A program made the translations under genes and the position numbers. Shown one piece after another: positions 1 to 64,000 of a stretch of DNA of 64,000 nucleotides (positions within the stretch are counted from its first letter, which is position 1; each line of letters opens with the position of its first letter). This DNA is from Nocardioides marmoribigeumensis (GTDB lineage: Bacteria > Actinomycetota > Actinomycetes > Propionibacteriales > Nocardioidaceae), in contig NZ_JAVDYG010000001.1 of assembly GCF_031458325.1 (NCBI RefSeq), forward strand, positions 3,844,001 to 3,908,000, given 5' to 3'. The notes under the pieces were generated by a model. It was not told the DNA's origin and ran no database searches. It saw nothing but the letters and a program-made list of their open reading frames with translations.

Positions 1-393
1 TGGCTGTCGCTGCTGCTCCTCGTCCCGCTGGTCTACGTGATGGTCTCGGTCTTCGCCGTCCAGTCCGGCTCGTTCGCGGTCAGTGGTGCCGCACGGGCCG
101 CGGCCCGGGCCTACTCGCTCGCGCCCGACGAGGCCTCCGCACCAGCCCGGGCCCGCGCGGCGGCTGCGGTGTCCCTCGCCGACCACGACATCCGGGCCGG
201 CGACGCGGTCGTGACCGTCACGTGCCGCCCCGACCCGGCCAACTGCCTCGCGCCCGGCAGCCTCATCACCGCGGTCGTCCGGCACCAGGTGGTGCTGCCG
301 CTGGTCCCCTCCGCGCTCGGTCGCCAGGCGCCGAGCTTCCGGGTCGAGGCCCGCAGCACGGTCTCCTACGGCACCTTCCGGGAGGACAGGTGA
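1..393 (+). CDS. TadE-like pilus assembly protein (5' truncated by window edge)
   Basis: The reading frame is open from base 1, so the start codon lies upstream of the window; 130 residues are visible. The first visible residues form a hydrophobic segment (WLSLLLLVPLVYVMVSVFAV) followed by an Ala/Arg-rich stretch, as in TadE-like minor pseudopilins of the tad (tight adherence) secretion system. Two cysteines occur near the middle (VTCRPDPANC). The stop overlaps the next gene start by 4 bp (GTGA), so the two are translationally coupled. The family call rests on membrane topology, size and the TadG-like neighbour, not on a catalytic motif. Confidence 0.7.
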   Translation, partial: WLSLLLLVPLVYVMVSVFAVQSGSFAVSGAARAAARAYSLAPDEASAPARARAAAAVSLADHDIRAGDAVVTVTCRPDPANCLAPGSLITAVVRHQVVLPLVPSALGRQAPSFRVEARSTVSYGTFREDR

Positions 394-824
394 GACCCGG
401 GAGGGACGAACGTGGCCAGACCGCGCTGCTGATCGTGGGGTTCTTCCTCGTGGCCGTGCTGCTCGTCGTCGTGGTGGTCGACGCGTCGGCGGCCTACCTC
501 CGGCGGCAGGAGCTCGACGCCCTGGCCGACGGCGCCGCCCTCGCCGCGGCCGACGGGCTCCAGGGAGCGCAGGTCTACGAGCAGGGGCTGGGGGAGCGGG
601 CCGCGATCGACCAGGGGCTGGCCCGTGCGCTGGTCGCGGACTACCTCGACCGCCTGGGCGCGCGACGCGACCATCCCGGCCTGGTGCCGGAGGTGACCGT
701 GCGCGCGGACTCCGTCGACGTCGTCGTACGCGCGCCGCTCGAGCTGCCGCTCGTGCCGCCCGGCTGGACGTCGGGCAGCCGGGTCACCGGGCGCGCCTCG
801 GCCTTCGTCGCGGTCAGCGACTGA
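390..824 (+). CDS. TadG/TadE-like pilus protein
   Basis: A 144-aa protein starting at a GTG that overlaps the previous stop. The N-terminus carries RGQTALLIVGFFLVAVLLVV followed by VVVDASAAYLRRQELDALADGAALAAADG. This single hydrophobic helix followed by an R-R-x-L-x-x-x-A-D-A-A-L-A pattern is typical of TadG-like proteins with a prepilin-like or Flp-associated N-terminus. It probably acts at the membrane with the upstream TadE-like protein in a Flp-pilus or secretion machine whose ATPase and platform genes lie left of the window. It is the last gene of that operon; a hairpin follows at 840-862. Confidence 0.72.
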   Translation: MRPGRDERGQTALLIVGFFLVAVLLVVVVVDASAAYLRRQELDALADGAALAAADGLQGAQVYEQGLGERAAIDQGLARALVADYLDRLGARRDHPGLVPEVTVRADSVDVVVRAPLELPLVPPGWTSGSRVTGRASAFVAVSD

Positions 825-839
825 CGTGCCGGCGGTCCC

Positions 840-862
840 GGTCGGGGCCGAAGGGCCCGACC
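840..862 (+). terminator. Hairpin after the tad operon
   Basis: GGTCGGGGCC (840-849) faces GGGCCCGACC (853-862) across a GAA loop, with one internal mismatch. It lies 16 bp after the tadG-like stop and has no T-tract, so it is at best a GC-type intrinsic or Rho-assisted terminator. Confidence 0.4.
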
Positions 863-899
863 CGCCCAGGGGGTGATGACCACCGTCAGCTCTGCCCCA

Positions 900-905
900 T
901 AGGGT
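900..905 (+). promoter_or_regulatory. Candidate -10 box for the heme oxygenase-phytochrome operon
   Basis: TAGGGT matches the TANNNT -10 form found before many genes in this window. It would start transcription near 912, giving a leader of about 75 nt before the GTG at 987. That start has a very strong ribosome binding site (GAAGGAGGT, 974-982), unlike the many leaderless genes here. No good -35 is apparent. Confidence 0.4.
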
Positions 906-986
906 GAGTCCGCTGCCCCGACAGCGGTGATCCCCGGCTGACCCGAGGACGCCCTGGGGGCGCACGCCCAGCTGAAGGAGGTCACC

Positions 987-1646
987 GTGTCTCGGGAGCA
1001 CGCCATGGCCACCGGCGAGACGTCGGTGCTGCCACCGGTGCGCCGCTCCGGTCCGCCGGACGCGTTGCGCGTGCTGCGCGAGCGCACCTCGAGCCCCCAC
1101 GCCGGCCTCGACGCCGGGCTCACCGGCGACGACCGTCGCGTCGCCGACGAGCCGTCCTACCTCCGGCTGCTGCACGTGCTCGCCACCCTCCATGCCGGGG
1201 TCGAGGCGCCGCTGCACGAGTGGGTCGGCGTCACCCCGTGGGTCCGCGACGCCCTCGGTGACGTGCCGCTCCCCGCCCGCGCCGGCCTCTTCGCCGACGA
1301 CCTGGTGAGCCTGGGCGCGACCGCGCCCGACCCCCACCTCGCCGAGGAGTACGACGACGCGCACGGCCTGGCGACCCTCTACCTCCTCGCCGGGTCGTCC
1401 AAGGGCGCCCGGGTCCTGCTGCGGGGGTTGCCCGACGACGTGGCGCCCGGCGCCCGGCGTGGTCTCACCGACGCCGCCTCGCGCGACTCCGCCCGCCTGT
1501 GGGGTGCGGTGGTGTCCCTGCTGGGCGCGCCGCTGGCGCGGGCCCACCCGAGCACCCACCTCGACCTGGCCGCTGCGGCCGCGGACCGGGCGGCCGGCGT
1601 CTTCGGTGCCCTGCACGCACTGGTCGACGGGCGGAGGGCCTCGTGA
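987..1646 (+). CDS. bphO: Biliverdin-producing heme oxygenase
   Basis: A 219-aa protein of the bacterial heme oxygenase fold, which opens heme to biliverdin, Fe2+ and CO. The segment LRERTSSPHAGLD holds the expected proximal heme-ligand histidine (about His38). The helix YLLAGSSKGARVLLR is the Gly/Ser-rich distal helix over the heme. GTG 987 is chosen for its GAAGGAGGT ribosome binding site; the ATG at 1005 is a weaker alternative. Its stop overlaps the bacteriophytochrome start by 4 bp, so the enzyme making the chromophore is coupled to the photoreceptor that binds it. This context, rather than similarity alone, supports a BphO role over iron scavenging from heme. Confidence 0.88.
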   Translation: MSREHAMATGETSVLPPVRRSGPPDALRVLRERTSSPHAGLDAGLTGDDRRVADEPSYLRLLHVLATLHAGVEAPLHEWVGVTPWVRDALGDVPLPARAGLFADDLVSLGATAPDPHLAEEYDDAHGLATLYLLAGSSKGARVLLRGLPDDVAPGARRGLTDAASRDSARLWGAVVSLLGAPLARAHPSTHLDLAAAAADRAAGVFGALHALVDGRRAS

Positions 1647-3928
1647 GCGACGCGACGGCCACCGAGGTCGCCGAGGGCTTCCTCCCGGTCGGTGCCGACA
1701 TCGACCTCACCAACTGCGAGCGCGAGCCGATCCACATCCCCGGCAGCGTCCAGCCGCACGGCGTCCTGCTCACCACGACCGGCCTCGACGGCACCGTGGT
1801 GCAGGTCAGCAGCAACTGCGCCGCCGTCTTCGGCGTGGAGGCCGAGCACCTGCTCGGCGTCCCGGTCGCCGACCTTTTCCACCCCTCCTCGAGCCGCGTG
1901 CTGGCGCGCGCGATGGCGGACCCCGCCGCTGACCGCACGATCTCCCCGTGGCGCGTGATGGTGCCGGACGGCTCCGGACGCCCGGTCGTCTACGACCTGC
2001 TCGCCCACCACTGGCAGGGCGTCTGGATCATCGAGCTCGAGCAGGCCACCGAGTCCCCGTTGACCGAGAACACCCTCACCGGTGTGCGGACCGCCGTGAC
2101 CCGGCTGAGCCAGGCGCCCAGTGTGGTCGAGCTGCTGGACCGCGCGGCCCAGATCTTCCGCCAGCTCACCGGCTTCGACCGCGTGATGGTCTACCGCTTC
2201 GACCGGGAGTGGAACGGCCAGGTCGTGGCCGAGGCGCGGCGACTCGACCTCGAGCCGTTCCTGGGCATGCACTACCCCGCCTCGGACATCCCGCCGCAGG
2301 CCCGTGCGCTCTACACGACCAACTGGCTGCGCTTCATCCGCGACGTCCACGCCGTCAACGCGCCGCTGGAGCCCCCGCTGGACCCGGTCAACGGCGGCTC
2401 GCTGGACCTGTCGGGCAGCGCGCTGCGCAGCGTGTCGCCCATCCACTGCGAGTACCTCTCCAACATGGGCGTCACCGCCTCCATGTCGGTCTCGCTCATC
2501 ATCGGCGGCAAGCTCGCCGGGCTGATCGCGTGCCACCACTACTCCGGTCCGTTCGTGCCGCCGGCGTCGATCCGCGCGACCTCGGAGTTCCTCGCCCACA
2601 CGCTCTCGCTGCTGCTGGCCAGCCGCGAGCAGGACGAGCGCACGGCGCGCTCCCGGGTGATCCAGGAGGCGCTGGTCGCCTTCGCCCAGGCCGCCAGCAG
2701 CCGCGACAGCGACCTCGACGGGCTGCTGACCGCTGCCGCGCCCGAGCTGATGCGCATGCTCGGCGCCACGGGCATGGCCTGGTCGCTCGAGGGCCACGTC
2801 GCCACCGCCGGTGACTCCCCGGCGCCCGACGACGTCCTGCGACTGCGGCAGTGGGTCGACGTGCAGCCCTCCGAGCTCATGCTGCACACCGACAAGCTCC
2901 CGCTCGACGAGCCGTCGCTGGCCGACCTCGCCCCGCTCGCCAGCGGCCTGCTCGCCCTCCGGCTGGCCGACGGACAGGACGTGATGTTCTTCCGGCCCGA
3001 GGTCGTCCACACGGTCAACTGGGGTGGCAACCCCCACCTCAAGGAGCTCCGCGTCGACGGCGACGGGGTGCCGCGGCTCTCCCCGCGCGGGTCGTTCGCC
3101 CTGTGGCGCGAGACGGTGCGGGGCAAGGCCGAGGAGTGGGCCGAGCCCGAGCAGGAGGCCGGCCAGCAGCTCGGCGCCCAGCTCATGTCGGTGCTCTACA
3201 ACCGCCACCGCACGGTCGCCCTGGTCGCGGAGACCCTCCAGCAGTCGCTGCTGCCCGACAGGCTGCCGCAGTCCCCGGGCTGGGGCCTCGCCGGACGCAG
3301 CCGTCCGGCCTCCGCGGGCGTGGGCGGCGACTGGTACGACGCCGTGCCCCTGTCCGACGGCCGCCGGCTGCTGGTCGTCGGTGACGTCGCGGGCCACGGT
3401 CTGGCCGCCGCCAGCGCGATGGCCCAGCTGCGCAGCAGCGTGCGGGCCTACGCCGTCGAGGACGCCGACCCGGTCCGCGTGCTGCGCCGCGTCGACCAGG
3501 CGACCGCCACGCTCTCACCCGATGTCATCGCCACCGTCGTGGTCGCCGTGCTCGACCCCGCGACGGGCGAGGTCGAGGTCGCCTCGGCCGGTCACCCCAA
3601 CCCGGTGGTCCGCATCTCGGGCCGCACCCACCTGCTCGAGGTCGACTCGCTGCCACCGCTGGGCGTGATCGGCCTGGCCCGCCGCCACGACATCAGCTCC
3701 ACCCGCCTCACGATGGGCCCTGGCGACGCGCTCCTGCTGGTCTCCGACGGCATGTTCGAGCGTCGCGAGGAGGAGGTCGACGTCTCGCTCCAGGGCCTGG
3801 TCGAGCTCACCGAGCGCACCCTGGTCGACCACCCCGTCGTCGAGGCCGCGCTGGCCGAGCTCCTGCACCGCTCGCCCGGCACCTCGATCGACGACGACGT
3901 CACGCTGCTGCTCCTGCGCGGCCTCTGA
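1643..3928 (+). CDS. bphP: Bacteriophytochrome with PP2C/SpoIIE phosphatase output
   Basis: A 761-aa protein with PAS, GAF and PHY domains and a C-terminal PP2C phosphatase instead of the usual histidine kinase. Cys25 in TNCEREPIHIPGS is the canonical biliverdin attachment cysteine. The GAF domain has PASDIP (Asp215) and SPIHCEYL (His268). The PHY tongue has PRGSF (481-485). After a helical linker (about 500-540), the phosphatase shows GGDWYD (Asp563), GDVAGHG (Asp581), VSDG (Asp702) and a terminal DDDVTLLLL, so all metal-binding aspartates look intact. It probably works as a red/far-red controlled phosphatase on a phosphorylated anti-sigma antagonist of the RsbV type. The substrate is inferred; no such gene lies in the window. 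Confidence 0.9.
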   Translation: MSDATATEVAEGFLPVGADIDLTNCEREPIHIPGSVQPHGVLLTTTGLDGTVVQVSSNCAAVFGVEAEHLLGVPVADLFHPSSSRVLARAMADPAADRTISPWRVMVPDGSGRPVVYDLLAHHWQGVWIIELEQATESPLTENTLTGVRTAVTRLSQAPSVVELLDRAAQIFRQLTGFDRVMVYRFDREWNGQVVAEARRLDLEPFLGMHYPASDIPPQARALYTTNWLRFIRDVHAVNAPLEPPLDPVNGGSLDLSGSALRSVSPIHCEYLSNMGVTASMSVSLIIGGKLAGLIACHHYSGPFVPPASIRATSEFLAHTLSLLLASREQDERTARSRVIQEALVAFAQAASSRDSDLDGLLTAAAPELMRMLGATGMAWSLEGHVATAGDSPAPDDVLRLRQWVDVQPSELMLHTDKLPLDEPSLADLAPLASGLLALRLADGQDVMFFRPEVVHTVNWGGNPHLKELRVDGDGVPRLSPRGSFALWRETVRGKAEEWAEPEQEAGQQLGAQLMSVLYNRHRTVALVAETLQQSLLPDRLPQSPGWGLAGRSRPASAGVGGDWYDAVPLSDGRRLLVVGDVAGHGLAAASAMAQLRSSVRAYAVEDADPVRVLRRVDQATATLSPDVIATVVVAVLDPATGEVEVASAGHPNPVVRISGRTHLLEVDSLPPLGVIGLARRHDISSTRLTMGPGDALLLVSDGMFERREEEVDVSLQGLVELTERTLVDHPVVEAALAELLHRSPGTSIDDDVTLLLLRGL

Positions 3929-3934
3929 CCTGCG

Positions 3935-3953
3935 GTCCCCCCCTTTCGGGGAC
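3935..3953 (+). terminator. Short hairpin after the phytochrome gene
   Basis: GTCCCC (3935-3940) pairs with GGGGAC (3948-3953) across loop CCCTTTC, 7 bp after the bphP stop. It lies between convergent genes and could serve both, but there is no T-tract. Confidence 0.4.
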
Positions 3954-4061
3954 TGGTGGACGGCCTCCTCGCCGGGGACCCTGGCCACGACGTCGCTGCC
4001 CGACGTCCGGCTGCGTCCGTCCGTCTCGAGGGGGGGATGGACGGACGCACCCCCACGCCGC

Positions 4062-5141
4062 TCAGTTCTGCCGGAGCTCGAGCAGCAGCTCGCCGTCGTA
4101 CTCCTCCAGCACGGCCCGCAGGCCACCCTGCGACCGTTCGAGGAGCCTCCCCGAGGTCTCGACGACCCGGCGGATGCGGTCGGTCTCCCGTGCGGTCGGG
4201 GCGCGCACGAGGAGCATCGTGACGGGGGGGCCGCTGGTGGTCCGGCACGACAGCGTGGTGCCGAGCTCGGCCTCGGCGAGGAGGAGCTCGAGCAGCTCGC
4301 GGGTGTGGTCGAGCAGGGCGGGCTCGGCGGCGTCGGTGGCGGGTCCGGAGGACACCGTGACCCGCACCCCCCGGGCACGGGCGTCGGAGATCTGGTCACG
4401 CAGCGACCGGGTGAGCAGCGACCGCGCCTTGAGCGTGTCGCGCAGGTCCTCGGCGGCGAGCCGGGCCTCCGTGCGCAGCCTCGAGGTGCCGCCCTCCCGC
4501 TCCACGCGGCGCAGGAGGGGCTCGACCCGGGACCTCAGCTCCTCGCGGCGGGCGTCGTCGGCGCCCTGCACCGCGCGCCGCAGCCGCTCCTCGTCGGCGA
4601 AGGTGAAGCCTCGCCGCACGTAGGCCTCACGCAGGTCGGCGCTGCGCCGCAGCACGCTGCGGATGCCGAGGGAGCCGAGGAGCCAGGTCAGGGGTGGGAC
4701 GCTGAGGAACAGGCCCTGCATCCAGCCGACCGTCGGCGTCAGACCCACCGCGACCGTGTTGCTCGCGACGACCACGACGGTCGTCGCGAGCGCGCACGAC
4801 ACGCATTCGCGCAGGACCAGGGTGGCGACGAGCACGCCGATCTCGCCCATCGGCCAGTTGGCGTAGCCCGCCAGGCCGGCCGGGGTGAGGAACGGGTGCA
4901 CGCAGAGGGCCATCGCCGCCGCACCGACCACGAGGACCGAGCCGCGGCGCAGGTCGAGGGTCGCGGGCTGCGAGGAGATGAGGGGGGTCAGGGAGGCCCC
5001 TGCGAGCACGACGGCGAGCAGGATCGCCACGCCCAGCAACGGCGCGCTGCGGTGCTCGTCGGCGTAGAGCACGGCCTCGGTGAGGTGCAGCGAGATCCAC
5101 AGGAGGGCAGCGAGCAGCGTGACCCGGCGTACGTCGGTCAT
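4062..5141 (-). CDS. Membrane protein with helical cytoplasmic tail, third gene of a two-component operon
   Basis: A 359-aa protein. Residues 1-165 hold about five hydrophobic segments (such as LLAALLWISLHLTEAVLYA and GVAILLAVVLAGASL), then an Arg/Glu-rich region likely to be helical. It starts 7 bp after the histidine kinase stop, so it is the last gene of a regulator, kinase, membrane-protein operon. The topology resembles a sensor kinase, and DARREELRSRVEPLLRRV may echo a dimerisation helix, but I see no phospho-accepting HD/HE motif and no N, G1 or G2 ATP-binding boxes. It could be a degenerate sensor or accessory sensor of the adjacent pair. Function unknown. Confidence 0.65.
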   Translation of the reverse strand: MTDVRRVTLLAALLWISLHLTEAVLYADEHRSAPLLGVAILLAVVLAGASLTPLISSQPATLDLRRGSVLVVGAAAMALCVHPFLTPAGLAGYANWPMGEIGVLVATLVLRECVSCALATTVVVVASNTVAVGLTPTVGWMQGLFLSVPPLTWLLGSLGIRSVLRRSADLREAYVRRGFTFADEERLRRAVQGADDARREELRSRVEPLLRRVEREGGTSRLRTEARLAAEDLRDTLKARSLLTRSLRDQISDARARGVRVTVSSGPATDAAEPALLDHTRELLELLLAEAELGTTLSCRTTSGPPVTMLLVRAPTARETDRIRRVVETSGRLLERSQGGLRAVLEEYDGELLLELRQN

Positions 5142-5148
5142 GCGCCGG

Positions 5149-6327
5149 TCACCGCGCCCCGTCAGCGGGCCACTGCACCCGCACCGTGGTGCCCGAGCCC
5201 GGCCGGGAGCTCACCGTGGCGAGCCCCCCGACGGCGCCCACCCGTCCCTCGATCGACAGGGCGAGCCCGAAGGAGGTGGGTCCCACCCGTGCCCGGTCGA
5301 ACCCGCGGCCCTGGTCGGAGACCTCCAGCGACACCCGGTCGGGGCCATGGACGAGCCGCACCGTGACCGGACCGTCACCGGGGGCGGCGGCGAGCCCCCG
5401 CCCCGACGAGGTGGGGTAGGCGTGGGCCGCGACGTTGCGCAGCGCCTCCGTGACGGCCATGAGCAGCGCCTCGGCGACGTCGGGTGGCAGGTCACGGGCG
5501 TCGGGGGCGGCGGAGCAGCGCGAGGAGGCGGTGGGGTACTCGGTCAGGACCGCCTCGAGCACGGCCCCGCGGAACGCCACGTGGTCGACGTCGCCCGTCG
5601 GGGGCCCCTGCTGCAGGCCGGCGATGGTGTCGCGGGCGAGCGCGCGCTCGTCGACCTCGGGTGGGGCGAGGGCGATGGTCTCCAGGGCGGCCAGGATCTC
5701 GTCGTGCACCAGCGCGTCCCACTGGGCGCTGCGCCTGCCGAGCTGCTCGCTGGCGCGCGCCAGCAGGAAGCGCTCGGCGGTGGCGGCGGCCTCCTGCTCG
5801 AGGGCGCGCTGCGAGAGCGCGATCGAGGACAGGACAGCGGCGCTCATCACGAGGACGGTGACCTCGAACAGCAGGTCGTTGGCGGCCCGTTGGGTCGACA
5901 CCGGCCAGACCACCGACCGCAGGTGCAGGTCGGCGAGCATCAGCGCGGAGCCCACCACCAGGTTGGGCACCCAGCGGCGCGTCACCAGCACGCTCGCCGC
6001 GATGGCACTCGGGACATAGGCGTGCACCCAGGGCGGCGTGCCCTCGGCGTACGTCGTGCCAGTCACCAGGGGCAGGCCGAGGGTGGCGGCCAGCACCGTG
6101 CCGGAGTGGACCCGGGCGGCCAGGCGGGTGGTGCGCACGCCGCGGACGGCGGCGGCCGCGGCGAGCAGGACGCCGAGCGCGAGCAGGGCGCAGACGGGCA
6201 CCTCGAACCACCAGGGGGTGGCGTCGCGCTGCATCACCAGCGCTGCGGACGCCGGCACGGCCACGATCACGACCCCCACCGTGAGGAGGATCGCGCCGAT
6301 GCGCAGGGCGTCGAGCCCGCGCCTCAC
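5149..6327 (-). CDS. Sensor histidine kinase (NarL/DesK-type partner)
   Basis: A 392-aa protein starting at GTG. The N-terminal half holds several membrane helices (residues about 10-190). The segment WDALVHDEILAALETIAL carries the probable phospho-acceptor His, and the HATPase domain shows VTEALRNVAAHA (N box), VSDQGRGF (G1) and a C-terminal SRPGSGTTVRVQWP. The layout of membrane sensor, short HisKA_3-like helix pair and small HATPase matches kinases paired with LuxR/NarL-type regulators. Such a regulator gene lies 30 bp upstream in the same operon. No recognisable extracellular ligand domain is present, so the signal is unknown. Confidence 0.85.
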   Translation of the reverse strand: MRRGLDALRIGAILLTVGVVIVAVPASAALVMQRDATPWWFEVPVCALLALGVLLAAAAAVRGVRTTRLAARVHSGTVLAATLGLPLVTGTTYAEGTPPWVHAYVPSAIAASVLVTRRWVPNLVVGSALMLADLHLRSVVWPVSTQRAANDLLFEVTVLVMSAAVLSSIALSQRALEQEAAATAERFLLARASEQLGRRSAQWDALVHDEILAALETIALAPPEVDERALARDTIAGLQQGPPTGDVDHVAFRGAVLEAVLTEYPTASSRCSAAPDARDLPPDVAEALLMAVTEALRNVAAHAYPTSSGRGLAAAPGDGPVTVRLVHGPDRVSLEVSDQGRGFDRARVGPTSFGLALSIEGRVGAVGGLATVSSRPGSGTTVRVQWPADGAR

Positions 6328-6357
6328 CGGACCGTGCCGGGGGAGGGGGGAGAGGGC

Positions 6358-6999
6358 TCACTCATCACTCGGTCTCCGGATGAAGCCGTCCTCGGTGGCC
6401 CGCTGGATGAGCTCGACGCGGGTGTTCACCGAGCGGCCGAGCTGGGTGTACTTCTTGCGGATCCGCTTGAGGTGCTCCTTGATCGTCGACTCGCTGACCT
6501 CGAGCCGTCGGGCGGCCTGCTTGGTGACCAGGCCCTGGTTGAGCGCGCCGAGCACCTCGATCTCGCGGTCGCTGAGGTGGGGGCGCAGCGCGGTCGACTG
6601 GTGGAGGACCTCGGCCAGCTCCTGGGACAGGAACGTGCTGCCCTCGGCGACGGTGTGGATGGCCTCGATCAGCTGTTCCTCGGTCTGGTGCTTGAGGACG
6701 ATGCCCAGCGCGCCGGCCATGACGGCGTCCGACATCTGCGGGATGTCACCGCCTGCGGTGAAGACGAGCACCTGGATGCCGCGCTCGAGCAGCGCGGTGA
6801 CGTTGTCGCGGGGGCGGGAGCCGTCGCGCAGGCGCAGGTCGAGCAGCGCGACGTCGGCGTCGGGGAGCGGGGTGCCGTCGAGGACGGAGTCGACGACCCC
6901 GACGAACTCGAGGTCCCCCTCGGCGTCGAGGACGCTGTGGCGGATCCCCTTGACGACGATCGGGTGGTCGTCGATGGCGACGACTCGGATCGATGACAT
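6358..6999 (-). CDS. LuxR/NarL-family response regulator
   Basis: A 213-aa protein. The receiver domain (1-120) has the acidic pocket IDDHP near residue 10, the phospho-acceptor Asp in [10 protein letters not shown], and Lys in GIVLKHQ. The DNA-binding domain (about 140-205) has [20 protein letters not shown] and [19 protein letters not shown], a LuxR helix-turn-helix. It is the first gene of the operon with the kinase and membrane protein. The start is preceded by GGGGGCAGGAAG. It is divergent from prfB across about 120 bp. Targets are unknown; the phytochrome operon lies just beyond this operon but in convergent orientation. Confidence 0.92.
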
Positions 7000-7119
7000 C
7001 TTCCTGCCCCCCGCTCGGACCTGCTCCCATCCAAGCGTTGCCAGGCCCCGAGGTCGACATGCGGAGCCCCGCGTCCCCCTAAGGGGTTAAGGGCGACCGT
7101 GCCGGTAGGCTCGTCCATC

Positions 7120-8241
7120 ATGGCCGGACCCGACTTCGACGCGCGCATCAAAGAGCTGCAGGCGACCCTGCACACCATCGAGCAGGTGCTCGACCTCGAC
7201 GCGATGCGGACGGAGATCGCCGCACTGGGCGAGGAGGTCGCGGCTCCCGACCTGTGGGACGACCAGACCAACGCCCAGCGGGTCACCGGGCGGCTCTCGG
7301 CGCTCCAGGGCGAGCTCGACCGCTTCACCAGGCTCCGGGCCCGCCTCGAGGACCTCGAGGTCCTCGTCCAGCTCGGCCAGGAGGAGGGCGACGCCGACTC
7401 GATGGCCGAGGCCGAGGTCGAGCTGGGCCGGGTGAGCAAGGCGGTCGAGGGCCTCGAGGTCCGCACCCTGCTCTCCGGGGAGTACGACGTCCGCGAGGCC
7501 CTGGTGACCATCCGCTCGGGAGCAGGTGGTGTCGACGCCGCCGACTTCGCCGAGATGCTGATGCGCATGTACACCCGCTGGGCCGAGCGCAACAAGTACC
7601 CCGTCGAGGTCTTCGACACCTCCTACGCCGAGGAGGCCGGCATCAAGTCGGCCACGTTCGCGATCCACGCGCCCTACGCCTACGGCACGCTGTCGGTCGA
7701 GGCCGGCACCCATCGCCTCGTGCGGATCAGCCCCTTCGACAACCAGGGTCGCCGCCAGACCAGCTTCGCCGCGGTCGAGGTCGTGCCGGTGCTCGAGCAG
7801 ACCGACGAGATCGACATCCCCGACGAGGACATCCGCGTCGACGTCTACCGCTCCAGCGGCCCGGGCGGTCAGAGCGTCAACACCACCGACTCGGCGGTCC
7901 GGCTCACCCACATCCCGACGGGCACCGTGGTCTCCTGCCAGAACGAGAAGTCCCAGCTGCAGAACAAGGCCTCGGCGATGGTGATCCTCAAGGCCAAGCT
8001 GCTGGCGATGAAGAAGGCCGAGGAGGCCGCGCACCTCAAGGACCTCAAGGGCGACGTGGCCGCGAGCTGGGGCGACCAGATGCGTTCCTACGTGCTCAAC
8101 CCCTACCAGATGGTCAAGGACCTGCGGACCAGCCACGAGTCCGGCAACCCGCAGGCGGTCCTCGACGGCGAGATCGACGACTTCATCGAGGCCGGCATCC
8201 GCTGGCGCCGCGGCGCCGACCACGCCGCCGTCGCGGGCTGA
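7120..8241 (+). CDS. prfB: Peptide chain release factor 2
   Basis: A 373-aa class I release factor that ends translation at UGA and UAA. It has the SPF anticodon-like tripeptide ([14 protein letters not shown]), which distinguishes RF2 from RF1, and the catalytic GGQ loop ([20 protein letters not shown]). The N-terminal helical domain is complete. The reading frame is continuous through the region where many bacteria place an autoregulatory +1 frameshift, so that control is absent. ATG 7120 lies 8 nt after TAGGCT (7106-7111), which suggests a leaderless or nearly leaderless mRNA. It lies just upstream of ftsEX, smpB and ssrA, a common actinobacterial arrangement. Confidence 0.96.
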
Positions 8242-8311
8242 CCCGGCTGATCCTGATCTCTCGGCGTGGTCCCGGCCCGGCCCGGAGGGCGCGACCTACG
8301 CTGGAGCCACT

Positions 8312-9001
8312 GTGATCACGTTCGACAGCGTCACCAAGACCTACCCCGGCCAGCGCCGTGCCGCGCTGGACAACGTCTCCGTCCACGTCGACAAGGACGA
8401 GTTCGTGTTCCTCGTCGGGGCGTCGGGGTCGGGCAAGTCGACGTTCCTGCGCCTGGTGCTGCGCGAGACCCGTCCGACCAGCGGGCACGTCCTGATCGAC
8501 GGCCGAGAGATCAACAAGCTGCCGGGCTTCCGGGTGCCGGCCCTGCGCCGCCAGATCGGCACGGTGTTCCAGGACTTCCGGCTGCTGTCCAACAAGACCG
8601 TCTACGACAACGTCGCGTTCGCGCTGCAGGTGATCGGCAAGCCGCGCTCGCACGTGCGGCAGACGGTGCCCGAGGTGCTCGAGATGGTGGGGCTGGAGGG
8701 CAAGGGCGACCGGCTGCCCGACGAGCTGTCGGGTGGTGAGCAGCAGCGCGTGGCCATCGCCCGCGCCTTCGTCAACAAGCCGATGATCCTCATCGCCGAC
8801 GAGCCGACGGGCAACCTCGACCCGACCACGTCGGTGGGCATCATGAAGCTGCTCGACCGGATCAACCGCACCGGCACGACGGTCGTGATGGCCACCCACG
8901 ACGTCGGCATCGTCGACCAGATGCGCAAGCGGGTGATCGAGCTGTCGGGCGGCCGCGTCGTCCGCGACGAGGCGCGCGGCGTCTACGGCTACCAGCACTG
9001 A
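8312..9001 (+). CDS. ftsE: Cell-division ABC transporter ATP-binding protein FtsE
   Basis: A 229-aa ATPase with Walker [12 protein letters not shown]-loop [10 protein letters not shown], signature [15 protein letters not shown] and Walker [15 protein letters not shown]. FtsE pairs with FtsX to transmit cytoplasmic ATP hydrolysis to periplasmic or cell-wall hydrolases at the septum. The GTG at 8312 lies 9 nt after TACGCT. ftsX follows after 22 bp and an M23 peptidase after that, so sensor, transmitter and likely effector are contiguous. Confidence 0.97.
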
Positions 9002-9023
9002 GCGCGGACCGGGAGATCCACTG

Positions 9024-9944
9024 ATGCAGCTGACCTACGTCTTCTCCGAGCTCGGCAACGGGCTGCGGCGCAACGTCTCCATGACGGTGGCGGTGGTCGT
9101 GACGCTCTTCGTCTCGCTCACCCTCGTCGGCCTCGGCCTGCTGCTCAACGCGCAGGCCGACAAGGCGGAGAAGTTCTGGGGCGACCGGCTCCAGATCACG
9201 GTGTTCCTGTGCACCGACAACTCGCCCCGCGCGGCGTGCATCGACGGCAAGACCACCAGGGCCCAGAAGGCCGCGGTGGTCAAGGTGCTGCGCGCCTCCG
9301 ACGAGGTGAAGTCGTTCCGCTTCGAGAACAGCCGCACGGCCTACGCCAAGTGGCGCGAGCTGCAGACGGGCAACGACGACAGCCAGCAGCAGGTCCTGGA
9401 CTCCATCCGGCCCAAGGACCTTCCGGAGTCCTACTGGGTCACCCTCAAGGACCCCCGCAAGTTCCGTGAGCTGCGCGCGCAGGTGGGGTCGATGGACGGC
9501 GTGGGCACCGTGCGCGACCTGCGCGAGATCCTCCAACCGATCTACTTCTGGATCACCGCGTTCAAGTGGGGCGCGATCGGCATCGCGGCGGTGCTGCTCT
9601 TCGCCGCCATCCTGCAGGTCGGCAACACGATCCGGCTCGCGGCGTACGCCCGCCGCAAGGAGATCGGGATCATGCGCCTGGTGGGCGCCTCCAGCCTCTA
9701 CATCCAGCTGCCGTTCCTGCTGGAGTCGCTGGTCGCGGCCGTCCTCGGGGTGGCGCTCGCCGGCGGCGCGGTCTTCGGCTTCCTCTATCTGGTCGTCTAC
9801 CGCGTGCTGCGACCCAACTCCTCCATCGTGGCCTGGGTGGACTACTCCGACGGCGTGGTGGCCCTGGTCGCCATGACCCTGGTCGGGCTGCTGCTGACCT
9901 TGGTCCCCACTTTGCTGCTGACGCGCCGCTACCTGAGGGTTTGA
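9024..9944 (+). CDS. ftsX: Cell-division protein FtsX (permease-like)
   Basis: A 306-aa protein with an N-terminal membrane helix (VAVVVTLFVSLTLVGLGLLL), a large extracellular loop (about residues 45-170) and three C-terminal helices forming the FtsX permease fold. It does not transport; it carries the FtsE ATPase cycle across the membrane to activate a peptidoglycan hydrolase. The extracellular loop contains two cysteines (FLCTDNSPRAACIDG), which may form a disulfide. The next gene encodes a coiled-coil M23 protein, its probable partner. Strong family match in size, topology and context. Confidence 0.96.
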   Translation: MQLTYVFSELGNGLRRNVSMTVAVVVTLFVSLTLVGLGLLLNAQADKAEKFWGDRLQITVFLCTDNSPRAACIDGKTTRAQKAAVVKVLRASDEVKSFRFENSRTAYAKWRELQTGNDDSQQQVLDSIRPKDLPESYWVTLKDPRKFRELRAQVGSMDGVGTVRDLREILQPIYFWITAFKWGAIGIAAVLLFAAILQVGNTIRLAAYARRKEIGIMRLVGASSLYIQLPFLLESLVAAVLGVALAGGAVFGFLYLVVYRVLRPNSSIVAWVDYSDGVVALVAMTLVGLLLTLVPTLLLTRRYLRV

Positions 9945-10017
9945 CGCCGATCTGGTCGATTTGCCCCGTAGCATGGGCCGTCGCACAGCGACTCCCGACC
10001 GTCGACCCGAGGAACCC

Positions 10018-11280
10018 GTGCTCCACCACTTCCCCGTCAGGCCCAGCGCGTCCCTGCGCGCCCTCGCGGCGCTGGCTGCGGGCGCCGTGGTGGTCGCCGT
10101 CCCGGCGCACGCCGCCGAGCGGGGCGACAAGCTGAAGGACAAGAAGCACAAGGTCGAGAAGAAGATCGACAAGGCCGACCACGAGGCCGAGGAGTCCAGC
10201 GCCGCGCTCAAGGCGGCCACGGCCGCCCTCGCCAGCGCCCAGAGCGACCTGGTCGACGCCCGCGCCCACCTCAGCCAGACGCGGGGGGAGCTCGCCGCGG
10301 CCGAGGCGCTCGACCGGCTCATGCAGCAGCGACTGGACGCCGCCGAGGCGCGCCTGGCCAAGGCCCAGCAGGACCTCGCCGCCGGCGAGGCCGAGATGGC
10401 CACGCAGGAGGACGACCTGCGGGCGATGGTGGCCTCCTCCTACGAGCAGGGCGACCCCGGACTGATGGGCCTGTCGATGGTCTTCACCAGTGGCGACCCC
10501 GCCGACATCGCCGGCTCGATGAGCGCCTCGAGCAGCGTGGTCAACAAGGAGTCGGCGATCCTCGACAGCCTCGAGGCGACCAAGGTGCTGCTCGACGTCC
10601 ACCGCCAGGAGATGGCGGCCGCCAAGGAGGAGGTCGCCCAGCGTCGCCAGGAGGCCGCGGCCAACCTCGCCACCAAGCAGTCGCTGGAGCTCCAGGCCGA
10701 GGCCGCGGAGTCCCAGGTCTCACAGATGGTCGACCTGCGCGCCCAGGCCCGCAACGCCGCGCTCGAGGCCAAGAAGGCCGACCTGGTGGTCCTCAAGCAC
10801 CTCATCGTCGAGCGCGACCGGATCGCCGACCTGATCGCGGCGCAGGCCTCCAAGGGCGCCGGTTACACCGGCCCGGTCACCGGCAACGGCTTCCTCGACC
10901 GTCCGGTGGACGGCCCGGTCACCTCGCCGTTCGGCTGGCGGATCCACCCGATCTACGGCTACCGCTCCCTGCACGACGGCACCGACTTCGGTGTGTCCTG
11001 CGGGACGCCGATCCGCGCCGCAGCCCGAGGCAAGGTGCTCACGGAGTACTACCAGACGGCCTACGGCAACCGGATCGTCATCGACCACGGCGTCCACTTC
11101 GGGGTCGGGGTCGCGACGATCTCCAACCACCTCTCGGGCTACGCCGTCGCCACCGGTGAGCGGGTCAAGCGCGGTCAGGTGATCGGCTACGTCGGCAACA
11201 CCGGCTGGTCGACCGGCTGCCACCTGCATTTCACGGTGCTGGAGAACGGCAAGGCCGTCGACCCGATGAAGTGGTTCTGA
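10018..11280 (+). CDS. Secreted coiled-coil M23 family peptidase, likely FtsEX-controlled
   Basis: A 420-aa protein beginning with a signal peptide (LRALAALAAGAVVVAVPAHA), then long Ala/Glu/Lys-rich coiled coils (about 35-130 and 180-270) and a C-terminal M23 LytM domain. The zinc site is visible as SLHDGTDFG and GCHLHF. The coiled-coil plus LytM plan matches EnvC and other FtsEX-activated hydrolases or activators, and the ftsEX genes are immediately upstream. With both zinc motifs present, it may be an active endopeptidase rather than a mere activator. GTG 10018 is preferred over an ATG at 9973 because it places the signal peptide correctly and follows CGAGGA; TAGCAT (9969-9974) may be its -10. 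Confidence 0.88.
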   Translation: MLHHFPVRPSASLRALAALAAGAVVVAVPAHAAERGDKLKDKKHKVEKKIDKADHEAEESSAALKAATAALASAQSDLVDARAHLSQTRGELAAAEALDRLMQQRLDAAEARLAKAQQDLAAGEAEMATQEDDLRAMVASSYEQGDPGLMGLSMVFTSGDPADIAGSMSASSSVVNKESAILDSLEATKVLLDVHRQEMAAAKEEVAQRRQEAAANLATKQSLELQAEAAESQVSQMVDLRAQARNAALEAKKADLVVLKHLIVERDRIADLIAAQASKGAGYTGPVTGNGFLDRPVDGPVTSPFGWRIHPIYGYRSLHDGTDFGVSCGTPIRAAARGKVLTEYYQTAYGNRIVIDHGVHFGVGVATISNHLSGYAVATGERVKRGQVIGYVGNTGWSTGCHLHFTVLENGKAVDPMKWF

Positions 11281-11330
11281 CTGCCTGACGGTGGTCGAGT
11301 CCGTCGAGACCACGCCGATAGGCTTGCCCC

Positions 11331-11807
11331 ATGGCCAAGGAGACCGGACGCAAACTCATCGCGTCCAACAAGAAGGCCCGCCACGACTACCACATCGAGG
11401 ACACCTACGAGGCCGGCATCGTCCTCCAGGGCACCGAGGTGAAGTCGCTGCGGGCCGGCCGCGCGTCCCTGGTCGACGGCTTCGCCGACATCGAGAACGG
11501 CGAGATCTACCTGCACGCGGTGCACATCCCGACGTACGCCGAGGGCACCTGGACCAACCACCCGCCGCGGCGGCGGCGCAAGCTGCTGCTGCACCGCGAG
11601 GAGATCGACAAGATCGAGGGCAAGGTGCGCGAGAAGGGCTACACGCTCGTCCCGCTCCAGCTCTACTTCGTCGACGGCCGCGCCAAGGTCGAGCTCGGTC
11701 TCGCCAAGGGCAAGAAGACCTGGGACAAGCGGCACGCGATCGCCGAGCGCACCGCCAAGCGGGAGACCGAGATCGCGATCGGACGCCGCGCCAAGGGCAT
11801 GGGCTGA
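11331..11807 (+). CDS. smpB: SsrA-binding protein SmpB
   Basis: A 158-aa beta-barrel RNA-binding protein that delivers tmRNA to stalled ribosomes. Diagnostic segments are [35 protein letters not shown] and the basic C-terminal tail [20 protein letters not shown] that mimics mRNA in the decoding centre. The start is 6 nt after TAGGCT (11319-11324), so transcription probably begins at or next to the ATG. The tmRNA gene starts 67 bp downstream, the usual functional pairing. Confidence 0.98.
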
Positions 11808-11850
11808 CCCTGCGCCAGGGAATGCGCTGGGTCTTGGGGGAGTTGACCCG

Positions 11851-11856
11851 TAGGAT
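11851..11856 (+). promoter_or_regulatory. Candidate -10 box of the tmRNA gene
   Basis: TAGGAT lies 17 nt before the mature tmRNA 5' end, which would leave a short 5' precursor for RNase P trimming. No convincing -35 is seen at standard spacing. Confidence 0.45.
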
Positions 11857-11873
11857 GGATACACAACTCAAGA

Positions 11874-12241
11874 GGGGCTGATCGGTTTCGACTTGGGACG
11901 TACGTCCCAGGGGAAGCGGGTCGAGGATCCAGGCTCATCTCGTGAACGCTGCCTGGAAAACTACAACTGCCAACGCTAAGCGCAGTTCGCTCACCCTCGC
12001 TGCCTGACAGCGAGCGTGACGGGTCAGGCTGAGGTCGCCTCCGACTCAGATCCTGGCCTCATCTAGGAGGCTTGCTGCGTCGCTCTCGTCGGAAGGGTGC
12101 CGTGGGACTCAAATCCGAATGAGTCCGTCGGCGACGTGTCTGTGCGAGCGCCGGGACTGAGAAGACGTTTCCACAGACTGCACCCGGAGAAGACCTGGCA
12201 CTGCGCTCGAGGACGCGGGTTCGATTCCCGCCAGCTCCACC
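11874..12241 (+). ncRNA. ssrA: Transfer-messenger RNA (tmRNA)
   Basis: A 368-nt tmRNA. The 5' end GGGGCTG (11874-11880) pairs with CAGCTCC (12232-12238) as the acceptor stem, and the T-arm GCGGGTTCGATTCCCGC lies just before the 3' end. The tag frame starts at about 11969 (GCC) and reads ANAKRSSLTLAA followed by TGA (12005-12007); the LAA ending is recognised by ClpXP-type proteases. After the discriminator A (12239) the genome reads CCG, so the terminal A of CCA is not encoded and must be added by nucleotidyltransferase. It tags nascent peptides on stalled ribosomes together with SmpB, encoded just upstream. Confidence 0.96.
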
Positions 12242-12256
12242 GATCCCTCTGGCCTC

Positions 12257-12299
12257 AGCCGCTCCGACGACACGTCGGGGCGGCTGTCGCTTTCTCCCC
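12257..12299 (+). terminator. Intrinsic terminator of the tmRNA gene
   Basis: AGCCGCTCCGACG (12257-12269) pairs with CGTCGGGGCGGCT (12273-12285) across loop ACA, a 13-bp stem with one G-U pair. It is followed by GTCGCTTTCTCC. It lies 15 nt after the tmRNA end and is the clearest intrinsic terminator in the window. Confidence 0.75.
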
Positions 12300-12332
12300 T
12301 CGCCGCCACCGTGCGCGGGTGAGAATCGGCCC

Positions 12333-12512
12333 ATGACCCTCCTCATCGTCGTGGGCATCGCCCTCGTCGTCCTGATGGTCGCGCTGCTCCTGGTGCTGAG
12401 CCGGCGCGGCTCGGGACCTGAGCCGGGCACGCGTCGCGCGCCGGCCTCCTCCGTCGCCGACGACCCGGCCTTCGGGCTCCGCGACAAGGGACCCGGCGGC
12501 GGGAGCGTGTGA
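12333..12512 (+). CDS. Small single-pass membrane protein (59 aa)
   Basis: A short frame with ATG at 12333. It encodes one strongly hydrophobic helix (LIVVGIALVVLMVALLLVL, residues 4-22) then a charged, Pro/Gly-rich tail ending in DPAFGLRDKGPGGGSV. Its stop overlaps the start of the following GCS2-family ligase by 4 bp (GTGA), which argues for real translation and coupling. GAGAAT sits 6 nt before the ATG, close to the -10 pattern of leaderless genes here. No family recognised; it may anchor or modulate the downstream enzyme. Confidence 0.6.
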   Translation: MTLLIVVGIALVVLMVALLLVLSRRGSGPEPGTRRAPASSVADDPAFGLRDKGPGGGSV

Positions 12513-13627
12513 CCACACTCCGCCGTCTCGGGGTCGAGGAGGAGCTCCTCCTGGGCGACGTGGCGACCGGCGAGGTGCTCCCGGTGGCGCGGGAGGTGCT
12601 CGCGGAGTGCGGCCGGCTCGGCGCCGGTGAGGGCGCCGGTGAGGGGGCTGCCCTCAAGCACGAGTTCTTCCTCGCCCAGGTGGAGGTGGCAACGGCGCCG
12701 CAGGTCGAGGTCGCGGCGGTCCGACGCGAGCTGGCCGACGGCCGGGCGCGCGTCGCCGGGGCCGGAGCGACGATGGGGGTGGCGCCCCTGGCCGTCCCAG
12801 GTCCTGTGCTCGCCACGGCTGCGAGCGGCCGGGAGGTCTCGCCGGGCGACCGCTACGCAGCCGTCGAGGATCACTACGGGGAGACGGCGCGCGCGTCCTT
12901 GATGTGTGCGATGCACGTGCACGTCGAGGTGGCCGGCCCGGAGGAGGGCGTGGCGGTGATCGACCGGGTGCGTCCGTGGGTTCCCGTCCTGCTCGCGCTG
13001 AGCACCAACTCGCCCTTCTGGCACGGGTCCGACACGGGACATGCCAGCTGGCGGTCGAGGGTGTGGAACACGTGGCCGACGGGCGGACCCGCTGAGCTCT
13101 TCGGCGACGCGGCCGGCTACCGCGCCCGCGTCGACTCCATGGTCGCCGGCGGCGCCGCGCTCGACGAGGGGCTGGTCAACCTCGACGTACGACTCTCGCA
13201 CCGCTACCCGACGGTCGAGCTCCGCGTCGCGGACGTGTGCACCGACCTCGACGACGCGATGGTCGTCGCGGCACTGACGCGCGCCCTGGTGGGCCACTTC
13301 GCCGCACGGGCGGACGAGCCCCCCGCCGCCTGGCGGGTGGACGAGCTGCGGGGTGCGGCGTGGCGAGCGGCCCGGTTCGGGCTGGACGACCGGCTGGTCT
13401 CACCGGTGTCGCACGAGCTCGTCGCGGCTGCGGAGGCCGTGCACCAGCTCACGGACCTCGTCGCGGCGTCCCTCGAGGCGGCCGGCGACGCCGACCTGGT
13501 ACGGCGTGGTCTGGAGGCCCTCCTGACCCGGGGCACGGGCGCCGCCCGCCAGCGGGAGGTGGTTGCCGCCGGAGGCTCGCTGACCGACGTCGTCGCCGAC
13601 GTACGCCGCCGGACCGTGCGGTCCTGA
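12509..13627 (+). CDS. Glutamate-cysteine ligase family 2 (GCS2/YbdK-type) carboxylate-amine ligase
   Basis: A 372-aa protein beginning LRRLGVEEELLLGDVATGEV, the hallmark GCS2 N-terminus with the acidic EEE metal/substrate patch. Other conserved parts are CAMHVHVEV, STNSPFWHGSDTG and VELRVADVCTDL. GCS2 enzymes join a carboxylate to an amine using ATP, classically glutamate to cysteine. Actinobacterial members are often called carboxylate-amine ligases because their true substrate is untested. A role in ergothioneine or another thiol pathway is possible, but no egt or msh genes are adjacent. Translation is coupled to the small membrane protein upstream. Confidence 0.85.
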   Translation: MTTLRRLGVEEELLLGDVATGEVLPVAREVLAECGRLGAGEGAGEGAALKHEFFLAQVEVATAPQVEVAAVRRELADGRARVAGAGATMGVAPLAVPGPVLATAASGREVSPGDRYAAVEDHYGETARASLMCAMHVHVEVAGPEEGVAVIDRVRPWVPVLLALSTNSPFWHGSDTGHASWRSRVWNTWPTGGPAELFGDAAGYRARVDSMVAGGAALDEGLVNLDVRLSHRYPTVELRVADVCTDLDDAMVVAALTRALVGHFAARADEPPAAWRVDELRGAAWRAARFGLDDRLVSPVSHELVAAAEAVHQLTDLVAASLEAAGDADLVRRGLEALLTRGTGAARQREVVAAGGSLTDVVADVRRRTVRS

Positions 13628-13715
13628 CCGGACGTCCCGCTTCGGCGTGGGATGACCGGGCCGAGGGGCGACTAGGGTGGGCAGACAGCTCTCCACCAGA
13701 CAGGAAATCGACGTC

Positions 13716-14522
13716 ATGGACGTACGGGCGCGTCACAACGTCAACGAGATCGGTCCGCAAGACGCGCGACCGATGCTGTTCGCCCACGGGTTCGGCTGCG
13801 ACCAGAGCATGTGGCGGCACGTCGCCCCCGCCTTCGCGGACGGCCACCGGGTGATCACCTTCGACCACGCCGGCGCCGGCGGCGCCGACCCGTCCCTCTG
13901 GGACCCGCAGCGCTACGCCGCGCTCGACGGCTACGCCGACGACGTGGTGCGGATCGTCACCGAGCTGGACCTGCACGACGTGGTCTACGTCGGCCACTCC
14001 GTCTCCGCCATGATCGGCGCCCTGGCCCAGGTGCGCGCGCCCGAGAGGTTCTCCCGGCTGGTGATGGTCGGGCCGTCGCCGCGCTACCTCGACGACGACG
14101 GCTACCACGGGGGCTTCAGCCAGGCCGACATCGACGAGCTGCTGGAGTCGCTGGCCGGCAACTACCTGGGCTGGTCGTCCGCGATGGCGCCGGTGATCGT
14201 CGGCAACGCCGACCGCCCGCAGCTCGGCCAGGAGCTCACCGAGGCGTTCTGCCGGATGGATCCCTCCGTCGCCGCGGTCTTCGCGCGCACCACGTTCCTC
14301 TCCGACACGCGTGACGTGCTGCCGCAGGTCAGCGCCCCCACGCTGGTCCTGCAGTGCTCCGAGGACGTCATCGCGCCCAGTGAGGTCGGCCAGTACGTCG
14401 CGCAGCACCTCCCGCACGCGGAGCTGGTCACCCTGCGGGCCACGGGCCACTGCCCCAACCTCAGTGACCCGGAGGAGACGGTGGAGGCGATCCGGTCCTA
14501 CCTCGGGCGTGAGGTGGCGTGA
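13716..14522 (+). CDS. rsbQ: RsbQ-like alpha/beta hydrolase
   Basis: A 268-aa alpha/beta hydrolase close in pattern to Bacillus RsbQ: HNVNEIGPQDARPMLFAHGF at the N-terminus, nucleophile elbow GHSVSAMIG, acid in SEDVIAP and catalytic His in ATGHCPNLSDPEETVEAI. RsbQ and the plant receptors D14/KAI2 share this fold and a small-molecule pocket. RsbQ is needed for RsbP to signal energy stress. The next gene, starting 10 bp downstream, is a PAS-PP2C protein matching RsbP, so the pair is conserved. ATG 13716 is chosen because homologous sequence starts there; an in-frame ATG at 13677 would add 13 unconserved residues. Confidence 0.88.
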   Translation: MDVRARHNVNEIGPQDARPMLFAHGFGCDQSMWRHVAPAFADGHRVITFDHAGAGGADPSLWDPQRYAALDGYADDVVRIVTELDLHDVVYVGHSVSAMIGALAQVRAPERFSRLVMVGPSPRYLDDDGYHGGFSQADIDELLESLAGNYLGWSSAMAPVIVGNADRPQLGQELTEAFCRMDPSVAAVFARTTFLSDTRDVLPQVSAPTLVLQCSEDVIAPSEVGQYVAQHLPHAELVTLRATGHCPNLSDPEETVEAIRSYLGREVA

Positions 14523-14532
14523 GGCGCCCCCC

Positions 14533-15780
14533 GTGCCGCTGACCCGCGCCGACGAGGCCTTCGCCAGGGCGCTGCTCGAGGACGATCCGGTCGCCCTCTA
14601 CGAGCGGGCGCCCTGCGGCTATCTCTCGACCACCGCCGACGGGGTGCTGACCAAGGCCAACGCCACCTTCCTGGCGTGGACTGGCTACGAGGTGGACGAC
14701 GTCGTCGGGCAGCCCTTCACGGCGCTGCTCACCAAGGGCGGCAAGATCTTCCACGAGACCCACTACGCGCCGATGCTGCGACTCCAGGGCTTCGTCCGGG
14801 AGCTCGCCGTGGACCTGGTGCGCAAGGACGGCAGCCGACTCCCGGTGCTGCTCAACGCGAGCCTGGACAGGGGCGACGACGGTGAACCGCGGGTGGTGCG
14901 CCTGGCCGTCTTCGACGCGACCGAGCGCAGGCGCTACGAGCGGGAGCTGCTGCGGGCTACGCAGGAGGCCGAGGCGGCGCGGGCCCGGGCCGAGGCGGCC
15001 GAGCGGCGCAGCCGGGTGCTGGTCGACACGCTCCAGCAGACGCTGGTGCCCGGCACCCTGCCCGTCGTCGAGGGCCTGGAGCTGCACGGTGGCTACCGGC
15101 CGGCAGGCGACGGCGCCGAGGTCGGCGGGGACTTCTACGACGTGTTCCCGACCTCGCCCGACGAGTGCTGGCTGATCCTCGGCGACGTGTCGGGCAAGGG
15201 CGTGGAGGCCGCGGTGGTGACCAGCCTGGTGCGTCACGCCACCCGCGTGCTGGTCGCCACGCTGTCGGACCCGGTCGAGGTGCTCGCCCAGCTCGACGTC
15301 CAGCTCCAGCGCCACGACACCGACCGCTACTGCACCGCGGTGCTGGTCCGGATGCGTCGGCTCGAGGGCACGTGGGAGGTGCTGTGCGCCTCCGGCGGGC
15401 ACCCGCCGGCCCTGCTCCGGTCAGGTGCGCAGGAGGCCTCGGCCGTCCATCCCGGCGGGCAGGTCCTCGGTCTGGTGCCTCACGCGGAGTTCGCCTCGAC
15501 GCGCCTCACCCTGGGAGCGGGCGAGACCCTGCTGCTCTACACCGACGGCATCACCGAGGGCCGCAACCCGGGCGGGTTCTTCGGCGAGCGGCGCCTCCTC
15601 GAGACCGTCAGCCGGGCACCTTCCGGGGCCCGGCCCCTGGTCGAGACGGTGCTCGCCGCGGCGCTGGAGTTCCAGGGCGACCACACCAGCGACGACATCG
15701 CGTGCCTCGCCGTGACGGTCACCGCCGGAGAACCGACGGCTCAGGTGCTCGACGAGGAGCGTTCGGCCTCCCGCGCGTAG
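14533..15780 (+). CDS. rsbP: RsbP-like PAS-PP2C phosphatase
   Basis: A 415-aa protein. The N-terminal PAS domain (about 20-130) reads YERAPCGYLSTTADGVLTKA through FDATERRRYERELL, followed by a coiled linker (135-165, ATQEAEAARARAEAAERR) and a PP2C/SpoIIE phosphatase with GGDFYD, GDVSGKG, YTDGITEG and SDDIACLAV. This is the RsbP architecture: the PAS domain, informed by RsbQ, controls dephosphorylation of RsbV to release a general-stress sigma factor. GTG 14533 is the first start in frame after rsbQ. Its last 40 bp overlap the 3' end of the opposite-strand permease gene. No RsbV, RsbW or sigma gene lies in the window. Confidence 0.88.
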   Translation: MPLTRADEAFARALLEDDPVALYERAPCGYLSTTADGVLTKANATFLAWTGYEVDDVVGQPFTALLTKGGKIFHETHYAPMLRLQGFVRELAVDLVRKDGSRLPVLLNASLDRGDDGEPRVVRLAVFDATERRRYERELLRATQEAEAARARAEAAERRSRVLVDTLQQTLVPGTLPVVEGLELHGGYRPAGDGAEVGGDFYDVFPTSPDECWLILGDVSGKGVEAAVVTSLVRHATRVLVATLSDPVEVLAQLDVQLQRHDTDRYCTAVLVRMRRLEGTWEVLCASGGHPPALLRSGAQEASAVHPGGQVLGLVPHAEFASTRLTLGAGETLLLYTDGITEGRNPGGFFGERRLLETVSRAPSGARPLVETVLAAALEFQGDHTSDDIACLAVTVTAGEPTAQVLDEERSASRA

Positions 15781-17231
15781 TTGGGGTCGGTGGCCAGGCG
15801 GCTGTGCTTGGCGCTGTAGAGGAAGTAGACCGCGAAGCCAACCGCCATCCAGACCAGGAAGCGGATCCACGTGGCCGTGGGCAGGTTGAGCATCAGGTAG
15901 AGCGAGGCCAGCGCGGCCAGGACCGGCATCACCGGCACACCGGGGCAGCGGAATGCGCGCTCGAGGTCGGGCCGCGTGCGTCGCAGGACGATCACCCCGA
16001 TCGCTACCAGCACGAAGGCGAACAGCGTGCCGATGTTGACCAGCTCGGCGAGCTCGGTCAGCGGCACGAAGGTCGCGATGAGCGCGACCGCGGCGCCGGT
16101 GAACATGCTCGTGCGGACCGGGGTGCCGAACCGCGGGCTGACCCGTGCGAAGACCGGGGGGAGCAGGCGGTCGCGGCTCATCGCGAAGAACACCCGGCTC
16201 TGCCCGAGCAGCAGGATCATCATGACCGTGGTGAGGCCGAGCAGCGCTCCCACCGAGATCACCGTCGCGAAGCCCGGGTGCCCGACGGACCTGAACGCCT
16301 CGGCCAGGGGCGCGTCGACCTTGATCTGGTCGTACTTCACCATGCCGGTCACGACCAGCGAGACCGCGATGTAGAGCGTCGTGCAGATCGCGAGGGAGGA
16401 GAAGATGCCGATCGGCATGTCGCGCTGCGGCTTCTTGGTCTCCTCGGCGGCCGTGGCGACGATGTCGAAGCCGATGTAGGCGAAGAAGACCAGCGCCGCG
16501 CCGGTGAAGATGCCGCTGATGCCGAAGGCGCCGGGGGAGAACCCGAGGTCCTGCAGGAGCGAGGGGACCGCCGTCCCGCCGCTGGCGCCCTTGGAGCCGG
16601 CGGGCGGGATGAAGGGCGACCAGTTCTGGGTGTTGACGAAGAAGAGGCCGGCGATGATCACCAGCAGGACGATCGCGACCTTGATCGCGACGAAGACGAA
16701 GTTCACCTGCGAGGAGACCTTGATGCCGAAGCAGATCACCGCGGTCAGGATCAGGACGATCGCCGCGGCCACGAGGTTGTGCCCCTCGCCGTAGGCGAAC
16801 TCGGGGATGGTGATCCCGGCTTGCTTCATCACGTCGGCGAAGTACGTCGACCAGCCGACCGCGACGGTGCTCGCGCCGAGCGCGAGCTCGAGGATGAGGT
16901 CCCAGCCGATGATCCAGGCGACGAGCTCGCCGAGGCTGGCGTAGGAGAAGGTGTAGGCCGACCCGGCGACCGGGACGGTGCTGGCGAACTCGGCGTAGCA
17001 GAGCGCCGCCAGGGCGCAGGCGAGCCCGGAGAACACGAACGAGATCGCGATCGCGGGGCCGGCCTTCTCGCCGGCGGCCTCACCGGTGAGCACGAAGATG
17101 CCGGTGCCGATGACGACACCGACACCGAACACGGTCAGCTGGAGGGGGCCGAGCTCCTTGCGGAGCTGGTGCTCCGACTCCTCGGTGTCGGCGATCGACT
17201 GCTCGATCGACTTGGTCCTGGTCAGGTTCAT
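15741..17231 (-). CDS. APC-superfamily amino acid permease (CAT/YfnA-like)
   Basis: A 496-aa protein with about 12-13 transmembrane helices. The first helix has the APC signature LTVFGVGVVIGTGIFVLTGEAAG, and conserved parts include FAYIGFDIVATAAEETKKPQ (helix 6 region) and a C-terminal pair of helices before YSAKHSRLATDP. This subgroup resembles the mammalian CAT and Bacillus YfnA cationic or general amino-acid transporters; the substrate is not predictable here. ATG 17231 is chosen because the 32 upstream residues in frame look non-coding and homology starts at MNLTRTKSIEQSI. The tail overlaps rsbP by 40 bp. Confidence 0.9.
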   Translation of the reverse strand: MNLTRTKSIEQSIADTEESEHQLRKELGPLQLTVFGVGVVIGTGIFVLTGEAAGEKAGPAIAISFVFSGLACALAALCYAEFASTVPVAGSAYTFSYASLGELVAWIIGWDLILELALGASTVAVGWSTYFADVMKQAGITIPEFAYGEGHNLVAAAIVLILTAVICFGIKVSSQVNFVFVAIKVAIVLLVIIAGLFFVNTQNWSPFIPPAGSKGASGGTAVPSLLQDLGFSPGAFGISGIFTGAALVFFAYIGFDIVATAAEETKKPQRDMPIGIFSSLAICTTLYIAVSLVVTGMVKYDQIKVDAPLAEAFRSVGHPGFATVISVGALLGLTTVMMILLLGQSRVFFAMSRDRLLPPVFARVSPRFGTPVRTSMFTGAAVALIATFVPLTELAELVNIGTLFAFVLVAIGVIVLRRTRPDLERAFRCPGVPVMPVLAALASLYLMLNLPTATWIRFLVWMAVGFAVYFLYSAKHSRLATDPNYAREAERSSSST

Positions 17232-17329
17232 CGCGGATACCTCGCGTCTCCGAGCGGCGGGTGTGCCGCCCTGCCCATACCCCGTCGGGTGGCTGCGGAA
17301 CCTCGTTCGGTCCGCCTTTGATGTCATCG

Positions 17330-17354
17330 TGACAACGGTCGATCGGCGTTGTCA
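17330..17354. repeat. 8-bp inverted repeat between histidine kinase and permease genes
   Basis: TGACAACG (17330-17337) and CGTTGTCA (17347-17354) form a perfect inverted repeat around a 9-bp centre; the right arm includes the kinase stop codon. A second small repeat, TGTCA-TCG-TGACA, lies at 17322-17334. It could be an operator for the permease or a weak terminator for the kinase transcript. Confidence 0.4.
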
Positions 17355-19424
17355 GTCGGCCCGGTGCTCGACGGGGAGCGTCATGCGCACCCGGGTGCCG
17401 CCCTCGGGCCTCCGTCCGACCTCCAGCGTGGCGCCGGCGACCTGCGCCAGGTCGCGCATGCCGGCCAGGCCCACGTGGCCGGGCCGGTCGCGGTCGGCGC
17501 CCGGGGGGATGCCGCGACCGTCGTCGTCGACGGTGACGACGGCGGTGTGGTCCTGCACGGCGAGGTCGACCACGACGGTGGTCGCGGAGGCGTGCTTGCG
17601 GGCGTTGACCAGGGCCTCCTTGACCACCCGGTTGACCAGCACCCGCTCGCCCTCGGGGAGCGGGAGGTCGTCCTCGCCGGCCACGCGGAAGGAGACGTCG
17701 GTGCCGTGGAACACGAACCCGGCGGCCTCGGTGAGCGCGTCCGACAGGCTGACCCCCTCGGGCAGGGACTCCAGGTCGAAGAGGAGGTTGCGCAGCCGCT
17801 CGGTCGCCCCGGCGACGATCTCCTGCAGCGCCGTCACGTCGTCGGTGGCGTCGGGTGCCTCCGTGGCCAGCCGGCGCCGGAGGAGCCCCAGGCGGAGGTC
17901 GACGGCGGCGAGCGCCTGGACCGGGTCGTCGTGGACGTCGTGGGCGATCCGCTGGCGCTCGTCCTCCTGGGCCTGCACCAGCCGTTGCAGGAGCCGGCTG
18001 CGCTGCTCGACGAGGTCGCGCAGCGCGGCCTCGGCCCTGATCCGCTCGCTGATGTCGCGCTGGATGGTGCCGGCCACCTGACGACCCTGGGTGTCGCGAC
18101 TGCCGACGAGGAACGTCGAGATCTCGACGGGGACGGTGGGACCGTCGTCCACCGGGACGAGGTCGGCCCGGCCCGACCAGCTGCCCTCGCTCAGCAGCGC
18201 GCGCCAGCGTCGGGGGAACTCATCGGCGGTCGCGCCGGGCGCCAGCCGTCCGATCTCGAGAGCGGTGACGTCGGCGTCGCCGGGGACCCCGATCATGCGA
18301 CGTCCGCTGGGGTTGACGTAGATCGGGCGGCCGCGCTCGTCGGCCATCCCGATGAAGTCGCCCGAGGCGTCGACCAGCGCCTTGAACAGGCCCAGGTCGA
18401 AGCCGGCCTCGCCCACCGCGCGACCGGCCTCCTCCTGGACCGAGCGCACGGTCCGCACGCCCCGCGTCACCGCGAGCGCCCCGCCGGCGACGTAGCACAG
18501 CAGCGCCGGGACGACCGGGGTCGTCACGACCTCGGAGAAGGCGAGGATCACGAGCAGGGAGCCGATGAGGACCGCCGGCACGACGACGCCGGAGGCCAGG
18601 TCGGCGGCCGGCAGCTCGCCGGGCGCTCGGGGAGCGGGCTCGAGCGGACGCAGGGACGTCGTCATCGCGACGGCGATGACGGCGGTCGCCACGAGGGACA
18701 GCGAGCTCAGCGCGGTGCCAGGCCTCCACAGCCCCTCGGCGAGGAGCACGAAGTAGGTCACGTCCACCACGACGATCGCGAGCACACCGCCGAGCAGCAC
18801 GAGGTCGGACCTGGTCATGCGCAGCCGCGCCGTCGCCACGGCAGCGGCCGCGAGCACGAGCAGCCCGATGTCGAGAACGGGGTAGACGACGTTCATCACG
18901 ATCGCGCGGTGCGGGACGCCCGGCCCGGTCAACGTGCCCAGAGGGCCGGAGAGCGCACTGAGGGCGACCCCGAGCGCCACCAGCGCGGCCGAGACACCGT
19001 CGAGGGCCACCAGCACCGACAGGCGGGGGGACAGCTCGCGCAGCCGGAGGGCCAGCCCCGCGAACAGCAGCACGCTGGAGAGAACCCACGCTGCGTCGGA
19101 CCAGTCGGGGTAGTTCGGCTCGCGACCGACGGACAACCCGACCAGGGACACGTCGAAGCCGACGGCGCGCAGGACCAGCGAGGCCACCACGCACCACCAC
19201 GCGGCAGTGGTCGTGCCCCGCTGGCGGGCCCCCACGACGGCGAGCACCGCGACGAGGGAGTACGCCGACCCCTGGAGCAGGCCGTCGAAGCGCGAGTCGA
19301 AGCCCGGCCGGGGGCGGACGCCCGGGAGCGTCCACACGACGTACGCCGCGACGAGCAGCACGGCGACCGCCAGCAGGGCGCGGGTCCACGCGGGCGTGGA
19401 GGGCCGGACCACGGGTGTGCTCAT
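17352..19424 (-). CDS. Multi-pass membrane PAS histidine kinase (NarL-type)
   Basis: A 690-aa protein. Residues 1-330 contain about nine to ten membrane helices. A PAS domain follows (about 350-470, VDASGDFIGMADERGRPIYV), then a coiled coil with RIRAEAALRDLVEQRSRLLQ and the HisKA_3 motif DERQRIAHDVHDDPVQAL, whose first His after the Asp/Glu pair is the probable phospho-acceptor. The HATPase domain shows VVKEALVNARKHA and DDGRGIPPG. ATG 19424 follows GAGGAGGGGCGGAG, a strong binding site, and is far better than starts upstream. No response regulator gene is adjacent, so it is an orphan kinase within this window. Confidence 0.88.
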   Translation of the reverse strand: MSTPVVRPSTPAWTRALLAVAVLLVAAYVVWTLPGVRPRPGFDSRFDGLLQGSAYSLVAVLAVVGARQRGTTTAAWWCVVASLVLRAVGFDVSLVGLSVGREPNYPDWSDAAWVLSSVLLFAGLALRLRELSPRLSVLVALDGVSAALVALGVALSALSGPLGTLTGPGVPHRAIVMNVVYPVLDIGLLVLAAAAVATARLRMTRSDLVLLGGVLAIVVVDVTYFVLLAEGLWRPGTALSSLSLVATAVIAVAMTTSLRPLEPAPRAPGELPAADLASGVVVPAVLIGSLLVILAFSEVVTTPVVPALLCYVAGGALAVTRGVRTVRSVQEEAGRAVGEAGFDLGLFKALVDASGDFIGMADERGRPIYVNPSGRRMIGVPGDADVTALEIGRLAPGATADEFPRRWRALLSEGSWSGRADLVPVDDGPTVPVEISTFLVGSRDTQGRQVAGTIQRDISERIRAEAALRDLVEQRSRLLQRLVQAQEDERQRIAHDVHDDPVQALAAVDLRLGLLRRRLATEAPDATDDVTALQEIVAGATERLRNLLFDLESLPEGVSLSDALTEAAGFVFHGTDVSFRVAGEDDLPLPEGERVLVNRVVKEALVNARKHASATTVVVDLAVQDHTAVVTVDDDGRGIPPGADRDRPGHVGLAGMRDLAQVAGATLEVGRRPEGGTRVRMTLPVEHRAD

Positions 19425-19666
19425 CTCCGCCCCTCCTCGAAGCGACCACGAGGTGTTCCTGGTCCAGCACCCTAACCCCGGACTGGACCACCGGGACCGT
19501 CCCCGCGGCGCGGTCGACCGGAAATGTCGTTGGCGTCGGGCAGGCTGTTCGCGGGAGGATCGCCGGACCTTCGACCGATGAGTTCCGGGGGCGGACGCGG
19601 TCCACTTCTCGGGGGAACACCATGCGGGACCCGTGCTGGGCACCGCCTGAGCGAGAGAAGCACGTC

Positions 19667-21790
19667 ATGCACGCAACGTTCGCCGGCCGGCTGACCGGGC
19701 GCTCCACCAAGTGGATGGTGCTGGTCTTCTGGCTCGTCGCGCTCGGTGTGGGGGGCACGTTCGGCTCCAAGCTGATGGACGTCCAGAACAACGAGGCGTC
19801 CTCCTGGCTGCCGGCGAGCGCCGAGTCGACCCGCGCCCTGGAGCGGCTGACCCCCTTCTACGACCCCGACACGATCCCGACGGTCGTGGCCTACGAGAAG
19901 AAGTCGGGCCTGACGCCCGCCGACATCGCCGCCGCCAAGGAGCAGGCCACCGAGTTCGCCGGGCTCGAGGGCGTGGAGGGCAAGGTCGTGGGGCCGATCC
20001 CGTCCCAGGACGGCAAGGCGATGCAGACCCTGGTCAACTTCAACTTCGGCGCCAACGGCTGGATGGAGATGCCCGACACCGCCGACCGCCTGCGCGACAT
20101 CGCGTCGGTGGACGGCGGCACCACCTTCATCACCGGCTCCGGCGGACAGGCGGCCGACGCCTCGGAGGTCTTCGGCGGGATCGACGGGGCGCTGCTGTTC
20201 TCCGCCCTCGGCATCGTGATCCTGATCCTGCTGGTCACCTACCGCAGCCCCGTCCTGTGGTTCCTGCCGATCTCCTGCTCGGTGGTCGCCCTGATGGCCG
20301 CGGAGGGCCTCATCTACGCCCTGGCGAAGTACGCCGACCTCACGGTCAACGGGCAGAGCCAGTCGATCCTCTCGATCCTGGTCATCGGCGCCGGCACCGA
20401 CTACGCGCTGCTGCTCGTGGCGCGCTACCGCGAGGAGCTGCGGCGTCACGACGACCGGCACGAGGCGATGGCCTTCGCCCTGCACCGCGCGGCGCCGGCG
20501 ATCCTGGCGAGCGCCTCGACCGTCGTGGCCGGCATGCTGTGCCTGCTCTTCGCCGAGATGAACTCCACCGCGGGCCTCGGCCCGGTGACCGCGATCGGCG
20601 TCGCGGTGACCTACCTCGTGATGGTCACGCTCCTGCCCGCCCTGCTGGTGATCTGCGGGCGCTGGGTGTTCTGGCCCAAGCGACCGACCTTCGGCTCGGA
20701 CGAGCCGACCCAGGCCGGCTTCTGGCGCCGCTCGGCGGACCGCATCTCGCGGGCGCCTCGCAAGGTGTGGGCGGTGACGACCGCAGTGCTGCTGCTGGCG
20801 TGCCTCGGCACCCTGCAGCTCGACACCTCCGGCATCCCGACGGCCGAGCAGTACACCACCGACATCGAGTCGGTGGACGGCCAGCAGATGCTGGCCGACC
20901 ACGGCCTGGCCGACGCGTCCAACACCCTCCAGGTGGTGGCCAACGCCGACGAGGCCGACCAGGTCAGCGACGCCCTGGCCGGCATCGCCGGCGTCGGCAA
21001 GGCGGGCGACCCGGTCGTCAAGGACGGCACGGCGTTCTTCGAGGCGCCGCTGCAGGGCGACGTGGCGTCACCGACGACCTTCACCTCGATCGAGGAGGCG
21101 CGCGACGCGGTCCACGCCGTGCCCGGGGCCGACGGCCTGGTCGGTGGCTGGTCGGCGATCTACCTCGACACCAAGATCGCCTCCACCCACGACAACAAGG
21201 TGATCATCCCGCTGATCCTGTTGGTGGTGCTGCTCATCCTCGTGGCGCTGCTGCGTGCGCTCACCGCCCCGCTGATCCTGCTGGCGACGGTCGTCCTCTC
21301 GTTCGGTGCGGCCCTGGGGCTCTCGACGCTGCTGTTCGTGCACGTCCTCGGCTTCGAGCACACCGACCCGAGCTTCCCGCTGTTCGCGTTCGTGTTCCTG
21401 GTGGCGCTGGGCATCGACTACAACATCTTCCTGATGACCCGCGTCCGCGAGGAGACGCAGGTGCGCGGCACGCGCGCGGGCTCGATCGTCGCGCTCGGGT
21501 CCACGGGCGGGGTGATCACCTCGGCGGGCCTGGTCCTGGCGGCGACCTTCGCGGTCCTCGGCACGATCCCGCTGGTGTTCCTCGCCGAGCTCGGACTGAC
21601 CGTCGCGCTGGGCATCCTGCTCGACACGATGATCGTCCGGTCGGTGCTGGTGACCGCGATCAACCTCGACCTCGGCCAGCGCATCTGGTGGCCGAGCCGC
21701 CTCGCCTCGCGCGACGAGTCGGAGCTCGGCTCGCCGCCCGAGCAGCCCGACCCCGCCGCCCGGAGCTGGGAGCCCGCTAACGTCGGCTGA
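19667..21790 (+). CDS. MmpL/RND-family transporter
   Basis: A 707-aa protein with the two-half RND topology: a first helix at about 15-35, an extracytoplasmic loop, five clustered helices, and the same again. The proton-relay Asp-Tyr pairs are visible in GAGTDYALLLVARYREELR and ALGIDYNIFLMTRVREE. MmpL-type proteins export lipids or hydrophobic compounds using the proton gradient. ATG 19667 follows GAGAGAAG; an in-frame ATG at 19622 would add a 15-residue leader with no homology. The next gene's -10 box lies inside the last codons of this gene. Confidence 0.92.
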   Translation: MHATFAGRLTGRSTKWMVLVFWLVALGVGGTFGSKLMDVQNNEASSWLPASAESTRALERLTPFYDPDTIPTVVAYEKKSGLTPADIAAAKEQATEFAGLEGVEGKVVGPIPSQDGKAMQTLVNFNFGANGWMEMPDTADRLRDIASVDGGTTFITGSGGQAADASEVFGGIDGALLFSALGIVILILLVTYRSPVLWFLPISCSVVALMAAEGLIYALAKYADLTVNGQSQSILSILVIGAGTDYALLLVARYREELRRHDDRHEAMAFALHRAAPAILASASTVVAGMLCLLFAEMNSTAGLGPVTAIGVAVTYLVMVTLLPALLVICGRWVFWPKRPTFGSDEPTQAGFWRRSADRISRAPRKVWAVTTAVLLLACLGTLQLDTSGIPTAEQYTTDIESVDGQQMLADHGLADASNTLQVVANADEADQVSDALAGIAGVGKAGDPVVKDGTAFFEAPLQGDVASPTTFTSIEEARDAVHAVPGADGLVGGWSAIYLDTKIASTHDNKVIIPLILLVVLLILVALLRALTAPLILLATVVLSFGAALGLSTLLFVHVLGFEHTDPSFPLFAFVFLVALGIDYNIFLMTRVREETQVRGTRAGSIVALGSTGGVITSAGLVLAATFAVLGTIPLVFLAELGLTVALGILLDTMIVRSVLVTAINLDLGQRIWWPSRLASRDESELGSPPEQPDPAARSWEPANVG

Positions 21791-21791
21791 C

Positions 21792-22913
21792 ATGGCCGAC
21801 CTGACCGACACGACGCCCGCGCAGACCGCGCACCCCGACTGGCTCGACCGGCTCCCCGAGCAGGTGGTGGACCCGCACCTCCACCAGTGGGACCCGCTGA
21901 CCACCACCCGCGAGGTGTCCCGGGAGGCGCGGCTGTTCCGCCCGTTCCAGCGCGTGCCGCGCCGGCTCAACCGGCTGCTGCCGCGGGCCGACCGGGAGTT
22001 CGTGGGCGACGCCCACCACGTCCTCAAGCCCTACCTGCCCCACCTCTACGCCGAGGACGCCGGTGTCCTGCCGGTGGGCACGGTGGTGCACATCGAGGCG
22101 GTGTGGCCGCACGAGCCCCACCTGGAGAGCGTGGGGGAGACCCGCTGGCTCGCGACGCTGCCCTTCGGGAGCTCGGGCCTTCCCCGTCTCGGCGGGATCG
22201 TGGTGCACGTCGACCCGCGCTGGTCCGACGCGGGTGCGGTGCTCGACGCCCACGCCGAGGCGAGCGACAAGGTGCGCGGGGTCAGGTTCAGCGCGGCCCA
22301 CCACCCCGACCCGGCGGTGCGCGACTTCAGCGACACCCCCGCGGTCTGGTCCGAGCCGGGGTTCCTCGACGGGTTCGCCGCGCTCGCCGAGCGCGGGCTG
22401 TCCTTCGAGCTGTGGGGCTACGCCCACCAGCTGCCCGAGGCGCTGGGGCTGGTGGAGCGCTACCCCGAGACGACGTTCGTGCTCGACCACTTCGCCACGC
22501 CGGTGGGGGTGCTGGGGCCACGGGGGCGGCACACCGGTCGCTACCCCCACCAGGTGCGCGACATGCTCGCCTCGTGGCGCGAGGACGTCTCGGCGCTGGC
22601 CGCCCACCCCAACGTGGTGGCCAAGATGAGCGGCCTCGGCATGCCGGTGCTGGGGGGTGACCTGCGGGCGGCGGCGGTCGACCTCGCTGACCTGCCGCGC
22701 GAGCGGCGGCTGGTCGACGCGGTGGCCCCGCTCGTGCAGCACGTGCACGCGTCCTTCGGCCGCGAGCGCACCATGTGGGCCTCGAACTTCCCGATGGACA
22801 AGCCCACCCTCACCCTGCCCGCCACGCTCGGGATCCTCGTGGAGGTGCTGGGCGACGAGGCCGACCTGACCGCGCTGACGCGCGACGTGGCGTCGCGGGT
22901 CTACCGCCTCTGA
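21792..22913 (+). CDS. Amidohydrolase 2 family protein
   Basis: A 373-aa TIM-barrel metal-dependent hydrolase of the amidohydrolase-2 (ACMSD-like) family. The N-terminal metal motif is VVDPHLHQWDP, a mid-barrel His occurs in VLDHFATPVGV, and the C-terminal motif MWASNFPMDKP occupies the position where an Asp is usual in GSDFP; here the segment reads ASNFPMD. TAACGT lies 8 nt before the ATG, inside the upstream mmpL-like gene, so it can be transcribed on its own as a nearly leaderless mRNA. Its final 13 bp overlap the opposite-strand LLM oxidoreductase gene. Substrate unknown. Confidence 0.85.
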   Translation: MADLTDTTPAQTAHPDWLDRLPEQVVDPHLHQWDPLTTTREVSREARLFRPFQRVPRRLNRLLPRADREFVGDAHHVLKPYLPHLYAEDAGVLPVGTVVHIEAVWPHEPHLESVGETRWLATLPFGSSGLPRLGGIVVHVDPRWSDAGAVLDAHAEASDKVRGVRFSAAHHPDPAVRDFSDTPAVWSEPGFLDGFAALAERGLSFELWGYAHQLPEALGLVERYPETTFVLDHFATPVGVLGPRGRHTGRYPHQVRDMLASWREDVSALAAHPNVVAKMSGLGMPVLGGDLRAAAVDLADLPRERRLVDAVAPLVQHVHASFGRERTMWASNFPMDKPTLTLPATLGILVEVLGDEADLTALTRDVASRVYRL

Positions 22914-23785
22914 CCGACCACCTCGGCGAGGGCGTCGAGGCAGGCCGGGTCCGCCGTGGCGGGGACGAGCACGACCTCGTCGCACCCGGCGGCCTCGGCC
23001 TCGGCGAGGGTCCGGCGCAGGCGGTCGGCGTCGGCCACCTCCACCTCCGCCGCGAGGGCAGCGGCCAGCTCCGGTCCGAGGAAGCCGAGGTAGCGCTCGG
23101 CGAACGCCTGCAGCCGTGGCAGCGCGTCGTCCACGCCGAGGCAGCAGAAGAAGCCGCTCACCTTGGTCGGCGCCGGTCGTCCGGCGGCCGCCCACGCCTC
23201 GTCCGCCAGCCGGTTGACCGACTCGAAGTCGCGGCGGTGGCCCGCGACCGAGAAGCCGCTCACCCCGTCGGCCCACCGGGCGGCCCGAGCCACCGCCCTG
23301 GGGCCGAGCGCGCCGGCCAGGATCGGCACGCCGCCCTCCTGCACCGGGAGCGGCCCGACCGGCTCGCCCCCGTCGTACGCCGGGCCGCCGTCGAGCAGGC
23401 GCCGCAGCTCGGCGACGGCCTCGTCGAGCCGCTGGTGGCGACGCTCCAGCGGGCTGCCGAGGGCCCGGTAGTCCTCCTCGCGCCCCCCGACCCCGACCGC
23501 CACCGTGAGGCGGCCCGCGGAGAGCTGGTCGAGCGTGCCGACCTGCTGGGCCACCATCGCCGGCGGGTGCTGGGGCAGGACCCAGACGTTGGCCATCACG
23601 CGGACCCGCTCGGTCACGGCCGCCGCGGCCGCCAGCGAGGCGACCATCTCGGGATTCGTGAAGGTGACCCGCTCGCCCGCGGAGACCGAGGAGAAGGGGC
23701 CGGCGTCGATCCCACGGGCCCACCGCACGGTCGTGTCCGGCGCGTAGTCCGGGGCCATCTGGGGGAGCGCGACGCCGATCTGCAT
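22901..23785 (-). CDS. LLM-class, probably F420-dependent, oxidoreductase
   Basis: A 294-aa luciferase-like monooxygenase family protein. It begins MQIGVALPQMAPDYAPD and has VMANVWVLPQHPPAMVAQQVGTLDQLSAGRLTVAVGVGGREEDYRALG, the classic barrel segment of F420-dependent members. Actinobacteria have many such enzymes for reductions with F420H2. The start is 7 nt after TAGGTT (23798-23793 on the minus strand), suggesting a leaderless message. The cofactor is inferred from the family; the substrate is unknown. Its 3' end overlaps the amidohydrolase gene. Confidence 0.87.
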   Translation of the reverse strand: MQIGVALPQMAPDYAPDTTVRWARGIDAGPFSSVSAGERVTFTNPEMVASLAAAAAVTERVRVMANVWVLPQHPPAMVAQQVGTLDQLSAGRLTVAVGVGGREEDYRALGSPLERRHQRLDEAVAELRRLLDGGPAYDGGEPVGPLPVQEGGVPILAGALGPRAVARAARWADGVSGFSVAGHRRDFESVNRLADEAWAAAGRPAPTKVSGFFCCLGVDDALPRLQAFAERYLGFLGPELAAALAAEVEVADADRLRRTLAEAEAAGCDEVVLVPATADPACLDALAEVVGQRR

Positions 23786-23940
23786 GGGGGCCAACCTAGC
23801 CAGGCCGGCGCCCGCTCCGGGCGGGCGTCCGGGGTTGGTCGGAGCCGTCCGGAAGTGTCCGGGAAGTTCGGATCGTGGCGTGCTGCGCCCTCCGCCCACC
23901 TGAGAATCCGGTCGACCCGTCACCCGTCCCAGGAGGTCCC

Positions 23941-25032
23941 GTGACCCGCCTTCCCGTCCGTCGCTCCGCGCTCCCGATCGCGCTCGGCCTCGCCCTCACC
24001 GGCGCCGTCCAGACGGTCCCGGTCTCGCGCGCCGGCGCCGCGCCCGCACCGCTGACCGTCACCCGGGTGGAGCCGGTCAACGAGAGCGGGGGGCTGAGCG
24101 GCTGGCTGCCGATCGCGTGCGCGGTGCGGGTCGACCTCACCGACGGCACGCTCGCCGCGGACCCGGCGCGCTACCGCCTGCGCGTCACGCACGAGGACGG
24201 CACGACCCAGGACCTCGACCGGGCCTCCTCGCCGAGCGGGGGCACCGACGACCCGGTCATCCAGCAGTCCTGCGAGGACTTCGTCGAGGGCGAGCCGGTG
24301 ACGGTCTCGGTGCGCGAGGAGGACGCGAGCGGCACGGTCGTGGAGATCTCCGACCCCGTGCGCTTCGTCCTCCACGTCACCGGCCACCCGTCCGGCGTCA
24401 GCGACACCTCGGTGATGCGAGCGGGCCGGTGGACCAACTTCGTGGACCGGCGGGCCCGGATCGAGTTCGACGGCACCTGGGAGGACGGGACGGTCTTCGA
24501 CACCCGGGTCTGGACCTCGCGCACGCAGGAGTTCACCGCCGACGACTGGACCGCCGACGTCAACGGGTCGGGAGCGGTCCTCGAGGCCAGGGACCGCACC
24601 ACCCCCGTGCTGACCTGGACGCCACGGCAGCGCGACTACGGCCGCTGGGTGTGGATCTCCGTGATCGGGCAGAAGCCGGGCAAGGCCGCCTGGAGGTTCA
24701 CCTTCCAGCCCGAGTACGTCGCCGCCGGCACGATGCCGACCGCCTTCTTCGACGGGTACGGCGCCCGCGTGGGCGTCGCGCGCGTGGGCCGCACGGTCGC
24801 GATGACCCGCCCGTCGACGTACCTCACCAGGCGTGGGGTGGCGGCCGGTGTGCAGGCGTCCTACCGCTGGATGGCCGACGGCCGGGCGATCTCGGGGACC
24901 GTTGCGTCCCACCGTCGCTACGTCGTGCCCGCCCGCCTGGTCGGGAAGCGGCTGACGGTCCGCACGACCTTCCGCGCCCGCGGCTACCGCGCGATCAACC
25001 GGGACGCGGGCTTCGGCCGCGTGCGTCGCTGA
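23941..25032 (+). CDS. Secreted protein with C-terminal Ig-like repeat
   Basis: A 363-aa exported protein. GTG 23941 follows AGGAGGTCCC. The signal peptide (LPIALGLALTGAVQTVPVSRAGA) likely ends near residue 35. The body is beta-rich, with two cysteines (IACAV and QQSCED) that may pair. The C-terminal part (about 290-345) carries YRWMADGRAISGTVASHRRY and KRLTVRTTFRARGYRAI, matching an Ig-like repeat also present in the DUF3152 protein at 60747-61865. No enzymatic motif is seen; function unknown. A CCGGAAGTGTCC motif occurs upstream at 23847-23858. Confidence 0.75.
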   Translation: MTRLPVRRSALPIALGLALTGAVQTVPVSRAGAAPAPLTVTRVEPVNESGGLSGWLPIACAVRVDLTDGTLAADPARYRLRVTHEDGTTQDLDRASSPSGGTDDPVIQQSCEDFVEGEPVTVSVREEDASGTVVEISDPVRFVLHVTGHPSGVSDTSVMRAGRWTNFVDRRARIEFDGTWEDGTVFDTRVWTSRTQEFTADDWTADVNGSGAVLEARDRTTPVLTWTPRQRDYGRWVWISVIGQKPGKAAWRFTFQPEYVAAGTMPTAFFDGYGARVGVARVGRTVAMTRPSTYLTRRGVAAGVQASYRWMADGRAISGTVASHRRYVVPARLVGKRLTVRTTFRARGYRAINRDAGFGRVRR

Positions 25033-25043
25033 GCCCGGGCCCG

Positions 25044-26003
25044 TCAGCCGGGTGGGGCGAGCAGGTCGAGCCCGCGGCGACGGGCCCAGGGGAAGCAGGA
25101 CAGGGCGACCAGGGCGAGGAAGCCGCTGATCGTCTTGTCGGCGAGCGAGGCGAGCAGGTTGCCGGCAGCGAGGGAGATCGCGAAGCCCTGGCCGGCCGCC
25201 TCGAGGTTGGCCACGAGCGTGTCCTCGCCGTGACCGGTGGAGCCCGAGTAGAGGACGCCCAGGATCGGCAGGGTCAACAGGGTGCACGTCACCGCGACGA
25301 GCAGGTTGAGCGAGAGGAACCGCGGCAGCGTGCGGCCCATCCCGCGCCGGACCCCGTAGCCCCACACGAGGGCACCCGCGGCGTTGACCACCCCGAAGGG
25401 GAGGGACGCGGAGCCGCTGGACAGCACGCCCAGCGCGTTGCTGGCGACCCCGACGCCCGCCCCGGTCCAGGGCCCGAAGCCGACCGCCACGAACGCCGTG
25501 CCGACCATGTCGAGGTAGATCGGGAGGTGGAGGCCGTCCACCAGGAAGCGTCCGAGCACGTTGGCGACCACCGCGGCGACCACCAGGGCGACCGCGACCC
25601 CTCGCGAGGGGCCCGGGACGTCCACCAGGGTGGCGGGCGCCTCCTCCGGGTCGGCCGCCTCGGGTGCCTCGGTCGGAGGGGGAGCGGAGCGCTCCTCCTC
25701 CACCGCCCCGGCCTCGAGCCAGCCCTCGACGGCGCCCTCGGGTGCGCGCATCACGGTGGCCAGGTCGCGGACCAGGTCGAGGTTGACCCGGCTGCGCCCG
25801 ACCCGGAACGCGTCGTACACCGTGGTGCGGGCGACGCGCGCGGAGTGTTCGTCCAGCCCCCGGGCCAGTCGCAGCTCGGTGACCGAGCGGGCCAGCTCGG
25901 CGTAGGAGGGCTCGCCCGCCGACCGGCGAAGGCGCTGCAGCTCCTGCACGACGTGGTCCCAGCGGATGCTCCGAGGAGAGGGGCGCTCCACGGTCGTGCT
26001 CAC
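25044..26003 (-). CDS. Membrane protein with N-terminal HTH and ECF-S/LytS-like 5-6 TM domain
   Basis: A 319-aa protein. GTG 26003 is chosen because residues upstream are Arg/Pro-rich shadow sequence. Residues 15-85 (SYAELARSVTELRLARGLDE, TTVYDAFRVGRSRVNLDLV) resemble an XRE-type helix-turn-helix as found in actinobacterial proteins. An acidic Pro/Glu linker (90-115) leads to about six helices (120-305) with YLDMVGTAFVAVGFGPWTGA and LPFGVVNAAGALVWGYGV, like the substrate-binding subunits of ECF vitamin transporters or LytS 5TM regions. A DNA-binding domain joined to a vitamin-transporter-like domain suggests a membrane-tethered regulator or transporter, but neither activity is shown. Confidence 0.7.
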   Translation of the reverse strand: MSTTVERPSPRSIRWDHVVQELQRLRRSAGEPSYAELARSVTELRLARGLDEHSARVARTTVYDAFRVGRSRVNLDLVRDLATVMRAPEGAVEGWLEAGAVEEERSAPPPTEAPEAADPEEAPATLVDVPGPSRGVAVALVVAAVVANVLGRFLVDGLHLPIYLDMVGTAFVAVGFGPWTGAGVGVASNALGVLSSGSASLPFGVVNAAGALVWGYGVRRGMGRTLPRFLSLNLLVAVTCTLLTLPILGVLYSGSTGHGEDTLVANLEAAGQGFAISLAAGNLLASLADKTISGFLALVALSCFPWARRRGLDLLAPPG

Positions 26004-26310
26004 CAGCTTCCCGAGTCCGTTCCCGGCCGTCGCCGGGTCCGGGGCCGACCGTACGCGATCGGAGGCCGCGTGACGGGTTGTTCGGGAACGTCCGAGAAGT
26101 GTGTTTCGTCGCGCGCGCCCGTCGCGCGCGTCGTGGCATGGCCGTGCCGGGGAGCAGGGCGCGGGCTGGGGTGTCCGGCGCCGCCGATCCGGGCCTCGGG
26201 GGTGCCGGTCACGTCCAAGGGGGGCGTGACCGGCACCGAGGTCCGTCCTGTGGCAGGACACGCGCGTGCCTGCTTGCTATGCACCTACGCGGTATGCATA
26301 CTCCGTATCC
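26004..26310. other. Divergent intergenic region with strong hairpin
   Basis: The 307-bp gap between the HTH-membrane gene (minus) and padR (plus) holds no convincing gene. GGTGCCGGTCACG (26201-26213) and CGTGACCGGCACC (26225-26237) form a perfect 13-bp stem. A smaller hairpin GTCCTG-TGG-CAGGAC is at 26245-26259. Just before padR, TATGCA occurs twice, the second as palindrome TATGCATA, and may be the PadR operator. CGGGAACGTCCGAGAAGT near 26086 resembles the motif at 23847. Confidence 0.55.
26276..26310 (+). promoter_or_regulatory. padR promoter and likely autorepressor operator
   Basis: Two TATGCA copies flank CCTACGCGG immediately before padR, and the second extends to palindrome TATGCATA. 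PadR proteins commonly bind ATGCAT/ATGTA-type palindromes overlapping their own promoter. The unusually AT-rich patch and position make it the best operator candidate; CATACT about 8 nt before the ATG could be the -10. Confidence 0.45.
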
Positions 26311-26949
26311 ATGTCGATCAAGTACGGGCTGCTGGCCCTCCTGGAGCGCGAGCCGATGTACGGCTACCAGCTCCGCACCGAGTTCGAGGCGGCCACGGGG
26401 TCCACCTGGCCACTCAACGTCGGGCAGGTCTACACGACCCTCGCCCGGCTCGAGCGCGACGGCCTCGTCGCGCCGCAGGGTCAGGACCACGACGGACGCG
26501 AGCGCTACTCGATCACGCCCGAGGGCCGCGCCGAGCTCACCTCCTGGTTCGGCTCACCGGTCTTCACCTCCGACCGCCCGCGCGACGAGCTGGCGATCAA
26601 GCTCGCCTTGGCCGTCACGGTTCCCGGCGTCGACGTCGCGGCGGTCATCCAGCGGCAGCGCGCCGCCTCGATCGTCGCGATGCAGGACCTCACCCGGCTC
26701 AAGAAGACCGCCGACGAGCTCAGCTGGACCCTCGTGCTCGAGGCGATGCGCTACCAGCTCGAGGCCGAGGTCAAGTGGCTCGACCACTGCGAGAGCACCC
26801 TCGCCCGCCACGGTCGCGGGCGCCCGCCCGAGCCCGCCCGCCCCGGCACCGGGGCCGGTCTCCGCGCCCCCGTCGCCCCGACCACCCCGACCGGCCAGAC
26901 CAGGCCCGCCAGCCCCGCCAGCCCCGCCAGCCAGGAGAGCGACCGATGA
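26311..26949 (+). CDS. PadR-family transcriptional regulator
   Basis: A 212-aa protein. The winged helix (1-85) is typical: SIKYGLLALLEREPMYGYQL, STWPLNVGQVYTTLARLERD, and a wing with GRERYSITPEGRAEL. The C-terminal dimerisation helices (120-175) include QDLTRLKKTADELSWTLVLE, and a Pro/Ala-rich tail follows. It overlaps the start of an ABC ATPase gene by 4 bp (ATGA), with an FtsX-type permease after that. PadR-ABC operons of this form usually encode self-repressed exporters induced by antimicrobials or lipophilic compounds; the inducer here is unknown. Confidence 0.93.
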   Translation: MSIKYGLLALLEREPMYGYQLRTEFEAATGSTWPLNVGQVYTTLARLERDGLVAPQGQDHDGRERYSITPEGRAELTSWFGSPVFTSDRPRDELAIKLALAVTVPGVDVAAVIQRQRAASIVAMQDLTRLKKTADELSWTLVLEAMRYQLEAEVKWLDHCESTLARHGRGRPPEPARPGTGAGLRAPVAPTTPTGQTRPASPASPASQESDR

Positions 26950-27686
26950 CCGAGCCCACCCCCGTCACCCCCGTGCTCGAGATGGTCGACGTCTCCCGCA
27001 TCCACGGTCGCGGCGACGCCGCGGTCCACGCCCTGCGCGGGCTCTACCTCACCGTCCACCCCGGCGAGCTGGTCGCGGTCATGGGCCCCTCGGGCTCGGG
27101 CAAGTCGACCCTGCTCAACCTCGCCGGCGGGCTCGACCAGGCCACGGCCGGCCGCATCCGGGTGCGTGGGCAGGAGCTGGGCTCGCTGCGCAAGGCCGAG
27201 CTGGCCGCCGTACGCCGTCGGGCCGTGGGTTACGTCTTCCAGGACTACAACCTCATCCCGAGCCTCACTGCGGCCGAGAACGTCGCCCTCCCGCTCGAGC
27301 TCGACCGGGTCCGTGGGCGCGAGGCGAGCCGTCAGGCGCGCGCGGTCCTCGACGAGGTCGGTCTGGAGGGTCTCTACGACCGGTTCCCCGACGACCTCTC
27401 CGGAGGTCAGGCGCAGCGGGTCGCCATCGCCCGCGCCGTGGTGGGGGAGCGCAGCCTGATCCTGGCCGACGAGCCGACCGGTGCGCTCGACTCCGACACC
27501 GGTGAGCACGTCCTGGCCCTGCTGCGCGCGCGGTGCGACGCGGGCGCCGGGGCGGTGCTGGTGACCCACGAGGCGCGGCACGCCGGCTGGGCCGACCGCG
27601 TGGTGTTCCTGCGCGACGGCGCCGTCGTCGACGAGGCCGGCTCGCAGGTCGACGCGGACGCCTTCGTGCTCGGCGGCCGCCGATGA
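26946..27686 (+). CDS. ABC transporter ATP-binding protein (MacB/LolD-like)
   Basis: A 246-aa ATPase with Walker [14 protein letters not shown]-loop GYVFQDYNLI, signature [15 protein letters not shown] and Walker B LILADEPTGALD. The short insertion TGALDSDTGEHVLALL is typical of the MacB/LolCDE group, whose partners are FtsX-type permeases. It overlaps padR upstream and the permease downstream by 4 bp each, so all three are translationally coupled. It powers the large permease encoded next. An open frame extends about 2.8 kb upstream on this strand, but only this part is coding. Confidence 0.95.
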   Translation: MTEPTPVTPVLEMVDVSRIHGRGDAAVHALRGLYLTVHPGELVAVMGPSGSGKSTLLNLAGGLDQATAGRIRVRGQELGSLRKAELAAVRRRAVGYVFQDYNLIPSLTAAENVALPLELDRVRGREASRQARAVLDEVGLEGLYDRFPDDLSGGQAQRVAIARAVVGERSLILADEPTGALDSDTGEHVLALLRARCDAGAGAVLVTHEARHAGWADRVVFLRDGAVVDEAGSQVDADAFVLGGRR

Positions 27687-30226
27687 GCCCACGAGCCTGG
27701 CGCCCGGCGATCCGTCTCGCCCGGCGCGACCTCGCCCGTCATCCGGTCCGGGCCGGTCTGACCTTCCTGCTCGTCATGCTCCCCGTGATGGTGGCGGCGG
27801 CGCTTGCTGTCACGGTGCACAACGGCCGCAGCACGCCCGAGACCTTCGCCACCGAGCAGATGGGCGACGCCGACGCGCTGGTGCGCGTGAGCCCCTGGAC
27901 CAAGGTCAAGGCCGAGCCGGCCACCTACGGCGCGGCCATCCCCTTCGGCGGCAAGCAGCGGGTGCGCCGCGACCCGGCCACCGTGCAGCTGGACGAGCTC
28001 CTGCCGAGGGGCTCGCAGATGCAGCCCGGGCCGGTCTCGGGGTCCCTCGCGCTCGCCACCGGCGGCTCGGCCTTCGCCCAGAGCATCCCCGACGAGGCAC
28101 TGGCCGACTCGATGGCTCGCGTCGTCACCGGCCGCGAGCCCCGGACCGCCGGCGAGGTGCTGGTCGGCCACGGCGCCGCCAAGGTGCTCGACCTGCTCGG
28201 CCCCGGCGGTCGCCCGACCGAGGACGCCGCGCTCGAGCTCGCCGACGGCACGCGCGTCGCCGTCGTCGGCACCGTCGCCACCGACGGCCCCTACCTCCGG
28301 ATCCTCGGGCGGCCCGGCCTGCCGCTGCAGCAGGACCTCGACGACAACGCGGGACCGGCGTTCCTCGTCTCGTTGCCCGAGCTGTCGACCCCGCAGACCA
28401 AGGCGCTGGTGCGCCGACTCGCCGCCGACGGTGTCGCCATGCAGGCCCGCGACGCGATCCTCCATCCCGAGCGCTGGGGCCAGGGCGGCTCCGGTCCCGA
28501 CGCGGAGTCGGTCGCCGCGGGCGCGCTGGCGATCCTCGTCGGCCTGGTCGAGGTCGTGCTGGTCGTGGGGGCGGCCTTCGCCGTCGCGGGACGCCGGCAG
28601 CTGCGCGACCTCGGTCTCATCGCGGCCAACGGCGGCGTCGGCAAGGACGTCCGGAGGCTGATGCTCGCCCAGGGTCTCGTGCTGGGCGTGACGGCCTCCG
28701 TCGTCGGGGCCGCAGCCGGCACCGCCCTCGGTCTCGCCGGCGGCCGGTGGGCCGAGCGTCGCTTCGACCTGGTGCTCCACACCTCGGAGGTCCCCTGGCC
28801 CGCGGTCGTCGCGGTCACCGTCCTCGGGTCGCTGACCGCGGTGGTGGCGGCCCTCGTGCCGGCCTGGAGCCTCGGTCGCGTGACGCCGGTGCAGGCGCTG
28901 TCGGGCCGGTTCCCGCTCCGGCTCCGGGCGGTCCGTCCCCACCGGGGGTCGTTCGTGCTGGCCGGGATCGGCCTGCTCGTCCTCGTCGCGGGCGGCTACC
29001 TCACCTCGCGGTGGTTCGCCCCGCGCGGCAGCGAGAACCCCATCGGGCCCTTCGTGTCCGGGCTCGGGCTGCTCCTGCTGCTGGCGGGGGTCGTGTGGGC
29101 CACGCCGCACCTCGTCCAGGTCGCCGCAGCCGCCGGACGTGCCCTGCCGCTCTCGGGCCGCTACGCCTTCCGCGCCGCCGGCCGGCACCACTTCCGGACG
29201 GCGGCGGCGGCGACGGCGCTGATGTTCACGGTCGCGGTGGCGGTGCTCACCGGCTTCGTCGTCTCGGAGGCGGCCAAGGGGTCGACGTCGGGCGACCCGG
29301 ACGTGCACGCGCTCTCCGTCGACGGGAGCGCTCGCAACGCCTCCGCCGAGGCGGTCCGCGCGACGATCGAGGACACGCTCGGCCCGGTCTCCTTCGCCGG
29401 GAGCCAGGTGCTGGGGACGACGAGCTCCCTGCTGACGATCAGGACCCGCAACGCCTCCAACGAGGTCCGGCAGATCGACCGCGCCTCCCTCGAGACCGTG
29501 CCCGGTCCGCTCACCGACGAGCAGCTGGCCGCGTTCGACCGCGGGGCGCTGCTCGTCACGCCGGACGCCTACCTCCCGACGAGGCTCGACGAGGTCCGGA
29601 TCGGTCTCGAGACCCGCGGGACGAAGCCGCTGGCCACGGTGCCGGTGGTGCGCGTGCCGGCGCCGCGGGTCCCTGACTGGTCGAACATCGGCGCCGCCTT
29701 CGTCTCCCCGGCCACCGCGCAGCGGCTCGGCACGGAGCCGAGCTACGCGTCGTACGTCGCCCTCGCGCGGCGCACGATCACCGACGCCGACCTGCAGCGC
29801 CTCAACGCCTACGGGATCAGCTCGTGGTCCAACGACCCCGAGCGTCAGAAGGTCGAGCGGTTCCAGTACGCCGGGGTGCTGGGCGCCGGCCTGCTGAGCC
29901 TGCTGGTGGTCGGCATCGCGGTCGCACTCGCCTCGGCGGAGGGCCGCGACGAGGCCGCGACGCTGTCGGCCGTCGGCGCCGGGCCGGCTCGGCGACGAGG
30001 GATCGGCGCCATGCACGGGCTGTTCCTCGGCCTGGCGGGGCTTGCCCTCGGCGTGGCCGTGGGGCTGCCCGGGGCCCTGGCCTTCGTGCAGCTCAACGGG
30101 GAGGCCGGGGTGGACGTGCCCTGGGGATCGTTCCTCGGCACGCTCGCGGCCGTCGCGCTGCTCTCCCCGGTGGCGGGATGGCTGGTCACCCCGTCGCGGC
30201 TGCCGCTCACCCGCCGTACGACATGA
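27683..30226 (+). CDS. FtsX-domain ABC transporter permease
   Basis: An 847-aa permease with two FtsX/MacB-like domains. An N-terminal helix (AGLTFLLVMLPVMVAAALAV) is followed by an extracytoplasmic region (about 55-275), then three to four helices near 280-440, two more helices near 425-490, a second extracytoplasmic region (about 540-720) and a final helix cluster (730-840). Such permeases work as mechanotransmission exporters rather than classical pumps. Ends in SPVAGWLVTPSRLPLTRRTT. Under likely PadR control with the upstream ATPase. Confidence 0.92.
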   Translation: MSPRAWRPAIRLARRDLARHPVRAGLTFLLVMLPVMVAAALAVTVHNGRSTPETFATEQMGDADALVRVSPWTKVKAEPATYGAAIPFGGKQRVRRDPATVQLDELLPRGSQMQPGPVSGSLALATGGSAFAQSIPDEALADSMARVVTGREPRTAGEVLVGHGAAKVLDLLGPGGRPTEDAALELADGTRVAVVGTVATDGPYLRILGRPGLPLQQDLDDNAGPAFLVSLPELSTPQTKALVRRLAADGVAMQARDAILHPERWGQGGSGPDAESVAAGALAILVGLVEVVLVVGAAFAVAGRRQLRDLGLIAANGGVGKDVRRLMLAQGLVLGVTASVVGAAAGTALGLAGGRWAERRFDLVLHTSEVPWPAVVAVTVLGSLTAVVAALVPAWSLGRVTPVQALSGRFPLRLRAVRPHRGSFVLAGIGLLVLVAGGYLTSRWFAPRGSENPIGPFVSGLGLLLLLAGVVWATPHLVQVAAAAGRALPLSGRYAFRAAGRHHFRTAAAATALMFTVAVAVLTGFVVSEAAKGSTSGDPDVHALSVDGSARNASAEAVRATIEDTLGPVSFAGSQVLGTTSSLLTIRTRNASNEVRQIDRASLETVPGPLTDEQLAAFDRGALLVTPDAYLPTRLDEVRIGLETRGTKPLATVPVVRVPAPRVPDWSNIGAAFVSPATAQRLGTEPSYASYVALARRTITDADLQRLNAYGISSWSNDPERQKVERFQYAGVLGAGLLSLLVVGIAVALASAEGRDEAATLSAVGAGPARRRGIGAMHGLFLGLAGLALGVAVGLPGALAFVQLNGEAGVDVPWGSFLGTLAAVALLSPVAGWLVTPSRLPLTRRTT

Positions 30227-30233
30227 TCGGGCG

Positions 30234-31121
30234 GTGACCCCACCCGACCTGCAGGACGAGGCTGCGCGCCTCCACACGGTGTGGCGCGAGCTCGGGATCC
30301 CCGGCGTCGTCGACGTGCACACACACTTCATGCCGGCCAATGTGCTGGCCAAGGTGTGGGCGTACTTCGACAGCGCCGGGCCCCTGCTCGGCCGGCCGTG
30401 GCCGGTGGCCTACCGCGAGGACGAGGACGCCCGCGTCGCGCGCCTCCGGGCGTACGGCGTCCAGCGGTTCACCTCCCTGCTCTACCCCCACAAGCCGGGG
30501 ATGGGTGCGTGGCTCAACGAGTGGGCTGCCGATTTCGCGGCCCGGACGCCCGACTGCCTGCACAGCGCGACGTTCTTCCCCGAGCCCGAGGCGGGGGAGT
30601 ACGTCGGGGCCGCGCTCCGCTCCGGGGCCCGGGTCTTCAAGGCCCACGTGCAGGTCGGCGCCTACGACCCCTCCGACCCGCTGCTCGACCCCGTGTGGGA
30701 GCAGCTGGAGGAGGCGGGCACCCCGGTCGTCATCCACTGCGCCTCCGGCCCGAGGCCGGGCGCGCACACCGGACCGGGTCCGGTGCGGGAGGTGCTGCGC
30801 CGGTTCCCGCGGCTCACGCTGGTGGTCGCCCACATGGGGCTGCCGGAGTACACCCCGTTCCTCGAGCTGGCCGAGACCCACGAGCGCGTGCACCTCGACA
30901 CGACGATGGCGTTCACCGACTTCGGCGACTTCACCGACCCCGGTGACCTCGACCTGCCGCGCCTGGCCGGCCTGCAGGACCGCATCCTGCTCGGGACCGA
31001 CTTCCCCAACATCCCCTACCCCTACCTCCACCAGGTCGAGGCGCTGGTGCGGCTCGGCCTCGGCGACGACTGGCTGCGCGCGGTGCTGCGCGACAACGCC
31101 GTCCGCCTGCTCGACCTCTGA
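30234..31121 (+). CDS. Amidohydrolase family protein (TIM-barrel metal-dependent hydrolase)
   Basis: A 295-aa protein with GVVDVHTHFMPANVL as the N-terminal metal-binding HxH motif, VVIHCASGPRPGAHTG for the mid-barrel His, LVVAHMGLPEYTPF and RILLGTDFPNIPYPY with the catalytic Asp. All expected metal-site residues are present, so it is probably active, unlike the less standard family member at 21792. GTG 30234 gives the family's usual N-terminus; CATGAT sits 6 nt upstream. It follows the ABC permease by 7 bp but may have its own transcript. Substrate unknown. Confidence 0.87.
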   Translation: MTPPDLQDEAARLHTVWRELGIPGVVDVHTHFMPANVLAKVWAYFDSAGPLLGRPWPVAYREDEDARVARLRAYGVQRFTSLLYPHKPGMGAWLNEWAADFAARTPDCLHSATFFPEPEAGEYVGAALRSGARVFKAHVQVGAYDPSDPLLDPVWEQLEEAGTPVVIHCASGPRPGAHTGPGPVREVLRRFPRLTLVVAHMGLPEYTPFLELAETHERVHLDTTMAFTDFGDFTDPGDLDLPRLAGLQDRILLGTDFPNIPYPYLHQVEALVRLGLGDDWLRAVLRDNAVRLLDL

Positions 31122-31262
31122 GCGCGTCCCGCGGGCGCGGGGCATGGACCCGGGGCGGAGGGGGTAGACCCGCCTTGAGCGGAAATGTCCGATCTGCGTG
31201 ACCTCGGGACGTCAGTCCCGTTGACCTTCGCAGCACGACACACCGCGGGAGAGGTGAGGGAG

Positions 31263-32000
31263 ATGAACGCGTTCCACGTCCTGGGGGTGCGCCCCGGCGC
31301 GAGCCCGGAGGAGATCCGCGCGGCCTACCGCCGGCTGGCCCGTGAGCTGCACCCCGACCGGCACGTGCAGGCCGACGGCACCGTGCCGACAGAGGTCCAC
31401 GAGTCGTTTTGCGAGCTCAACCGCGCCGTCGACGCCGCGCTCAAGGCGCAGAGCATCCCGGTGGAGCCGGTCGTCCCCGCCCCGGAGCCGACCCCGCCCG
31501 CGCAGGCCGTCCCGACCCAGCGCCGGGCCCGACCGGCCCCGGCGCGCCGCCCCGCCCGCTTCGTCGACCCCGTCCTGGCGCTCCTCACGGTGCCCAAGGC
31601 GGGCGGCCACGCCTGGACCGACGAGCAGCTGGAGCTCTGGGCGCTCACCCTCGTCCCGGCCGCCCGCACGCACGAGCGCGAGGCGCGGCGCCTGGCCCGC
31701 GCCGCCGGTGCCGCCAACGTCCACCAGCAGACCCTCGCGACCGCGCACGCGCTGCTCAGCCTCACCCTGCGCGGCCGAGCCGGCGCCCGGGCGCACCGCG
31801 TCCGCGGGGCCCTGCCCGCGGCGTACGCCTCCCTCGAGGCCGACCTGCCGCCCTCCGTCGTCGCGCGCCTTCCGCGCCCGGTCCTGGCCCCGCGCACGCG
31901 TCGCCGCCGCGTCCCGCTCGGCGCGGGTCTCATCGCGGCCGGGGCCGGCCTGGCCGCCCTGGCCCAGCACCTCCCGCTCGTCCCGGGGCTGCTGGGCTGA
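31263..32000 (+). CDS. J-domain (DnaJ-like) protein with C-terminal membrane segment
   Basis: A 245-aa protein. The J domain (1-70) reads NAFHVLGVRPGASPEEIRAA and has the essential HPD tripeptide (LHPDRHVQ). An Ala/Pro-rich linker follows, then a helical region with HQQTLATAHALLSLTLRGRA and a C-terminal hydrophobic stretch (VPLGAGLIAAGAGLAALAQH). It probably recruits DnaK to a membrane site. ATG 31263 follows GGTGAGGGAG and begins exactly at the J domain; an in-frame ATG at 31185 would add 26 unconserved residues. GCGGAAATGTCC lies upstream at 31179-31190. Confidence 0.82.
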   Translation: MNAFHVLGVRPGASPEEIRAAYRRLARELHPDRHVQADGTVPTEVHESFCELNRAVDAALKAQSIPVEPVVPAPEPTPPAQAVPTQRRARPAPARRPARFVDPVLALLTVPKAGGHAWTDEQLELWALTLVPAARTHEREARRLARAAGAANVHQQTLATAHALLSLTLRGRAGARAHRVRGALPAAYASLEADLPPSVVARLPRPVLAPRTRRRRVPLGAGLIAAGAGLAALAQHLPLVPGLLG

Positions 32001-32036
32001 GCCGGCCCACCTCGGTCCGGGTGGCACCATCGGCGC

Positions 32037-32444
32037 ATGGACTGCGTCTTCTGCCGGATCGTCGCCGGTGACCTGCCGGCGGCGACCGTGCTCGACGAGC
32101 CCGACCTGGTCGCGTTCCTCGACGCCCGGCCGGTCTTCAAGGGGCACGTGCTGCTGGTGCCGCGGCAGCACGTCGTGACGCTCCCGGACCTCCCGGCCGG
32201 GCTGCGCGACCCGTTCCTGGAGACCGCGCAGCGCCTGGCGCGCGCAGTCGTCGACGGACTCGGGGCGCAGGGGTCCTTCATGGCGATGAACAACACCGTC
32301 TCCCAGTCGGTGCCCCACCTGCACCTGCACGTCGTGCCGCGCACCAAGGGCGACGGGCTGCGCGGCTTCTTCTGGCCACGCACGAGGTACGCCGACGGCG
32401 AGGCCGAGGAGTACGCCGGACGGCTGCGTCAGGCGCTCAGCTGA
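32037..32444 (+). CDS. HIT family hydrolase
   Basis: A 135-aa histidine-triad protein. The catalytic motif is PHLHLHVVPR, and the N-terminus MDCVFCRIVAGDLPAATV carries the pair of cysteines (C3, C6) found in zinc-binding HIT proteins. HIT proteins hydrolyse or transfer nucleotides, for example AMP-lysine, ADP-sulfate or dinucleoside polyphosphates. The last 8 bp overlap the opposite-strand PAP2 gene. Confidence 0.93.
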   Translation: MDCVFCRIVAGDLPAATVLDEPDLVAFLDARPVFKGHVLLVPRQHVVTLPDLPAGLRDPFLETAQRLARAVVDGLGAQGSFMAMNNTVSQSVPHLHLHVVPRTKGDGLRGFFWPRTRYADGEAEEYAGRLRQALS

Positions 32445-33471
32445 CCGACTCGGCGTGCGCCCGGACGCGGGTGGGCGTCGACCGGCGCCGGAAGGCCTGA
32501 CCGGTGCCCTTGGCCGCGATCCAGGCGCCGACGACACCGAGGACCGTGCCGCCGATGGCGTCGACCGCGTAGTGCCAGCCGAGGTAGATGGTCCCCGGCA
32601 CCGTCAGGGCCAGGAAGACCCACAGGAAGATCCGCAGCGCGCGGGGCAGGCGCAGCAGCTCGGCGATCACGACCATGGTCACGCAGAGGCCGACGTGCAG
32701 GGAGGCGAAGGCGGCGATCGTCTGCACGGCCTGGGTGTTGAACGGGTTGACCAGCACGTCGTGCCGCTCGGCCATCATCGAGACCTGCAAGGAGGTGACG
32801 TCGGTGTGGGGCAGCGCGGCGAAGGTGTCGGGCCGGGCGTAGACGGGCCCCAGGGTCGGGACCGCGAAGTAGGTCAGGGCACCGAGCACCCAGTCGACCG
32901 CGATCGCGGTGACGTACCACGCGCCGGCGGCGGTGTCGCGGGACCAGACCAGCGCGACGACGAGCGAGGCCGGCACGAAGACGATCCAGGCGATGTAGAC
33001 GAACGAGAAGAAGTGGGCCGCGAACCCCGTGCCGAGCCACTGGTGCAGCAGCACCGCCGGGTCGTGGCCGAGGAACAGCGCGCGGTCGAGGTCCTCCAGC
33101 AGACCGTCCCAGAGGTGGCGGTTGACGAAGGGGACGTAGGACTTCAGGTTGCGGAACGAGGCGTAGGTGACGTACCACGCCGCCAGCCCGAGGAACGCGA
33201 ACTTCACGTGGGAGGCGTGCCAGCGTTCGCGCACGACCGTGCGGGCCTCGCGCCACACGTGCCACGGCCGTCGTCCGGCTGCCCACAGGGCGCGCGGGGC
33301 GACGTCGAGGAGGAAGGCGAGGAGCAGGATCGCCGGGAGCCGGAGGTAGGTCGGGCCCGCGACGCTGTCGGGGTCGCGCACCGGGAGGTCGTAGACCCAG
33401 GCGACGACGAACGTGGCGACCAGGAAGATCCCGGCCACCCACGTCGCGAAGCGGAAGCCGCCGGCCTGCAT
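32437..33471 (-). CDS. PAP2 / inositolphosphotransferase-like membrane protein
   Basis: A 344-aa protein with about eight membrane helices. The phosphatase-like motifs ASLHVGLCVTMV and YLGWHYAVDAIGG match the Ser-His and His-Asp active-site motifs of the PAP2/AUR1/PIPS superfamily. Members with this layout act in phospholipid or glycolipid head-group transfer or dephosphorylation. TAAACT is located exactly 6 nt before the ATG on the minus strand, so the mRNA is likely leaderless. Confidence 0.86.
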   Translation of the reverse strand: MQAGGFRFATWVAGIFLVATFVVAWVYDLPVRDPDSVAGPTYLRLPAILLLAFLLDVAPRALWAAGRRPWHVWREARTVVRERWHASHVKFAFLGLAAWYVTYASFRNLKSYVPFVNRHLWDGLLEDLDRALFLGHDPAVLLHQWLGTGFAAHFFSFVYIAWIVFVPASLVVALVWSRDTAAGAWYVTAIAVDWVLGALTYFAVPTLGPVYARPDTFAALPHTDVTSLQVSMMAERHDVLVNPFNTQAVQTIAAFASLHVGLCVTMVVIAELLRLPRALRIFLWVFLALTVPGTIYLGWHYAVDAIGGTVLGVVGAWIAAKGTGQAFRRRSTPTRVRAHAESVS

Positions 33472-33567
33472 CCGTCCAGTTTAGTGCGTGGGAGACTCGG
33501 GCCCGTACTTCTCGCGCCCGCCCAGCGGCGCGTGTCACCGATGTCACTCCCGGAGGTCAGGTCCACC

Positions 33568-34332
33568 ATGAGCCGCTACACAGGTCGAGTCGTGATCGTG
33601 ACGGGCGCAGCGCGCGGCATCGGCGCCGCGACGGCCCGCCGCTTCGCCGAGGAGGGGGCCTCCGTCGCGGTCCTCGACCTCGACGAGGCCGAGGCCGCGA
33701 AGACGGCGGCGACGCTGCCCGTCGACGGCGACGAGAAGGCCATCGGCATCGGTGTCGACGTGGCCGACGCGGCCGCCGTCGAGGCCGCGGTCACCCGGGT
33801 CGTCGAGGAGCTGGGCAAGGTCGACGTGCTGGTCAACAACGCCGGCATCACCCGCGACAACCTGCTGTTCAAGATGACCGAGGACGACTGGGACTCGGTG
33901 ATCAACGTCCACCTGCGCGGGGCGTTCCTGATGACCCGGGCCGTCCAGAAGCACATGGTCGAGGCGAAGTTCGGCAAGATCCTCAACCTCTCGAGCGTCT
34001 CCGCGCTCGGCAACCGGGGCCAGGCCAACTACTCCGCGGCCAAGATGGGCATCCAGGGCTTCACCCGCACGCTCGCGCTCGAGCTCGGCCCCTTCGGCAT
34101 CAACGCCAACGCCATCGCGCCCGGGTTCATCGTCACCGAGATGACCGACGCCACCGCGCGCCGGGTCGGTGTCGAGCCCGAGGCCTACCGCGAGGCGGCG
34201 GCCGCGGCCACGCCCGTGCGCCGGGTGGGCTGGCCCGAGGACATCGCCGCCGCCGCGGCGTACCTCTGCAGCGACGAGGCCTCCTACGTCACCGGCCAGA
34301 CCCTGTACGTCGACGGTGGCGCCAAGGTCTGA
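33568..34332 (+). CDS. Short-chain dehydrogenase/reductase (FabG-like)
   Basis: A 254-aa classical SDR. The nucleotide-binding motif is TGAARGIG, with NNAG in the middle, catalytic Ser in LNLSSVSALG and the YSAAK Tyr-Lys pair. The C-terminus has AIAPGFIVTEMTDATARRVG and YVTGQTLYVDGGAKV, as in 3-oxoacyl-ACP reductases. Asp follows the second beta strand (VAVLDLDEAEA), which favours NAD over NADP, so it may be a catabolic alcohol or hydroxyacyl dehydrogenase rather than fatty-acid synthesis FabG. ATG 33568 follows GGAGGT at good spacing; ATG 33541 is an alternative. Confidence 0.9.
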   Translation: MSRYTGRVVIVTGAARGIGAATARRFAEEGASVAVLDLDEAEAAKTAATLPVDGDEKAIGIGVDVADAAAVEAAVTRVVEELGKVDVLVNNAGITRDNLLFKMTEDDWDSVINVHLRGAFLMTRAVQKHMVEAKFGKILNLSSVSALGNRGQANYSAAKMGIQGFTRTLALELGPFGINANAIAPGFIVTEMTDATARRVGVEPEAYREAAAAATPVRRVGWPEDIAAAAAYLCSDEASYVTGQTLYVDGGAKV

Positions 34333-34470
34333 GCCACCGCGGGCGACGGGCCGGGCGACGGATCCGGTGGAATCTCGCGCGCGACGCGCCCGATTCCCCG
34401 CAATCGCTGGCGCAACCGGGACTGATCAACTACTTTCGTCCGGCTGACAACTCAACACCCGCGCGGGCTC

Positions 34471-34655
34471 GCCGAGTCCTGCCGTCCGCGACGGGCCGAC
34501 GACCACTGGCAGGAGTGGGGGACCCAACATCGTGTCCCTCTGACGGTTCCCCCACCGTCACGGGCACTCGGGGTGAAGCAGACCGGCCTCTTCGGAGACC
34601 GCGACGCGGAGCACCTTCTGGCTCCAACCCGACAGCTCACCTCACAGGCGTGAGA
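34471..34655 (+). ncRNA. c-di-AMP riboswitch (ydaO-yuaA class)
   Basis: The 337-bp leader between the SDR and the NlpC/P60 gene carries the conserved blocks of the ydaO-yuaA (c-di-AMP) riboswitch. TCCTGCC (34477-34483) pairs with GGCAGGA (34508-34514). GGGGGACCCAA lies at 34517-34527, CTCGGGGTGAAGCAGACC at about 34567-34584, and the 3' block ACCCGACAGCTCACCTCACA at about 34627-34646 followed by GGCG. These match the actinobacterial consensus as I recall it. Members typically sit ahead of cell-wall hydrolases (rpf, NlpC/P60) and switch expression off when c-di-AMP binds. Boundaries are approximate. Confidence 0.88.
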
Positions 34656-34669
34656 AGGGATACCCCGGC

Positions 34670-35275
34670 ATGCCTGTGCCCGCGCTCGTCGCTGCGCGCC
34701 CGACCGTCCCCGGTCCGGCCCGCTCCACCTCGTCCACCGCGTCGCTGTCCACGCACGTCCTCCGCAAGGCCGCCGTCAACGCCCTCGTGCTGGCGCTGAC
34801 CGCCCTGGTGCTCGTGGCCCACCCCACCACCGCCCGCCAGGGCACCGCGCCCGCACCGCAGGCGCCCGTCGTCTCCCCGCGGATCACCCACGTCGCGGCC
34901 GTCTCGACCCGCATCCGGTCCGCGCTGACCATCGCCCGCAACCAGAAGGGCGACCCCTACCGCTACGGCGCGTCCGGTCCCAACGCCTTCGACTGCTCGG
35001 GGCTGGTCTACTACGCCACGCACCGCGCCGGCTTCGGCCACGTGCCGCGCACCTCCTCCGCCCAGGCGCGGTTCATGCGGCACATCAAGCGCTCGGCCAT
35101 GCGCCCGGGCGACTTCGTGTTCTTCTACGACGGCGGCGGGGTCTACCACGTCGGCGTCTTCACCGGCTGGGACCGCGGGCGTCGGATGATCGTCCATGCG
35201 CCGTACACCGGCGCGCGCGTGCGCCGCGAGGCCATCTGGACGAACCGGTGGTTCCCCGGCACGTTGCGGCGGTGA
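34670..35275 (+). CDS. NlpC/P60 family peptidoglycan hydrolase
   Basis: A 201-aa exported protein. A hydrophobic segment (VNALVLALTALVLVAHPTTA, about 36-55) acts as signal or anchor. The NlpC/P60 domain (about 80-195) has catalytic Cys in FDCSGLVYYA, His in VYHVGVFTGW and a second polar residue near IVHAPYTGA. It cleaves stem-peptide bonds in the wall. The upstream c-di-AMP riboswitch suggests expression tied to osmotic or wall stress. The ATG used starts a slightly long N-terminus before the hydrophobic segment; a later start is possible. Confidence 0.9.
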   Translation: MPVPALVAARPTVPGPARSTSSTASLSTHVLRKAAVNALVLALTALVLVAHPTTARQGTAPAPQAPVVSPRITHVAAVSTRIRSALTIARNQKGDPYRYGASGPNAFDCSGLVYYATHRAGFGHVPRTSSAQARFMRHIKRSAMRPGDFVFFYDGGGVYHVGVFTGWDRGRRMIVHAPYTGARVRREAIWTNRWFPGTLRR

Positions 35276-35303
35276 TCCCAGCCGCACGTAGGATCCTGGT
35301 CCC

Positions 35304-36317
35304 ATGCGCACCGACCGGACCACGACCCGTCCTGCCTGGCTGCGTGCCGGCTCCCTGCTCGCCGCCTCCGCCCTGCTGCTGACCGCCTGCGGCGGCGACA
35401 AGAAGGACGGCGGCAGCGACCAGCCCGCGGACCCGCAGGGCACCGGCCACCAGTCGACGCTCTCGCGGATCAACCCGCTGACCGGCGAGCGGCTGGGCGC
35501 CCCGCCCAAGCGGCCGATCCTGGCGTTCAAGATCGACAACTCCGGCCACGGCACGCAGGTCGGGCTCGGCAAGGCCGACATGGTCGTGGAGGAGCTGGTC
35601 GAGGGCGGCATCACCCGGCTCGCGGCGTTCTACTACAGCAAGGTCCCGCACCGGGCCGGCCCGATGCGGTCGATGCGGGCCACCGACATCGGCATCGTCC
35701 AGCCCCTCAAGGCGGTCCTGGTCGCCAGCGGGGGAGCCGGGGTCACCTTGCGGCGCGTGCACGGGGCCGGCATCCGCACCGTGACCGAGGGCGCGCCGGG
35801 CTTCTACCGCGGGCAGGGCTACGCGCCGTACAACCTGTTCATGGACGTCGACAAGCTGGTCAAGCCGATGAAGGCGCTCCGGACGACGCCGACGCCCTAC
35901 CTCCCCTTCGGTGACCAGGACCTGCCCAAGGGCAAGCCCGCCAAGCGGTTCACCGCGGTGTTCAGCACGAGCAGCGCGACCTCCTTCGAGCTGCGCAAGG
36001 GGAAGTACGTCAACACCGACTCCAACGCGACCAAGGGCGACGACTTCCTGCCCGACACCGTCGTCGTGCTGCGGGTCAAGGTCGGCCTCGCCGGCTACCG
36101 CGACCCCGCGGGCTATCCCGTCCCGGAGACCAAGTTCACCGGTCGCGGACCGGCGGTGGTCTTCCACGACGGTCGGATGGTCCGCGGCACGTGGGTCAAG
36201 AACGGGCTGGACCGCGTGGTGACCCTGCGCACCGCTGCCGGGCCGCTGGAGATCCCCGCGGGCAAGGTCCGCCTCGAGCTGGTCCCGGTCAAGGGCGGCG
36301 ACCTGCGGGTCGGCTGA
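35304..36317 (+). CDS. DUF3048 (YerB-like) lipoprotein
   Basis: A 337-aa protein with a lipoprotein signal: SLLAASALLLTACGG, lipobox LTAC with Cys near residue 29. The body has NPLTGERLGAPPKRPILAFK, then GHGTQVGLGKADMVVEELVE, HRAGPMRSMRATDIGIVQPL and YAPYNLFMDVDKL, matching the DUF3048 family of Bacillus YerB. Its biochemical role is unknown; it is on the outer face of the membrane. TAGGAT (35289-35294) lies 9 nt before the ATG. It follows the NlpC/P60 gene by 28 bp, so it may also be read through from the riboswitch-controlled transcript. Confidence 0.9.
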   Translation: MRTDRTTTRPAWLRAGSLLAASALLLTACGGDKKDGGSDQPADPQGTGHQSTLSRINPLTGERLGAPPKRPILAFKIDNSGHGTQVGLGKADMVVEELVEGGITRLAAFYYSKVPHRAGPMRSMRATDIGIVQPLKAVLVASGGAGVTLRRVHGAGIRTVTEGAPGFYRGQGYAPYNLFMDVDKLVKPMKALRTTPTPYLPFGDQDLPKGKPAKRFTAVFSTSSATSFELRKGKYVNTDSNATKGDDFLPDTVVVLRVKVGLAGYRDPAGYPVPETKFTGRGPAVVFHDGRMVRGTWVKNGLDRVVTLRTAAGPLEIPAGKVRLELVPVKGGDLRVG

Positions 36318-36319
36318 CC

Positions 36320-36359
36320 GCTGCGGGCCGCTGCGGGCCGCTGCGGAGCCGCTGCGGAG
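36320..36359. repeat. Short tandem repeat, four units
   Basis: GCTGCGGGCC occurs twice (36320-36339), then GCTGCGGAGCC (36340-36350) and a partial GCTGCGGAG (36351-36359). It begins 3 bp after the DUF3048 stop codon. Likely a simple slippage repeat; a role in transcript ending is possible but unsupported. Confidence 0.7.
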
Positions 36360-36513
36360 TCTCCTTCGGGGTGAGCCTGAACACAGCTCAGGTCTGCTGA
36401 GCGTGGCCTGTGTCCGGCGTCACCGGCGGCCGAGTTGGGGGACGCTGCACTCCGTCCCTACCGTGGTGGACGTGCCGAGACCCGGCACTCTCCACGCACC
36501 TGAGGGGGACCCC

Positions 36514-36765
36514 ATGACGGCGACCCGGACGTCCGGCCAGACCTCGACCAGCAGCACCGGCAGCACCTTCGCCGGCCGCCTGCGCGCGGCTGTCGAGCAG
36601 GCGCAGCCCTCGGTGCCCGAGCACCGCCGTGCCCGTGACTGGCACGGCTCGACGCAGCACAGCGTGGCCAACCCCCGTCGCACCCGTGGCCTGGTCCGTG
36701 AGGACGCGACCGGCGGGGGCGGGACCGGCGACTTCGCCACGCGCCTGCGCCGCGCGGTCGGCTGA
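36514..36765 (+). CDS. Small basic protein with duplicated FAxRLRxAV motif
   Basis: An 83-aa protein rich in Arg, Thr, Ser and Gly with no hydrophobic helix. ATG 36514 follows CTGAGGGGGAC at good spacing; an in-frame ATG at 36403 would add 37 unlikely residues. The same motif occurs near both ends: FAGRLRAAVEQ (15-25) and FATRLRRAVG (74-83), separated by a basic middle (EHRRARDWHGS, PRRTRGLVRED). The symmetric motif and charge suggest a small adaptor or nucleic-acid-binding protein. No family recognised. Confidence 0.6.
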   Translation: MTATRTSGQTSTSSTGSTFAGRLRAAVEQAQPSVPEHRRARDWHGSTQHSVANPRRTRGLVREDATGGGGTGDFATRLRRAVG

Positions 36766-36988
36766 CCGACCGCGCCCCTGGCCAGGGCTGAGGGGGGACC
36801 CTCGCCCTGTCACCGCCCCGGCCCTGCTGACGTGCCCTGCGGGTTTCTCCCTTTGCCTCAGGTGCACTCCTCCCATCGGCGGGGTCGGGGCCGCTCTGCC
36901 TTCTCCCGGGCGCGTCCCCCGCTGTGTCCCGTGCCCGGTGTGGGGGCAGGATGGGCCCCGTGAGGGCGAGACGAGGGGCCGCGCGGTG
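36766..36988. other. Intergenic region between the small basic protein and yqgE/algH
   Basis: In these 223 bp I see no gene. CCCTGGCCAGGG, a 12-bp palindrome, lies just after the upstream stop and could help end transcription. The rest is pyrimidine-rich with no clear promoter box. Confidence 0.5.
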
Positions 36989-37603
36989 ATGGAGATCCCC
37001 AGCTTCAGCACCTCCAGCGCCGCGCCCGCCACCGGTCGTCTCCTGGTGGCCACGCCCGAGCTGATCGACCCCAACTTCCGGGACTCGGTCGTGCTCCTGC
37101 TCGACCACAACGCCGAGGGCACGCTGGGCGTCATCCTCAACCGGCCCACCCCGATCCTCGTCGCGTCCGTGCTCAGCGGCTGGTCCGCCGCCGCCGAGCC
37201 GCCCGAGGTCCTCTTCGAGGGAGGCCCCGTCGACAAGGACTCTGCCCTCGCCCTCGCCGAGGTCCGGGAGTCCGGCGGCGCGCTGGGTCCGCTCGACGCG
37301 GCGGCGACCGACCCGATCGGCTTCCGCCGGCTCTTCGGCGACGTCGGGATCATCGACCTCGACACCCCCTCGGAGGTGCTCGGGCCGGCGCTGCACCGCC
37401 TGCGCGTCTTCGCCGGCTACGCCGGGTGGAGCCCCGGACAGCTCGAGAACGAGATCGAGCAGGACTCCTGGTACGTCGTCGACGGCGTCCCCGAGGACGT
37501 CTTCGTGGCGCACCCGGCCAGGCTGCGCGCCGATGTGCTGCGCCGGCAGCCCGGTGAGCTGGCCTGGGTCGCGACGCGCCCCGAGGACGCTGCACTGAAC
37601 TGA
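36989..37603 (+). CDS. YqgE/AlgH family protein
   Basis: A 204-aa UPF0301/DUF179 protein. Conserved parts are GRLLVATPELIDPNFRDSV, LLLDHNAEGTLGVILNRPT, EVLFEGGPVDKDSALAL and FAGYAGWSPGQLENEIEQDS. The family is widespread; AlgH was first linked to alginate regulation in Pseudomonas, but its mechanism is unclear. GTG 36986 directly precedes ATG 36989, so either may be used. Stands alone on this strand, followed by the DUF3039-helicase pair. Confidence 0.93.
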   Translation: MEIPSFSTSSAAPATGRLLVATPELIDPNFRDSVVLLLDHNAEGTLGVILNRPTPILVASVLSGWSAAAEPPEVLFEGGPVDKDSALALAEVRESGGALGPLDAAATDPIGFRRLFGDVGIIDLDTPSEVLGPALHRLRVFAGYAGWSPGQLENEIEQDSWYVVDGVPEDVFVAHPARLRADVLRRQPGELAWVATRPEDAALN

Positions 37604-37627
37604 AGGCCGGCCTCGTAGAATCACCTG

Positions 37628-37921
37628 GTGACCGATCAGCCGACCACCACGACCACGACGTTGCCCGGCACGGACACCCTGGAGGACACCCGCCTCGACC
37701 GTGACCTCGAGACCTACGAGGGCGGGGACCACGAGCGGTTCTCCCACTACGTCGACAAGGACAAGCTGACCGAGGCGATGGTGATGGGCACGCCCGTCGT
37801 CGCCCTGTGCGGCAAGGTCTGGGTGCCGAGCCGGGCGCCGGAGAAGTTCCCCGTCTGCCCGGACTGCAAGGAGATCTGGGAAGGTCTCGGCGACGACTCC
37901 GACGGCGACCAGGACGCCTGA
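37628..37921 (+). CDS. DUF3039 domain protein
   Basis: A 97-aa acidic protein. The conserved core is ERFSHYVDKDKLTEAMVMGT followed by VVALCGKVWVPSRAPEKFPVCPDCKEIWE. The Cys residues (CGK and CPDC) form a likely zinc-binding site. The family is almost confined to actinobacteria and usually precedes the helicase found 7 bp downstream, so the two probably work together. TAGAAT lies 6 nt before the GTG start, indicating a leaderless mRNA. Function unknown. Confidence 0.9.
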   Translation: MTDQPTTTTTTLPGTDTLEDTRLDRDLETYEGGDHERFSHYVDKDKLTEAMVMGTPVVALCGKVWVPSRAPEKFPVCPDCKEIWEGLGDDSDGDQDA

Positions 37922-37928
37922 GCGCCCG

Positions 37929-39764
37929 GTGACCCGTCCGCACCCCTTGTCGTCCCTGCCTGCCCACACCGCCCACACCGCCCACCCGGACCCCGCGGAC
38001 GCCGCTCCGCTCCCTCCGGCCTACCCCGACCGCGCCGCCTGGGGCACCGCCCCCAGCCTGCGCGCCTGGCAGGCCGAGGCGGTCCGCGCGTACTTCGAGA
38101 AGCGGCCGCGTGACTACCTCGCGGTCGCGACGCCGGGTGCGGGCAAGACGACCTTCGCCCTCACCATCGCCGCCGAGCTGCTCGCGACCCGTGCGATCGA
38201 GCGGGTCACCGTCGTGGCCCCGACCGAGCACCTCAAGACCCAGTGGGCCGTCGCCGCGGCCAAGGCCGGCATCCCGATCGACCCGACGTTCTCGGGCACC
38301 GCCGGTCGCACCAGCAAGGACTTCGTCGGGGTCGCGGTGACCTACGCCGGGGTCGCGGCCAACCCGCTCGCGATGCGGATGCGCACCGAGCGGTTCCGCA
38401 CGCTGGTGATCCTCGACGAGATCCACCACGCCGGCGACGCGCTGTCGTGGGGCGAGGCGGTGCGCGAGGCGTTCGATCCGGCGCGCCACCGGCTGGCGCT
38501 GACCGGCACGCCGTTCCGCTCCGACGTCAACCCGATCCCGTTCGTCACCTACGCCCCCGACTCCGACGGGGTGCCGCGCAGCGTGGCCGACTACTCCTAC
38601 GGTTACGCCCGGGCGCTCGCCGACCACGTCGTCCGGCCCGTGCTGTTCATGGCCTACTCCGGCGCGATGTCGTGGCGCACCCGCGCCGGCGACGAGATCG
38701 CTGCCCGGCTCGGTGAGCCGCTGACCAAGGACCTCACCGCCCAGGCGCTGCGCACCGCGCTCGACCCCGCCGGGTCGTGGATCCCGTCGGTGCTCCAGGC
38801 GGCCGACCGCAGGCTGACCGAGGTGCGTCGCCACGTCCCGGACGCGGGCGGGCTGGTCATCGCCGGCGACCAGGAGTCGGCCCGGGCCTACGCCCGCGTG
38901 CTGGCCGAGCTGACCGGCGCCAAGCCGGTGCTCGTGCTGTCCGACGAGAAGGCCTCCTCCAAGCGCATCGAGCAGTTCTCCGCCTCCGACGACCGCTGGA
39001 TGGTGGCGGTGCGCATGGTGTCGGAGGGGGTCGACGTGCCCCGGCTGGCCGTCGGCGTCTACGCCACGACGACCACCACCCCGCTGTTCTTCGCCCAGGC
39101 GGTCGGCCGCTTCGTGCGTGCCCGCCGGCGCGGGGAGACGGCGTCGGTGTTCCTGCCCTCGACCGGGCACCTGCTCGGCCTGGCTTCGGCGATGGAGGTC
39201 GAGCGCGACCACGTGCTCGGGCGCGCGGTGACCGACGAGGACGACATCTTCGCCGCCGAGGCTGAGCTCCTCGCGCGCGAGGAGGCGAGCGAGCAGGCGT
39301 CGGGGGAGCAGGAGCTCCTGCCGTTCCAGGCCCTCGGCTCCGAGGCGGTCTTCGACCAGGTCGTCTACGACGGCGCCGCCTTCGGTCACGCCGGCGAGGT
39401 GCACGTCGGGTCCGACGAGGAGATGGACTTCCTCGGCATCCCCGGGCTGCTCGAGCCCGACCAGGTGCGCGACCTGCTGCGCAGCCGCCAGTCCGAGCGG
39501 GCCCGCAAGCAGGCAGAGTCGCCCGCCCCGGCCGCGGCTCCTGCCCCGGCTCGCGAGGAGGTCGCCTTCGAGCAGCTGGGCCGCATGCGCAAGGAGCTCA
39601 ACGCGCTCGTGGCCGCCTGGCACCACCGCACCGGCCAGCCGCACGGCGTGATCCACGCGGCCCTGCGACGGGAGTGCAAGGGACCTGCCGCCGCAGTGGC
39701 CTCGGCCGACCAGCTGCAGGAGCGGATCGACCGCATCCGCCACTGGGCGGCCGCGCGCTCCTAG
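37929..39764 (+). CDS. DEAD/DEAH-box (XPB/UvrB-like SF2) helicase
   Basis: A 611-aa SF2 helicase. Motif I is VATPGAGKTTFALTIAAELL, motif II DEIHHAGDALSW, motif III ALTGTPFRSD, and motif VI AVGRFVRARRRGE; motif V is near VSEGVDVPRLAV. The C-terminal third (about 430-611) is helical and without a known domain (FEQLGRMRKELNALVAAWHH). It probably acts on nucleic acids in repair or RNA processing with the DUF3039 zinc protein. Starts at GTG 37929. Its last 4 bp overlap the opposite-strand Lrp gene. Confidence 0.93.
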   Translation: MTRPHPLSSLPAHTAHTAHPDPADAAPLPPAYPDRAAWGTAPSLRAWQAEAVRAYFEKRPRDYLAVATPGAGKTTFALTIAAELLATRAIERVTVVAPTEHLKTQWAVAAAKAGIPIDPTFSGTAGRTSKDFVGVAVTYAGVAANPLAMRMRTERFRTLVILDEIHHAGDALSWGEAVREAFDPARHRLALTGTPFRSDVNPIPFVTYAPDSDGVPRSVADYSYGYARALADHVVRPVLFMAYSGAMSWRTRAGDEIAARLGEPLTKDLTAQALRTALDPAGSWIPSVLQAADRRLTEVRRHVPDAGGLVIAGDQESARAYARVLAELTGAKPVLVLSDEKASSKRIEQFSASDDRWMVAVRMVSEGVDVPRLAVGVYATTTTTPLFFAQAVGRFVRARRRGETASVFLPSTGHLLGLASAMEVERDHVLGRAVTDEDDIFAAEAELLAREEASEQASGEQELLPFQALGSEAVFDQVVYDGAAFGHAGEVHVGSDEEMDFLGIPGLLEPDQVRDLLRSRQSERARKQAESPAPAAAPAPAREEVAFEQLGRMRKELNALVAAWHHRTGQPHGVIHAALRRECKGPAAAVASADQLQERIDRIRHWAAARS

Positions 39765-40213
39765 CCCCCGACCAGCGGCAGCAGCCGAGGGCGGATCTGG
39801 GTGTCCAGCGCGATGACGGTGGTGGAGCGCACGATGCCCTCGTGGGCCAGCACAGCGTCGATCACGCGCTGCAGGTCGGCGTTGGACCGGGCCACCACGC
39901 GGCACCACATGTCGCCCTCCCCGGTGATGGTGTGGGCCTCGGTGACCTCGGCGATGCCCTCCAGGTGCCGGGCCACGACGTCGTGCCCGACGCCCTGGCG
40001 CAGCTGCAGGGTGAGGAACGCGGTGACCGGGTAGCCCAGGGCCGCCGGGTCGAGCGTGGGCGCCCAGCTCGCGACCACGCCGCGCTCGGCGAGCTTGTCG
40101 AGCCGGGACTGCACCGTGCCGCGCGCGACCCCGAGCCGGCGCGAGGCCTCCAGCACGCCGATCCGAGGCTCGGCAGAGAACAGGTGCAGCAGCCGGGCGT
40201 CGAGGTCGTCCAT
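39761..40213 (-). CDS. Lrp/AsnC-family transcriptional regulator
   Basis: A 150-aa protein. The N-terminal HTH reads LDARLLHLFSAEPRIGVLEA, then SRRLGVARGTVQSRLDKLAERG, and the C-terminal RAM/AsnC ligand domain includes VTEAHTITGEGDMWCRVVA. It is divergent from hppD, so it probably controls tyrosine catabolism in response to tyrosine, phenylalanine or a keto acid. TAGGCT lies exactly 6 nt before its ATG on the minus strand. Inverted repeats in the shared promoter region are described separately. Confidence 0.94.
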   Translation of the reverse strand: MDDLDARLLHLFSAEPRIGVLEASRRLGVARGTVQSRLDKLAERGVVASWAPTLDPAALGYPVTAFLTLQLRQGVGHDVVARHLEGIAEVTEAHTITGEGDMWCRVVARSNADLQRVIDAVLAHEGIVRSTTVIALDTQIRPRLLPLVGG

Positions 40214-40226
40214 CAGGTCAGCCTAG

Positions 40227-41558
<1,332 letters not shown>

Positions 41559-41573
41559 GAGGGCCGCTTCAAA

Positions 41574-41659
41574 TTCACTAGGTACCTAGTGAAACTGGCA
41601 CTTCCCGAGCGAAACTTCGCTCGGGAAGTGACAACGTCACTAGGTACCTAGTGAAACTG
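41574..41659. repeat. Three-palindrome element with 23-bp direct repeats
   Basis: CACTAGGTACCTAGTG is the core of two near-identical palindromes, the first extending to 20 bp (41574-41593) and the second to 18 bp (41637-41654). They are part of 23-bp direct repeats (41575-41597 and 41637-41659). Between them CACTTCCCGAGCGAA (41599-41613) and TTCGCTCGGGAAGTG (41616-41630) form a perfect 15-bp stem with a 2-nt loop. Four CTAG tetramers occur in this 86-bp stretch. It lies between the 3' ends of hppD and the amino-acid ABC ATPase gene. It could be a bidirectional terminator, operators or a small mobile repeat. Confidence 0.9.
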
Positions 41660-41670
41660 CACCCAGCGGC

Positions 41671-42435
41671 TCAGAGGACCTTGGAGAGGAAGGACTGGGT
41701 GCGCTCGTGCTGGGGGTCGGCGAGCACCTCGCGGGGGTCGCCCTCCTCGACGATGACGCCGCCGTCCATGAAGACCAGCTTGTCGCCGACCTCGCGGGCG
41801 AACCCCATCTCGTGGGTCACGACCATCATCGTCATGCCCTCGGAGGCGAGGTCCTTCATCACCTGCAGCACGTCACCGACGAGCTCGGGGTCGAGCGCGC
41901 TGGTCGGCTCGTCGAAGAGCATCATCTGGGGCTCCATCGACAGTGCCCGTGCGATCGCGATGCGCTGCTGCTGGCCTCCCGAGAGGTGGGCGGGGTAGGC
42001 GTCCTCGCGCTCGGCCAGGCCGACCTTCTCGAGGTTCTTGCGCGCGATCGCGACCGCCTCTTCGCGCTTGCGGCCCTTGACCTTCTCCTGGGCGATGCAG
42101 AGGTTGCGCATCACGGTCAGGTGGGGGAAGAGGTTGAACTGCTGGAACACCATGCCGATGCGGCTGCGGACCTTGTCGAGGTCGACGTCGCGGTGGGTGA
42201 TCTCCTCGCCGGCGACGAAGATCGTGCCCGACGTGGGCTCCTCGAGCCGGTTGATGCAGCGCAGCAGGGTCGACTTGCCGGACCCGGAGGGTCCGATCAC
42301 GCAGACCACCTGACCGGCGTCGACGGTGAAGTCGATGCCCTTGAGCACCTCGTTGTCCCCGAAGTACTTGTGCAGGTCCTGCACGTCGATCGCGTGGTCG
42401 CCGCGCGCCTGCGGCGCCGTGTTCTTCTCGGACAT
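41671..42435 (-). CDS. Polar amino-acid ABC importer, ATP-binding protein (GlnQ-like)
   Basis: A 254-aa ATPase. Walker A is [13 protein letters not shown]-loop [14 protein letters not shown], signature [15 protein letters not shown], Walker [17 protein letters not shown] and H-loop [12 protein letters not shown], all typical of GlnQ/HisP. The start codon overlaps the permease stop (TGATG-type coupling). It drives uptake of a polar amino acid, possibly glutamine, glutamate or an aromatic compound given the tyrosine-catabolism context. Confidence 0.95.
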
Positions 42436-43229
42436 CAGCGGGCCCTCTCGGAGCGAGCTTCCATGCGCCTCACCACGATGGAGAGCGGGACGGTGATGAT
42501 CAGGTAGCAGAGTGCGGCCACCGTGAGGGGGGTCAGGTTCGCCTCGTCGTTCAGGCCCTCACGCCCGAACTTGGTGAGCTCGTACTCCGTGATCGAGAGG
42601 CCGAGCACGTAGACCAGGGAGGAGTCCTTGGTCAGCAGGATGAGCTCGTTGGTCAGCGGCGGCAGGATGATCCGGAACGCCTGCGGGACGACGATCGAGA
42701 TCATCGCCCGGCTGTTGGTCATGCCGAGCGTGCGGGCTGCCTCCATCTGTCCCTTGGGCACGGCCTGGATGCCGGCCCGGATCGTCTCGGCCATGTAGGC
42801 CGCACCCACCAGGCCCAGCGCGATCGTCACCGTGCCGAACGTGCCCCCGGGCAGCTGTCGCCCAGGGAACGCGGTCGGCAGGCCGAAGTAGAGGCCGATG
42901 AAGACGATCAGCGCCGGGACGCCCCGGAAGAACTCGATGAACCCGGTCGCGATCCAGCGGTAGGGGCCCACCGGCGAGAGCCGCATGAGCGCGAGGATGA
43001 GCCCCAGGATCAGGCCGAAGGTGAACGCCCCCAGCGTGTAGAGGATCGTGTTCTTCAGTGCCGTCGTGATGACGCCCGGGAACTGCTTCTTGACCAGCGC
43101 AGGGTCCAGGAAGGCGTCCTTGAGCGTCCCCCAGTCGGCGGCGAACAGCAGTCCGAGGATCAGCAGCACCAGCACGGCGTACTGGATCGCTCGGCTGACC
43201 TGGGCTCGCTTGCGGGGGGTCATCGCCAT
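42435..43229 (-). CDS. Polar amino-acid ABC importer, permease
   Basis: A 264-aa permease with about five to six membrane helices. The HEAA/HisM-type domain shows [40 protein letters not shown] and [20 protein letters not shown], the loop that docks on the ATPase. It is a single permease, so it probably works as a homodimer. It lies 47 bp after the solute-binding-protein gene and overlaps the ATPase gene. Confidence 0.95.
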
Positions 43230-43276
43230 GGCTGGCTCCTGGAGGCAGGCGGGTCAGAGGACCGTCGGGACGGGCG

Positions 43277-44071
43277 TCACTTCTTGGGGGCGGTGCCGAA
43301 CCACTTCTTGTAGATCGTGTCGTACTTGCCGCTGGACTTGAGGTCCTTGATGACCTTGTTGGCCGACTCGAGCAGCTTGTCGTTGTTGCCCTTCTGGACC
43401 GCGAAGCCGTAGGACTCGCCGGTGTTGAACTCGGCGGTGACGTAGGTGCCCTTGTTGCTCTTGGCGAAGTCGAGCAGCGGACCGTTGTCCTGGATGACGG
43501 CGTCGACCTGGCCGGTCTTGAGCGCCGTGGTCTGGAGGCCGAGGTCCTCGAAGGACTTGAGCTTCACGTCCTTGGGCGCGTTCTGCTTGGCGTAGAGCTC
43601 ACCGGTGGTGCCGGACATGACCGCCAGCGACTTGCCCTTCAGCGCCTCGAGGGAGTCCAGCGACTGGTCCTTGGTGAGGAGCGCCTGCGAGGCGTCGAAG
43701 TAGGGGTCGGTGAAGTCGATCGCCTTCTCGCGCTCGGGCGTGATCGTCATGCCTGCGGCGGCGATGTCGCACTTGCCGGCGTTGAGCGACTGGCCGGACT
43801 GGATGCCCTCGAAGCCGGTGATCTCGATCTTGACATCGAGGTTGTTGGCCTTCGCGACCTCCTTCATCAGGTCCATGTCGAAGCCGACGATCTGGCCGTT
43901 CTGCTTGAACTCGAACGGCTTGTAGGGCAGCGAGGTGCAGACCGTGAGCTTGCCGTCGTTGACGACCTTGACCCCGCTCTTCGTCGTCTTGGTGTCGGTG
44001 GCACAGGCACTCATGGCGAGCACGAGCGACGAGGCGGCGGCGAGGGACAGCGCTGAGCGGAGTCGAGTCAT
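43277..44071 (-). CDS. Polar amino-acid ABC importer, solute-binding lipoprotein
   Basis: A 264-aa family-3 solute-binding protein. The lipoprotein signal is LSLAAASSLVLAMSACATD with the lipobox Cys near residue 22. The domain has GKLTVCTSLPYKPFEF, IVGFDMDLMKEVAKANNLD, FTDPYFDASQALLT and VMSGTTGELYAKQNAPKD. ATG 44071 is preferred over an ATG six codons upstream because TAGGGT lies 7 nt before it on the minus strand. It is first in the operon and captures the substrate outside the membrane. Confidence 0.94.
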   Translation of the reverse strand: MTRLRSALSLAAASSLVLAMSACATDTKTTKSGVKVVNDGKLTVCTSLPYKPFEFKQNGQIVGFDMDLMKEVAKANNLDVKIEITGFEGIQSGQSLNAGKCDIAAAGMTITPEREKAIDFTDPYFDASQALLTKDQSLDSLEALKGKSLAVMSGTTGELYAKQNAPKDVKLKSFEDLGLQTTALKTGQVDAVIQDNGPLLDFAKSNKGTYVTAEFNTGESYGFAVQKGNNDKLLESANKVIKDLKSSGKYDTIYKKWFGTAPKK

Positions 44072-44143
44072 GGTGGTCACCCTAGACACACGACGGGCGG
44101 ATGTCGTTCACCAAAGCGTTACGAACCGGTGTCGGGTCGCGGG

Positions 44144-45028
44144 TCAGGCCAGGCCGAGCGAGACCAGGTCGTGCCACGGGTCCTCGACGCCGCAGCACCC
44201 GAACGAGGTGAACCAGCGACGCGTCCGCGCCACGCCGTCGGCGCCCAGACCCCGCACCCTCTCGGCCACGACCTCCGCGTCGCGCTCGGCCAGCGCGGCG
44301 CCGGCGGACTCCCCGTCGAGCGAGGCGCGCGTGGCCAGCAGGACGTTGAGGAAGCCGTGGTGCTCGAAGCCGGTGGGCCCGGCGCGGTGGCGTACGGCGC
44401 GGTGCAGGCCCGCCGTGCACTTGAACGCCAGCTCCCGGTCCAGCAGCGCCTCGATCGCGGCGGCCAGGCCGGCCTCGGTGGGGAACAGGTCGGCCTCCAC
44501 CCCGCCGGTGCGCAGCTTGCCGCGCAGGTCGCCCATGGCGATCTCGTCGGCCGCCGCGAGCCAGCCGGGCGACGGCTCCTCGGGCGTCGCCGCCACGCCG
44601 AGCTGCGGGAGCTCGACGTGCACCGGCACCTCGTCGGGCAGGTCGTACGACGCCTGCTGGGCCGCGGCGACCACCCGCCGGGCGTTGCCGGGGAGGTCGT
44701 CGAGGTCGCGCAGCGCCACCTCGATCCCGGCGAGGCGGACCCGGCCCGAGGCGAACCAGCGGGGGAGCGGCGCGAGCCCGCCGGCCCCACCGGAGACCAC
44801 GACCGTGACCGGGAGCGGCTCGGCGTCGGGCGGGACGAGGTCGGCGAGCCCGGGCAGGGCGCGGTCCCCGACCACGAGCGGCCCGACCAGCGGCGCCCAG
44901 CCGGCCGACTCGCGCCGGTCGAGCCAGGCCGTGACGGCGTCGGCGAGGTCGGCGTCGCCGGGCGGGAAGACGGCGGCGTCGTCGGTGAACGAGGTCCACT
45001 CCTGGGGCACGGTGAGGTCGCTGGACAC
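44144..45028 (-). CDS. Conserved protein of unknown function beside homogentisate dioxygenase
   Basis: A 294-aa soluble protein with no signal or membrane helix. It begins LTVPQEWTSFTDDAAVFPPG and ends with WFTSFGCCGVEDPWHDLVSL. A stretch CTAGLHRAVRH and EHHGFLNVLLA lie in the second half. The Cys-Cys pair near the C-terminus and several His residues could bind metal, but I recognise no family with a known reaction. It is divergent from hmgA with only 29 bp between start codons, implying shared control and perhaps a role in tyrosine or homogentisate metabolism. GTG start is 7 nt after TAACCT. Confidence 0.75.
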   Translation of the reverse strand: MSSDLTVPQEWTSFTDDAAVFPPGDADLADAVTAWLDRRESAGWAPLVGPLVVGDRALPGLADLVPPDAEPLPVTVVVSGGAGGLAPLPRWFASGRVRLAGIEVALRDLDDLPGNARRVVAAAQQASYDLPDEVPVHVELPQLGVAATPEEPSPGWLAAADEIAMGDLRGKLRTGGVEADLFPTEAGLAAAIEALLDRELAFKCTAGLHRAVRHRAGPTGFEHHGFLNVLLATRASLDGESAGAALAERDAEVVAERVRGLGADGVARTRRWFTSFGCCGVEDPWHDLVSLGLA

Positions 45029-45057
45029 CCTTTCGAGGTTAGACGAAGGTGGATGGC
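45029..45057. promoter_or_regulatory. 29-bp divergent promoter region of hmgA and the unknown gene
   Basis: AGGTTA (45036-45041; TAACCT on the minus strand) is the -10 of the minus gene, and TTAGAC (45039-45044) is the best -10 for hmgA. The two boxes overlap, so each -35 must lie inside or next to the opposite gene. GAAGGTGG (45045-45052) is the hmgA ribosome binding site. Confidence 0.5.
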
Positions 45058-46257
45058 ATGGCGTTCTACAGGCAGGTCGGGACCGTCCCGCAGAAGCGGC
45101 ACACCGTGCTCCGTGACGACGAGGGCGCCCTGCTCCGCGAGGAGCTGATGGGGGAGGAGGGCTTCTCCTCCGACTCCTCGCTGCTCTACCACCGCGGCGT
45201 CCCGTCGTCGATCGTCGCCAGCGAGATCTGGGACCTGCCCGACCACTCGACGACGCCCAACCACCCGCTCAAGCCGCGGCACCTCCGGCCGCACCGGCTC
45301 TTCGACGAGTCGATGTCCGCCGACGTCGACGCGGTCACCGGACGGCGTCTGCTGCTGGGCAACGGCGACGTGCGGATCGCCTACGCGGTCGGTGCGGCGA
45401 CCTCGCCGTACTACCGCAACGCGCTGGGCGACGAGTGCGTGTTCATCGAGCAGGGCTCGGGCGTCGTGGAGACGGTGTTCGGGGCGCTGCCCTACCGCTC
45501 CGGCGACTACGTCGTCGTGCCGCGCGCGACCACGCACCGCTGGGTGCCGGGCGAGCTGACCCGGTGGTACGCCGTCGAGGCCAACAGCCACATCCACCCG
45601 CCCAAGCGCTACCTGTCCCGGTTCGGGCAGCTGCTCGAGCACGCGCCGTACTGCGAGCGCGACCTGGACGGCCCCGACGAGCCGCTGCTGGTCGAGGGCG
45701 AGGACGTCGAGGTGCTGGTCAAGCACCGCGGCCAGGGACCGGGTGGCGTCGTCGGCACCCGCATGGTCCATGCCACGCACCCGTTCGACGTGGTGGGCTG
45801 GGACGGCTGCCTCTACCCCTACACGTTCAACGTCGAGGACTTCATGCCGATCACCGGCAAGGTGCACCAGCCCCCGCCGGTGCACCAGGTCTTCGAGGGC
45901 TGGAACTTCGTGATCTGCAACTTCTGCCCGCGCAAGGTCGACTACCACCCGGCCGCGGTGCCGGTGCCCTACTACCACTCCAACGTCGACAGCGACGAGA
46001 TCATGTTCTACGTCGAGGGCGACTACGAGGCCCGCAAGGGCAGCGGCATCGACCGGGGCTCGATCTCGGTGCACCCGGGTGGCCACGCGCACGGTCCGCT
46101 GCCGGAGGCCATCGAGGCCTCCTTGGGCAAGGAGTACTTCGACGAGCTGGCGGTCATGGTGGACACCTTCCGCCCGCTCGACCTCGGCGAGGGCGGACTC
46201 GGGTGCGAGGACCCGGCGTACGCCTGGTCCTGGGCCGGGCGCCGGCTGGGGGACTGA
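45058..46257 (+). CDS. hmgA: Homogentisate 1,2-dioxygenase
   Basis: A 399-aa iron dioxygenase that opens homogentisate to maleylacetoacetate. The C-terminal cupin has the metal-site segments PYYHSNVDSDEIMFYVEGDY and SVHPGGHAHGPLPEA, and VNDEDF-like YTFNVEDFMPITGKVHQPPP is conserved. ATG 45058 follows GAAGGTGG; GTG 45049 in frame is an alternative. With hppD it gives two consecutive steps of tyrosine catabolism. The later isomerase and fumarylacetoacetase genes are not in the window. Confidence 0.95.
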   Translation: MAFYRQVGTVPQKRHTVLRDDEGALLREELMGEEGFSSDSSLLYHRGVPSSIVASEIWDLPDHSTTPNHPLKPRHLRPHRLFDESMSADVDAVTGRRLLLGNGDVRIAYAVGAATSPYYRNALGDECVFIEQGSGVVETVFGALPYRSGDYVVVPRATTHRWVPGELTRWYAVEANSHIHPPKRYLSRFGQLLEHAPYCERDLDGPDEPLLVEGEDVEVLVKHRGQGPGGVVGTRMVHATHPFDVVGWDGCLYPYTFNVEDFMPITGKVHQPPPVHQVFEGWNFVICNFCPRKVDYHPAAVPVPYYHSNVDSDEIMFYVEGDYEARKGSGIDRGSISVHPGGHAHGPLPEAIEASLGKEYFDELAVMVDTFRPLDLGEGGLGCEDPAYAWSWAGRRLGD

Positions 46258-46273
46258 CCCGGGAACGACGACG

Positions 46274-46310
46274 TCCGGCCGAGCGGCGCCGAGGCGCCGG
46301 CTCGACCGGA
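46274..46310. terminator. Bidirectional terminator between hmgA and the LPVTG protein gene
   Basis: TCCGGCCGAGCGGCGCC (46274-46290) and GGCGCCGGCTCGACCGGA (46293-46310) form a long stem with one G-U pair and one bulge. It sits 16 bp after hmgA and 14 bp after the opposite gene's stop, so it can serve both convergent units. T-tracts are short. Confidence 0.65.
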
Positions 46311-46324
46311 CGAGGGAGGTCGCG

Positions 46325-47137
46325 TCAGCCGGTGACCGGGAGGCTGCGGGTGACCGGCTTCGGGGCGGGCGCCTGGGCGGGCGCGCGACCGGCGGCCGCG
46401 GTGCCGCAGGTGGCCGACCCCAGCGTGAGCACCTCGGTGCCGTCGCCGAGGCTGACCACGAGGCCCTGGACGCTGAACGAGCCGTCGGCGTTCTTGGTCT
46501 GCTTGTTGATCGTCACGTTGAGCAGCGGGTCGGCCGGGATCGAGGTGTTGGGCGCGGTGCTCGGCACGTCGACGGCCTGGCCGAGGAGCTTGAGGCCGGC
46601 CACACGGACGTCACCCTTGGTGCCCTGGCAGCTGACCTCGATCACCTTGGCGCCCAGCAGGGAGTCCGGCGGGGTCAGCAGCACCTTGCACACGTCGCTC
46701 AGCTGGGCCGGCGTGGTCGGCGTGGGGATCGGCAGGCCGGGGACCTCGGGCAGGGTCGGCAGGTCGGGCACCTGGTCGGTGGCCTGCTGGCAGGCGTCGA
46801 CCAGCTCCTGCGGCGGGGGCGGCAGCTGCTCGAGCAGGCCACCACCGACCGACGCGTCGACCAGGGTGATGCCGGCCTTGCGGTTGCCGGCGTAGAGCGC
46901 GGAGATCGTCGCCGAGGCCAGCGGGTTGTCGGGCAGGCTGCCCGCGCTGGACTGCTTCAGCGTGCCGTCGGAGGAGCTGATCGCAGGCATCGGCTCGATC
47001 GGGACCGGGCCCTCGGCGCTGATGCCGAACGCCGAGGACGTCGAGGAGTCGGCCTGGCCGGGGGAGGCCAGCGTGATCGACGCGGCGGTCAGGGCCGCGA
47101 CGGTGCCGGCGGCGAGGAGGGCGGTCTTCTTCATCAT
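46325..47137 (-). CDS. Secreted choice-of-anchor-like protein ending in LPVTG
   Basis: A 270-aa exported protein. The signal peptide (MMKKTALLAAGTVAALTAAS) ends near ASPGQADS. The mature part is rich in Val, Gly, Thr and Pro with cysteines at VDACQQ, SDVCKV, EVSCQGT and SATCGT, probably two disulfides. It resembles actinobacterial choice-of-anchor proteins. The last residues are RSLPVTG and then stop: a sortase motif with no following hydrophobic helix or basic tail, and the DNA downstream is a terminator, not lost coding sequence. It lies 26 bp after an L,D-transpeptidase gene, so both act at the cell wall. Confidence 0.75.
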   Translation of the reverse strand: MMKKTALLAAGTVAALTAASITLASPGQADSSTSSAFGISAEGPVPIEPMPAISSSDGTLKQSSAGSLPDNPLASATISALYAGNRKAGITLVDASVGGGLLEQLPPPPQELVDACQQATDQVPDLPTLPEVPGLPIPTPTTPAQLSDVCKVLLTPPDSLLGAKVIEVSCQGTKGDVRVAGLKLLGQAVDVPSTAPNTSIPADPLLNVTINKQTKNADGSFSVQGLVVSLGDGTEVLTLGSATCGTAAAGRAPAQAPAPKPVTRSLPVTG

Positions 47138-47163
47138 GTTTCTCCGTTGTCTCTATCGGGGGA

Positions 47164-48063
47164 TCAGCGGTTGTCGATCGACACCTGGGTGCCGAGCGGG
47201 AGGTTGGTGAGGCGGCTCAGGGCGTCGGACGGCACGCGGATGCAGCCATGGCTGACCGCCTGCCCGAACACCGAGGGGTCGGGCCAGGTGTGGAAGGCGA
47301 CGGTGCCCGGGCCGCCGCCGTAGGTGTCGAGGGTGTCGCTGTGGGTGCCCAGCGGGAGGAGGAAGGGCGAGTAGGACTGGCCGGGGTCGGCGATCAGCGC
47401 GTGCACGAAGGTCAGGCCGGTCGGGGTCGGGGTGGCGGGGGCGCCGACCGCGACGCTCCAGCTGCCGACCTTGCGGCCGTCGTACAGCAGGTCGAGGGTG
47501 CGGCTGCCCAGGTGGACACGGGCGGCGTAGGGGCTCCGGCGGGTGTCGAGGTCGCGGGCCCAGATCCAGCCGGCGGAGGCGTTGGGCCGCGAGGGCAGCA
47601 GGACCCGCACCCAGCCGGGGCGGCGGGCGACGACCGGGAGCCAGGTCTGCGAGAGCGTCCGCGGCCTGACCTTGGCGAAGGGACGCTTGCCCGGGCGGGC
47701 GAACACCGCGACCGTTCGGATGGGGTGCACGACCTGGCCGGCCCTGGCCTGTCGGCCGGTCACCAGGCGCGGGGCGGCCTTGATGCGGGCGTGGGTCGTG
47801 GAGGCGGGCAGGTGCTCGAGGTTGACCTGGGGCGCGGCGACCAGGCCGGCACGATCGTTGCCGAAGGGCCTCCAGCCGGTCACGGCGACGGCCCCGGCGA
47901 GGACCAGGCAGAGGACGGTCACCTTGACCAGCGAGCGCGCGAGCGCGCTGCTCAGGCCGGCGACGACCGTGGACACCTCGTCGGCCCCCTTGACCAGCGG
48001 GCCCACGAGCGCGCTCATGGACGCCGTCGGGGTGCGACGGGCTACACGTCGGCCCTGCGTCAT
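47164..48063 (-). CDS. L,D-transpeptidase (YkuD/ErfK family)
   Basis: A 299-aa protein with one N-terminal membrane anchor (VKVTVLCLVLAGAVAVTGWR, about 46-65). A linker and SH3-like region (about 115-170, TVAVFARPGKRPFAKV, WLPVVARRPGWVRVLLP) leads to the YkuD domain with AFHTWPDPSVFGQAVSHGCIRV, where Cys is the catalytic nucleophile. It makes 3-3 peptidoglycan cross-links or attaches proteins to the wall. It is first in a two-gene operon with the LPVTG protein. TAAAAT (48171-48166, minus) may be its -10, with a leader of about 95 nt. Confidence 0.92.
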   Translation of the reverse strand: MTQGRRVARRTPTASMSALVGPLVKGADEVSTVVAGLSSALARSLVKVTVLCLVLAGAVAVTGWRPFGNDRAGLVAAPQVNLEHLPASTTHARIKAAPRLVTGRQARAGQVVHPIRTVAVFARPGKRPFAKVRPRTLSQTWLPVVARRPGWVRVLLPSRPNASAGWIWARDLDTRRSPYAARVHLGSRTLDLLYDGRKVGSWSVAVGAPATPTPTGLTFVHALIADPGQSYSPFLLPLGTHSDTLDTYGGGPGTVAFHTWPDPSVFGQAVSHGCIRVPSDALSRLTNLPLGTQVSIDNR

Positions 48064-48230
48064 GGTTGGCTCTCCCTCGAGTCACCGCCGAGGCGGTGTC
48101 GTGCTCTTCTCCCCGTGCTGCGTTCAACGAGGGGGACCCCCACGGGTCACGGGGGAGGGCGAAGAATTTTACTGAACAAGGTTCGGGTTTTCTTGACACG
48201 AGCCTGGCCGAGTGGGAAAAGGGGGAGCCT

Positions 48231-48764
48231 GTGCCGACGTACGTCGCTTTCCTCCGCGCGATCAACCTCGGGGCGACCCGCAAGGTGCCGATGAAGGAGC
48301 TCGTCCCGTGCCTGGAGGAGGCGGGGTTCGAGGACGTCGCCACCCACCTCGCGACCGGCAACGTGCGGCTGCGGTCGCGCCGCCGCACCACCGACAGCGT
48401 CGAGGCGGCGGTGGAGGAGGCGCTGGCCGAACGGTTCGGCTTCGAGGTGCCCGCCGTCGTGCTCACCCTCGAGGAGCTGGCGCGCGTGGTCGAGGAGGCC
48501 GAGGCGACTCCCGAGGTGAGACGGGCCTACGTGACGCTGCTGAAGAAGGCACCTCCAGAAGGGGTGGTCCACGAGCTCGACTCGTGGTCGGCCGAGGACG
48601 AGGGCGCCCGCGTCGGGCGCCGTGCGGTCCACTGGTGGGCCGACCACGACATGCACGCCGGTCGGCTCGACAATGCCGTGGTGGAGAAGCACCTCGGCGT
48701 CGCCACCACGCGGAGCCTCAAGGTCGTCCGCACCGTGCACGAGAAGTGGGGGTCCGATGACTGA
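48231..48764 (+). CDS. DUF1697 family protein
   Basis: A 177-aa protein starting PTYVAFLRAINLGATRKVPM, with LVPCLEEAGFEDVATHLATG and HWWADHDMHAGRLDNAVVEK, all diagnostic of DUF1697. GTG 48231 follows GGGGGAG; upstream in-frame sequence is not conserved. A TTGACA box at 48193-48198 may be its -35. The family is widespread in actinobacteria with no known activity. The end overlaps the next start by 8 bp. Confidence 0.88.
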   Translation: MPTYVAFLRAINLGATRKVPMKELVPCLEEAGFEDVATHLATGNVRLRSRRRTTDSVEAAVEEALAERFGFEVPAVVLTLEELARVVEEAEATPEVRRAYVTLLKKAPPEGVVHELDSWSAEDEGARVGRRAVHWWADHDMHAGRLDNAVVEKHLGVATTRSLKVVRTVHEKWGSDD

Positions 48765-49168
48765 GCCAGGCACCGTGGCCGCAGCGTTCCGGGACGCGGT
48801 GATCGCCCGCGACCCCGAGGCGATGGAGGCCGTGCTCGCCGAGGACGTCGTCTTCCGCAGCCCCGCCGTGCACCAGCCGTACGCCGGCAGGGTGGCCACC
48901 ATGGTGGTCCTGCGGTCGGTGCTGCGCGTGCTCGAGGACTTCGGCTACGAGCGCGCGTTCGCCACCGAGGACGGCAGCGGGCACGTGCTGGAGTTCGTCG
49001 CCCGCGTCGGCGCCCGCGAGGTGCAGGGGGTCGACATGCTCGCGACCGCCGAGGGGCCTCGTGACCGAGCTGACCGTCCTGATCCGGCCGATGTCGGGGC
49101 TCGCCGCGGTCGTCGACCGCATGGGCGAGGTCATCCCCGAGGTGATGGCCGAGCTGGGCCTGGCCTGA
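48757..49168 (+). pseudogene. Frameshifted NTF2/SnoaL-like protein gene
   Basis: ATG 48757 opens a frame for an NTF2-like protein (FRDAVIARDPEAMEAVLAED, VVFRSPAVHQPYAGR, VQGVDMLATAEG). After the GGGG run at 49053-49056 the frame becomes unlike protein (PRDRADRPDPADVG). Removing one G continues directly as LVTELTVLIRPMSGLAAVVD and ends MAELGLA at TGA 49166-49168, exactly the expected C-terminus. Read as given, it runs on to 49197 (146 aa) into the next gene. The cause may be a real mutation, a sequencing error in the G run, or less likely programmed frameshifting. Function of the intact protein is unknown. Confidence 0.8.
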
Positions 49169-49193
49169 TCGCGGTCCCGCTAGGGTCGCCGCC

Positions 49194-49973
49194 ATGACGA
49201 CGACCACCCAGCTCGAGACCACCAAGGGCGACGGCGTCCTGCGGATCACCTTCCGTCGCGAGGAGGCGTTCAACGCCCTCAGCGAGGAGATGGCCACGGG
49301 CCTCGTGCAGGCGCTGCACGCCGCCGTCTCCGACGACGAGGTGCGCGTGGTCGTGATCGCCGGCAGCGGCTTCGCGTTCAGCGCGGGCGCCGACCTCACC
49401 GGCGACAACCCGGTCGAGAACTTCGACGAGCGCGCGATGGAGGGCGCGGCCGCGATCATCCGGGCGGTTGTCCAGCTGGACAAGCCGGTCATCGCCGCGG
49501 TCAACGGCGTCGCGGCGGGCGTGGGCGCGTCGGTCTGCTTCGTCGCCGACCTCGCGGTCTGCAAGGAGTCGGCCGCCTTCATCCTCGCCTTCTCCCAGAT
49601 CGGGCTCATGCCCGACGGCGGCTCCTCGCTCAGCGTCGCGGCCTCGGTCGGCCGCGCCAAGGCGATGCGCATGGCCCTGCTGGCCGAGCCGCTCCCCGCC
49701 CGGGAGGCGTACGACGCCGGGCTGGTGAGCCACGTGGTGGCCGACGACGAGTTCGACGCGCTGGTCGACAAGCTGGCCAGGCGCCTGGCCTCGGGGCCGC
49801 CGGTCGCCCTCGCCGCCACCAAGCGGGCGATCAACGCCGCCACGCTCGGCGGCCTGGAGGACGCCCTGGACCGGGAGGGGCGCGGTCAGGTGATGCTCTT
49901 CGGCACCGAGGACGCCGGCGAGGGCATGCGCGCCTTCGTGCAGAAGCGCCGCCCGGCCTTCACCGGTCGCTGA
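49194..49973 (+). CDS. Enoyl-CoA hydratase/isomerase family protein
   Basis: A 259-aa crotonase. Oxyanion-hole segments are GSGFAFSAGADLTG and NGVAAGVGASVCFVADLAV. The first catalytic Glu position (usually in a GG-E motif) and the second are replaced or shifted: the later segment reads QIGLMPDGGSSLSVAASVGR with Asp-Gly where hydratases have a catalytic Glu, as in PaaG-like isomerases. TAGGGT lies 7 nt before the ATG. The 3' end overlaps the MFS gene on the other strand by 14 bp. Confidence 0.9.
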   Translation: MTTTTQLETTKGDGVLRITFRREEAFNALSEEMATGLVQALHAAVSDDEVRVVVIAGSGFAFSAGADLTGDNPVENFDERAMEGAAAIIRAVVQLDKPVIAAVNGVAAGVGASVCFVADLAVCKESAAFILAFSQIGLMPDGGSSLSVAASVGRAKAMRMALLAEPLPAREAYDAGLVSHVVADDEFDALVDKLARRLASGPPVALAATKRAINAATLGGLEDALDREGRGQVMLFGTEDAGEGMRAFVQKRRPAFTGR

Positions 49974-51204
49974 GGGCGTCCTCCGCCACCGGGGCGCGGG
50001 CGAGGTCGCGCACCGGCCGTGAGGTGAGCACCAGCCCGCACGCGGCGACCCAGAGCATGCCCGCGCCGACCAGGACCGGGCCGTAGCCGAGGGCCTCGCC
50101 CAGCGGTCCGAGCGCCAGCTGGCCGACCGGCATCGCGACGTAGGACCCCAGCGCGTCGTAGGAGTAGGCCCGCGAGAGCTGGTGCTCCTCGACGTGCTCC
50201 TGCATCGCGAGGTTCCAGCCCAGGTTGAAGATCTCGAACCCCATGCCGGCGAGCACGGCCGCGGCGACCACCAGCCACAGCACCGGGGCGGAGCCGAGCA
50301 GGACCAGCGGGACGCCGGCGAGGGCGATGCCGGCCACGCCCCACCGCAGCGGCCGGTCGAGCCGCACGCGGAGCATGATCGCGGTCATCAGGAGCAGGCC
50401 GACGGACTCCGCGGACAGGACCAGGCCCCACCCCTGCTCGCCGAACGTGCGCTTGGCCTGCGCGGGCCCCAGCGTCAGCCACGCGCCCGACTGCAGGGCG
50501 TTGAGGACCGAGAAGCCCGCGACCACCACCCACAGCCAGGTCGTCGAGCGGAACAGGTCCCATCCCTCCCGGAGGTCCGCGAGCGCCGAGGGCGGGTCGG
50601 CCGGACGCTCCGCGCGTGGCACGCGTACGCCGAGCAGCGCGCCCGCGGACAGCGCCCAGCACAGCGCGTCGACGGCCAGGGCCCAGCCGGGTCCGGCGGC
50701 CACGACGAGGAGGGCGGCGATGCTCGGACCCACGACGGTCAGTGCGCCGCGGGAGACCGACAGCAGCACGTTGGCGCGCTGGAGCTCGCGCCGCTCGACG
50801 AGCTGGGGGAGCAGCCCGGCCATCGCCGGGAACGAGACCGCGGAGGCCAGGCCGTGGACGGCGCTGAGCACCACCATCGAGGTGACGTCGGCACGGCCGG
50901 CCACCACGAGCGCGGCCAGGACGCCCTGGGAGGCCGCCGAGACGAGGTTGCCGCCCTGCATGACCAGCGTGCGCGGCCACCGGTCGGCGACCACCCCGCC
51001 GACCAGCAGGAAGAGCACCATCGGCACGGTGTGCGCCGCGAGCACCACCCCCAGCTCGGAGGCCGAGCCGCCGTCGAGGTCGAGCACGGCGAACGCGAGG
51101 GCCACGTTGGCCATCGACAGCCCGAGGAGGTTGACGGTGCGGGAGGCGAAGAACCACCCGAAGTCGCGCTGGCGGAGCAGGCCGAACGAGTCCGGGAGCC
51201 TCAC
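49960..51204 (-). CDS. MFS transporter
   Basis: A 414-aa protein with about 12 membrane helices. The first loop motif appears as LVGGVVADRWPRTLVMQGGN, the MFS motif A. It resembles the MFS_3/EntS-type exporters of actinobacteria, which often pump drugs or siderophores. The gene start overlaps the stop of an ArsR-like regulator by 4 bp, so both are in one operon and probably co-regulated by it. Substrate unknown. Confidence 0.92.
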   Translation of the reverse strand: MRLPDSFGLLRQRDFGWFFASRTVNLLGLSMANVALAFAVLDLDGGSASELGVVLAAHTVPMVLFLLVGGVVADRWPRTLVMQGGNLVSAASQGVLAALVVAGRADVTSMVVLSAVHGLASAVSFPAMAGLLPQLVERRELQRANVLLSVSRGALTVVGPSIAALLVVAAGPGWALAVDALCWALSAGALLGVRVPRAERPADPPSALADLREGWDLFRSTTWLWVVVAGFSVLNALQSGAWLTLGPAQAKRTFGEQGWGLVLSAESVGLLLMTAIMLRVRLDRPLRWGVAGIALAGVPLVLLGSAPVLWLVVAAAVLAGMGFEIFNLGWNLAMQEHVEEHQLSRAYSYDALGSYVAMPVGQLALGPLGEALGYGPVLVGAGMLWVAACGLVLTSRPVRDLARAPVAEDALSDR

Positions 51205-51737
51205 GGCCGCCGGTCCTGCATCACGAAGGAGAACACCGACAGGGACACGGGCTGGGTCCCCTCGGCGCGCGGCGGCCCGGCCTCGTCGTGCAGCAGCTCC
51301 GCCGCGCGCCGCAGCAGGTCGCGCGCCTCGGCGTACACCTCGGGGGTGACCCAGACCTCGGCGTCGGCGACGAGGCCGCCCGTGCCGGTGGCCCGCTGGG
51401 CGTAGCGCCGGCGCAGCTCGTCGGCCGCGGCCTGGACGAACAGCTCGCCGGCCTCCCCGCGCTCCTCGGGGCCGCCCTCGGGCTGCGGGGCGCGGTCCTC
51501 GAGGCGCCAGGGGTGGCGGTAGCGCTTGGCCAGCCCGCCGCGGATGCGCTCCTCGCCGACCACCTCGAGCTCGCCGGCGTCGAGCAGGAACCGCAGGTGG
51601 TAGGAGGCGTTGGCGTGCGTGACGCCGAGCTCGCGGGCCACCTCGGCCGCGGTGAGGTCGGTGCCGGTGAGCAGGGAGAGCATGCGCAGGCGCAGCGGGT
51701 GGGCGAGGGCGCGCAGGTGCGCGGCGGACTCGGGCAC
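51201..51737 (-). CDS. ArsR-type HTH transcriptional regulator
   Basis: A 178-aa protein. The winged helix (1-80) reads HLRALAHPLRLRMLSLLTGT, LTAAEVARELGVTHANASYH and LRFLLDAGELEVVGEER. No cysteine metal-binding motif is present, so it is more likely a small-molecule or drug sensor for the coupled MFS gene. GTG 51737 follows GGAGGTCACC and is preferred to an upstream TTG at 51791, which instead is part of TTGACA (51791-51786), a good -35 with CACACT near 51768-51763 as -10. Confidence 0.9.
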   Translation of the reverse strand: MPESAAHLRALAHPLRLRMLSLLTGTDLTAAEVARELGVTHANASYHLRFLLDAGELEVVGEERIRGGLAKRYRHPWRLEDRAPQPEGGPEERGEAGELFVQAAADELRRRYAQRATGTGGLVADAEVWVTPEVYAEARDLLRRAAELLHDEAGPPRAEGTQPVSLSVFSFVMQDRRP

Positions 51738-51762
51738 GGTGACCTCCCAGGACTTCTGAGGG

Positions 51763-51791
51763 AGTGTGGTCCGGACCGCGACCACTGTCAA
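51763..51791 (-). promoter_or_regulatory. Promoter of the arsR-MFS operon
   Basis: TTGACA (51791-51786) followed after 17 bp by CACACT (51768-51763), both on the minus strand. This is one of few consensus -35 boxes in the window. It places transcription start about 20 bp before the GTG and its GGAGG site. Confidence 0.5.
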
Positions 51792-51829
51792 ACGGTTGTT
51801 GGGGGGTCGTGGGTCGCTAGGCTCCCCGC

Positions 51830-52405
51830 ATGAAGCGCGCGTTGATCGTCGTCGACGTCCAGAACGACTTCTGCGAGGGCGGGAGCCTGCCCGTGACGGG
51901 CGGCGCCGAGGTGGCGCACAAGATCTCCACGCTGCTGCACCACTGGACCAACCAGGACCCCAAGGCGCCCGACTACGCCGTCGCCGTGGCCACCCTGGAC
52001 CACCACGTCGACCCCGGCGACCACTTCAGCGACGACCCCGACTTCGTGCACTCGTGGCCACGCCACTGCGTGGTCGGCACCGACGGCGTCGCCTTCCACC
52101 CCAACCTCGACCCGCAGCCCTTCGACGCGGTGTTCCGCAAGGGCGAGCACGCCGCGGCCTACTCCGGCTTCGAGGGCACGGCGCCGGACGGCACCGGTCT
52201 CGCGGACTGGCTGCGGTCCCACGAGGTCACCGACGTGGACGTGTGCGGCATCGCCACCGACTACTGCGTGCGTGCGACCGCGCTCGACGCGGTCGAGGCG
52301 GGCTTCGGCGTCCGCCTGCTCACCGCCCTGTGCGCCGGCGTCGCGCCGGCGACCTCGGAGTCCGCCCTGGCGGAGATGAGGAGCGCGGGCGCCGTCGTGC
52401 TGTGA
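51830..52405 (+). CDS. pncA: Nicotinamidase (isochorismatase-like)
   Basis: A 191-aa cysteine hydrolase that converts nicotinamide to nicotinate for NAD salvage. The triad is Asp9 (VVDVQNDFCEGG), Lys104 (VFRKGEHAAAYSGFEG) and Cys146 (GIATDYCVRATALDA). Metal ligands are in ATLDHHVDPGDHFS. TAGGCT lies 6 nt before the ATG, a leaderless pattern. The adjacent convergent gene encodes nicotinate phosphoribosyltransferase, which uses its product. Length and motifs match PncA well. Confidence 0.93.
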   Translation: MKRALIVVDVQNDFCEGGSLPVTGGAEVAHKISTLLHHWTNQDPKAPDYAVAVATLDHHVDPGDHFSDDPDFVHSWPRHCVVGTDGVAFHPNLDPQPFDAVFRKGEHAAAYSGFEGTAPDGTGLADWLRSHEVTDVDVCGIATDYCVRATALDAVEAGFGVRLLTALCAGVAPATSESALAEMRSAGAVVL

Positions 52406-52427
52406 GCCTCGTTCGGGGATCCGTCTG

Positions 52428-53717
52428 CTAGTCGTGGACGGTCGGGATGACCGGGTCGCCCTTGGTGAGGGAGCGCGCGAGCAGCGGCAGCTCCTCGCGC
52501 GCGCGCACGTGGCGCTCGCGCGCGAGGTCGAGCGACTCGCGGCCGGTGATGGTGCCCGCCCGCACGAGTGGCTGGAGCAGCTGACGGTCGTTGCGGTCGC
52601 CCGCGGTGGGGTGCCCGATCCCGATGACCTCGGCCTCGGCCACACCGCTGTCGTCGAGCCGCCGCAGGGCGAACTTGCGGCCACCGACCGAGACCTTGTC
52701 CTGGCTCTTCTTGGCGACGGAGACCAGCTCGCCGTCGTCGCCCTCGCGCGCGACCAGCTTGTAGACCAGGCTGCTGGTCGGGTGCCCGCTGCCGGTCACC
52801 AGCGAGGTGCCCACCCCGTAGCCGTCGACCGGTGCTGCGGCCAGGGCGGCGATGGCGTACTCGTCGAGGTCGCTGGTGACCACGATCCGGGTCTCCCGCG
52901 CGCCCAGCCGGTCGAGCTGGCGGCGTACCTCGTGCGCGAGCGTGCCGAGGTCGCCGGAGTCCAGGCGCACCGCGCCCAGCTGCCCGCCGGTGATCTCGAC
53001 CCCCGCCGCGACCGCCTCGGCGATGTCGTAGGTGTCCACCAGCAGGGTCGTGTCGACGCCGAGGGACTCGACCTGGGCGGTGAACGCGTCGCGCTCGGTG
53101 TCGTGCAGCAGGGTGAACGAGTGGGCGCTGGTGCCCATCGTGGGCAGGCCGAAGCGACGGCCCGCCTCGAGGTTGGAGGTCGCCGAGAAGCCGCAGACGT
53201 ACGCCGCCCGCGCGGCGGCGAGCGCCGCCTCCTCGTGCGTGCGCCGGGTGCCCATCTCCACGCAGGGCCGCCCGCCCGCGACCCAGGTCATGCGGGAGGC
53301 CGCCGAGGCGACCGCGCAGTCGTGGTTGAGCACCGACAGCAGGAGGGTCTCGAGCAGCACCGCCTCGGCGAAGGTCGACTCCACCACCACGAGCGGGGAG
53401 TAGGGGAAGTAGATCTCGCCCTCGGCGTAGCCCCAGATGTCGCCGCTGAAGCGGTAGCCGGACAGGTAGTCCAGCGTGGCGTCGTCGACCACGCCGCGCT
53501 CCTGGAGGAAGTCCAGGGTCGGCCCGTCGAAGACGAAGCGCTCGAGCAGGTCGAGGGCGCGACCGACGCCGGCGACCACGCCGTAGCGCCTGCCCTCCGG
53601 CAGCCGGCGGCCGAAGAGCTCGAAGACCGAGCGTCGCTGCGCGGTCCCGGAGTGCAGGGCCGCCCGGAGCATCGTGAGCTCGTAGTGGTCGGTCATCAGT
53701 GCGGTGGAGTCGGGCAC
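52428..53717 (-). CDS. pncB: Nicotinate phosphoribosyltransferase
   Basis: A 429-aa enzyme joining nicotinate and PRPP to form nicotinate mononucleotide. Conserved parts are [60 protein letters not shown] with AHS at the active site, [18 protein letters not shown] and [16 protein letters not shown]. Together with PncA it forms the Preiss-Handler salvage route. TAGTCT is 6 nt before its GTG start. It is divergent from clpS across 35 bp, as pncB1 and clpS are in Mycobacterium tuberculosis. Confidence 0.95.
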
Positions 53718-53752
53718 GCGCTCAGACTAAGCAGGGGCCTAGGGTGGGAGCC
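53718..53752. promoter_or_regulatory. 35-bp divergent leaderless promoter pair (pncB / clpS)
   Basis: TAGTCT on the minus strand (53729-53724) lies 6 nt before pncB, and TAGGGT on the plus strand (53740-53745) lies 7 nt before clpS. The -10 boxes are only 10 bp apart, so the two polymerase footprints overlap and each -35 lies in or beside the opposite start. Confidence 0.6.
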
Positions 53753-54049
53753 GTGTCGACCCCTGCACCGATCGAGATCGAGGAGCCGGATGTCGAGGAG
53801 CTGACGGCGATCGACCGGCCCTGGCAGACCGTGGTCTGGAACGACCCGGTCAACCTGATGTCCTACGTCACCTTCGTGTTCCAGCAGTACTTCGGCTTCA
53901 CGCGCAAGAAGGCGGAGAAGAAGATGCTCGAGGTGCACCGCGACGGCCGATCGGTGGTCTCGACCGGGGGCCGGGAGGAGATGGAGCGCGACGTGCGAGC
54001 GATGCACGAGTACGGCCTGTGGGCCACGATGGAGCGCACGGATGGGTGA
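53753..54049 (+). CDS. clpS: ATP-dependent Clp protease adaptor ClpS
   Basis: A 98-aa N-end-rule adaptor that delivers substrates to ClpC/ClpAP. The N-degron pocket is in [20 protein letters not shown] (the family's NDxxxxxxYV pattern), with the later GLWATMER close to the family C-terminus. GTG 53753 is set by TAGGGT 7 nt upstream. The end overlaps the DUF2017 gene by 8 bp; this pair is conserved in actinobacteria. Confidence 0.95.
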
Positions 54050-54653
54050 CCGGCTGCACCGCGGCTTCGGTCGTCTGCGGGGAGGTGGCGCGATGGCCAC
54101 CTTCACCGTCTTCGAGGCCGACCTGCTGCGCAGCCTCGCCGGGCAGGTGGTCGAGCTGCTGCGCAACGAGCGCGCGGTCGTCGACAAGGAGGCCGACCCG
54201 CTCGAGGCGATGCTCAACTTCACCGGCCCGGTCGACCCGCCCGACGACCCCGTCCTCGCCCGGCTCCTGCCCACCGCCTACCGCGACGACGACGACGCGG
54301 CCGCGGAGTTCCGCCGCTACACCGAGGGCGACCTGCGCGACGGCAAGGCCGCGACCGCCGGGACCATGATCGACACCCTCGAGGAGGCCGGTCTCGGGGA
54401 CGACGTCGGCGGCGACGGGGCCGACCCCGGCTCGGTCGTGGACCTCGAGCTGGACGCCGCGCAGGCGCTGGCCTGGCTCAAGGGGCTCACCGACCTGCGG
54501 CTCGCGCTCGCCGTGAGGCTGGGGATCGAGGAGGACGAGCAGGCCCACCGGCTGGTGGAGGACCTCCCGCAGGACGACCCGCGCGCCCACCTCGTGGCGA
54601 TCTACGAGTGGCTGGGTTTCCTCCAGGAGACCCTCGTCCACGCGGTCTCCTAG
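54042..54653 (+). CDS. DUF2017 family protein
   Basis: A 203-aa protein conserved next to clpS in actinobacteria. The N-terminus [20 protein letters not shown], then [13 protein letters not shown], matches the family, which supports ATG 54042 over the ATG at 54093 despite the good GGAGGTGG site before the latter. The C-terminal part is helical: [20 protein letters not shown] and [18 protein letters not shown]. No known activity; perhaps linked to Clp function. Confidence 0.9.
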
Positions 54654-54695
54654 GGCTCGCTGGGCCCGTCTCCGGCCGCCCACTAGCCTGGAGAG

Positions 54696-55139
54696 GTGCT
54701 GCGGATCGACCAGGCGACGTACGACGCGATCGTCGCCCACGCCAAGCGAGACCACCCCGACGAGGCCTGCGGGATCGTGGCCGGGCCCGAGGGCTCGGAC
54801 CGTCCGGAGCGGTTCGTGGAGATGGTCAACGCGGCAGGCTCGCCGACGTTCTACGAGTTCGACTCCACCGAGCTGCTCGCGCTCTACAAGCAGATGTGGG
54901 CAGCCGACGAGGAACCGGTGGTGATCTACCACTCCCACACCGCCACCGAGGCCTACCCCAGCCGCACCGACATCGGCTTGGCCAACGAGCCCGGAGCCCA
55001 CTACGTGCTCGTCTCCACACGCGAGCACGGGAATAGCGACGGACCGGTGGAGTTCAGGTCCTACAGGATCGTCGACGGCGAGGTCTTCGAGGAGGAGGTC
55101 GAGGTCGTCGACCGTCTCCCCGAGACGGCGACCCCCTGA
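54696..55139 (+). CDS. mec: Mec-type JAMM (M67) metallopeptidase
   Basis: A 147-aa JAMM/MPN+ zinc peptidase. The metal motif is IYHSHTATEAYPSRTD (HxH...SxxD) with Glu in PDEACGIVAG. In Mycobacterium tuberculosis Mec removes cysteine from the C-terminus of the CysO-cysteine adduct; the cysO and cysM genes follow directly here. GTG 54696 lies 6 nt after TAGCCT. Confidence 0.94.
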   Translation: MLRIDQATYDAIVAHAKRDHPDEACGIVAGPEGSDRPERFVEMVNAAGSPTFYEFDSTELLALYKQMWAADEEPVVIYHSHTATEAYPSRTDIGLANEPGAHYVLVSTREHGNSDGPVEFRSYRIVDGEVFEEEVEVVDRLPETATP

Positions 55140-55209
55140 CGCCGCCGCCCGGGCACACTGGAAGCCCGCACGTCCCCGCCACCCCATCAGCACCGAGGAG
55201 AGCACCGTC

Positions 55210-56438
<1,229 letters not shown>

Positions 56439-56463
56439 GCCGGCGCAGTCGGTTCCCAGGGGA

Positions 56464-58293
56464 TCAGCCCCGGACCAGCTGGGCGACCTGGAGGAAGACC
56501 ACCCGGCCGTTGACCGAGTCGGAGTCGATCGTGTCGGGGTCGGAGACGGCGTAGTCGCCGCTCACGTCGACGCGATAGGTCCCGGCCGTGGCGGCGGGCA
56601 CCGTGAGGGTCGCGGTGCCGTGCGACATCGTCATGCTCGTCGTGGTCGTCCCGAGCTTCCTGCCCGAGGGGCTGGTGACGGTGGCGGAGTACTGCGCGAG
56701 GTTGGCCGCCGTGCCCGGGGTCGGGTAGACCAGGACGAGGTGGAGCTTGTCCACCGCGTCGGTGACCTTGACCTTGTAGGTCGCGGTGTCCGAGCCGCCG
56801 AGCGTGACCGGCGGGGCGTCGTACTGCCAGGAGTCGCTGCGCGGCACGCGCCACCCGTCGGCGGTGCGCACGCGGCTGTCCGCCCTCCTGGAGGCGGCTG
56901 CGAGCCGGTCGCGCCACCCGTCGCCACGGACCAGGGCGACGGCCTTGTCGAGGTTGACGTGGCCGTAGCCGACCTGCCAGAACGGCAGCGCGTGGCCCGT
57001 GGCGTCGCGCACCGGCGAGGCGGTCGCCTGCAGCGCCAGACGCACCTGCGTCGGGGAGAGGCGCGGCTGCGCCTGGAGGAGTACGGCGGCCGCGCCGGCG
57101 ACGTGCGGGGAGGCCATCGAGGTGCCCGAGGCGGTGGCGTTCTCACCGGGCGGGCAGGGGCCGATCACGGTGCCGGTGCTGTCGCAGGTGGAGGAGATGT
57201 CGACGCCGGGGGCACTCACGTCGGGGTGGACGAGCCCGATCCGGTCGCCGGTGGCGACGGTGTGGCCGCCGGCGCCGATCGCCTGGGCGAAGGAGTTGTC
57301 GAAGCGCATCCCGTTGGAGGAGAAGTCCCCACGCCGACGCCGCAGGTCGGAGGCGGCAACGGAGATCACCCACGGGGCCTGGTTGAACGGGCTGACGCTC
57401 GCCTCGGCGTTCTCCGCACCGGAGTTGCCGGCGGCGAAGACGACCGTGATGCCCTTGCGCGTCAGGGCCCTGGTGGCGACGTTGACCGGGTCCTTGGGGT
57501 CGTACTGCCGGAAGGAGTTGCCCCACGAGTTGTTGATCACGTCGATGCCGAAGTGGTGCTTGTCGGAGAGGATCCGATCGAAGGCGGTGACCACGGCGGT
57601 CGTGGTGATGACCGCGCCGATCGCGAAGCAGGCGAGCTCGGCGTCCGGCGCGACGCCCAGACGGCTGCCGTCCGGGACCGAGGAGGAGTCCGCGGCGATG
57701 ATGCCGGCGACGTGGGTGCCGTGCCCGGAGCCGAGGTCGGTGTTGGACGCCGGCGACCGGTCGACCGGGACGACGAGGGTGTTGTCCTTGGTCGGGGTCT
57801 GGTTGGCGTACTCCGGGCTGAGCAGGACCTCGTTCTTGACCACGTGGTCGGCCAGGTCGGGGTGGGTCGCGTCGCAGCCGGAGTCGACGACGCCGACGGT
57901 GACGCCCTTGCCGGTGAAGCCCTTGGCGCGGAGCGCGCGGGCGGCCGTGGTCGAGGACGACATCACGTTGCTCGACGCGGTGTCGAGGTAGTCCAGCCGG
58001 TCGTCGGGATAGACGGCCTGTGCGATGCCGGACGCCTTCGCGACCGCTCCGGCCGGGCCGGCGACCAGGACCATCGGGAGGGTCCGCAGCGGTTGGACGG
58101 TGAGGCCGAGCGCCCGGAGCCCGTCGACCTGGTCCGCGGTGGGCGAGGTCGTGAAGGTCGCGATGCCACGCACGGGTGGGGCGGCCGGCAGCCCGGCGGC
58201 ATCCGCGCGCGGTGTCGACAGGGTGCCGGGGGCGGCCAGGGCCAGGGCGCAGGCGGCCGCGGTGACGGCGCCGAGCAGGGCAGGTCGAGACAT
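56464..58293 (-). CDS. Secreted S8 family serine peptidase (subtilase)
   Basis: A 609-aa exported protease. The signal peptide (LLGAVTAAACALALAAPGTL) is followed by a propeptide-like region (about 45-130). The catalytic triad is Asp in VTVGVVDSGCDATHPDL, His in GSGHGTHVAGI and Ser in GTSMASPHVAGAAAVLL, all intact. A C-terminal beta domain (about 480-609) resembles a P-domain-like or Ig-like fold with LTVPAATAGTYRVDVSGDYA. ATG 58293 follows AAGGGA. It sits inside the conserved cys-murI neighbourhood on the opposite strand, so it looks like an insertion there. Confidence 0.92.
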   Translation of the reverse strand: MSRPALLGAVTAAACALALAAPGTLSTPRADAAGLPAAPPVRGIATFTTSPTADQVDGLRALGLTVQPLRTLPMVLVAGPAGAVAKASGIAQAVYPDDRLDYLDTASSNVMSSSTTAARALRAKGFTGKGVTVGVVDSGCDATHPDLADHVVKNEVLLSPEYANQTPTKDNTLVVPVDRSPASNTDLGSGHGTHVAGIIAADSSSVPDGSRLGVAPDAELACFAIGAVITTTAVVTAFDRILSDKHHFGIDVINNSWGNSFRQYDPKDPVNVATRALTRKGITVVFAAGNSGAENAEASVSPFNQAPWVISVAASDLRRRRGDFSSNGMRFDNSFAQAIGAGGHTVATGDRIGLVHPDVSAPGVDISSTCDSTGTVIGPCPPGENATASGTSMASPHVAGAAAVLLQAQPRLSPTQVRLALQATASPVRDATGHALPFWQVGYGHVNLDKAVALVRGDGWRDRLAAASRRADSRVRTADGWRVPRSDSWQYDAPPVTLGGSDTATYKVKVTDAVDKLHLVLVYPTPGTAANLAQYSATVTSPSGRKLGTTTTSMTMSHGTATLTVPAATAGTYRVDVSGDYAVSDPDTIDSDSVNGRVVFLQVAQLVRG

Positions 58294-58407
58294 GGTGGGT
58301 CCCTTCGAGGTGAGCACGTGTCAGGTCCAACGGCCGCCCGCGTGAGGGGTTACGCGCGGGTCACTTCCCGACACGGACCCGCAACACCGACGCCGTAGCC
58401 TGCAGTC

Positions 58408-59067
58408 GTGCTCTACCGGATCCTCCACACCGTCCTGCCGCCGGCGCTGCGGGCGATCTGGCGTCCCACGATCGAGGGCGTCGACCACGTGCCGCTCACC
58501 GGTGGGGTGCTCCTGGCCAGCAACCACCTCTCCTTCGCCGACAGCGTGGTGATCCCCTCGGTCGCCCCGCGCGACGTGGTGTTCCTGGCCAAGTCGGACT
58601 ACTTCACCGGCACCGGCGTCCGCGGCGCGCTGCAGCGCGCGTGGTTCGAGGGGCTCGGCATGATCCCGGTCGACCGCGACGACAGCCGCGCGGCGATCGA
58701 GTCGCTCGGCACGGCCCTGGAGGTGCTGCGCGCGGGCAAGGCGTTCGGCGTCTACCCCGAGGGCACCCGCTCGCGTGACGGCCGGCTCTACCGCGGGCGC
58801 ACCGGGGTCGCCCAGCTCGCCCTGCAGTCGGGGGCGCCGATCGTGCCCGTCGGCCTGGTCGGCACCGAGAAGCTGCAGCCGGTGGGCTCCAACCGGCCGC
58901 GCCTGGCCAAGGTGACGGTGCGCTTCGGCGAGCCGCTCGAGGTCGCCGGGAGGTACGACGGCGTGGCCCCCGGCAGGGCGCGGCGCGAGATCACCGACGA
59001 GGTGATGCGCCGCATCGCCGGACTCACCGGCCAGGAAGTCGTCCCCTCCTACAACCCGCGGAGCTGA
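58408..59067 (+). CDS. 1-acyl-glycerol-3-phosphate acyltransferase family (PlsC-like)
   Basis: A 219-aa acyltransferase. Catalytic motif NHLSFAD (the usual NHxxxxD) and FGVYPEGTRSRDGRLYRG are intact, followed by PIVPVGLVGTEKLQPVG. It acylates lysophosphatidate or a related lipid acceptor at the membrane. GTG 58408 lies 6 nt after TAGCCT. It lies just before murI. Confidence 0.92.
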   Translation: MLYRILHTVLPPALRAIWRPTIEGVDHVPLTGGVLLASNHLSFADSVVIPSVAPRDVVFLAKSDYFTGTGVRGALQRAWFEGLGMIPVDRDDSRAAIESLGTALEVLRAGKAFGVYPEGTRSRDGRLYRGRTGVAQLALQSGAPIVPVGLVGTEKLQPVGSNRPRLAKVTVRFGEPLEVAGRYDGVAPGRARREITDEVMRRIAGLTGQEVVPSYNPRS

Positions 59068-59088
59068 TCGGGCACTAACCTGCCCGAC

Positions 59089-59922
59089 ATGGCGGACGCT
59101 CCGATCGGGATCTTCGACTCCGGCTTCGGTGGACTCACCGTGGCCCGGGCCGTGATCGACCAGCTGCCGCACGAGTCGACGCTCTACCTGGGTGACACCG
59201 CCCGGCAGCCCTACGGGCCCAAGCCGATCGGCGAGGTCCGCGAGTACGCCCTGGAGTGCCTCGACCACCTCGTCGACCAGGGCGTCAAGCTGCTGGTCAT
59301 CGCCTGCAACTCCGCCTCGGCCGCGGTGCTGCGCGACGCCCGGGAGCGTTACGAGGTGCCGGTCGTCGAGGTGATCTACCCCGCGACCCGGCGGGCGGTC
59401 GCGGCGAGCCGCACCGGCCGCATCGGCGTCATCTGCACCCGCGCGACCGCCGAGTCGATGGCCTACGACGACGCGTTCGCCGCGGCGCCCCACGTCACCC
59501 TCCACACGCAGGCGTGCCCGCGGTTCGTGGAGTTCGTGGAGTCGGGGGTGACCAGCGGGCCGGAGCTGATGGGGGTGGCCCACGACTACCTCGACCCGCT
59601 GACCTCGCAGGGCATCGACACCCTGATCCTCGGCTGCACGCACTACCCGCTGCTGACCGGCCCGATCTCCTACGTGATGGGGGACCAGGTCACGCTGGTC
59701 TCCTCGGCCGAGGAGACCGCCAAGGACGTCTACCGCCAGCTGGTCCGCCGCGGCATCGAGCGTGACCCGTCCCTCGGTCCGGCCACGCACCGCTTCCTCA
59801 CCACGGGCGACCCGGAGGAGTTCTGGCGCATCGGACGCCGGTTCCTGGGCCCGGAGATGGAGTCGGCGCAGCAGTTCGCGTGGGTGGGCACGGTGGGCTC
59901 TCTCGGTTCGGTGGGTGCATGA
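59089..59922 (+). CDS. murI: Glutamate racemase
   Basis: A 277-aa cofactor-independent racemase providing D-glutamate for peptidoglycan. The two catalytic cysteines are in [16 protein letters not shown] and [14 protein letters not shown], and the N-terminus [19 protein letters not shown] is standard. TAACCT lies 7 nt before the ATG. Its stop overlaps the next start by 4 bp (ATGA), coupling it to the metallo-beta-lactamase-fold gene, as in mycobacteria. Confidence 0.97.
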
Positions 59923-60680
59923 AGCTCACCGTGATCGGCTGCAGCGGGTCCTACGCCGGTCCGGAGTCCTCGGCCTCGTCCTACCTCGTCGAGGCGCCCG
60001 ACGGCGAGGGCGGCACGTTCCGCCTGCTGGTGGACCTCGGGTCGGGCGCGCTGGGGGCGCTGCACCGTCACGTGGACCCATTGCTGATCGACGCGGTCCT
60101 GGTCAGCCACCTGCACGCCGACCACTTCTTCGACATCAGCGGCTACTACGTGATGCGCAAGTACCACCCGACGGGGCCGGCTCCCCGCATCCCGGTCTGG
60201 GGCCCGCGCGGCATGAGGTCGCGCGTGGCCCGGGCCTACGGCCTGCCGCTCGACCCCGGGATGAACGACGAGTTCGCCTTCAAGCGGCTGCGCAAGGGCA
60301 GCTTCGAGATCGGCCCCTTCCAGGTCACCGCACGGCGGGTGCTGCACCCGATCGAGGCCTTCGCGTTCCGGATCGAGCACGAGGGCAAGGTCCTGGTCTA
60401 CAGCGGTGACACGGCCCTGTGCGACGCGCTGGTCGAGCTCGCCGAGGGCGCTGACGTGCTGCTCGCCGAGGCGGCCTTCCGCGACGACGAGGACAACCCG
60501 CCTGGGATCCACATGACGGGCTCCGAGGCCGCGTCGGTGGCCCGCGACGCCCACTGCCGCACGCTGGTGCTCACGCACGTGCCTCCGTGGCACGACAAGC
60601 GCGACGCCCTGCGCGAGGCCGAGGGGGTCTTCCTCGGGCCGATCTCGCTGGCCGCCGAGGGCTCGTCCTACTCGATCTGA
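59919..60680 (+). CDS. Metallo-beta-lactamase-fold hydrolase, Rv1339-like (probable cAMP phosphodiesterase)
   Basis: A 253-aa MBL-fold protein. The metal motif is [11 protein letters not shown], with later ligands expected at [10 protein letters not shown] and the terminal [10 protein letters not shown]. It starts [20 protein letters not shown]. Position between murI and rph matches Mycobacterium tuberculosis Rv1339, reported as a cAMP phosphodiesterase, so that role is inferred from synteny and fold. Coupled to murI by a 4-bp overlap. Confidence 0.88.
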
Positions 60681-60746
60681 ACGCCGCTGCGCCCCTGCAC
60701 CACGGCGGCCGTCGCCGCGCCATGGGGCGTCCCATAGGGTCACCCC

Positions 60747-61865
60747 ATGAGGGGTGGACGCATCGTCGCGCTGCTCGCGCTGACCTGCGCGGGCCTCGTC
60801 CTCCCGGCCGGTGCCGGCTGGGCGCGGACGGGGGAGGTGACCAGCACCTCGCCGCCGGCGGTGCTCGGCACACCACGCTTCGACTCGCCGGCCACCGCCG
60901 ACCCCGGCTCGTGGTCGCCGGAGCCCGAGTCGACGACCTACCAGTGGCTCGTGGACGGTGAGCCCGTCGCGGGCGCGACGGGGCCGTCGTACACCCCACG
61001 GCTGGGGGACATCGGCCACGGCCTCAGCGTGACCGTCACCGCCTCGACGACGGGCTTCTCCCCGGGCACGCGGACCTCGGAGGCGAGGACCGTCCGGCGC
61101 GGGCTCTTCCGCGACGCGACCGTCCGGCTCCAGGGGACCCCGCGGTTCGGCCACGCGCTCGCCCTCGACTCGTTCACCGCGACCCCGACGCCCGACTCGC
61201 GCAGCCTCACGTGGGTGCGCGACCGTCGCGCGATCGCCGGGCAGACCGAACGCCGGCACCGCATCGCCGTGGCCGACGTGGGGCACCGCGTCGGTCTGCG
61301 GGTGACCGCACGCCGCACCGGCTACGCCCCGCTGGTGGTGACCTCCGCGACGCCACGCGTCGGCCATCGCACGCCCGTGCGGCACTCGGTGACCTACCAC
61401 GTCGAGACCCGCGGCCGGATCAGCGCCGACGTCGCGGCGTTCAAGCGGCTCGCGCAGGCGACGTACGACGACCCGCGCGGCTGGCGCGGCGGGGGAGTGG
61501 CGTTCCGCAGGGTGGCCCGTGGCGGCGACCTGACGCTCGTGCTGGCCGAGGCGAGCTGGCTGCCGCGGTTCTCCTCCCAGTGCAGCGCGCAGTGGTCGTG
61601 CCGGGTGGGGCGGTTCGTGGTGATCAACCAGACCCGGTGGCAGCACGCCTCGCAGATGTGGCACCGCACCGGTGGCTCGCTGCGCGCCTACCGCCACATG
61701 GTCGTGGACCACGAGACCGGCCACTGGCTCGGTCACCACCACGCCACCTGCCCCGCGCGGGGGGCGCTCGCGCCCGTCATGCAGACGCAGTCCAAGGGGC
61801 TGGACGGCTGCCGGCCCAACCCGTTCCCGGTCGCCGCCGAGTGGCGCTCGGCGTGGAGGAGATGA
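60747..61865 (+). CDS. Secreted DUF3152 protein with metzincin-like zinc motif
   Basis: A 372-aa exported protein. The signal peptide is IVALLALTCAGLVLPAGAGW. Two Ig-like repeats follow (about 55-110, YQWLVDGEPVAGATGPSYTP; about 125-205, LTWVRDRRAIAGQTERRHRI). The C-terminal DUF3152 domain (about 215-372) has VDHETGHWLGHHHATC, fitting HExGHxxGxxH, and a later Met in APVMQTQ that could be a met-turn. This suggests an active zinc protease, though the family is uncharacterised. Cys pairs (SSQCSAQWSCRV) may form a disulfide. TAGGGT lies 6 nt before the ATG. Confidence 0.88.
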   Translation: MRGGRIVALLALTCAGLVLPAGAGWARTGEVTSTSPPAVLGTPRFDSPATADPGSWSPEPESTTYQWLVDGEPVAGATGPSYTPRLGDIGHGLSVTVTASTTGFSPGTRTSEARTVRRGLFRDATVRLQGTPRFGHALALDSFTATPTPDSRSLTWVRDRRAIAGQTERRHRIAVADVGHRVGLRVTARRTGYAPLVVTSATPRVGHRTPVRHSVTYHVETRGRISADVAAFKRLAQATYDDPRGWRGGGVAFRRVARGGDLTLVLAEASWLPRFSSQCSAQWSCRVGRFVVINQTRWQHASQMWHRTGGSLRAYRHMVVDHETGHWLGHHHATCPARGALAPVMQTQSKGLDGCRPNPFPVAAEWRSAWRR

Positions 61866-61872
61866 GACGACC

Positions 61873-62775
61873 GTGATCACCATCGACCACGTCACCAAGA
61901 GGTACGGCGGGTTCACGGCCGTCGACGACGTCTCGTTCGTCGCGCAGCCCGGCCGGGTCACCGGCTTCCTCGGCCCCAACGGCGCCGGCAAGTCGACGAC
62001 CCTGCGCGTCCTGACCGGCCTGACGCCCGCCGACGGCGGCACCACGAGCATCGGGGGGCGGCGCTACTCCGACTTCCCCAACCCGGGGCGCCACGTCGGG
62101 GTCCTGCTCGACGCCTCCGCCCAGCACGGTGGCCGCACCGGTCGCGAGGTGCTCGCGGTCGGGGCCGCCACGATGGGACTCCCGTCCGGCCGGGTGGAGG
62201 AGATGCTGGCCCTGGTCGGGCTGTCCGACCAGGAGGCCAAGCGCCGGGTGAAGAACTACTCCCTCGGCATGCGGCAGCGCCTCGGCATCGCCCACGCGCT
62301 CCTGGGCGACCCCTCCGTGCTGGTGCTCGACGAGCCGGCCAACGGCCTCGACCCGGCCGGCATCCACTGGATGCGGCAGATGCTGCAGTACTTCGCCTCC
62401 CGCGGCGGCACGGTCCTGCTCTCCTCCCACCTGCTCCACGAGGTCGAGCAGGTCGCCGACGACCTGGTGATGATCGGGCGCGGCCGGGTGGTGGCGCAGG
62501 GGAGCACGCGCGACCTGCTCACCACCCAGGGCGCCTACGCCGCCGCCGCCGACTCCGAGGGGCAGACCGCGCTGGCCGACGCGCTGGCTCGCGCCGGCCA
62601 CGACGTACGCCCGCACGGCAGCGGGCTGACCACCGACGCCGACCCCGCCGACGTGGGTCGCCTGGCGCTGCAGTCGCAGGTCGCGCTGATGGAGCTGCGC
62701 GGGGCCGACGGCGCCGGGCTCGAGGAGCTGTTCCTGCAGCTGACCGCCGACACCGCGAGGGAGGACGTGCTGTGA
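61873..62775 (+). CDS. ABC transporter ATP-binding protein (CcmA/drug-export type)
   Basis: A 300-aa ATPase. Walker A is GPNGAGKSTTLRVL, signature YSLGMRQRLGIAHALL and Walker B VLVLDEPANGLDPAGI, with a C-terminal extension (about 220-300) typical of ABC-2 exporters. GTG 61873 lies 7 bp after the DUF3152 stop. It overlaps the permease gene by 4 bp. It probably exports a lipid, peptide or drug; substrate unknown. Confidence 0.93.
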   Translation: MITIDHVTKRYGGFTAVDDVSFVAQPGRVTGFLGPNGAGKSTTLRVLTGLTPADGGTTSIGGRRYSDFPNPGRHVGVLLDASAQHGGRTGREVLAVGAATMGLPSGRVEEMLALVGLSDQEAKRRVKNYSLGMRQRLGIAHALLGDPSVLVLDEPANGLDPAGIHWMRQMLQYFASRGGTVLLSSHLLHEVEQVADDLVMIGRGRVVAQGSTRDLLTTQGAYAAAADSEGQTALADALARAGHDVRPHGSGLTTDADPADVGRLALQSQVALMELRGADGAGLEELFLQLTADTAREDVL

Positions 62776-63584
62776 CGAGCACGAGCACGACCGGGTCGAC
62801 GGTGAGCCTGCCGGAGGACCGCGACGCCCACGTCCCGCTCGCGCGACTGGTCAAGGTCGAGATGCGCAAGATGCTCGACACCAGAGCCGGCTTCTGGCTG
62901 CTCGTGGTGATCGCGCTGCTGACGGTCGCCGCGATCGGTCTGTTCGCGGTCTTCGCCCCCGACCAGGACCGCACCTTCGACAGCTTCCTCGGGGGTGCGG
63001 CGACGCCGCAGGGCTTCCTGCTCCCGGTGCTCGGCGTCCTGCTGGTCACCAGCGAGTGGGGCCAGCGGGCGGCGCTCGCCACGTTCACGCTGGTCCCCGT
63101 GCGGGCCCGTGTCGTGGCCGCCAAGGTGCTCGCCGCGCTCGTGATCGGCACCGCCGCCGTGCTCGTCGCGGTCGTCGTGGCCGCTCTGGTGACCGCGGTC
63201 CGCGGCGGCAGCAACGCGTGGGACGCCGCCGGCACCTCGGTGCTCGACGCGACCTGGATGTTCGCCCTCCTGCAGGCGCTCGGCATCCTCCAGGGGCTGG
63301 CCTTCGGCATGCTCTTCCTCAACAGCGCCGCGGCGATCGTGGTCTTCTTCGTGGTCCCGATCGTGAGCAGCGTGGTGTTCAACCTCGTCCCCGCGCTGCA
63401 GGACGTCGCGCCGTGGGTCGACCTCGGCTCCGCGCAGGCCGAGTGGGGCGGCGGGGGACCGGTCGGCAACCAGGGGCCGCCGACGGCCGAGGCGTGGGCG
63501 CAGCTCGGCACCGCCGGCCTGATCTGGATCGTGCTCCCGCTGGTGCTCGGAGGGCTGCGCATCCTGCGCAGCGAGGTGAAGTAG
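62772..63584 (+). CDS. ABC-2 type transporter permease
   Basis: A 270-aa protein with about six membrane helices: LVVIALLTVAAIGLFAVF, GFLLPVLGVLLVTSEWGQRA, VLAALVIGTAAVLVAVVVAA and AAAIVVFFVVPIVSSVVFNL are clear. The SEWGQRAALATFTLVPVRAR segment is the typical ABC-2 coupling region. It partners the ATPase encoded just upstream. Start GTG 62772 overlaps the ATPase stop. Confidence 0.92.
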   Translation: MTSTSTTGSTVSLPEDRDAHVPLARLVKVEMRKMLDTRAGFWLLVVIALLTVAAIGLFAVFAPDQDRTFDSFLGGAATPQGFLLPVLGVLLVTSEWGQRAALATFTLVPVRARVVAAKVLAALVIGTAAVLVAVVVAALVTAVRGGSNAWDAAGTSVLDATWMFALLQALGILQGLAFGMLFLNSAAAIVVFFVVPIVSSVVFNLVPALQDVAPWVDLGSAQAEWGGGGPVGNQGPPTAEAWAQLGTAGLIWIVLPLVLGGLRILRSEVK

Positions 63585-63605
63585 CCGGTCGTTAGGGTCG
63601 GGCCC

Positions 63606-64000
63606 ATGGCCCACACCCCCTCTGCGCCCCCGTCCGAGCCACAGCCTCGTGTCGACGGCCGCGCCGACGACGAGCTCCGCCCGATCACCCTGACCCGCGG
63701 CTGGCTCGACCACGCCGCCGGCTCGGTCCTGGTCGAGTTCGGCCGCACCCGCGTGCTGTGCGCGGCCTCGGCCTCCGAGGGCGTGCCGCGCTGGCGCAAG
63801 GGCTCGGGCCTCGGCTGGGTCACCGCGGAGTACGCCATGCTCCCGTCCTCGACCCACACCCGCTCCGACCGGGAGTCGGTCAAGGGCCGCATCGGCGGCC
63901 GCACCCACGAGATCTCCCGGCTGATCGGCCGCTCGCTGCGCGCGGTCATCGACTACAAGGCCCTGGGCGAGAACACGATCACCCTCGACTGCGACGTGCT
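63606..64000 (+). CDS. rph: Ribonuclease PH (3' end beyond window)
   Basis: The first 131 residues of RNase PH, which trims tRNA 3' ends by phosphorolysis. Diagnostic parts are [40 protein letters not shown] and [20 protein letters not shown]. The frame is open to the window end, so it is truncated only by the boundary. TAGGGT (63593-63598) lies 7 nt before ATG 63606. It follows the Rv1339-like region as in mycobacteria, with three genes inserted. Confidence 0.95.

Follow-up and report, generated by a model that had tools for sequence, protein, structure and literature searches.

What is the nested array of palindromes that fills the spacer between two convergent genes of Nocardioides marmoribigeumensis, and how did it come to lie there? 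The locus sits in a 64,000-nt stretch of the genome (the window; all positions in the feature list are counted from its first letter). A first-pass annotation, made from the sequence alone, offered three readings of the element: a bidirectional terminator, paired operator sites for a TetR/MarR-like protein, or a small mobile palindromic repeat. These readings make different demands on copy number, position relative to genes and behavior between species, which are considered in turn below.

Anatomy of the window copy

The element is flanked by a 4-hydroxyphenylpyruvate dioxygenase (HPPD) gene and an ABC transporter ATPase gene, which converge on it. The 16-bp core CACTAGGTACCTAGTG is called P, the hairpin beside it H, and the second end found in single units, described below, B. 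The features are as follows.

40335–41558, plus strand: HPPD gene, matching TIGR01263 over the cut-off; stop at 41558
41561–41670, no strand: whole doublet P-H-P with its outer arms, nearly filling the spacer between the stop codons
41576–41591, no strand: P1, the core CACTAGGTACCTAGTG, within a 20-bp palindrome (41574–41593), 17 nt past the HPPD gene stop codon
41599–41630, no strand: H, the central hairpin, whose 15-bp stem is perfect and capped by a 2-nt AC loop
41638–41653, no strand: P2, the second core, within an 18-bp palindrome (41637–41654), 17 nt from the ABC ATPase stop on the minus strand
41671–42435, minus strand: polar-amino-acid-type ABC transporter ATP-binding protein gene, best model GlnQ (an assignment that does not reach the NCBIfam equivalog cut-off); stop at 41671

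The architecture claimed at first pass holds up on inspection: by eye, the 20- and 18-bp palindromes have centers 62 bp apart and lie within an exact direct repeat of 23 bp, and the perfect 15-bp stem with its 2-nt loop stands between them. H can be extended to 18 pairs with one mismatch (41596–41633), and 31 bp separate its dyad from that of either P. A repeat search reports the element as a 28-nt repeat at 93% and as an inverted repeat with 62-nt arms that are 79% complementary. At up to three mismatches, the two cores are the only P matches in the window (mean of 0.03 in shuffled sequences), and the right outer arm of the doublet, GAAACTGCACCCAGCGG, matches the outer arm of other copies, CGCTGGGTGCAGTTTC. 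The tetramer CTAG, said at first pass to be rare and to occur four times in the element, is indeed depleted in the window, which has a GC content of 72.6%: it occurs 16 times, as against 62.9 in dinucleotide shuffles, and four of the 16 are here. The folding z-score is −13.1 on the plus strand and −10.5 on the minus strand. Eight Rfam matches to the element, with E-values up to 1, all fall under their gathering scores (the best reaching 29.9 bits against 200). The earlier judgment that neither neighbor accounts for the element was right.

A repeat family beside stop codons

The first-pass annotation suggested searching the genome for the core and held that a unique element at which RNA 3' ends showed plain termination in both directions would be just an unusual terminator. 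The element turned out to belong to a multi-copy family: in the window's own genome (G000; 4,440,796 bp in one contig), P occurs at 62 places with up to two mismatches, 56 of them exact, against a single place for a reversed control. A BLAST-type search with the 99-bp element scored 39 candidate places in G000, which are covered by 34 fetched stretches (numbered L, as are those from other genomes). The 62 cores make up 40 units, of which 22 are doublets (P-H-P) and 18 are singles (P-H-B). P spacing is 62 bp in every one of the 22 doublets; across the fetched loci H stands beside all 62 cores with dyads 31 bp apart, and no H was found there without P. Because P is itself palindromic, direct and inverted doublets are not separable from P alone. 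The sequence of B after H reads approximately (C)CAGTTYTSCCGC, often together with GTACG[AC]CG; in single units this motif lies at +69 to +81 in 10 of 18, farther away in two, and was not found within 200 bp in six, its chance rate being 233 in 6800 random 60-bp stretches from the same loci. Possession of a B end of their own would speak against the singles being decayed doublets, as singlets of REPINs, more variable than the doublets, are reported to be. Placement of the units along the contig leaves a 1.04-Mb stretch, 2.45–3.49 Mb on G000:C1, without any element; a gap as large arose in 100 of 20,000 random placements of 35 merged loci.

The units hug gene ends. Genes were called with a home-made codon model for which the 64-kb window served as training set. 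In G000, 40 of the 62 P sides look toward a stop codon (39 at 6–19 nt and one at 88 nt), 18 toward a gene start, and four are unclear. Stop codons lie on both sides of eight of the 22 doublets, on one side of ten and on neither side of four. At 14 loci fetched from a congener (G002), which were chosen by exact P and do not constitute a random sample of its copies, 20 of 26 P sides face a stop (18 at 11–23 nt, two at 52 and 89 nt), five face a start and one is unassigned. The two most distant sides, at L069 in G000 (88 nt) and L111 in G002 (89 nt), have an extra hairpin, seen by eye, between the stop codon and P. Since most of the assignable P sides are at gene 3' ends, the TetR/MarR-like operator proposed at first pass is disfavored.

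Across the 22 G000 doublets, the columns of P are near-invariant and both the outer and the inner arms vary. Variant cores number four among 44 in doublets and two among 18 in singles, too few to compare. Some of the changes keep the palindrome perfect, as GGGCCC at 7012 and 2393325 in G000 and CG...CG in Nocardioides speluncae (L097) do, and some others break it. A core that varies so little while its arms drift, palindrome-preserving changes and dyads at a constant 31-bp spacing are what recommend a second protein-binding interpretation, in which the three dyads, on about the same helix face, form an array of sites for a dimeric DNA-binding protein, be it a regulator or a nucleoid protein. 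We consider such an array distinctly improbable: the sites lie mostly beside stop codons and not at promoters, every P in the fetched G000 loci is accompanied by H, and a one-sided change breaks perfect palindromy in 39 of 58 listed P sites of G002.

Distribution, turnover and copying

A search of related genomes, also advised at first pass, was carried out and places the family in very few of them. Exact P is present in two of five genomes of the genus, and a 20-mer with two free central bases in three of the 294 genomes in the family; both counts include the genome of the window. N. speluncae is among the carriers. In a contig scan that may omit records of the window's genome itself and of its closest kin, all 22 stretches with the pattern came from N. 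speluncae YIM ART13. At up to three mismatches, P has 60 matches per strand in G002, 53 and 54 on the two strands in G277, and none in five other genomes. Since the match coordinates coincide, G277 is probably the N. speluncae genome, and the family surveyed would then be the Nocardioidaceae. N. speluncae has an H of different sequence, yet P and the 62-bp spacing are kept, a conservation of P that is partly built in because these loci were located by exact P; in its ten doublets, H carries an internal mismatch block. The single core change seen at 39 of the 58 listed G002 sites is mostly CACTGGG or CACCAGG or their complements and therefore marks P subfamilies in that genome. No P match was found in the plasmid and phage collections. 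A phage or plasmid origin was considered and set aside: the sole match in a viral contig, inside an ORF of an A+T-rich contig and without H, was taken as chance. Among the matches listed by a search of open-licence PMC literature, none concerned this family.

Some G002 copies depart from the common plan. At L130 (G002:C1:696744), a lone P without H lies about 20 nt past a TGA stop and is followed by GGTACGCCG. In the units at L114 and L118, the right arm of H (GGTTTCGTGCGGGAAGC) recurs in the end that follows H; a single left arm could then pair with either right arm, in an attenuator-like manner.

Comparison of G000 with G002 reveals turnover. Eleven G000 loci have a syntenic counterpart in fetched G002 stretches; G002 carries the element at three (L073, the right side of L074 and the first unit of L077) and lacks it at eight (L069, L070, L071, L072, L075, L076, the second unit of L077, and L078). 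At four of the eight, L070, L072, L075 and L076, the left flank alone is conserved, and at L069 and the second unit of L077, the flanks are separated in G002 by 2 to 4 kb of other DNA. The reverse case is found at 672406, where G002 has a unit beside the same gene that has none in G000. Another congener, G004, also has the HPPD and ABC genes as a convergent pair, with a 42-nt spacer that holds an unrelated hairpin and no element. Element-free sites thus exist, but their spacers are too diverged to show an insertion junction, and no target-site duplication was seen by eye on the copies. Candidates for a locus shared by G000 and N. speluncae were dismissed, as the blastn flank matches (L054/L096 and L062/L104) are not at the same place relative to P. 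A different palindrome array in G002 (such as GCGAAGCGTCGCGTGTGTACGC, three units) lies near places that have P-H-P in G000, at L134 (G002:C1, about 927055) and L137 (about 1008266), and is found once directly past the HPPD stop codon.

Where the two genomes share an element, its two copies are no more alike than ordinary copies within one genome. At six shared ends, orthologous copies differ at 10, 10, 9, 16, 15 and 13 of 46 positions (mean 12.2). The same G000 copies differ from other G000 copies by medians of 9, 10, 12, 12, 14 and 9, and the same G002 copies from other G002 copies by medians of 9, 9, 6, 8, 6 and 8; the nearest copy in the own genome differs at 2–8 positions in G000 and at 0–2 in G002. 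The average G000–G002 pair differs at 15.1 positions, so that orthologous copies are somewhat closer than this. The nearest half-unit is within the own genome in 63 of 66, 29 of 30 and 29 of 30 cases; the distance set holds 66 G000 half-units against 62 P sides since a few wrong-direction halves passed the hairpin filter, and these are included in the genome means and nearest-neighbor counts, one such row being left out of the orthologous comparison. Because orthologous copies are no closer than copies within a genome, the units have been renewed or converted in each genome, or have arrived independently at the same place.

Taken together, these observations indicate that the window element is probably a member of a dispersed, REP/REPIN-like palindromic family whose copies have been placed at gene 3' ends in a small number of Nocardioidaceae. 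The first-pass proposal of a small mobile palindromic repeat therefore survives as far as a dispersed, copied, lineage-specific family is concerned, but no transposase, target-site duplication or transposition event was found. The copying could proceed by gene conversion, by template switching at hairpins or through an enzyme acting in trans. In G002, the sequence after H is alike in doublets and singles up to GGTTTC and then diverges, a pattern that suggests recombination at short GTTTC/GAAAC words. More tentatively, some factor might recognize P and copy P-H to gene ends, in which case Nocardioidaceae would possess a REP-like system independent of RAYT. Through such a system, genes that have nothing else in common would receive their 3'-end hairpins from the same spreading element, and ongoing conversion would keep its copies uniform.

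Several candidates for such a partner were tried. A RAYT/IS200 protein was rejected on the grounds that the Y1_Tnp domain (PF01797) is found in none of ten genomes, including G000, G002 and G277; the same search was positive in five of 14 control genomes. Facing units enclose an AbiEi-like gene in G000 (333975–335191) and again, at a different locus, in G002 (999482–1000746); this gene is not a specific partner because homologues of the enclosed protein are present in six of six genomes, three of them without P. An AbiEi/DUF559 nuclease was discarded likewise, DUF559 being found in all six genomes, of which three lack P. The AbiEi_4-domain proteins at these non-orthologous loci (L047:3064–4140 and L115:2166–3113) are 66% identical, and the L047 protein is the sole homologue found in G000. 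Genes were examined around 28 of the 58 listed G002 P sites, the gene neighborhoods of N. speluncae being left out.

The enclosed genes bring up a transposon-like alternative. MITEs are short, non-coding, dispersed elements with inverted-repeat ends, and all four properties apply to the P family. The P-H ends would then be transposon termini, facing pairs (P-H-B...B'-H'-P') the full-length elements, with or without cargo genes, and doublets their collapsed forms, with gene ends as preferred targets. Eight of the 18 G000 singles do form four facing pairs (L047, L052, L063 and the first pair of L077), in which the distance between P starts ranges from 193 to 1463 bp, and six of the 14 fetched G002 loci (L113–L117 and L120) hold such pairs as well; H always points inward, and some pairs enclose genes (AbiEi-like, sigma factor, methyltransferase), ordinary genes being enclosed in two of the four G000 pairs. 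The inward orientation, however, follows equally from each P facing the stop of its own gene, and for the other ten G000 singles the fetched DNA shows no facing partner. The middles of four short G002 pairs are mutually unlike, and no transposase was found among five enclosed and ten B-side proteins, nor a same-ended transposon in the genes examined. A MITE is an unlikely explanation. The stretches L074 and L114, which share their right flank, do not help it: G000 has extra genes on the left, before the shared gene. A simple integron-like cassette was rejected at the same place, this best locus not being a clean pair of empty and filled sites.

Transcript ends and relation to known systems

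If copying placed the family at gene ends, what might it do there? A scan for consensus terminators, applied to two stretches, returned no sites at the window copy and none in L049, a single unit. The window copy has no T-tract and is therefore not a canonical intrinsic terminator, so that of the bidirectional terminator proposed at first pass the position, hugging the stop codons, is borne out and the consensus signal is absent. In the 18 singles, the eight bases after H hold 52 T by hand count, about 2.9 each against about 1.1 expected from base composition; this T-run is not kept, by eye, in several N. speluncae copies. Two successive hairpins are predicted for the single units in most of the folded G000 and G002 copies, the predicted fold being different in L049 and two N. 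speluncae stretches. At some loci, this place is taken by different hairpins in relatives. Proximity to stop codons, the two predicted hairpins and the hairpins that take the same slot in relatives point to a role at the mRNA 3' end, and a function of the element at gene 3' ends is a likely prediction from these sequence features.

The same features could be read as a plain bidirectional terminator that arose where it now stands, without any special copying. Strong hairpins directly past the stop codons of convergent genes, the alternative hairpins of relatives and the excess of T after H all agree with it. As a whole explanation, it is nonetheless largely refuted by the repeat family, since similar sequences of about 90 bp at some 40 places are left unexplained and orthologous copies are no more alike than paralogues. 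The empty scan at the window copy and the two loci where another hairpin already stands between the stop and P (L069 and L111) also count against it, and we give such an in-place origin very little chance.

A copied family acting at gene ends can be pictured as follows. When a unit is transcribed from the adjacent gene, the P hairpin would form, followed by the strong H hairpin; the two may define or protect the mRNA 3' end through termination, pausing or exonuclease protection. The doublet would serve two convergent genes at once, as a putative bidirectional 3'-end module, and P, the less changeable part, is presumably recognized by a sequence-specific factor, either for copying or for function. 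Textbook termination is no better placed here than pausing, factor-dependent termination, exonuclease protection or an effect on translation termination like that of REPs.

How does the family compare with known systems? With bidirectional intrinsic terminators it shares a hairpin directly past the stop codons between convergent genes, but the window copy is without a T-tract, P is conserved in sequence, and the units belong to a multi-copy, homogenized family. The resemblance is closest to REP, BIME and REPIN sequences, which are associated with RAYT transposases in enterobacteria and Pseudomonas: these are likewise short, intergenic, lineage-specific palindromes near gene 3' ends, and they too form doublets of fixed spacing that are able to fold into one long hairpin (PMC3116915, PMC3733652). 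In E. coli, REPs are described as stalling ribosomes when no more than 15 nt separate them from a stop codon (PMC12306157). The distance of P to the stop is in about the same range. The differences are several. The P family has no Y1_Tnp partner in the genomes tested and, by eye, no constant GTAG tag, a CTAG inside P being constant instead; a third palindrome, H, is placed between two P; single units have a second end of their own; and there are about 40 units here, whereas more than 100 copies are usual for REPs (PMC2817692).

CGTC-tagged REPs, which occur mainly in alphaproteobacteria, offer a further parallel: no dedicated transposase is known for them either, and between convergent genes they lie mostly less than 20 bp from both 3' ends, as illustrated for two species (PMC3733652). 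They differ in their tag, since the P family has, by eye, no CGTC at a constant place. The term Actinobacteria is absent from the text of that paper (PMC3733652). How REP-like sequences spread without RAYT is an open question that was raised for the CGTC group (PMC3733652), and the P family makes a compact test case for it, with 40 units in this genome, an unvarying arrangement of three palindromes, syntenic loci of two congeners that differ in whether they carry the element, and a conserved core that could serve to capture its binder; because there are very few carrier genomes, a search for a shared partner gene should be feasible. Set against these systems, the P family, without a RAYT partner and without a GTAG or CGTC tag, is a real, dispersed family of the REP/REPIN-like kind.
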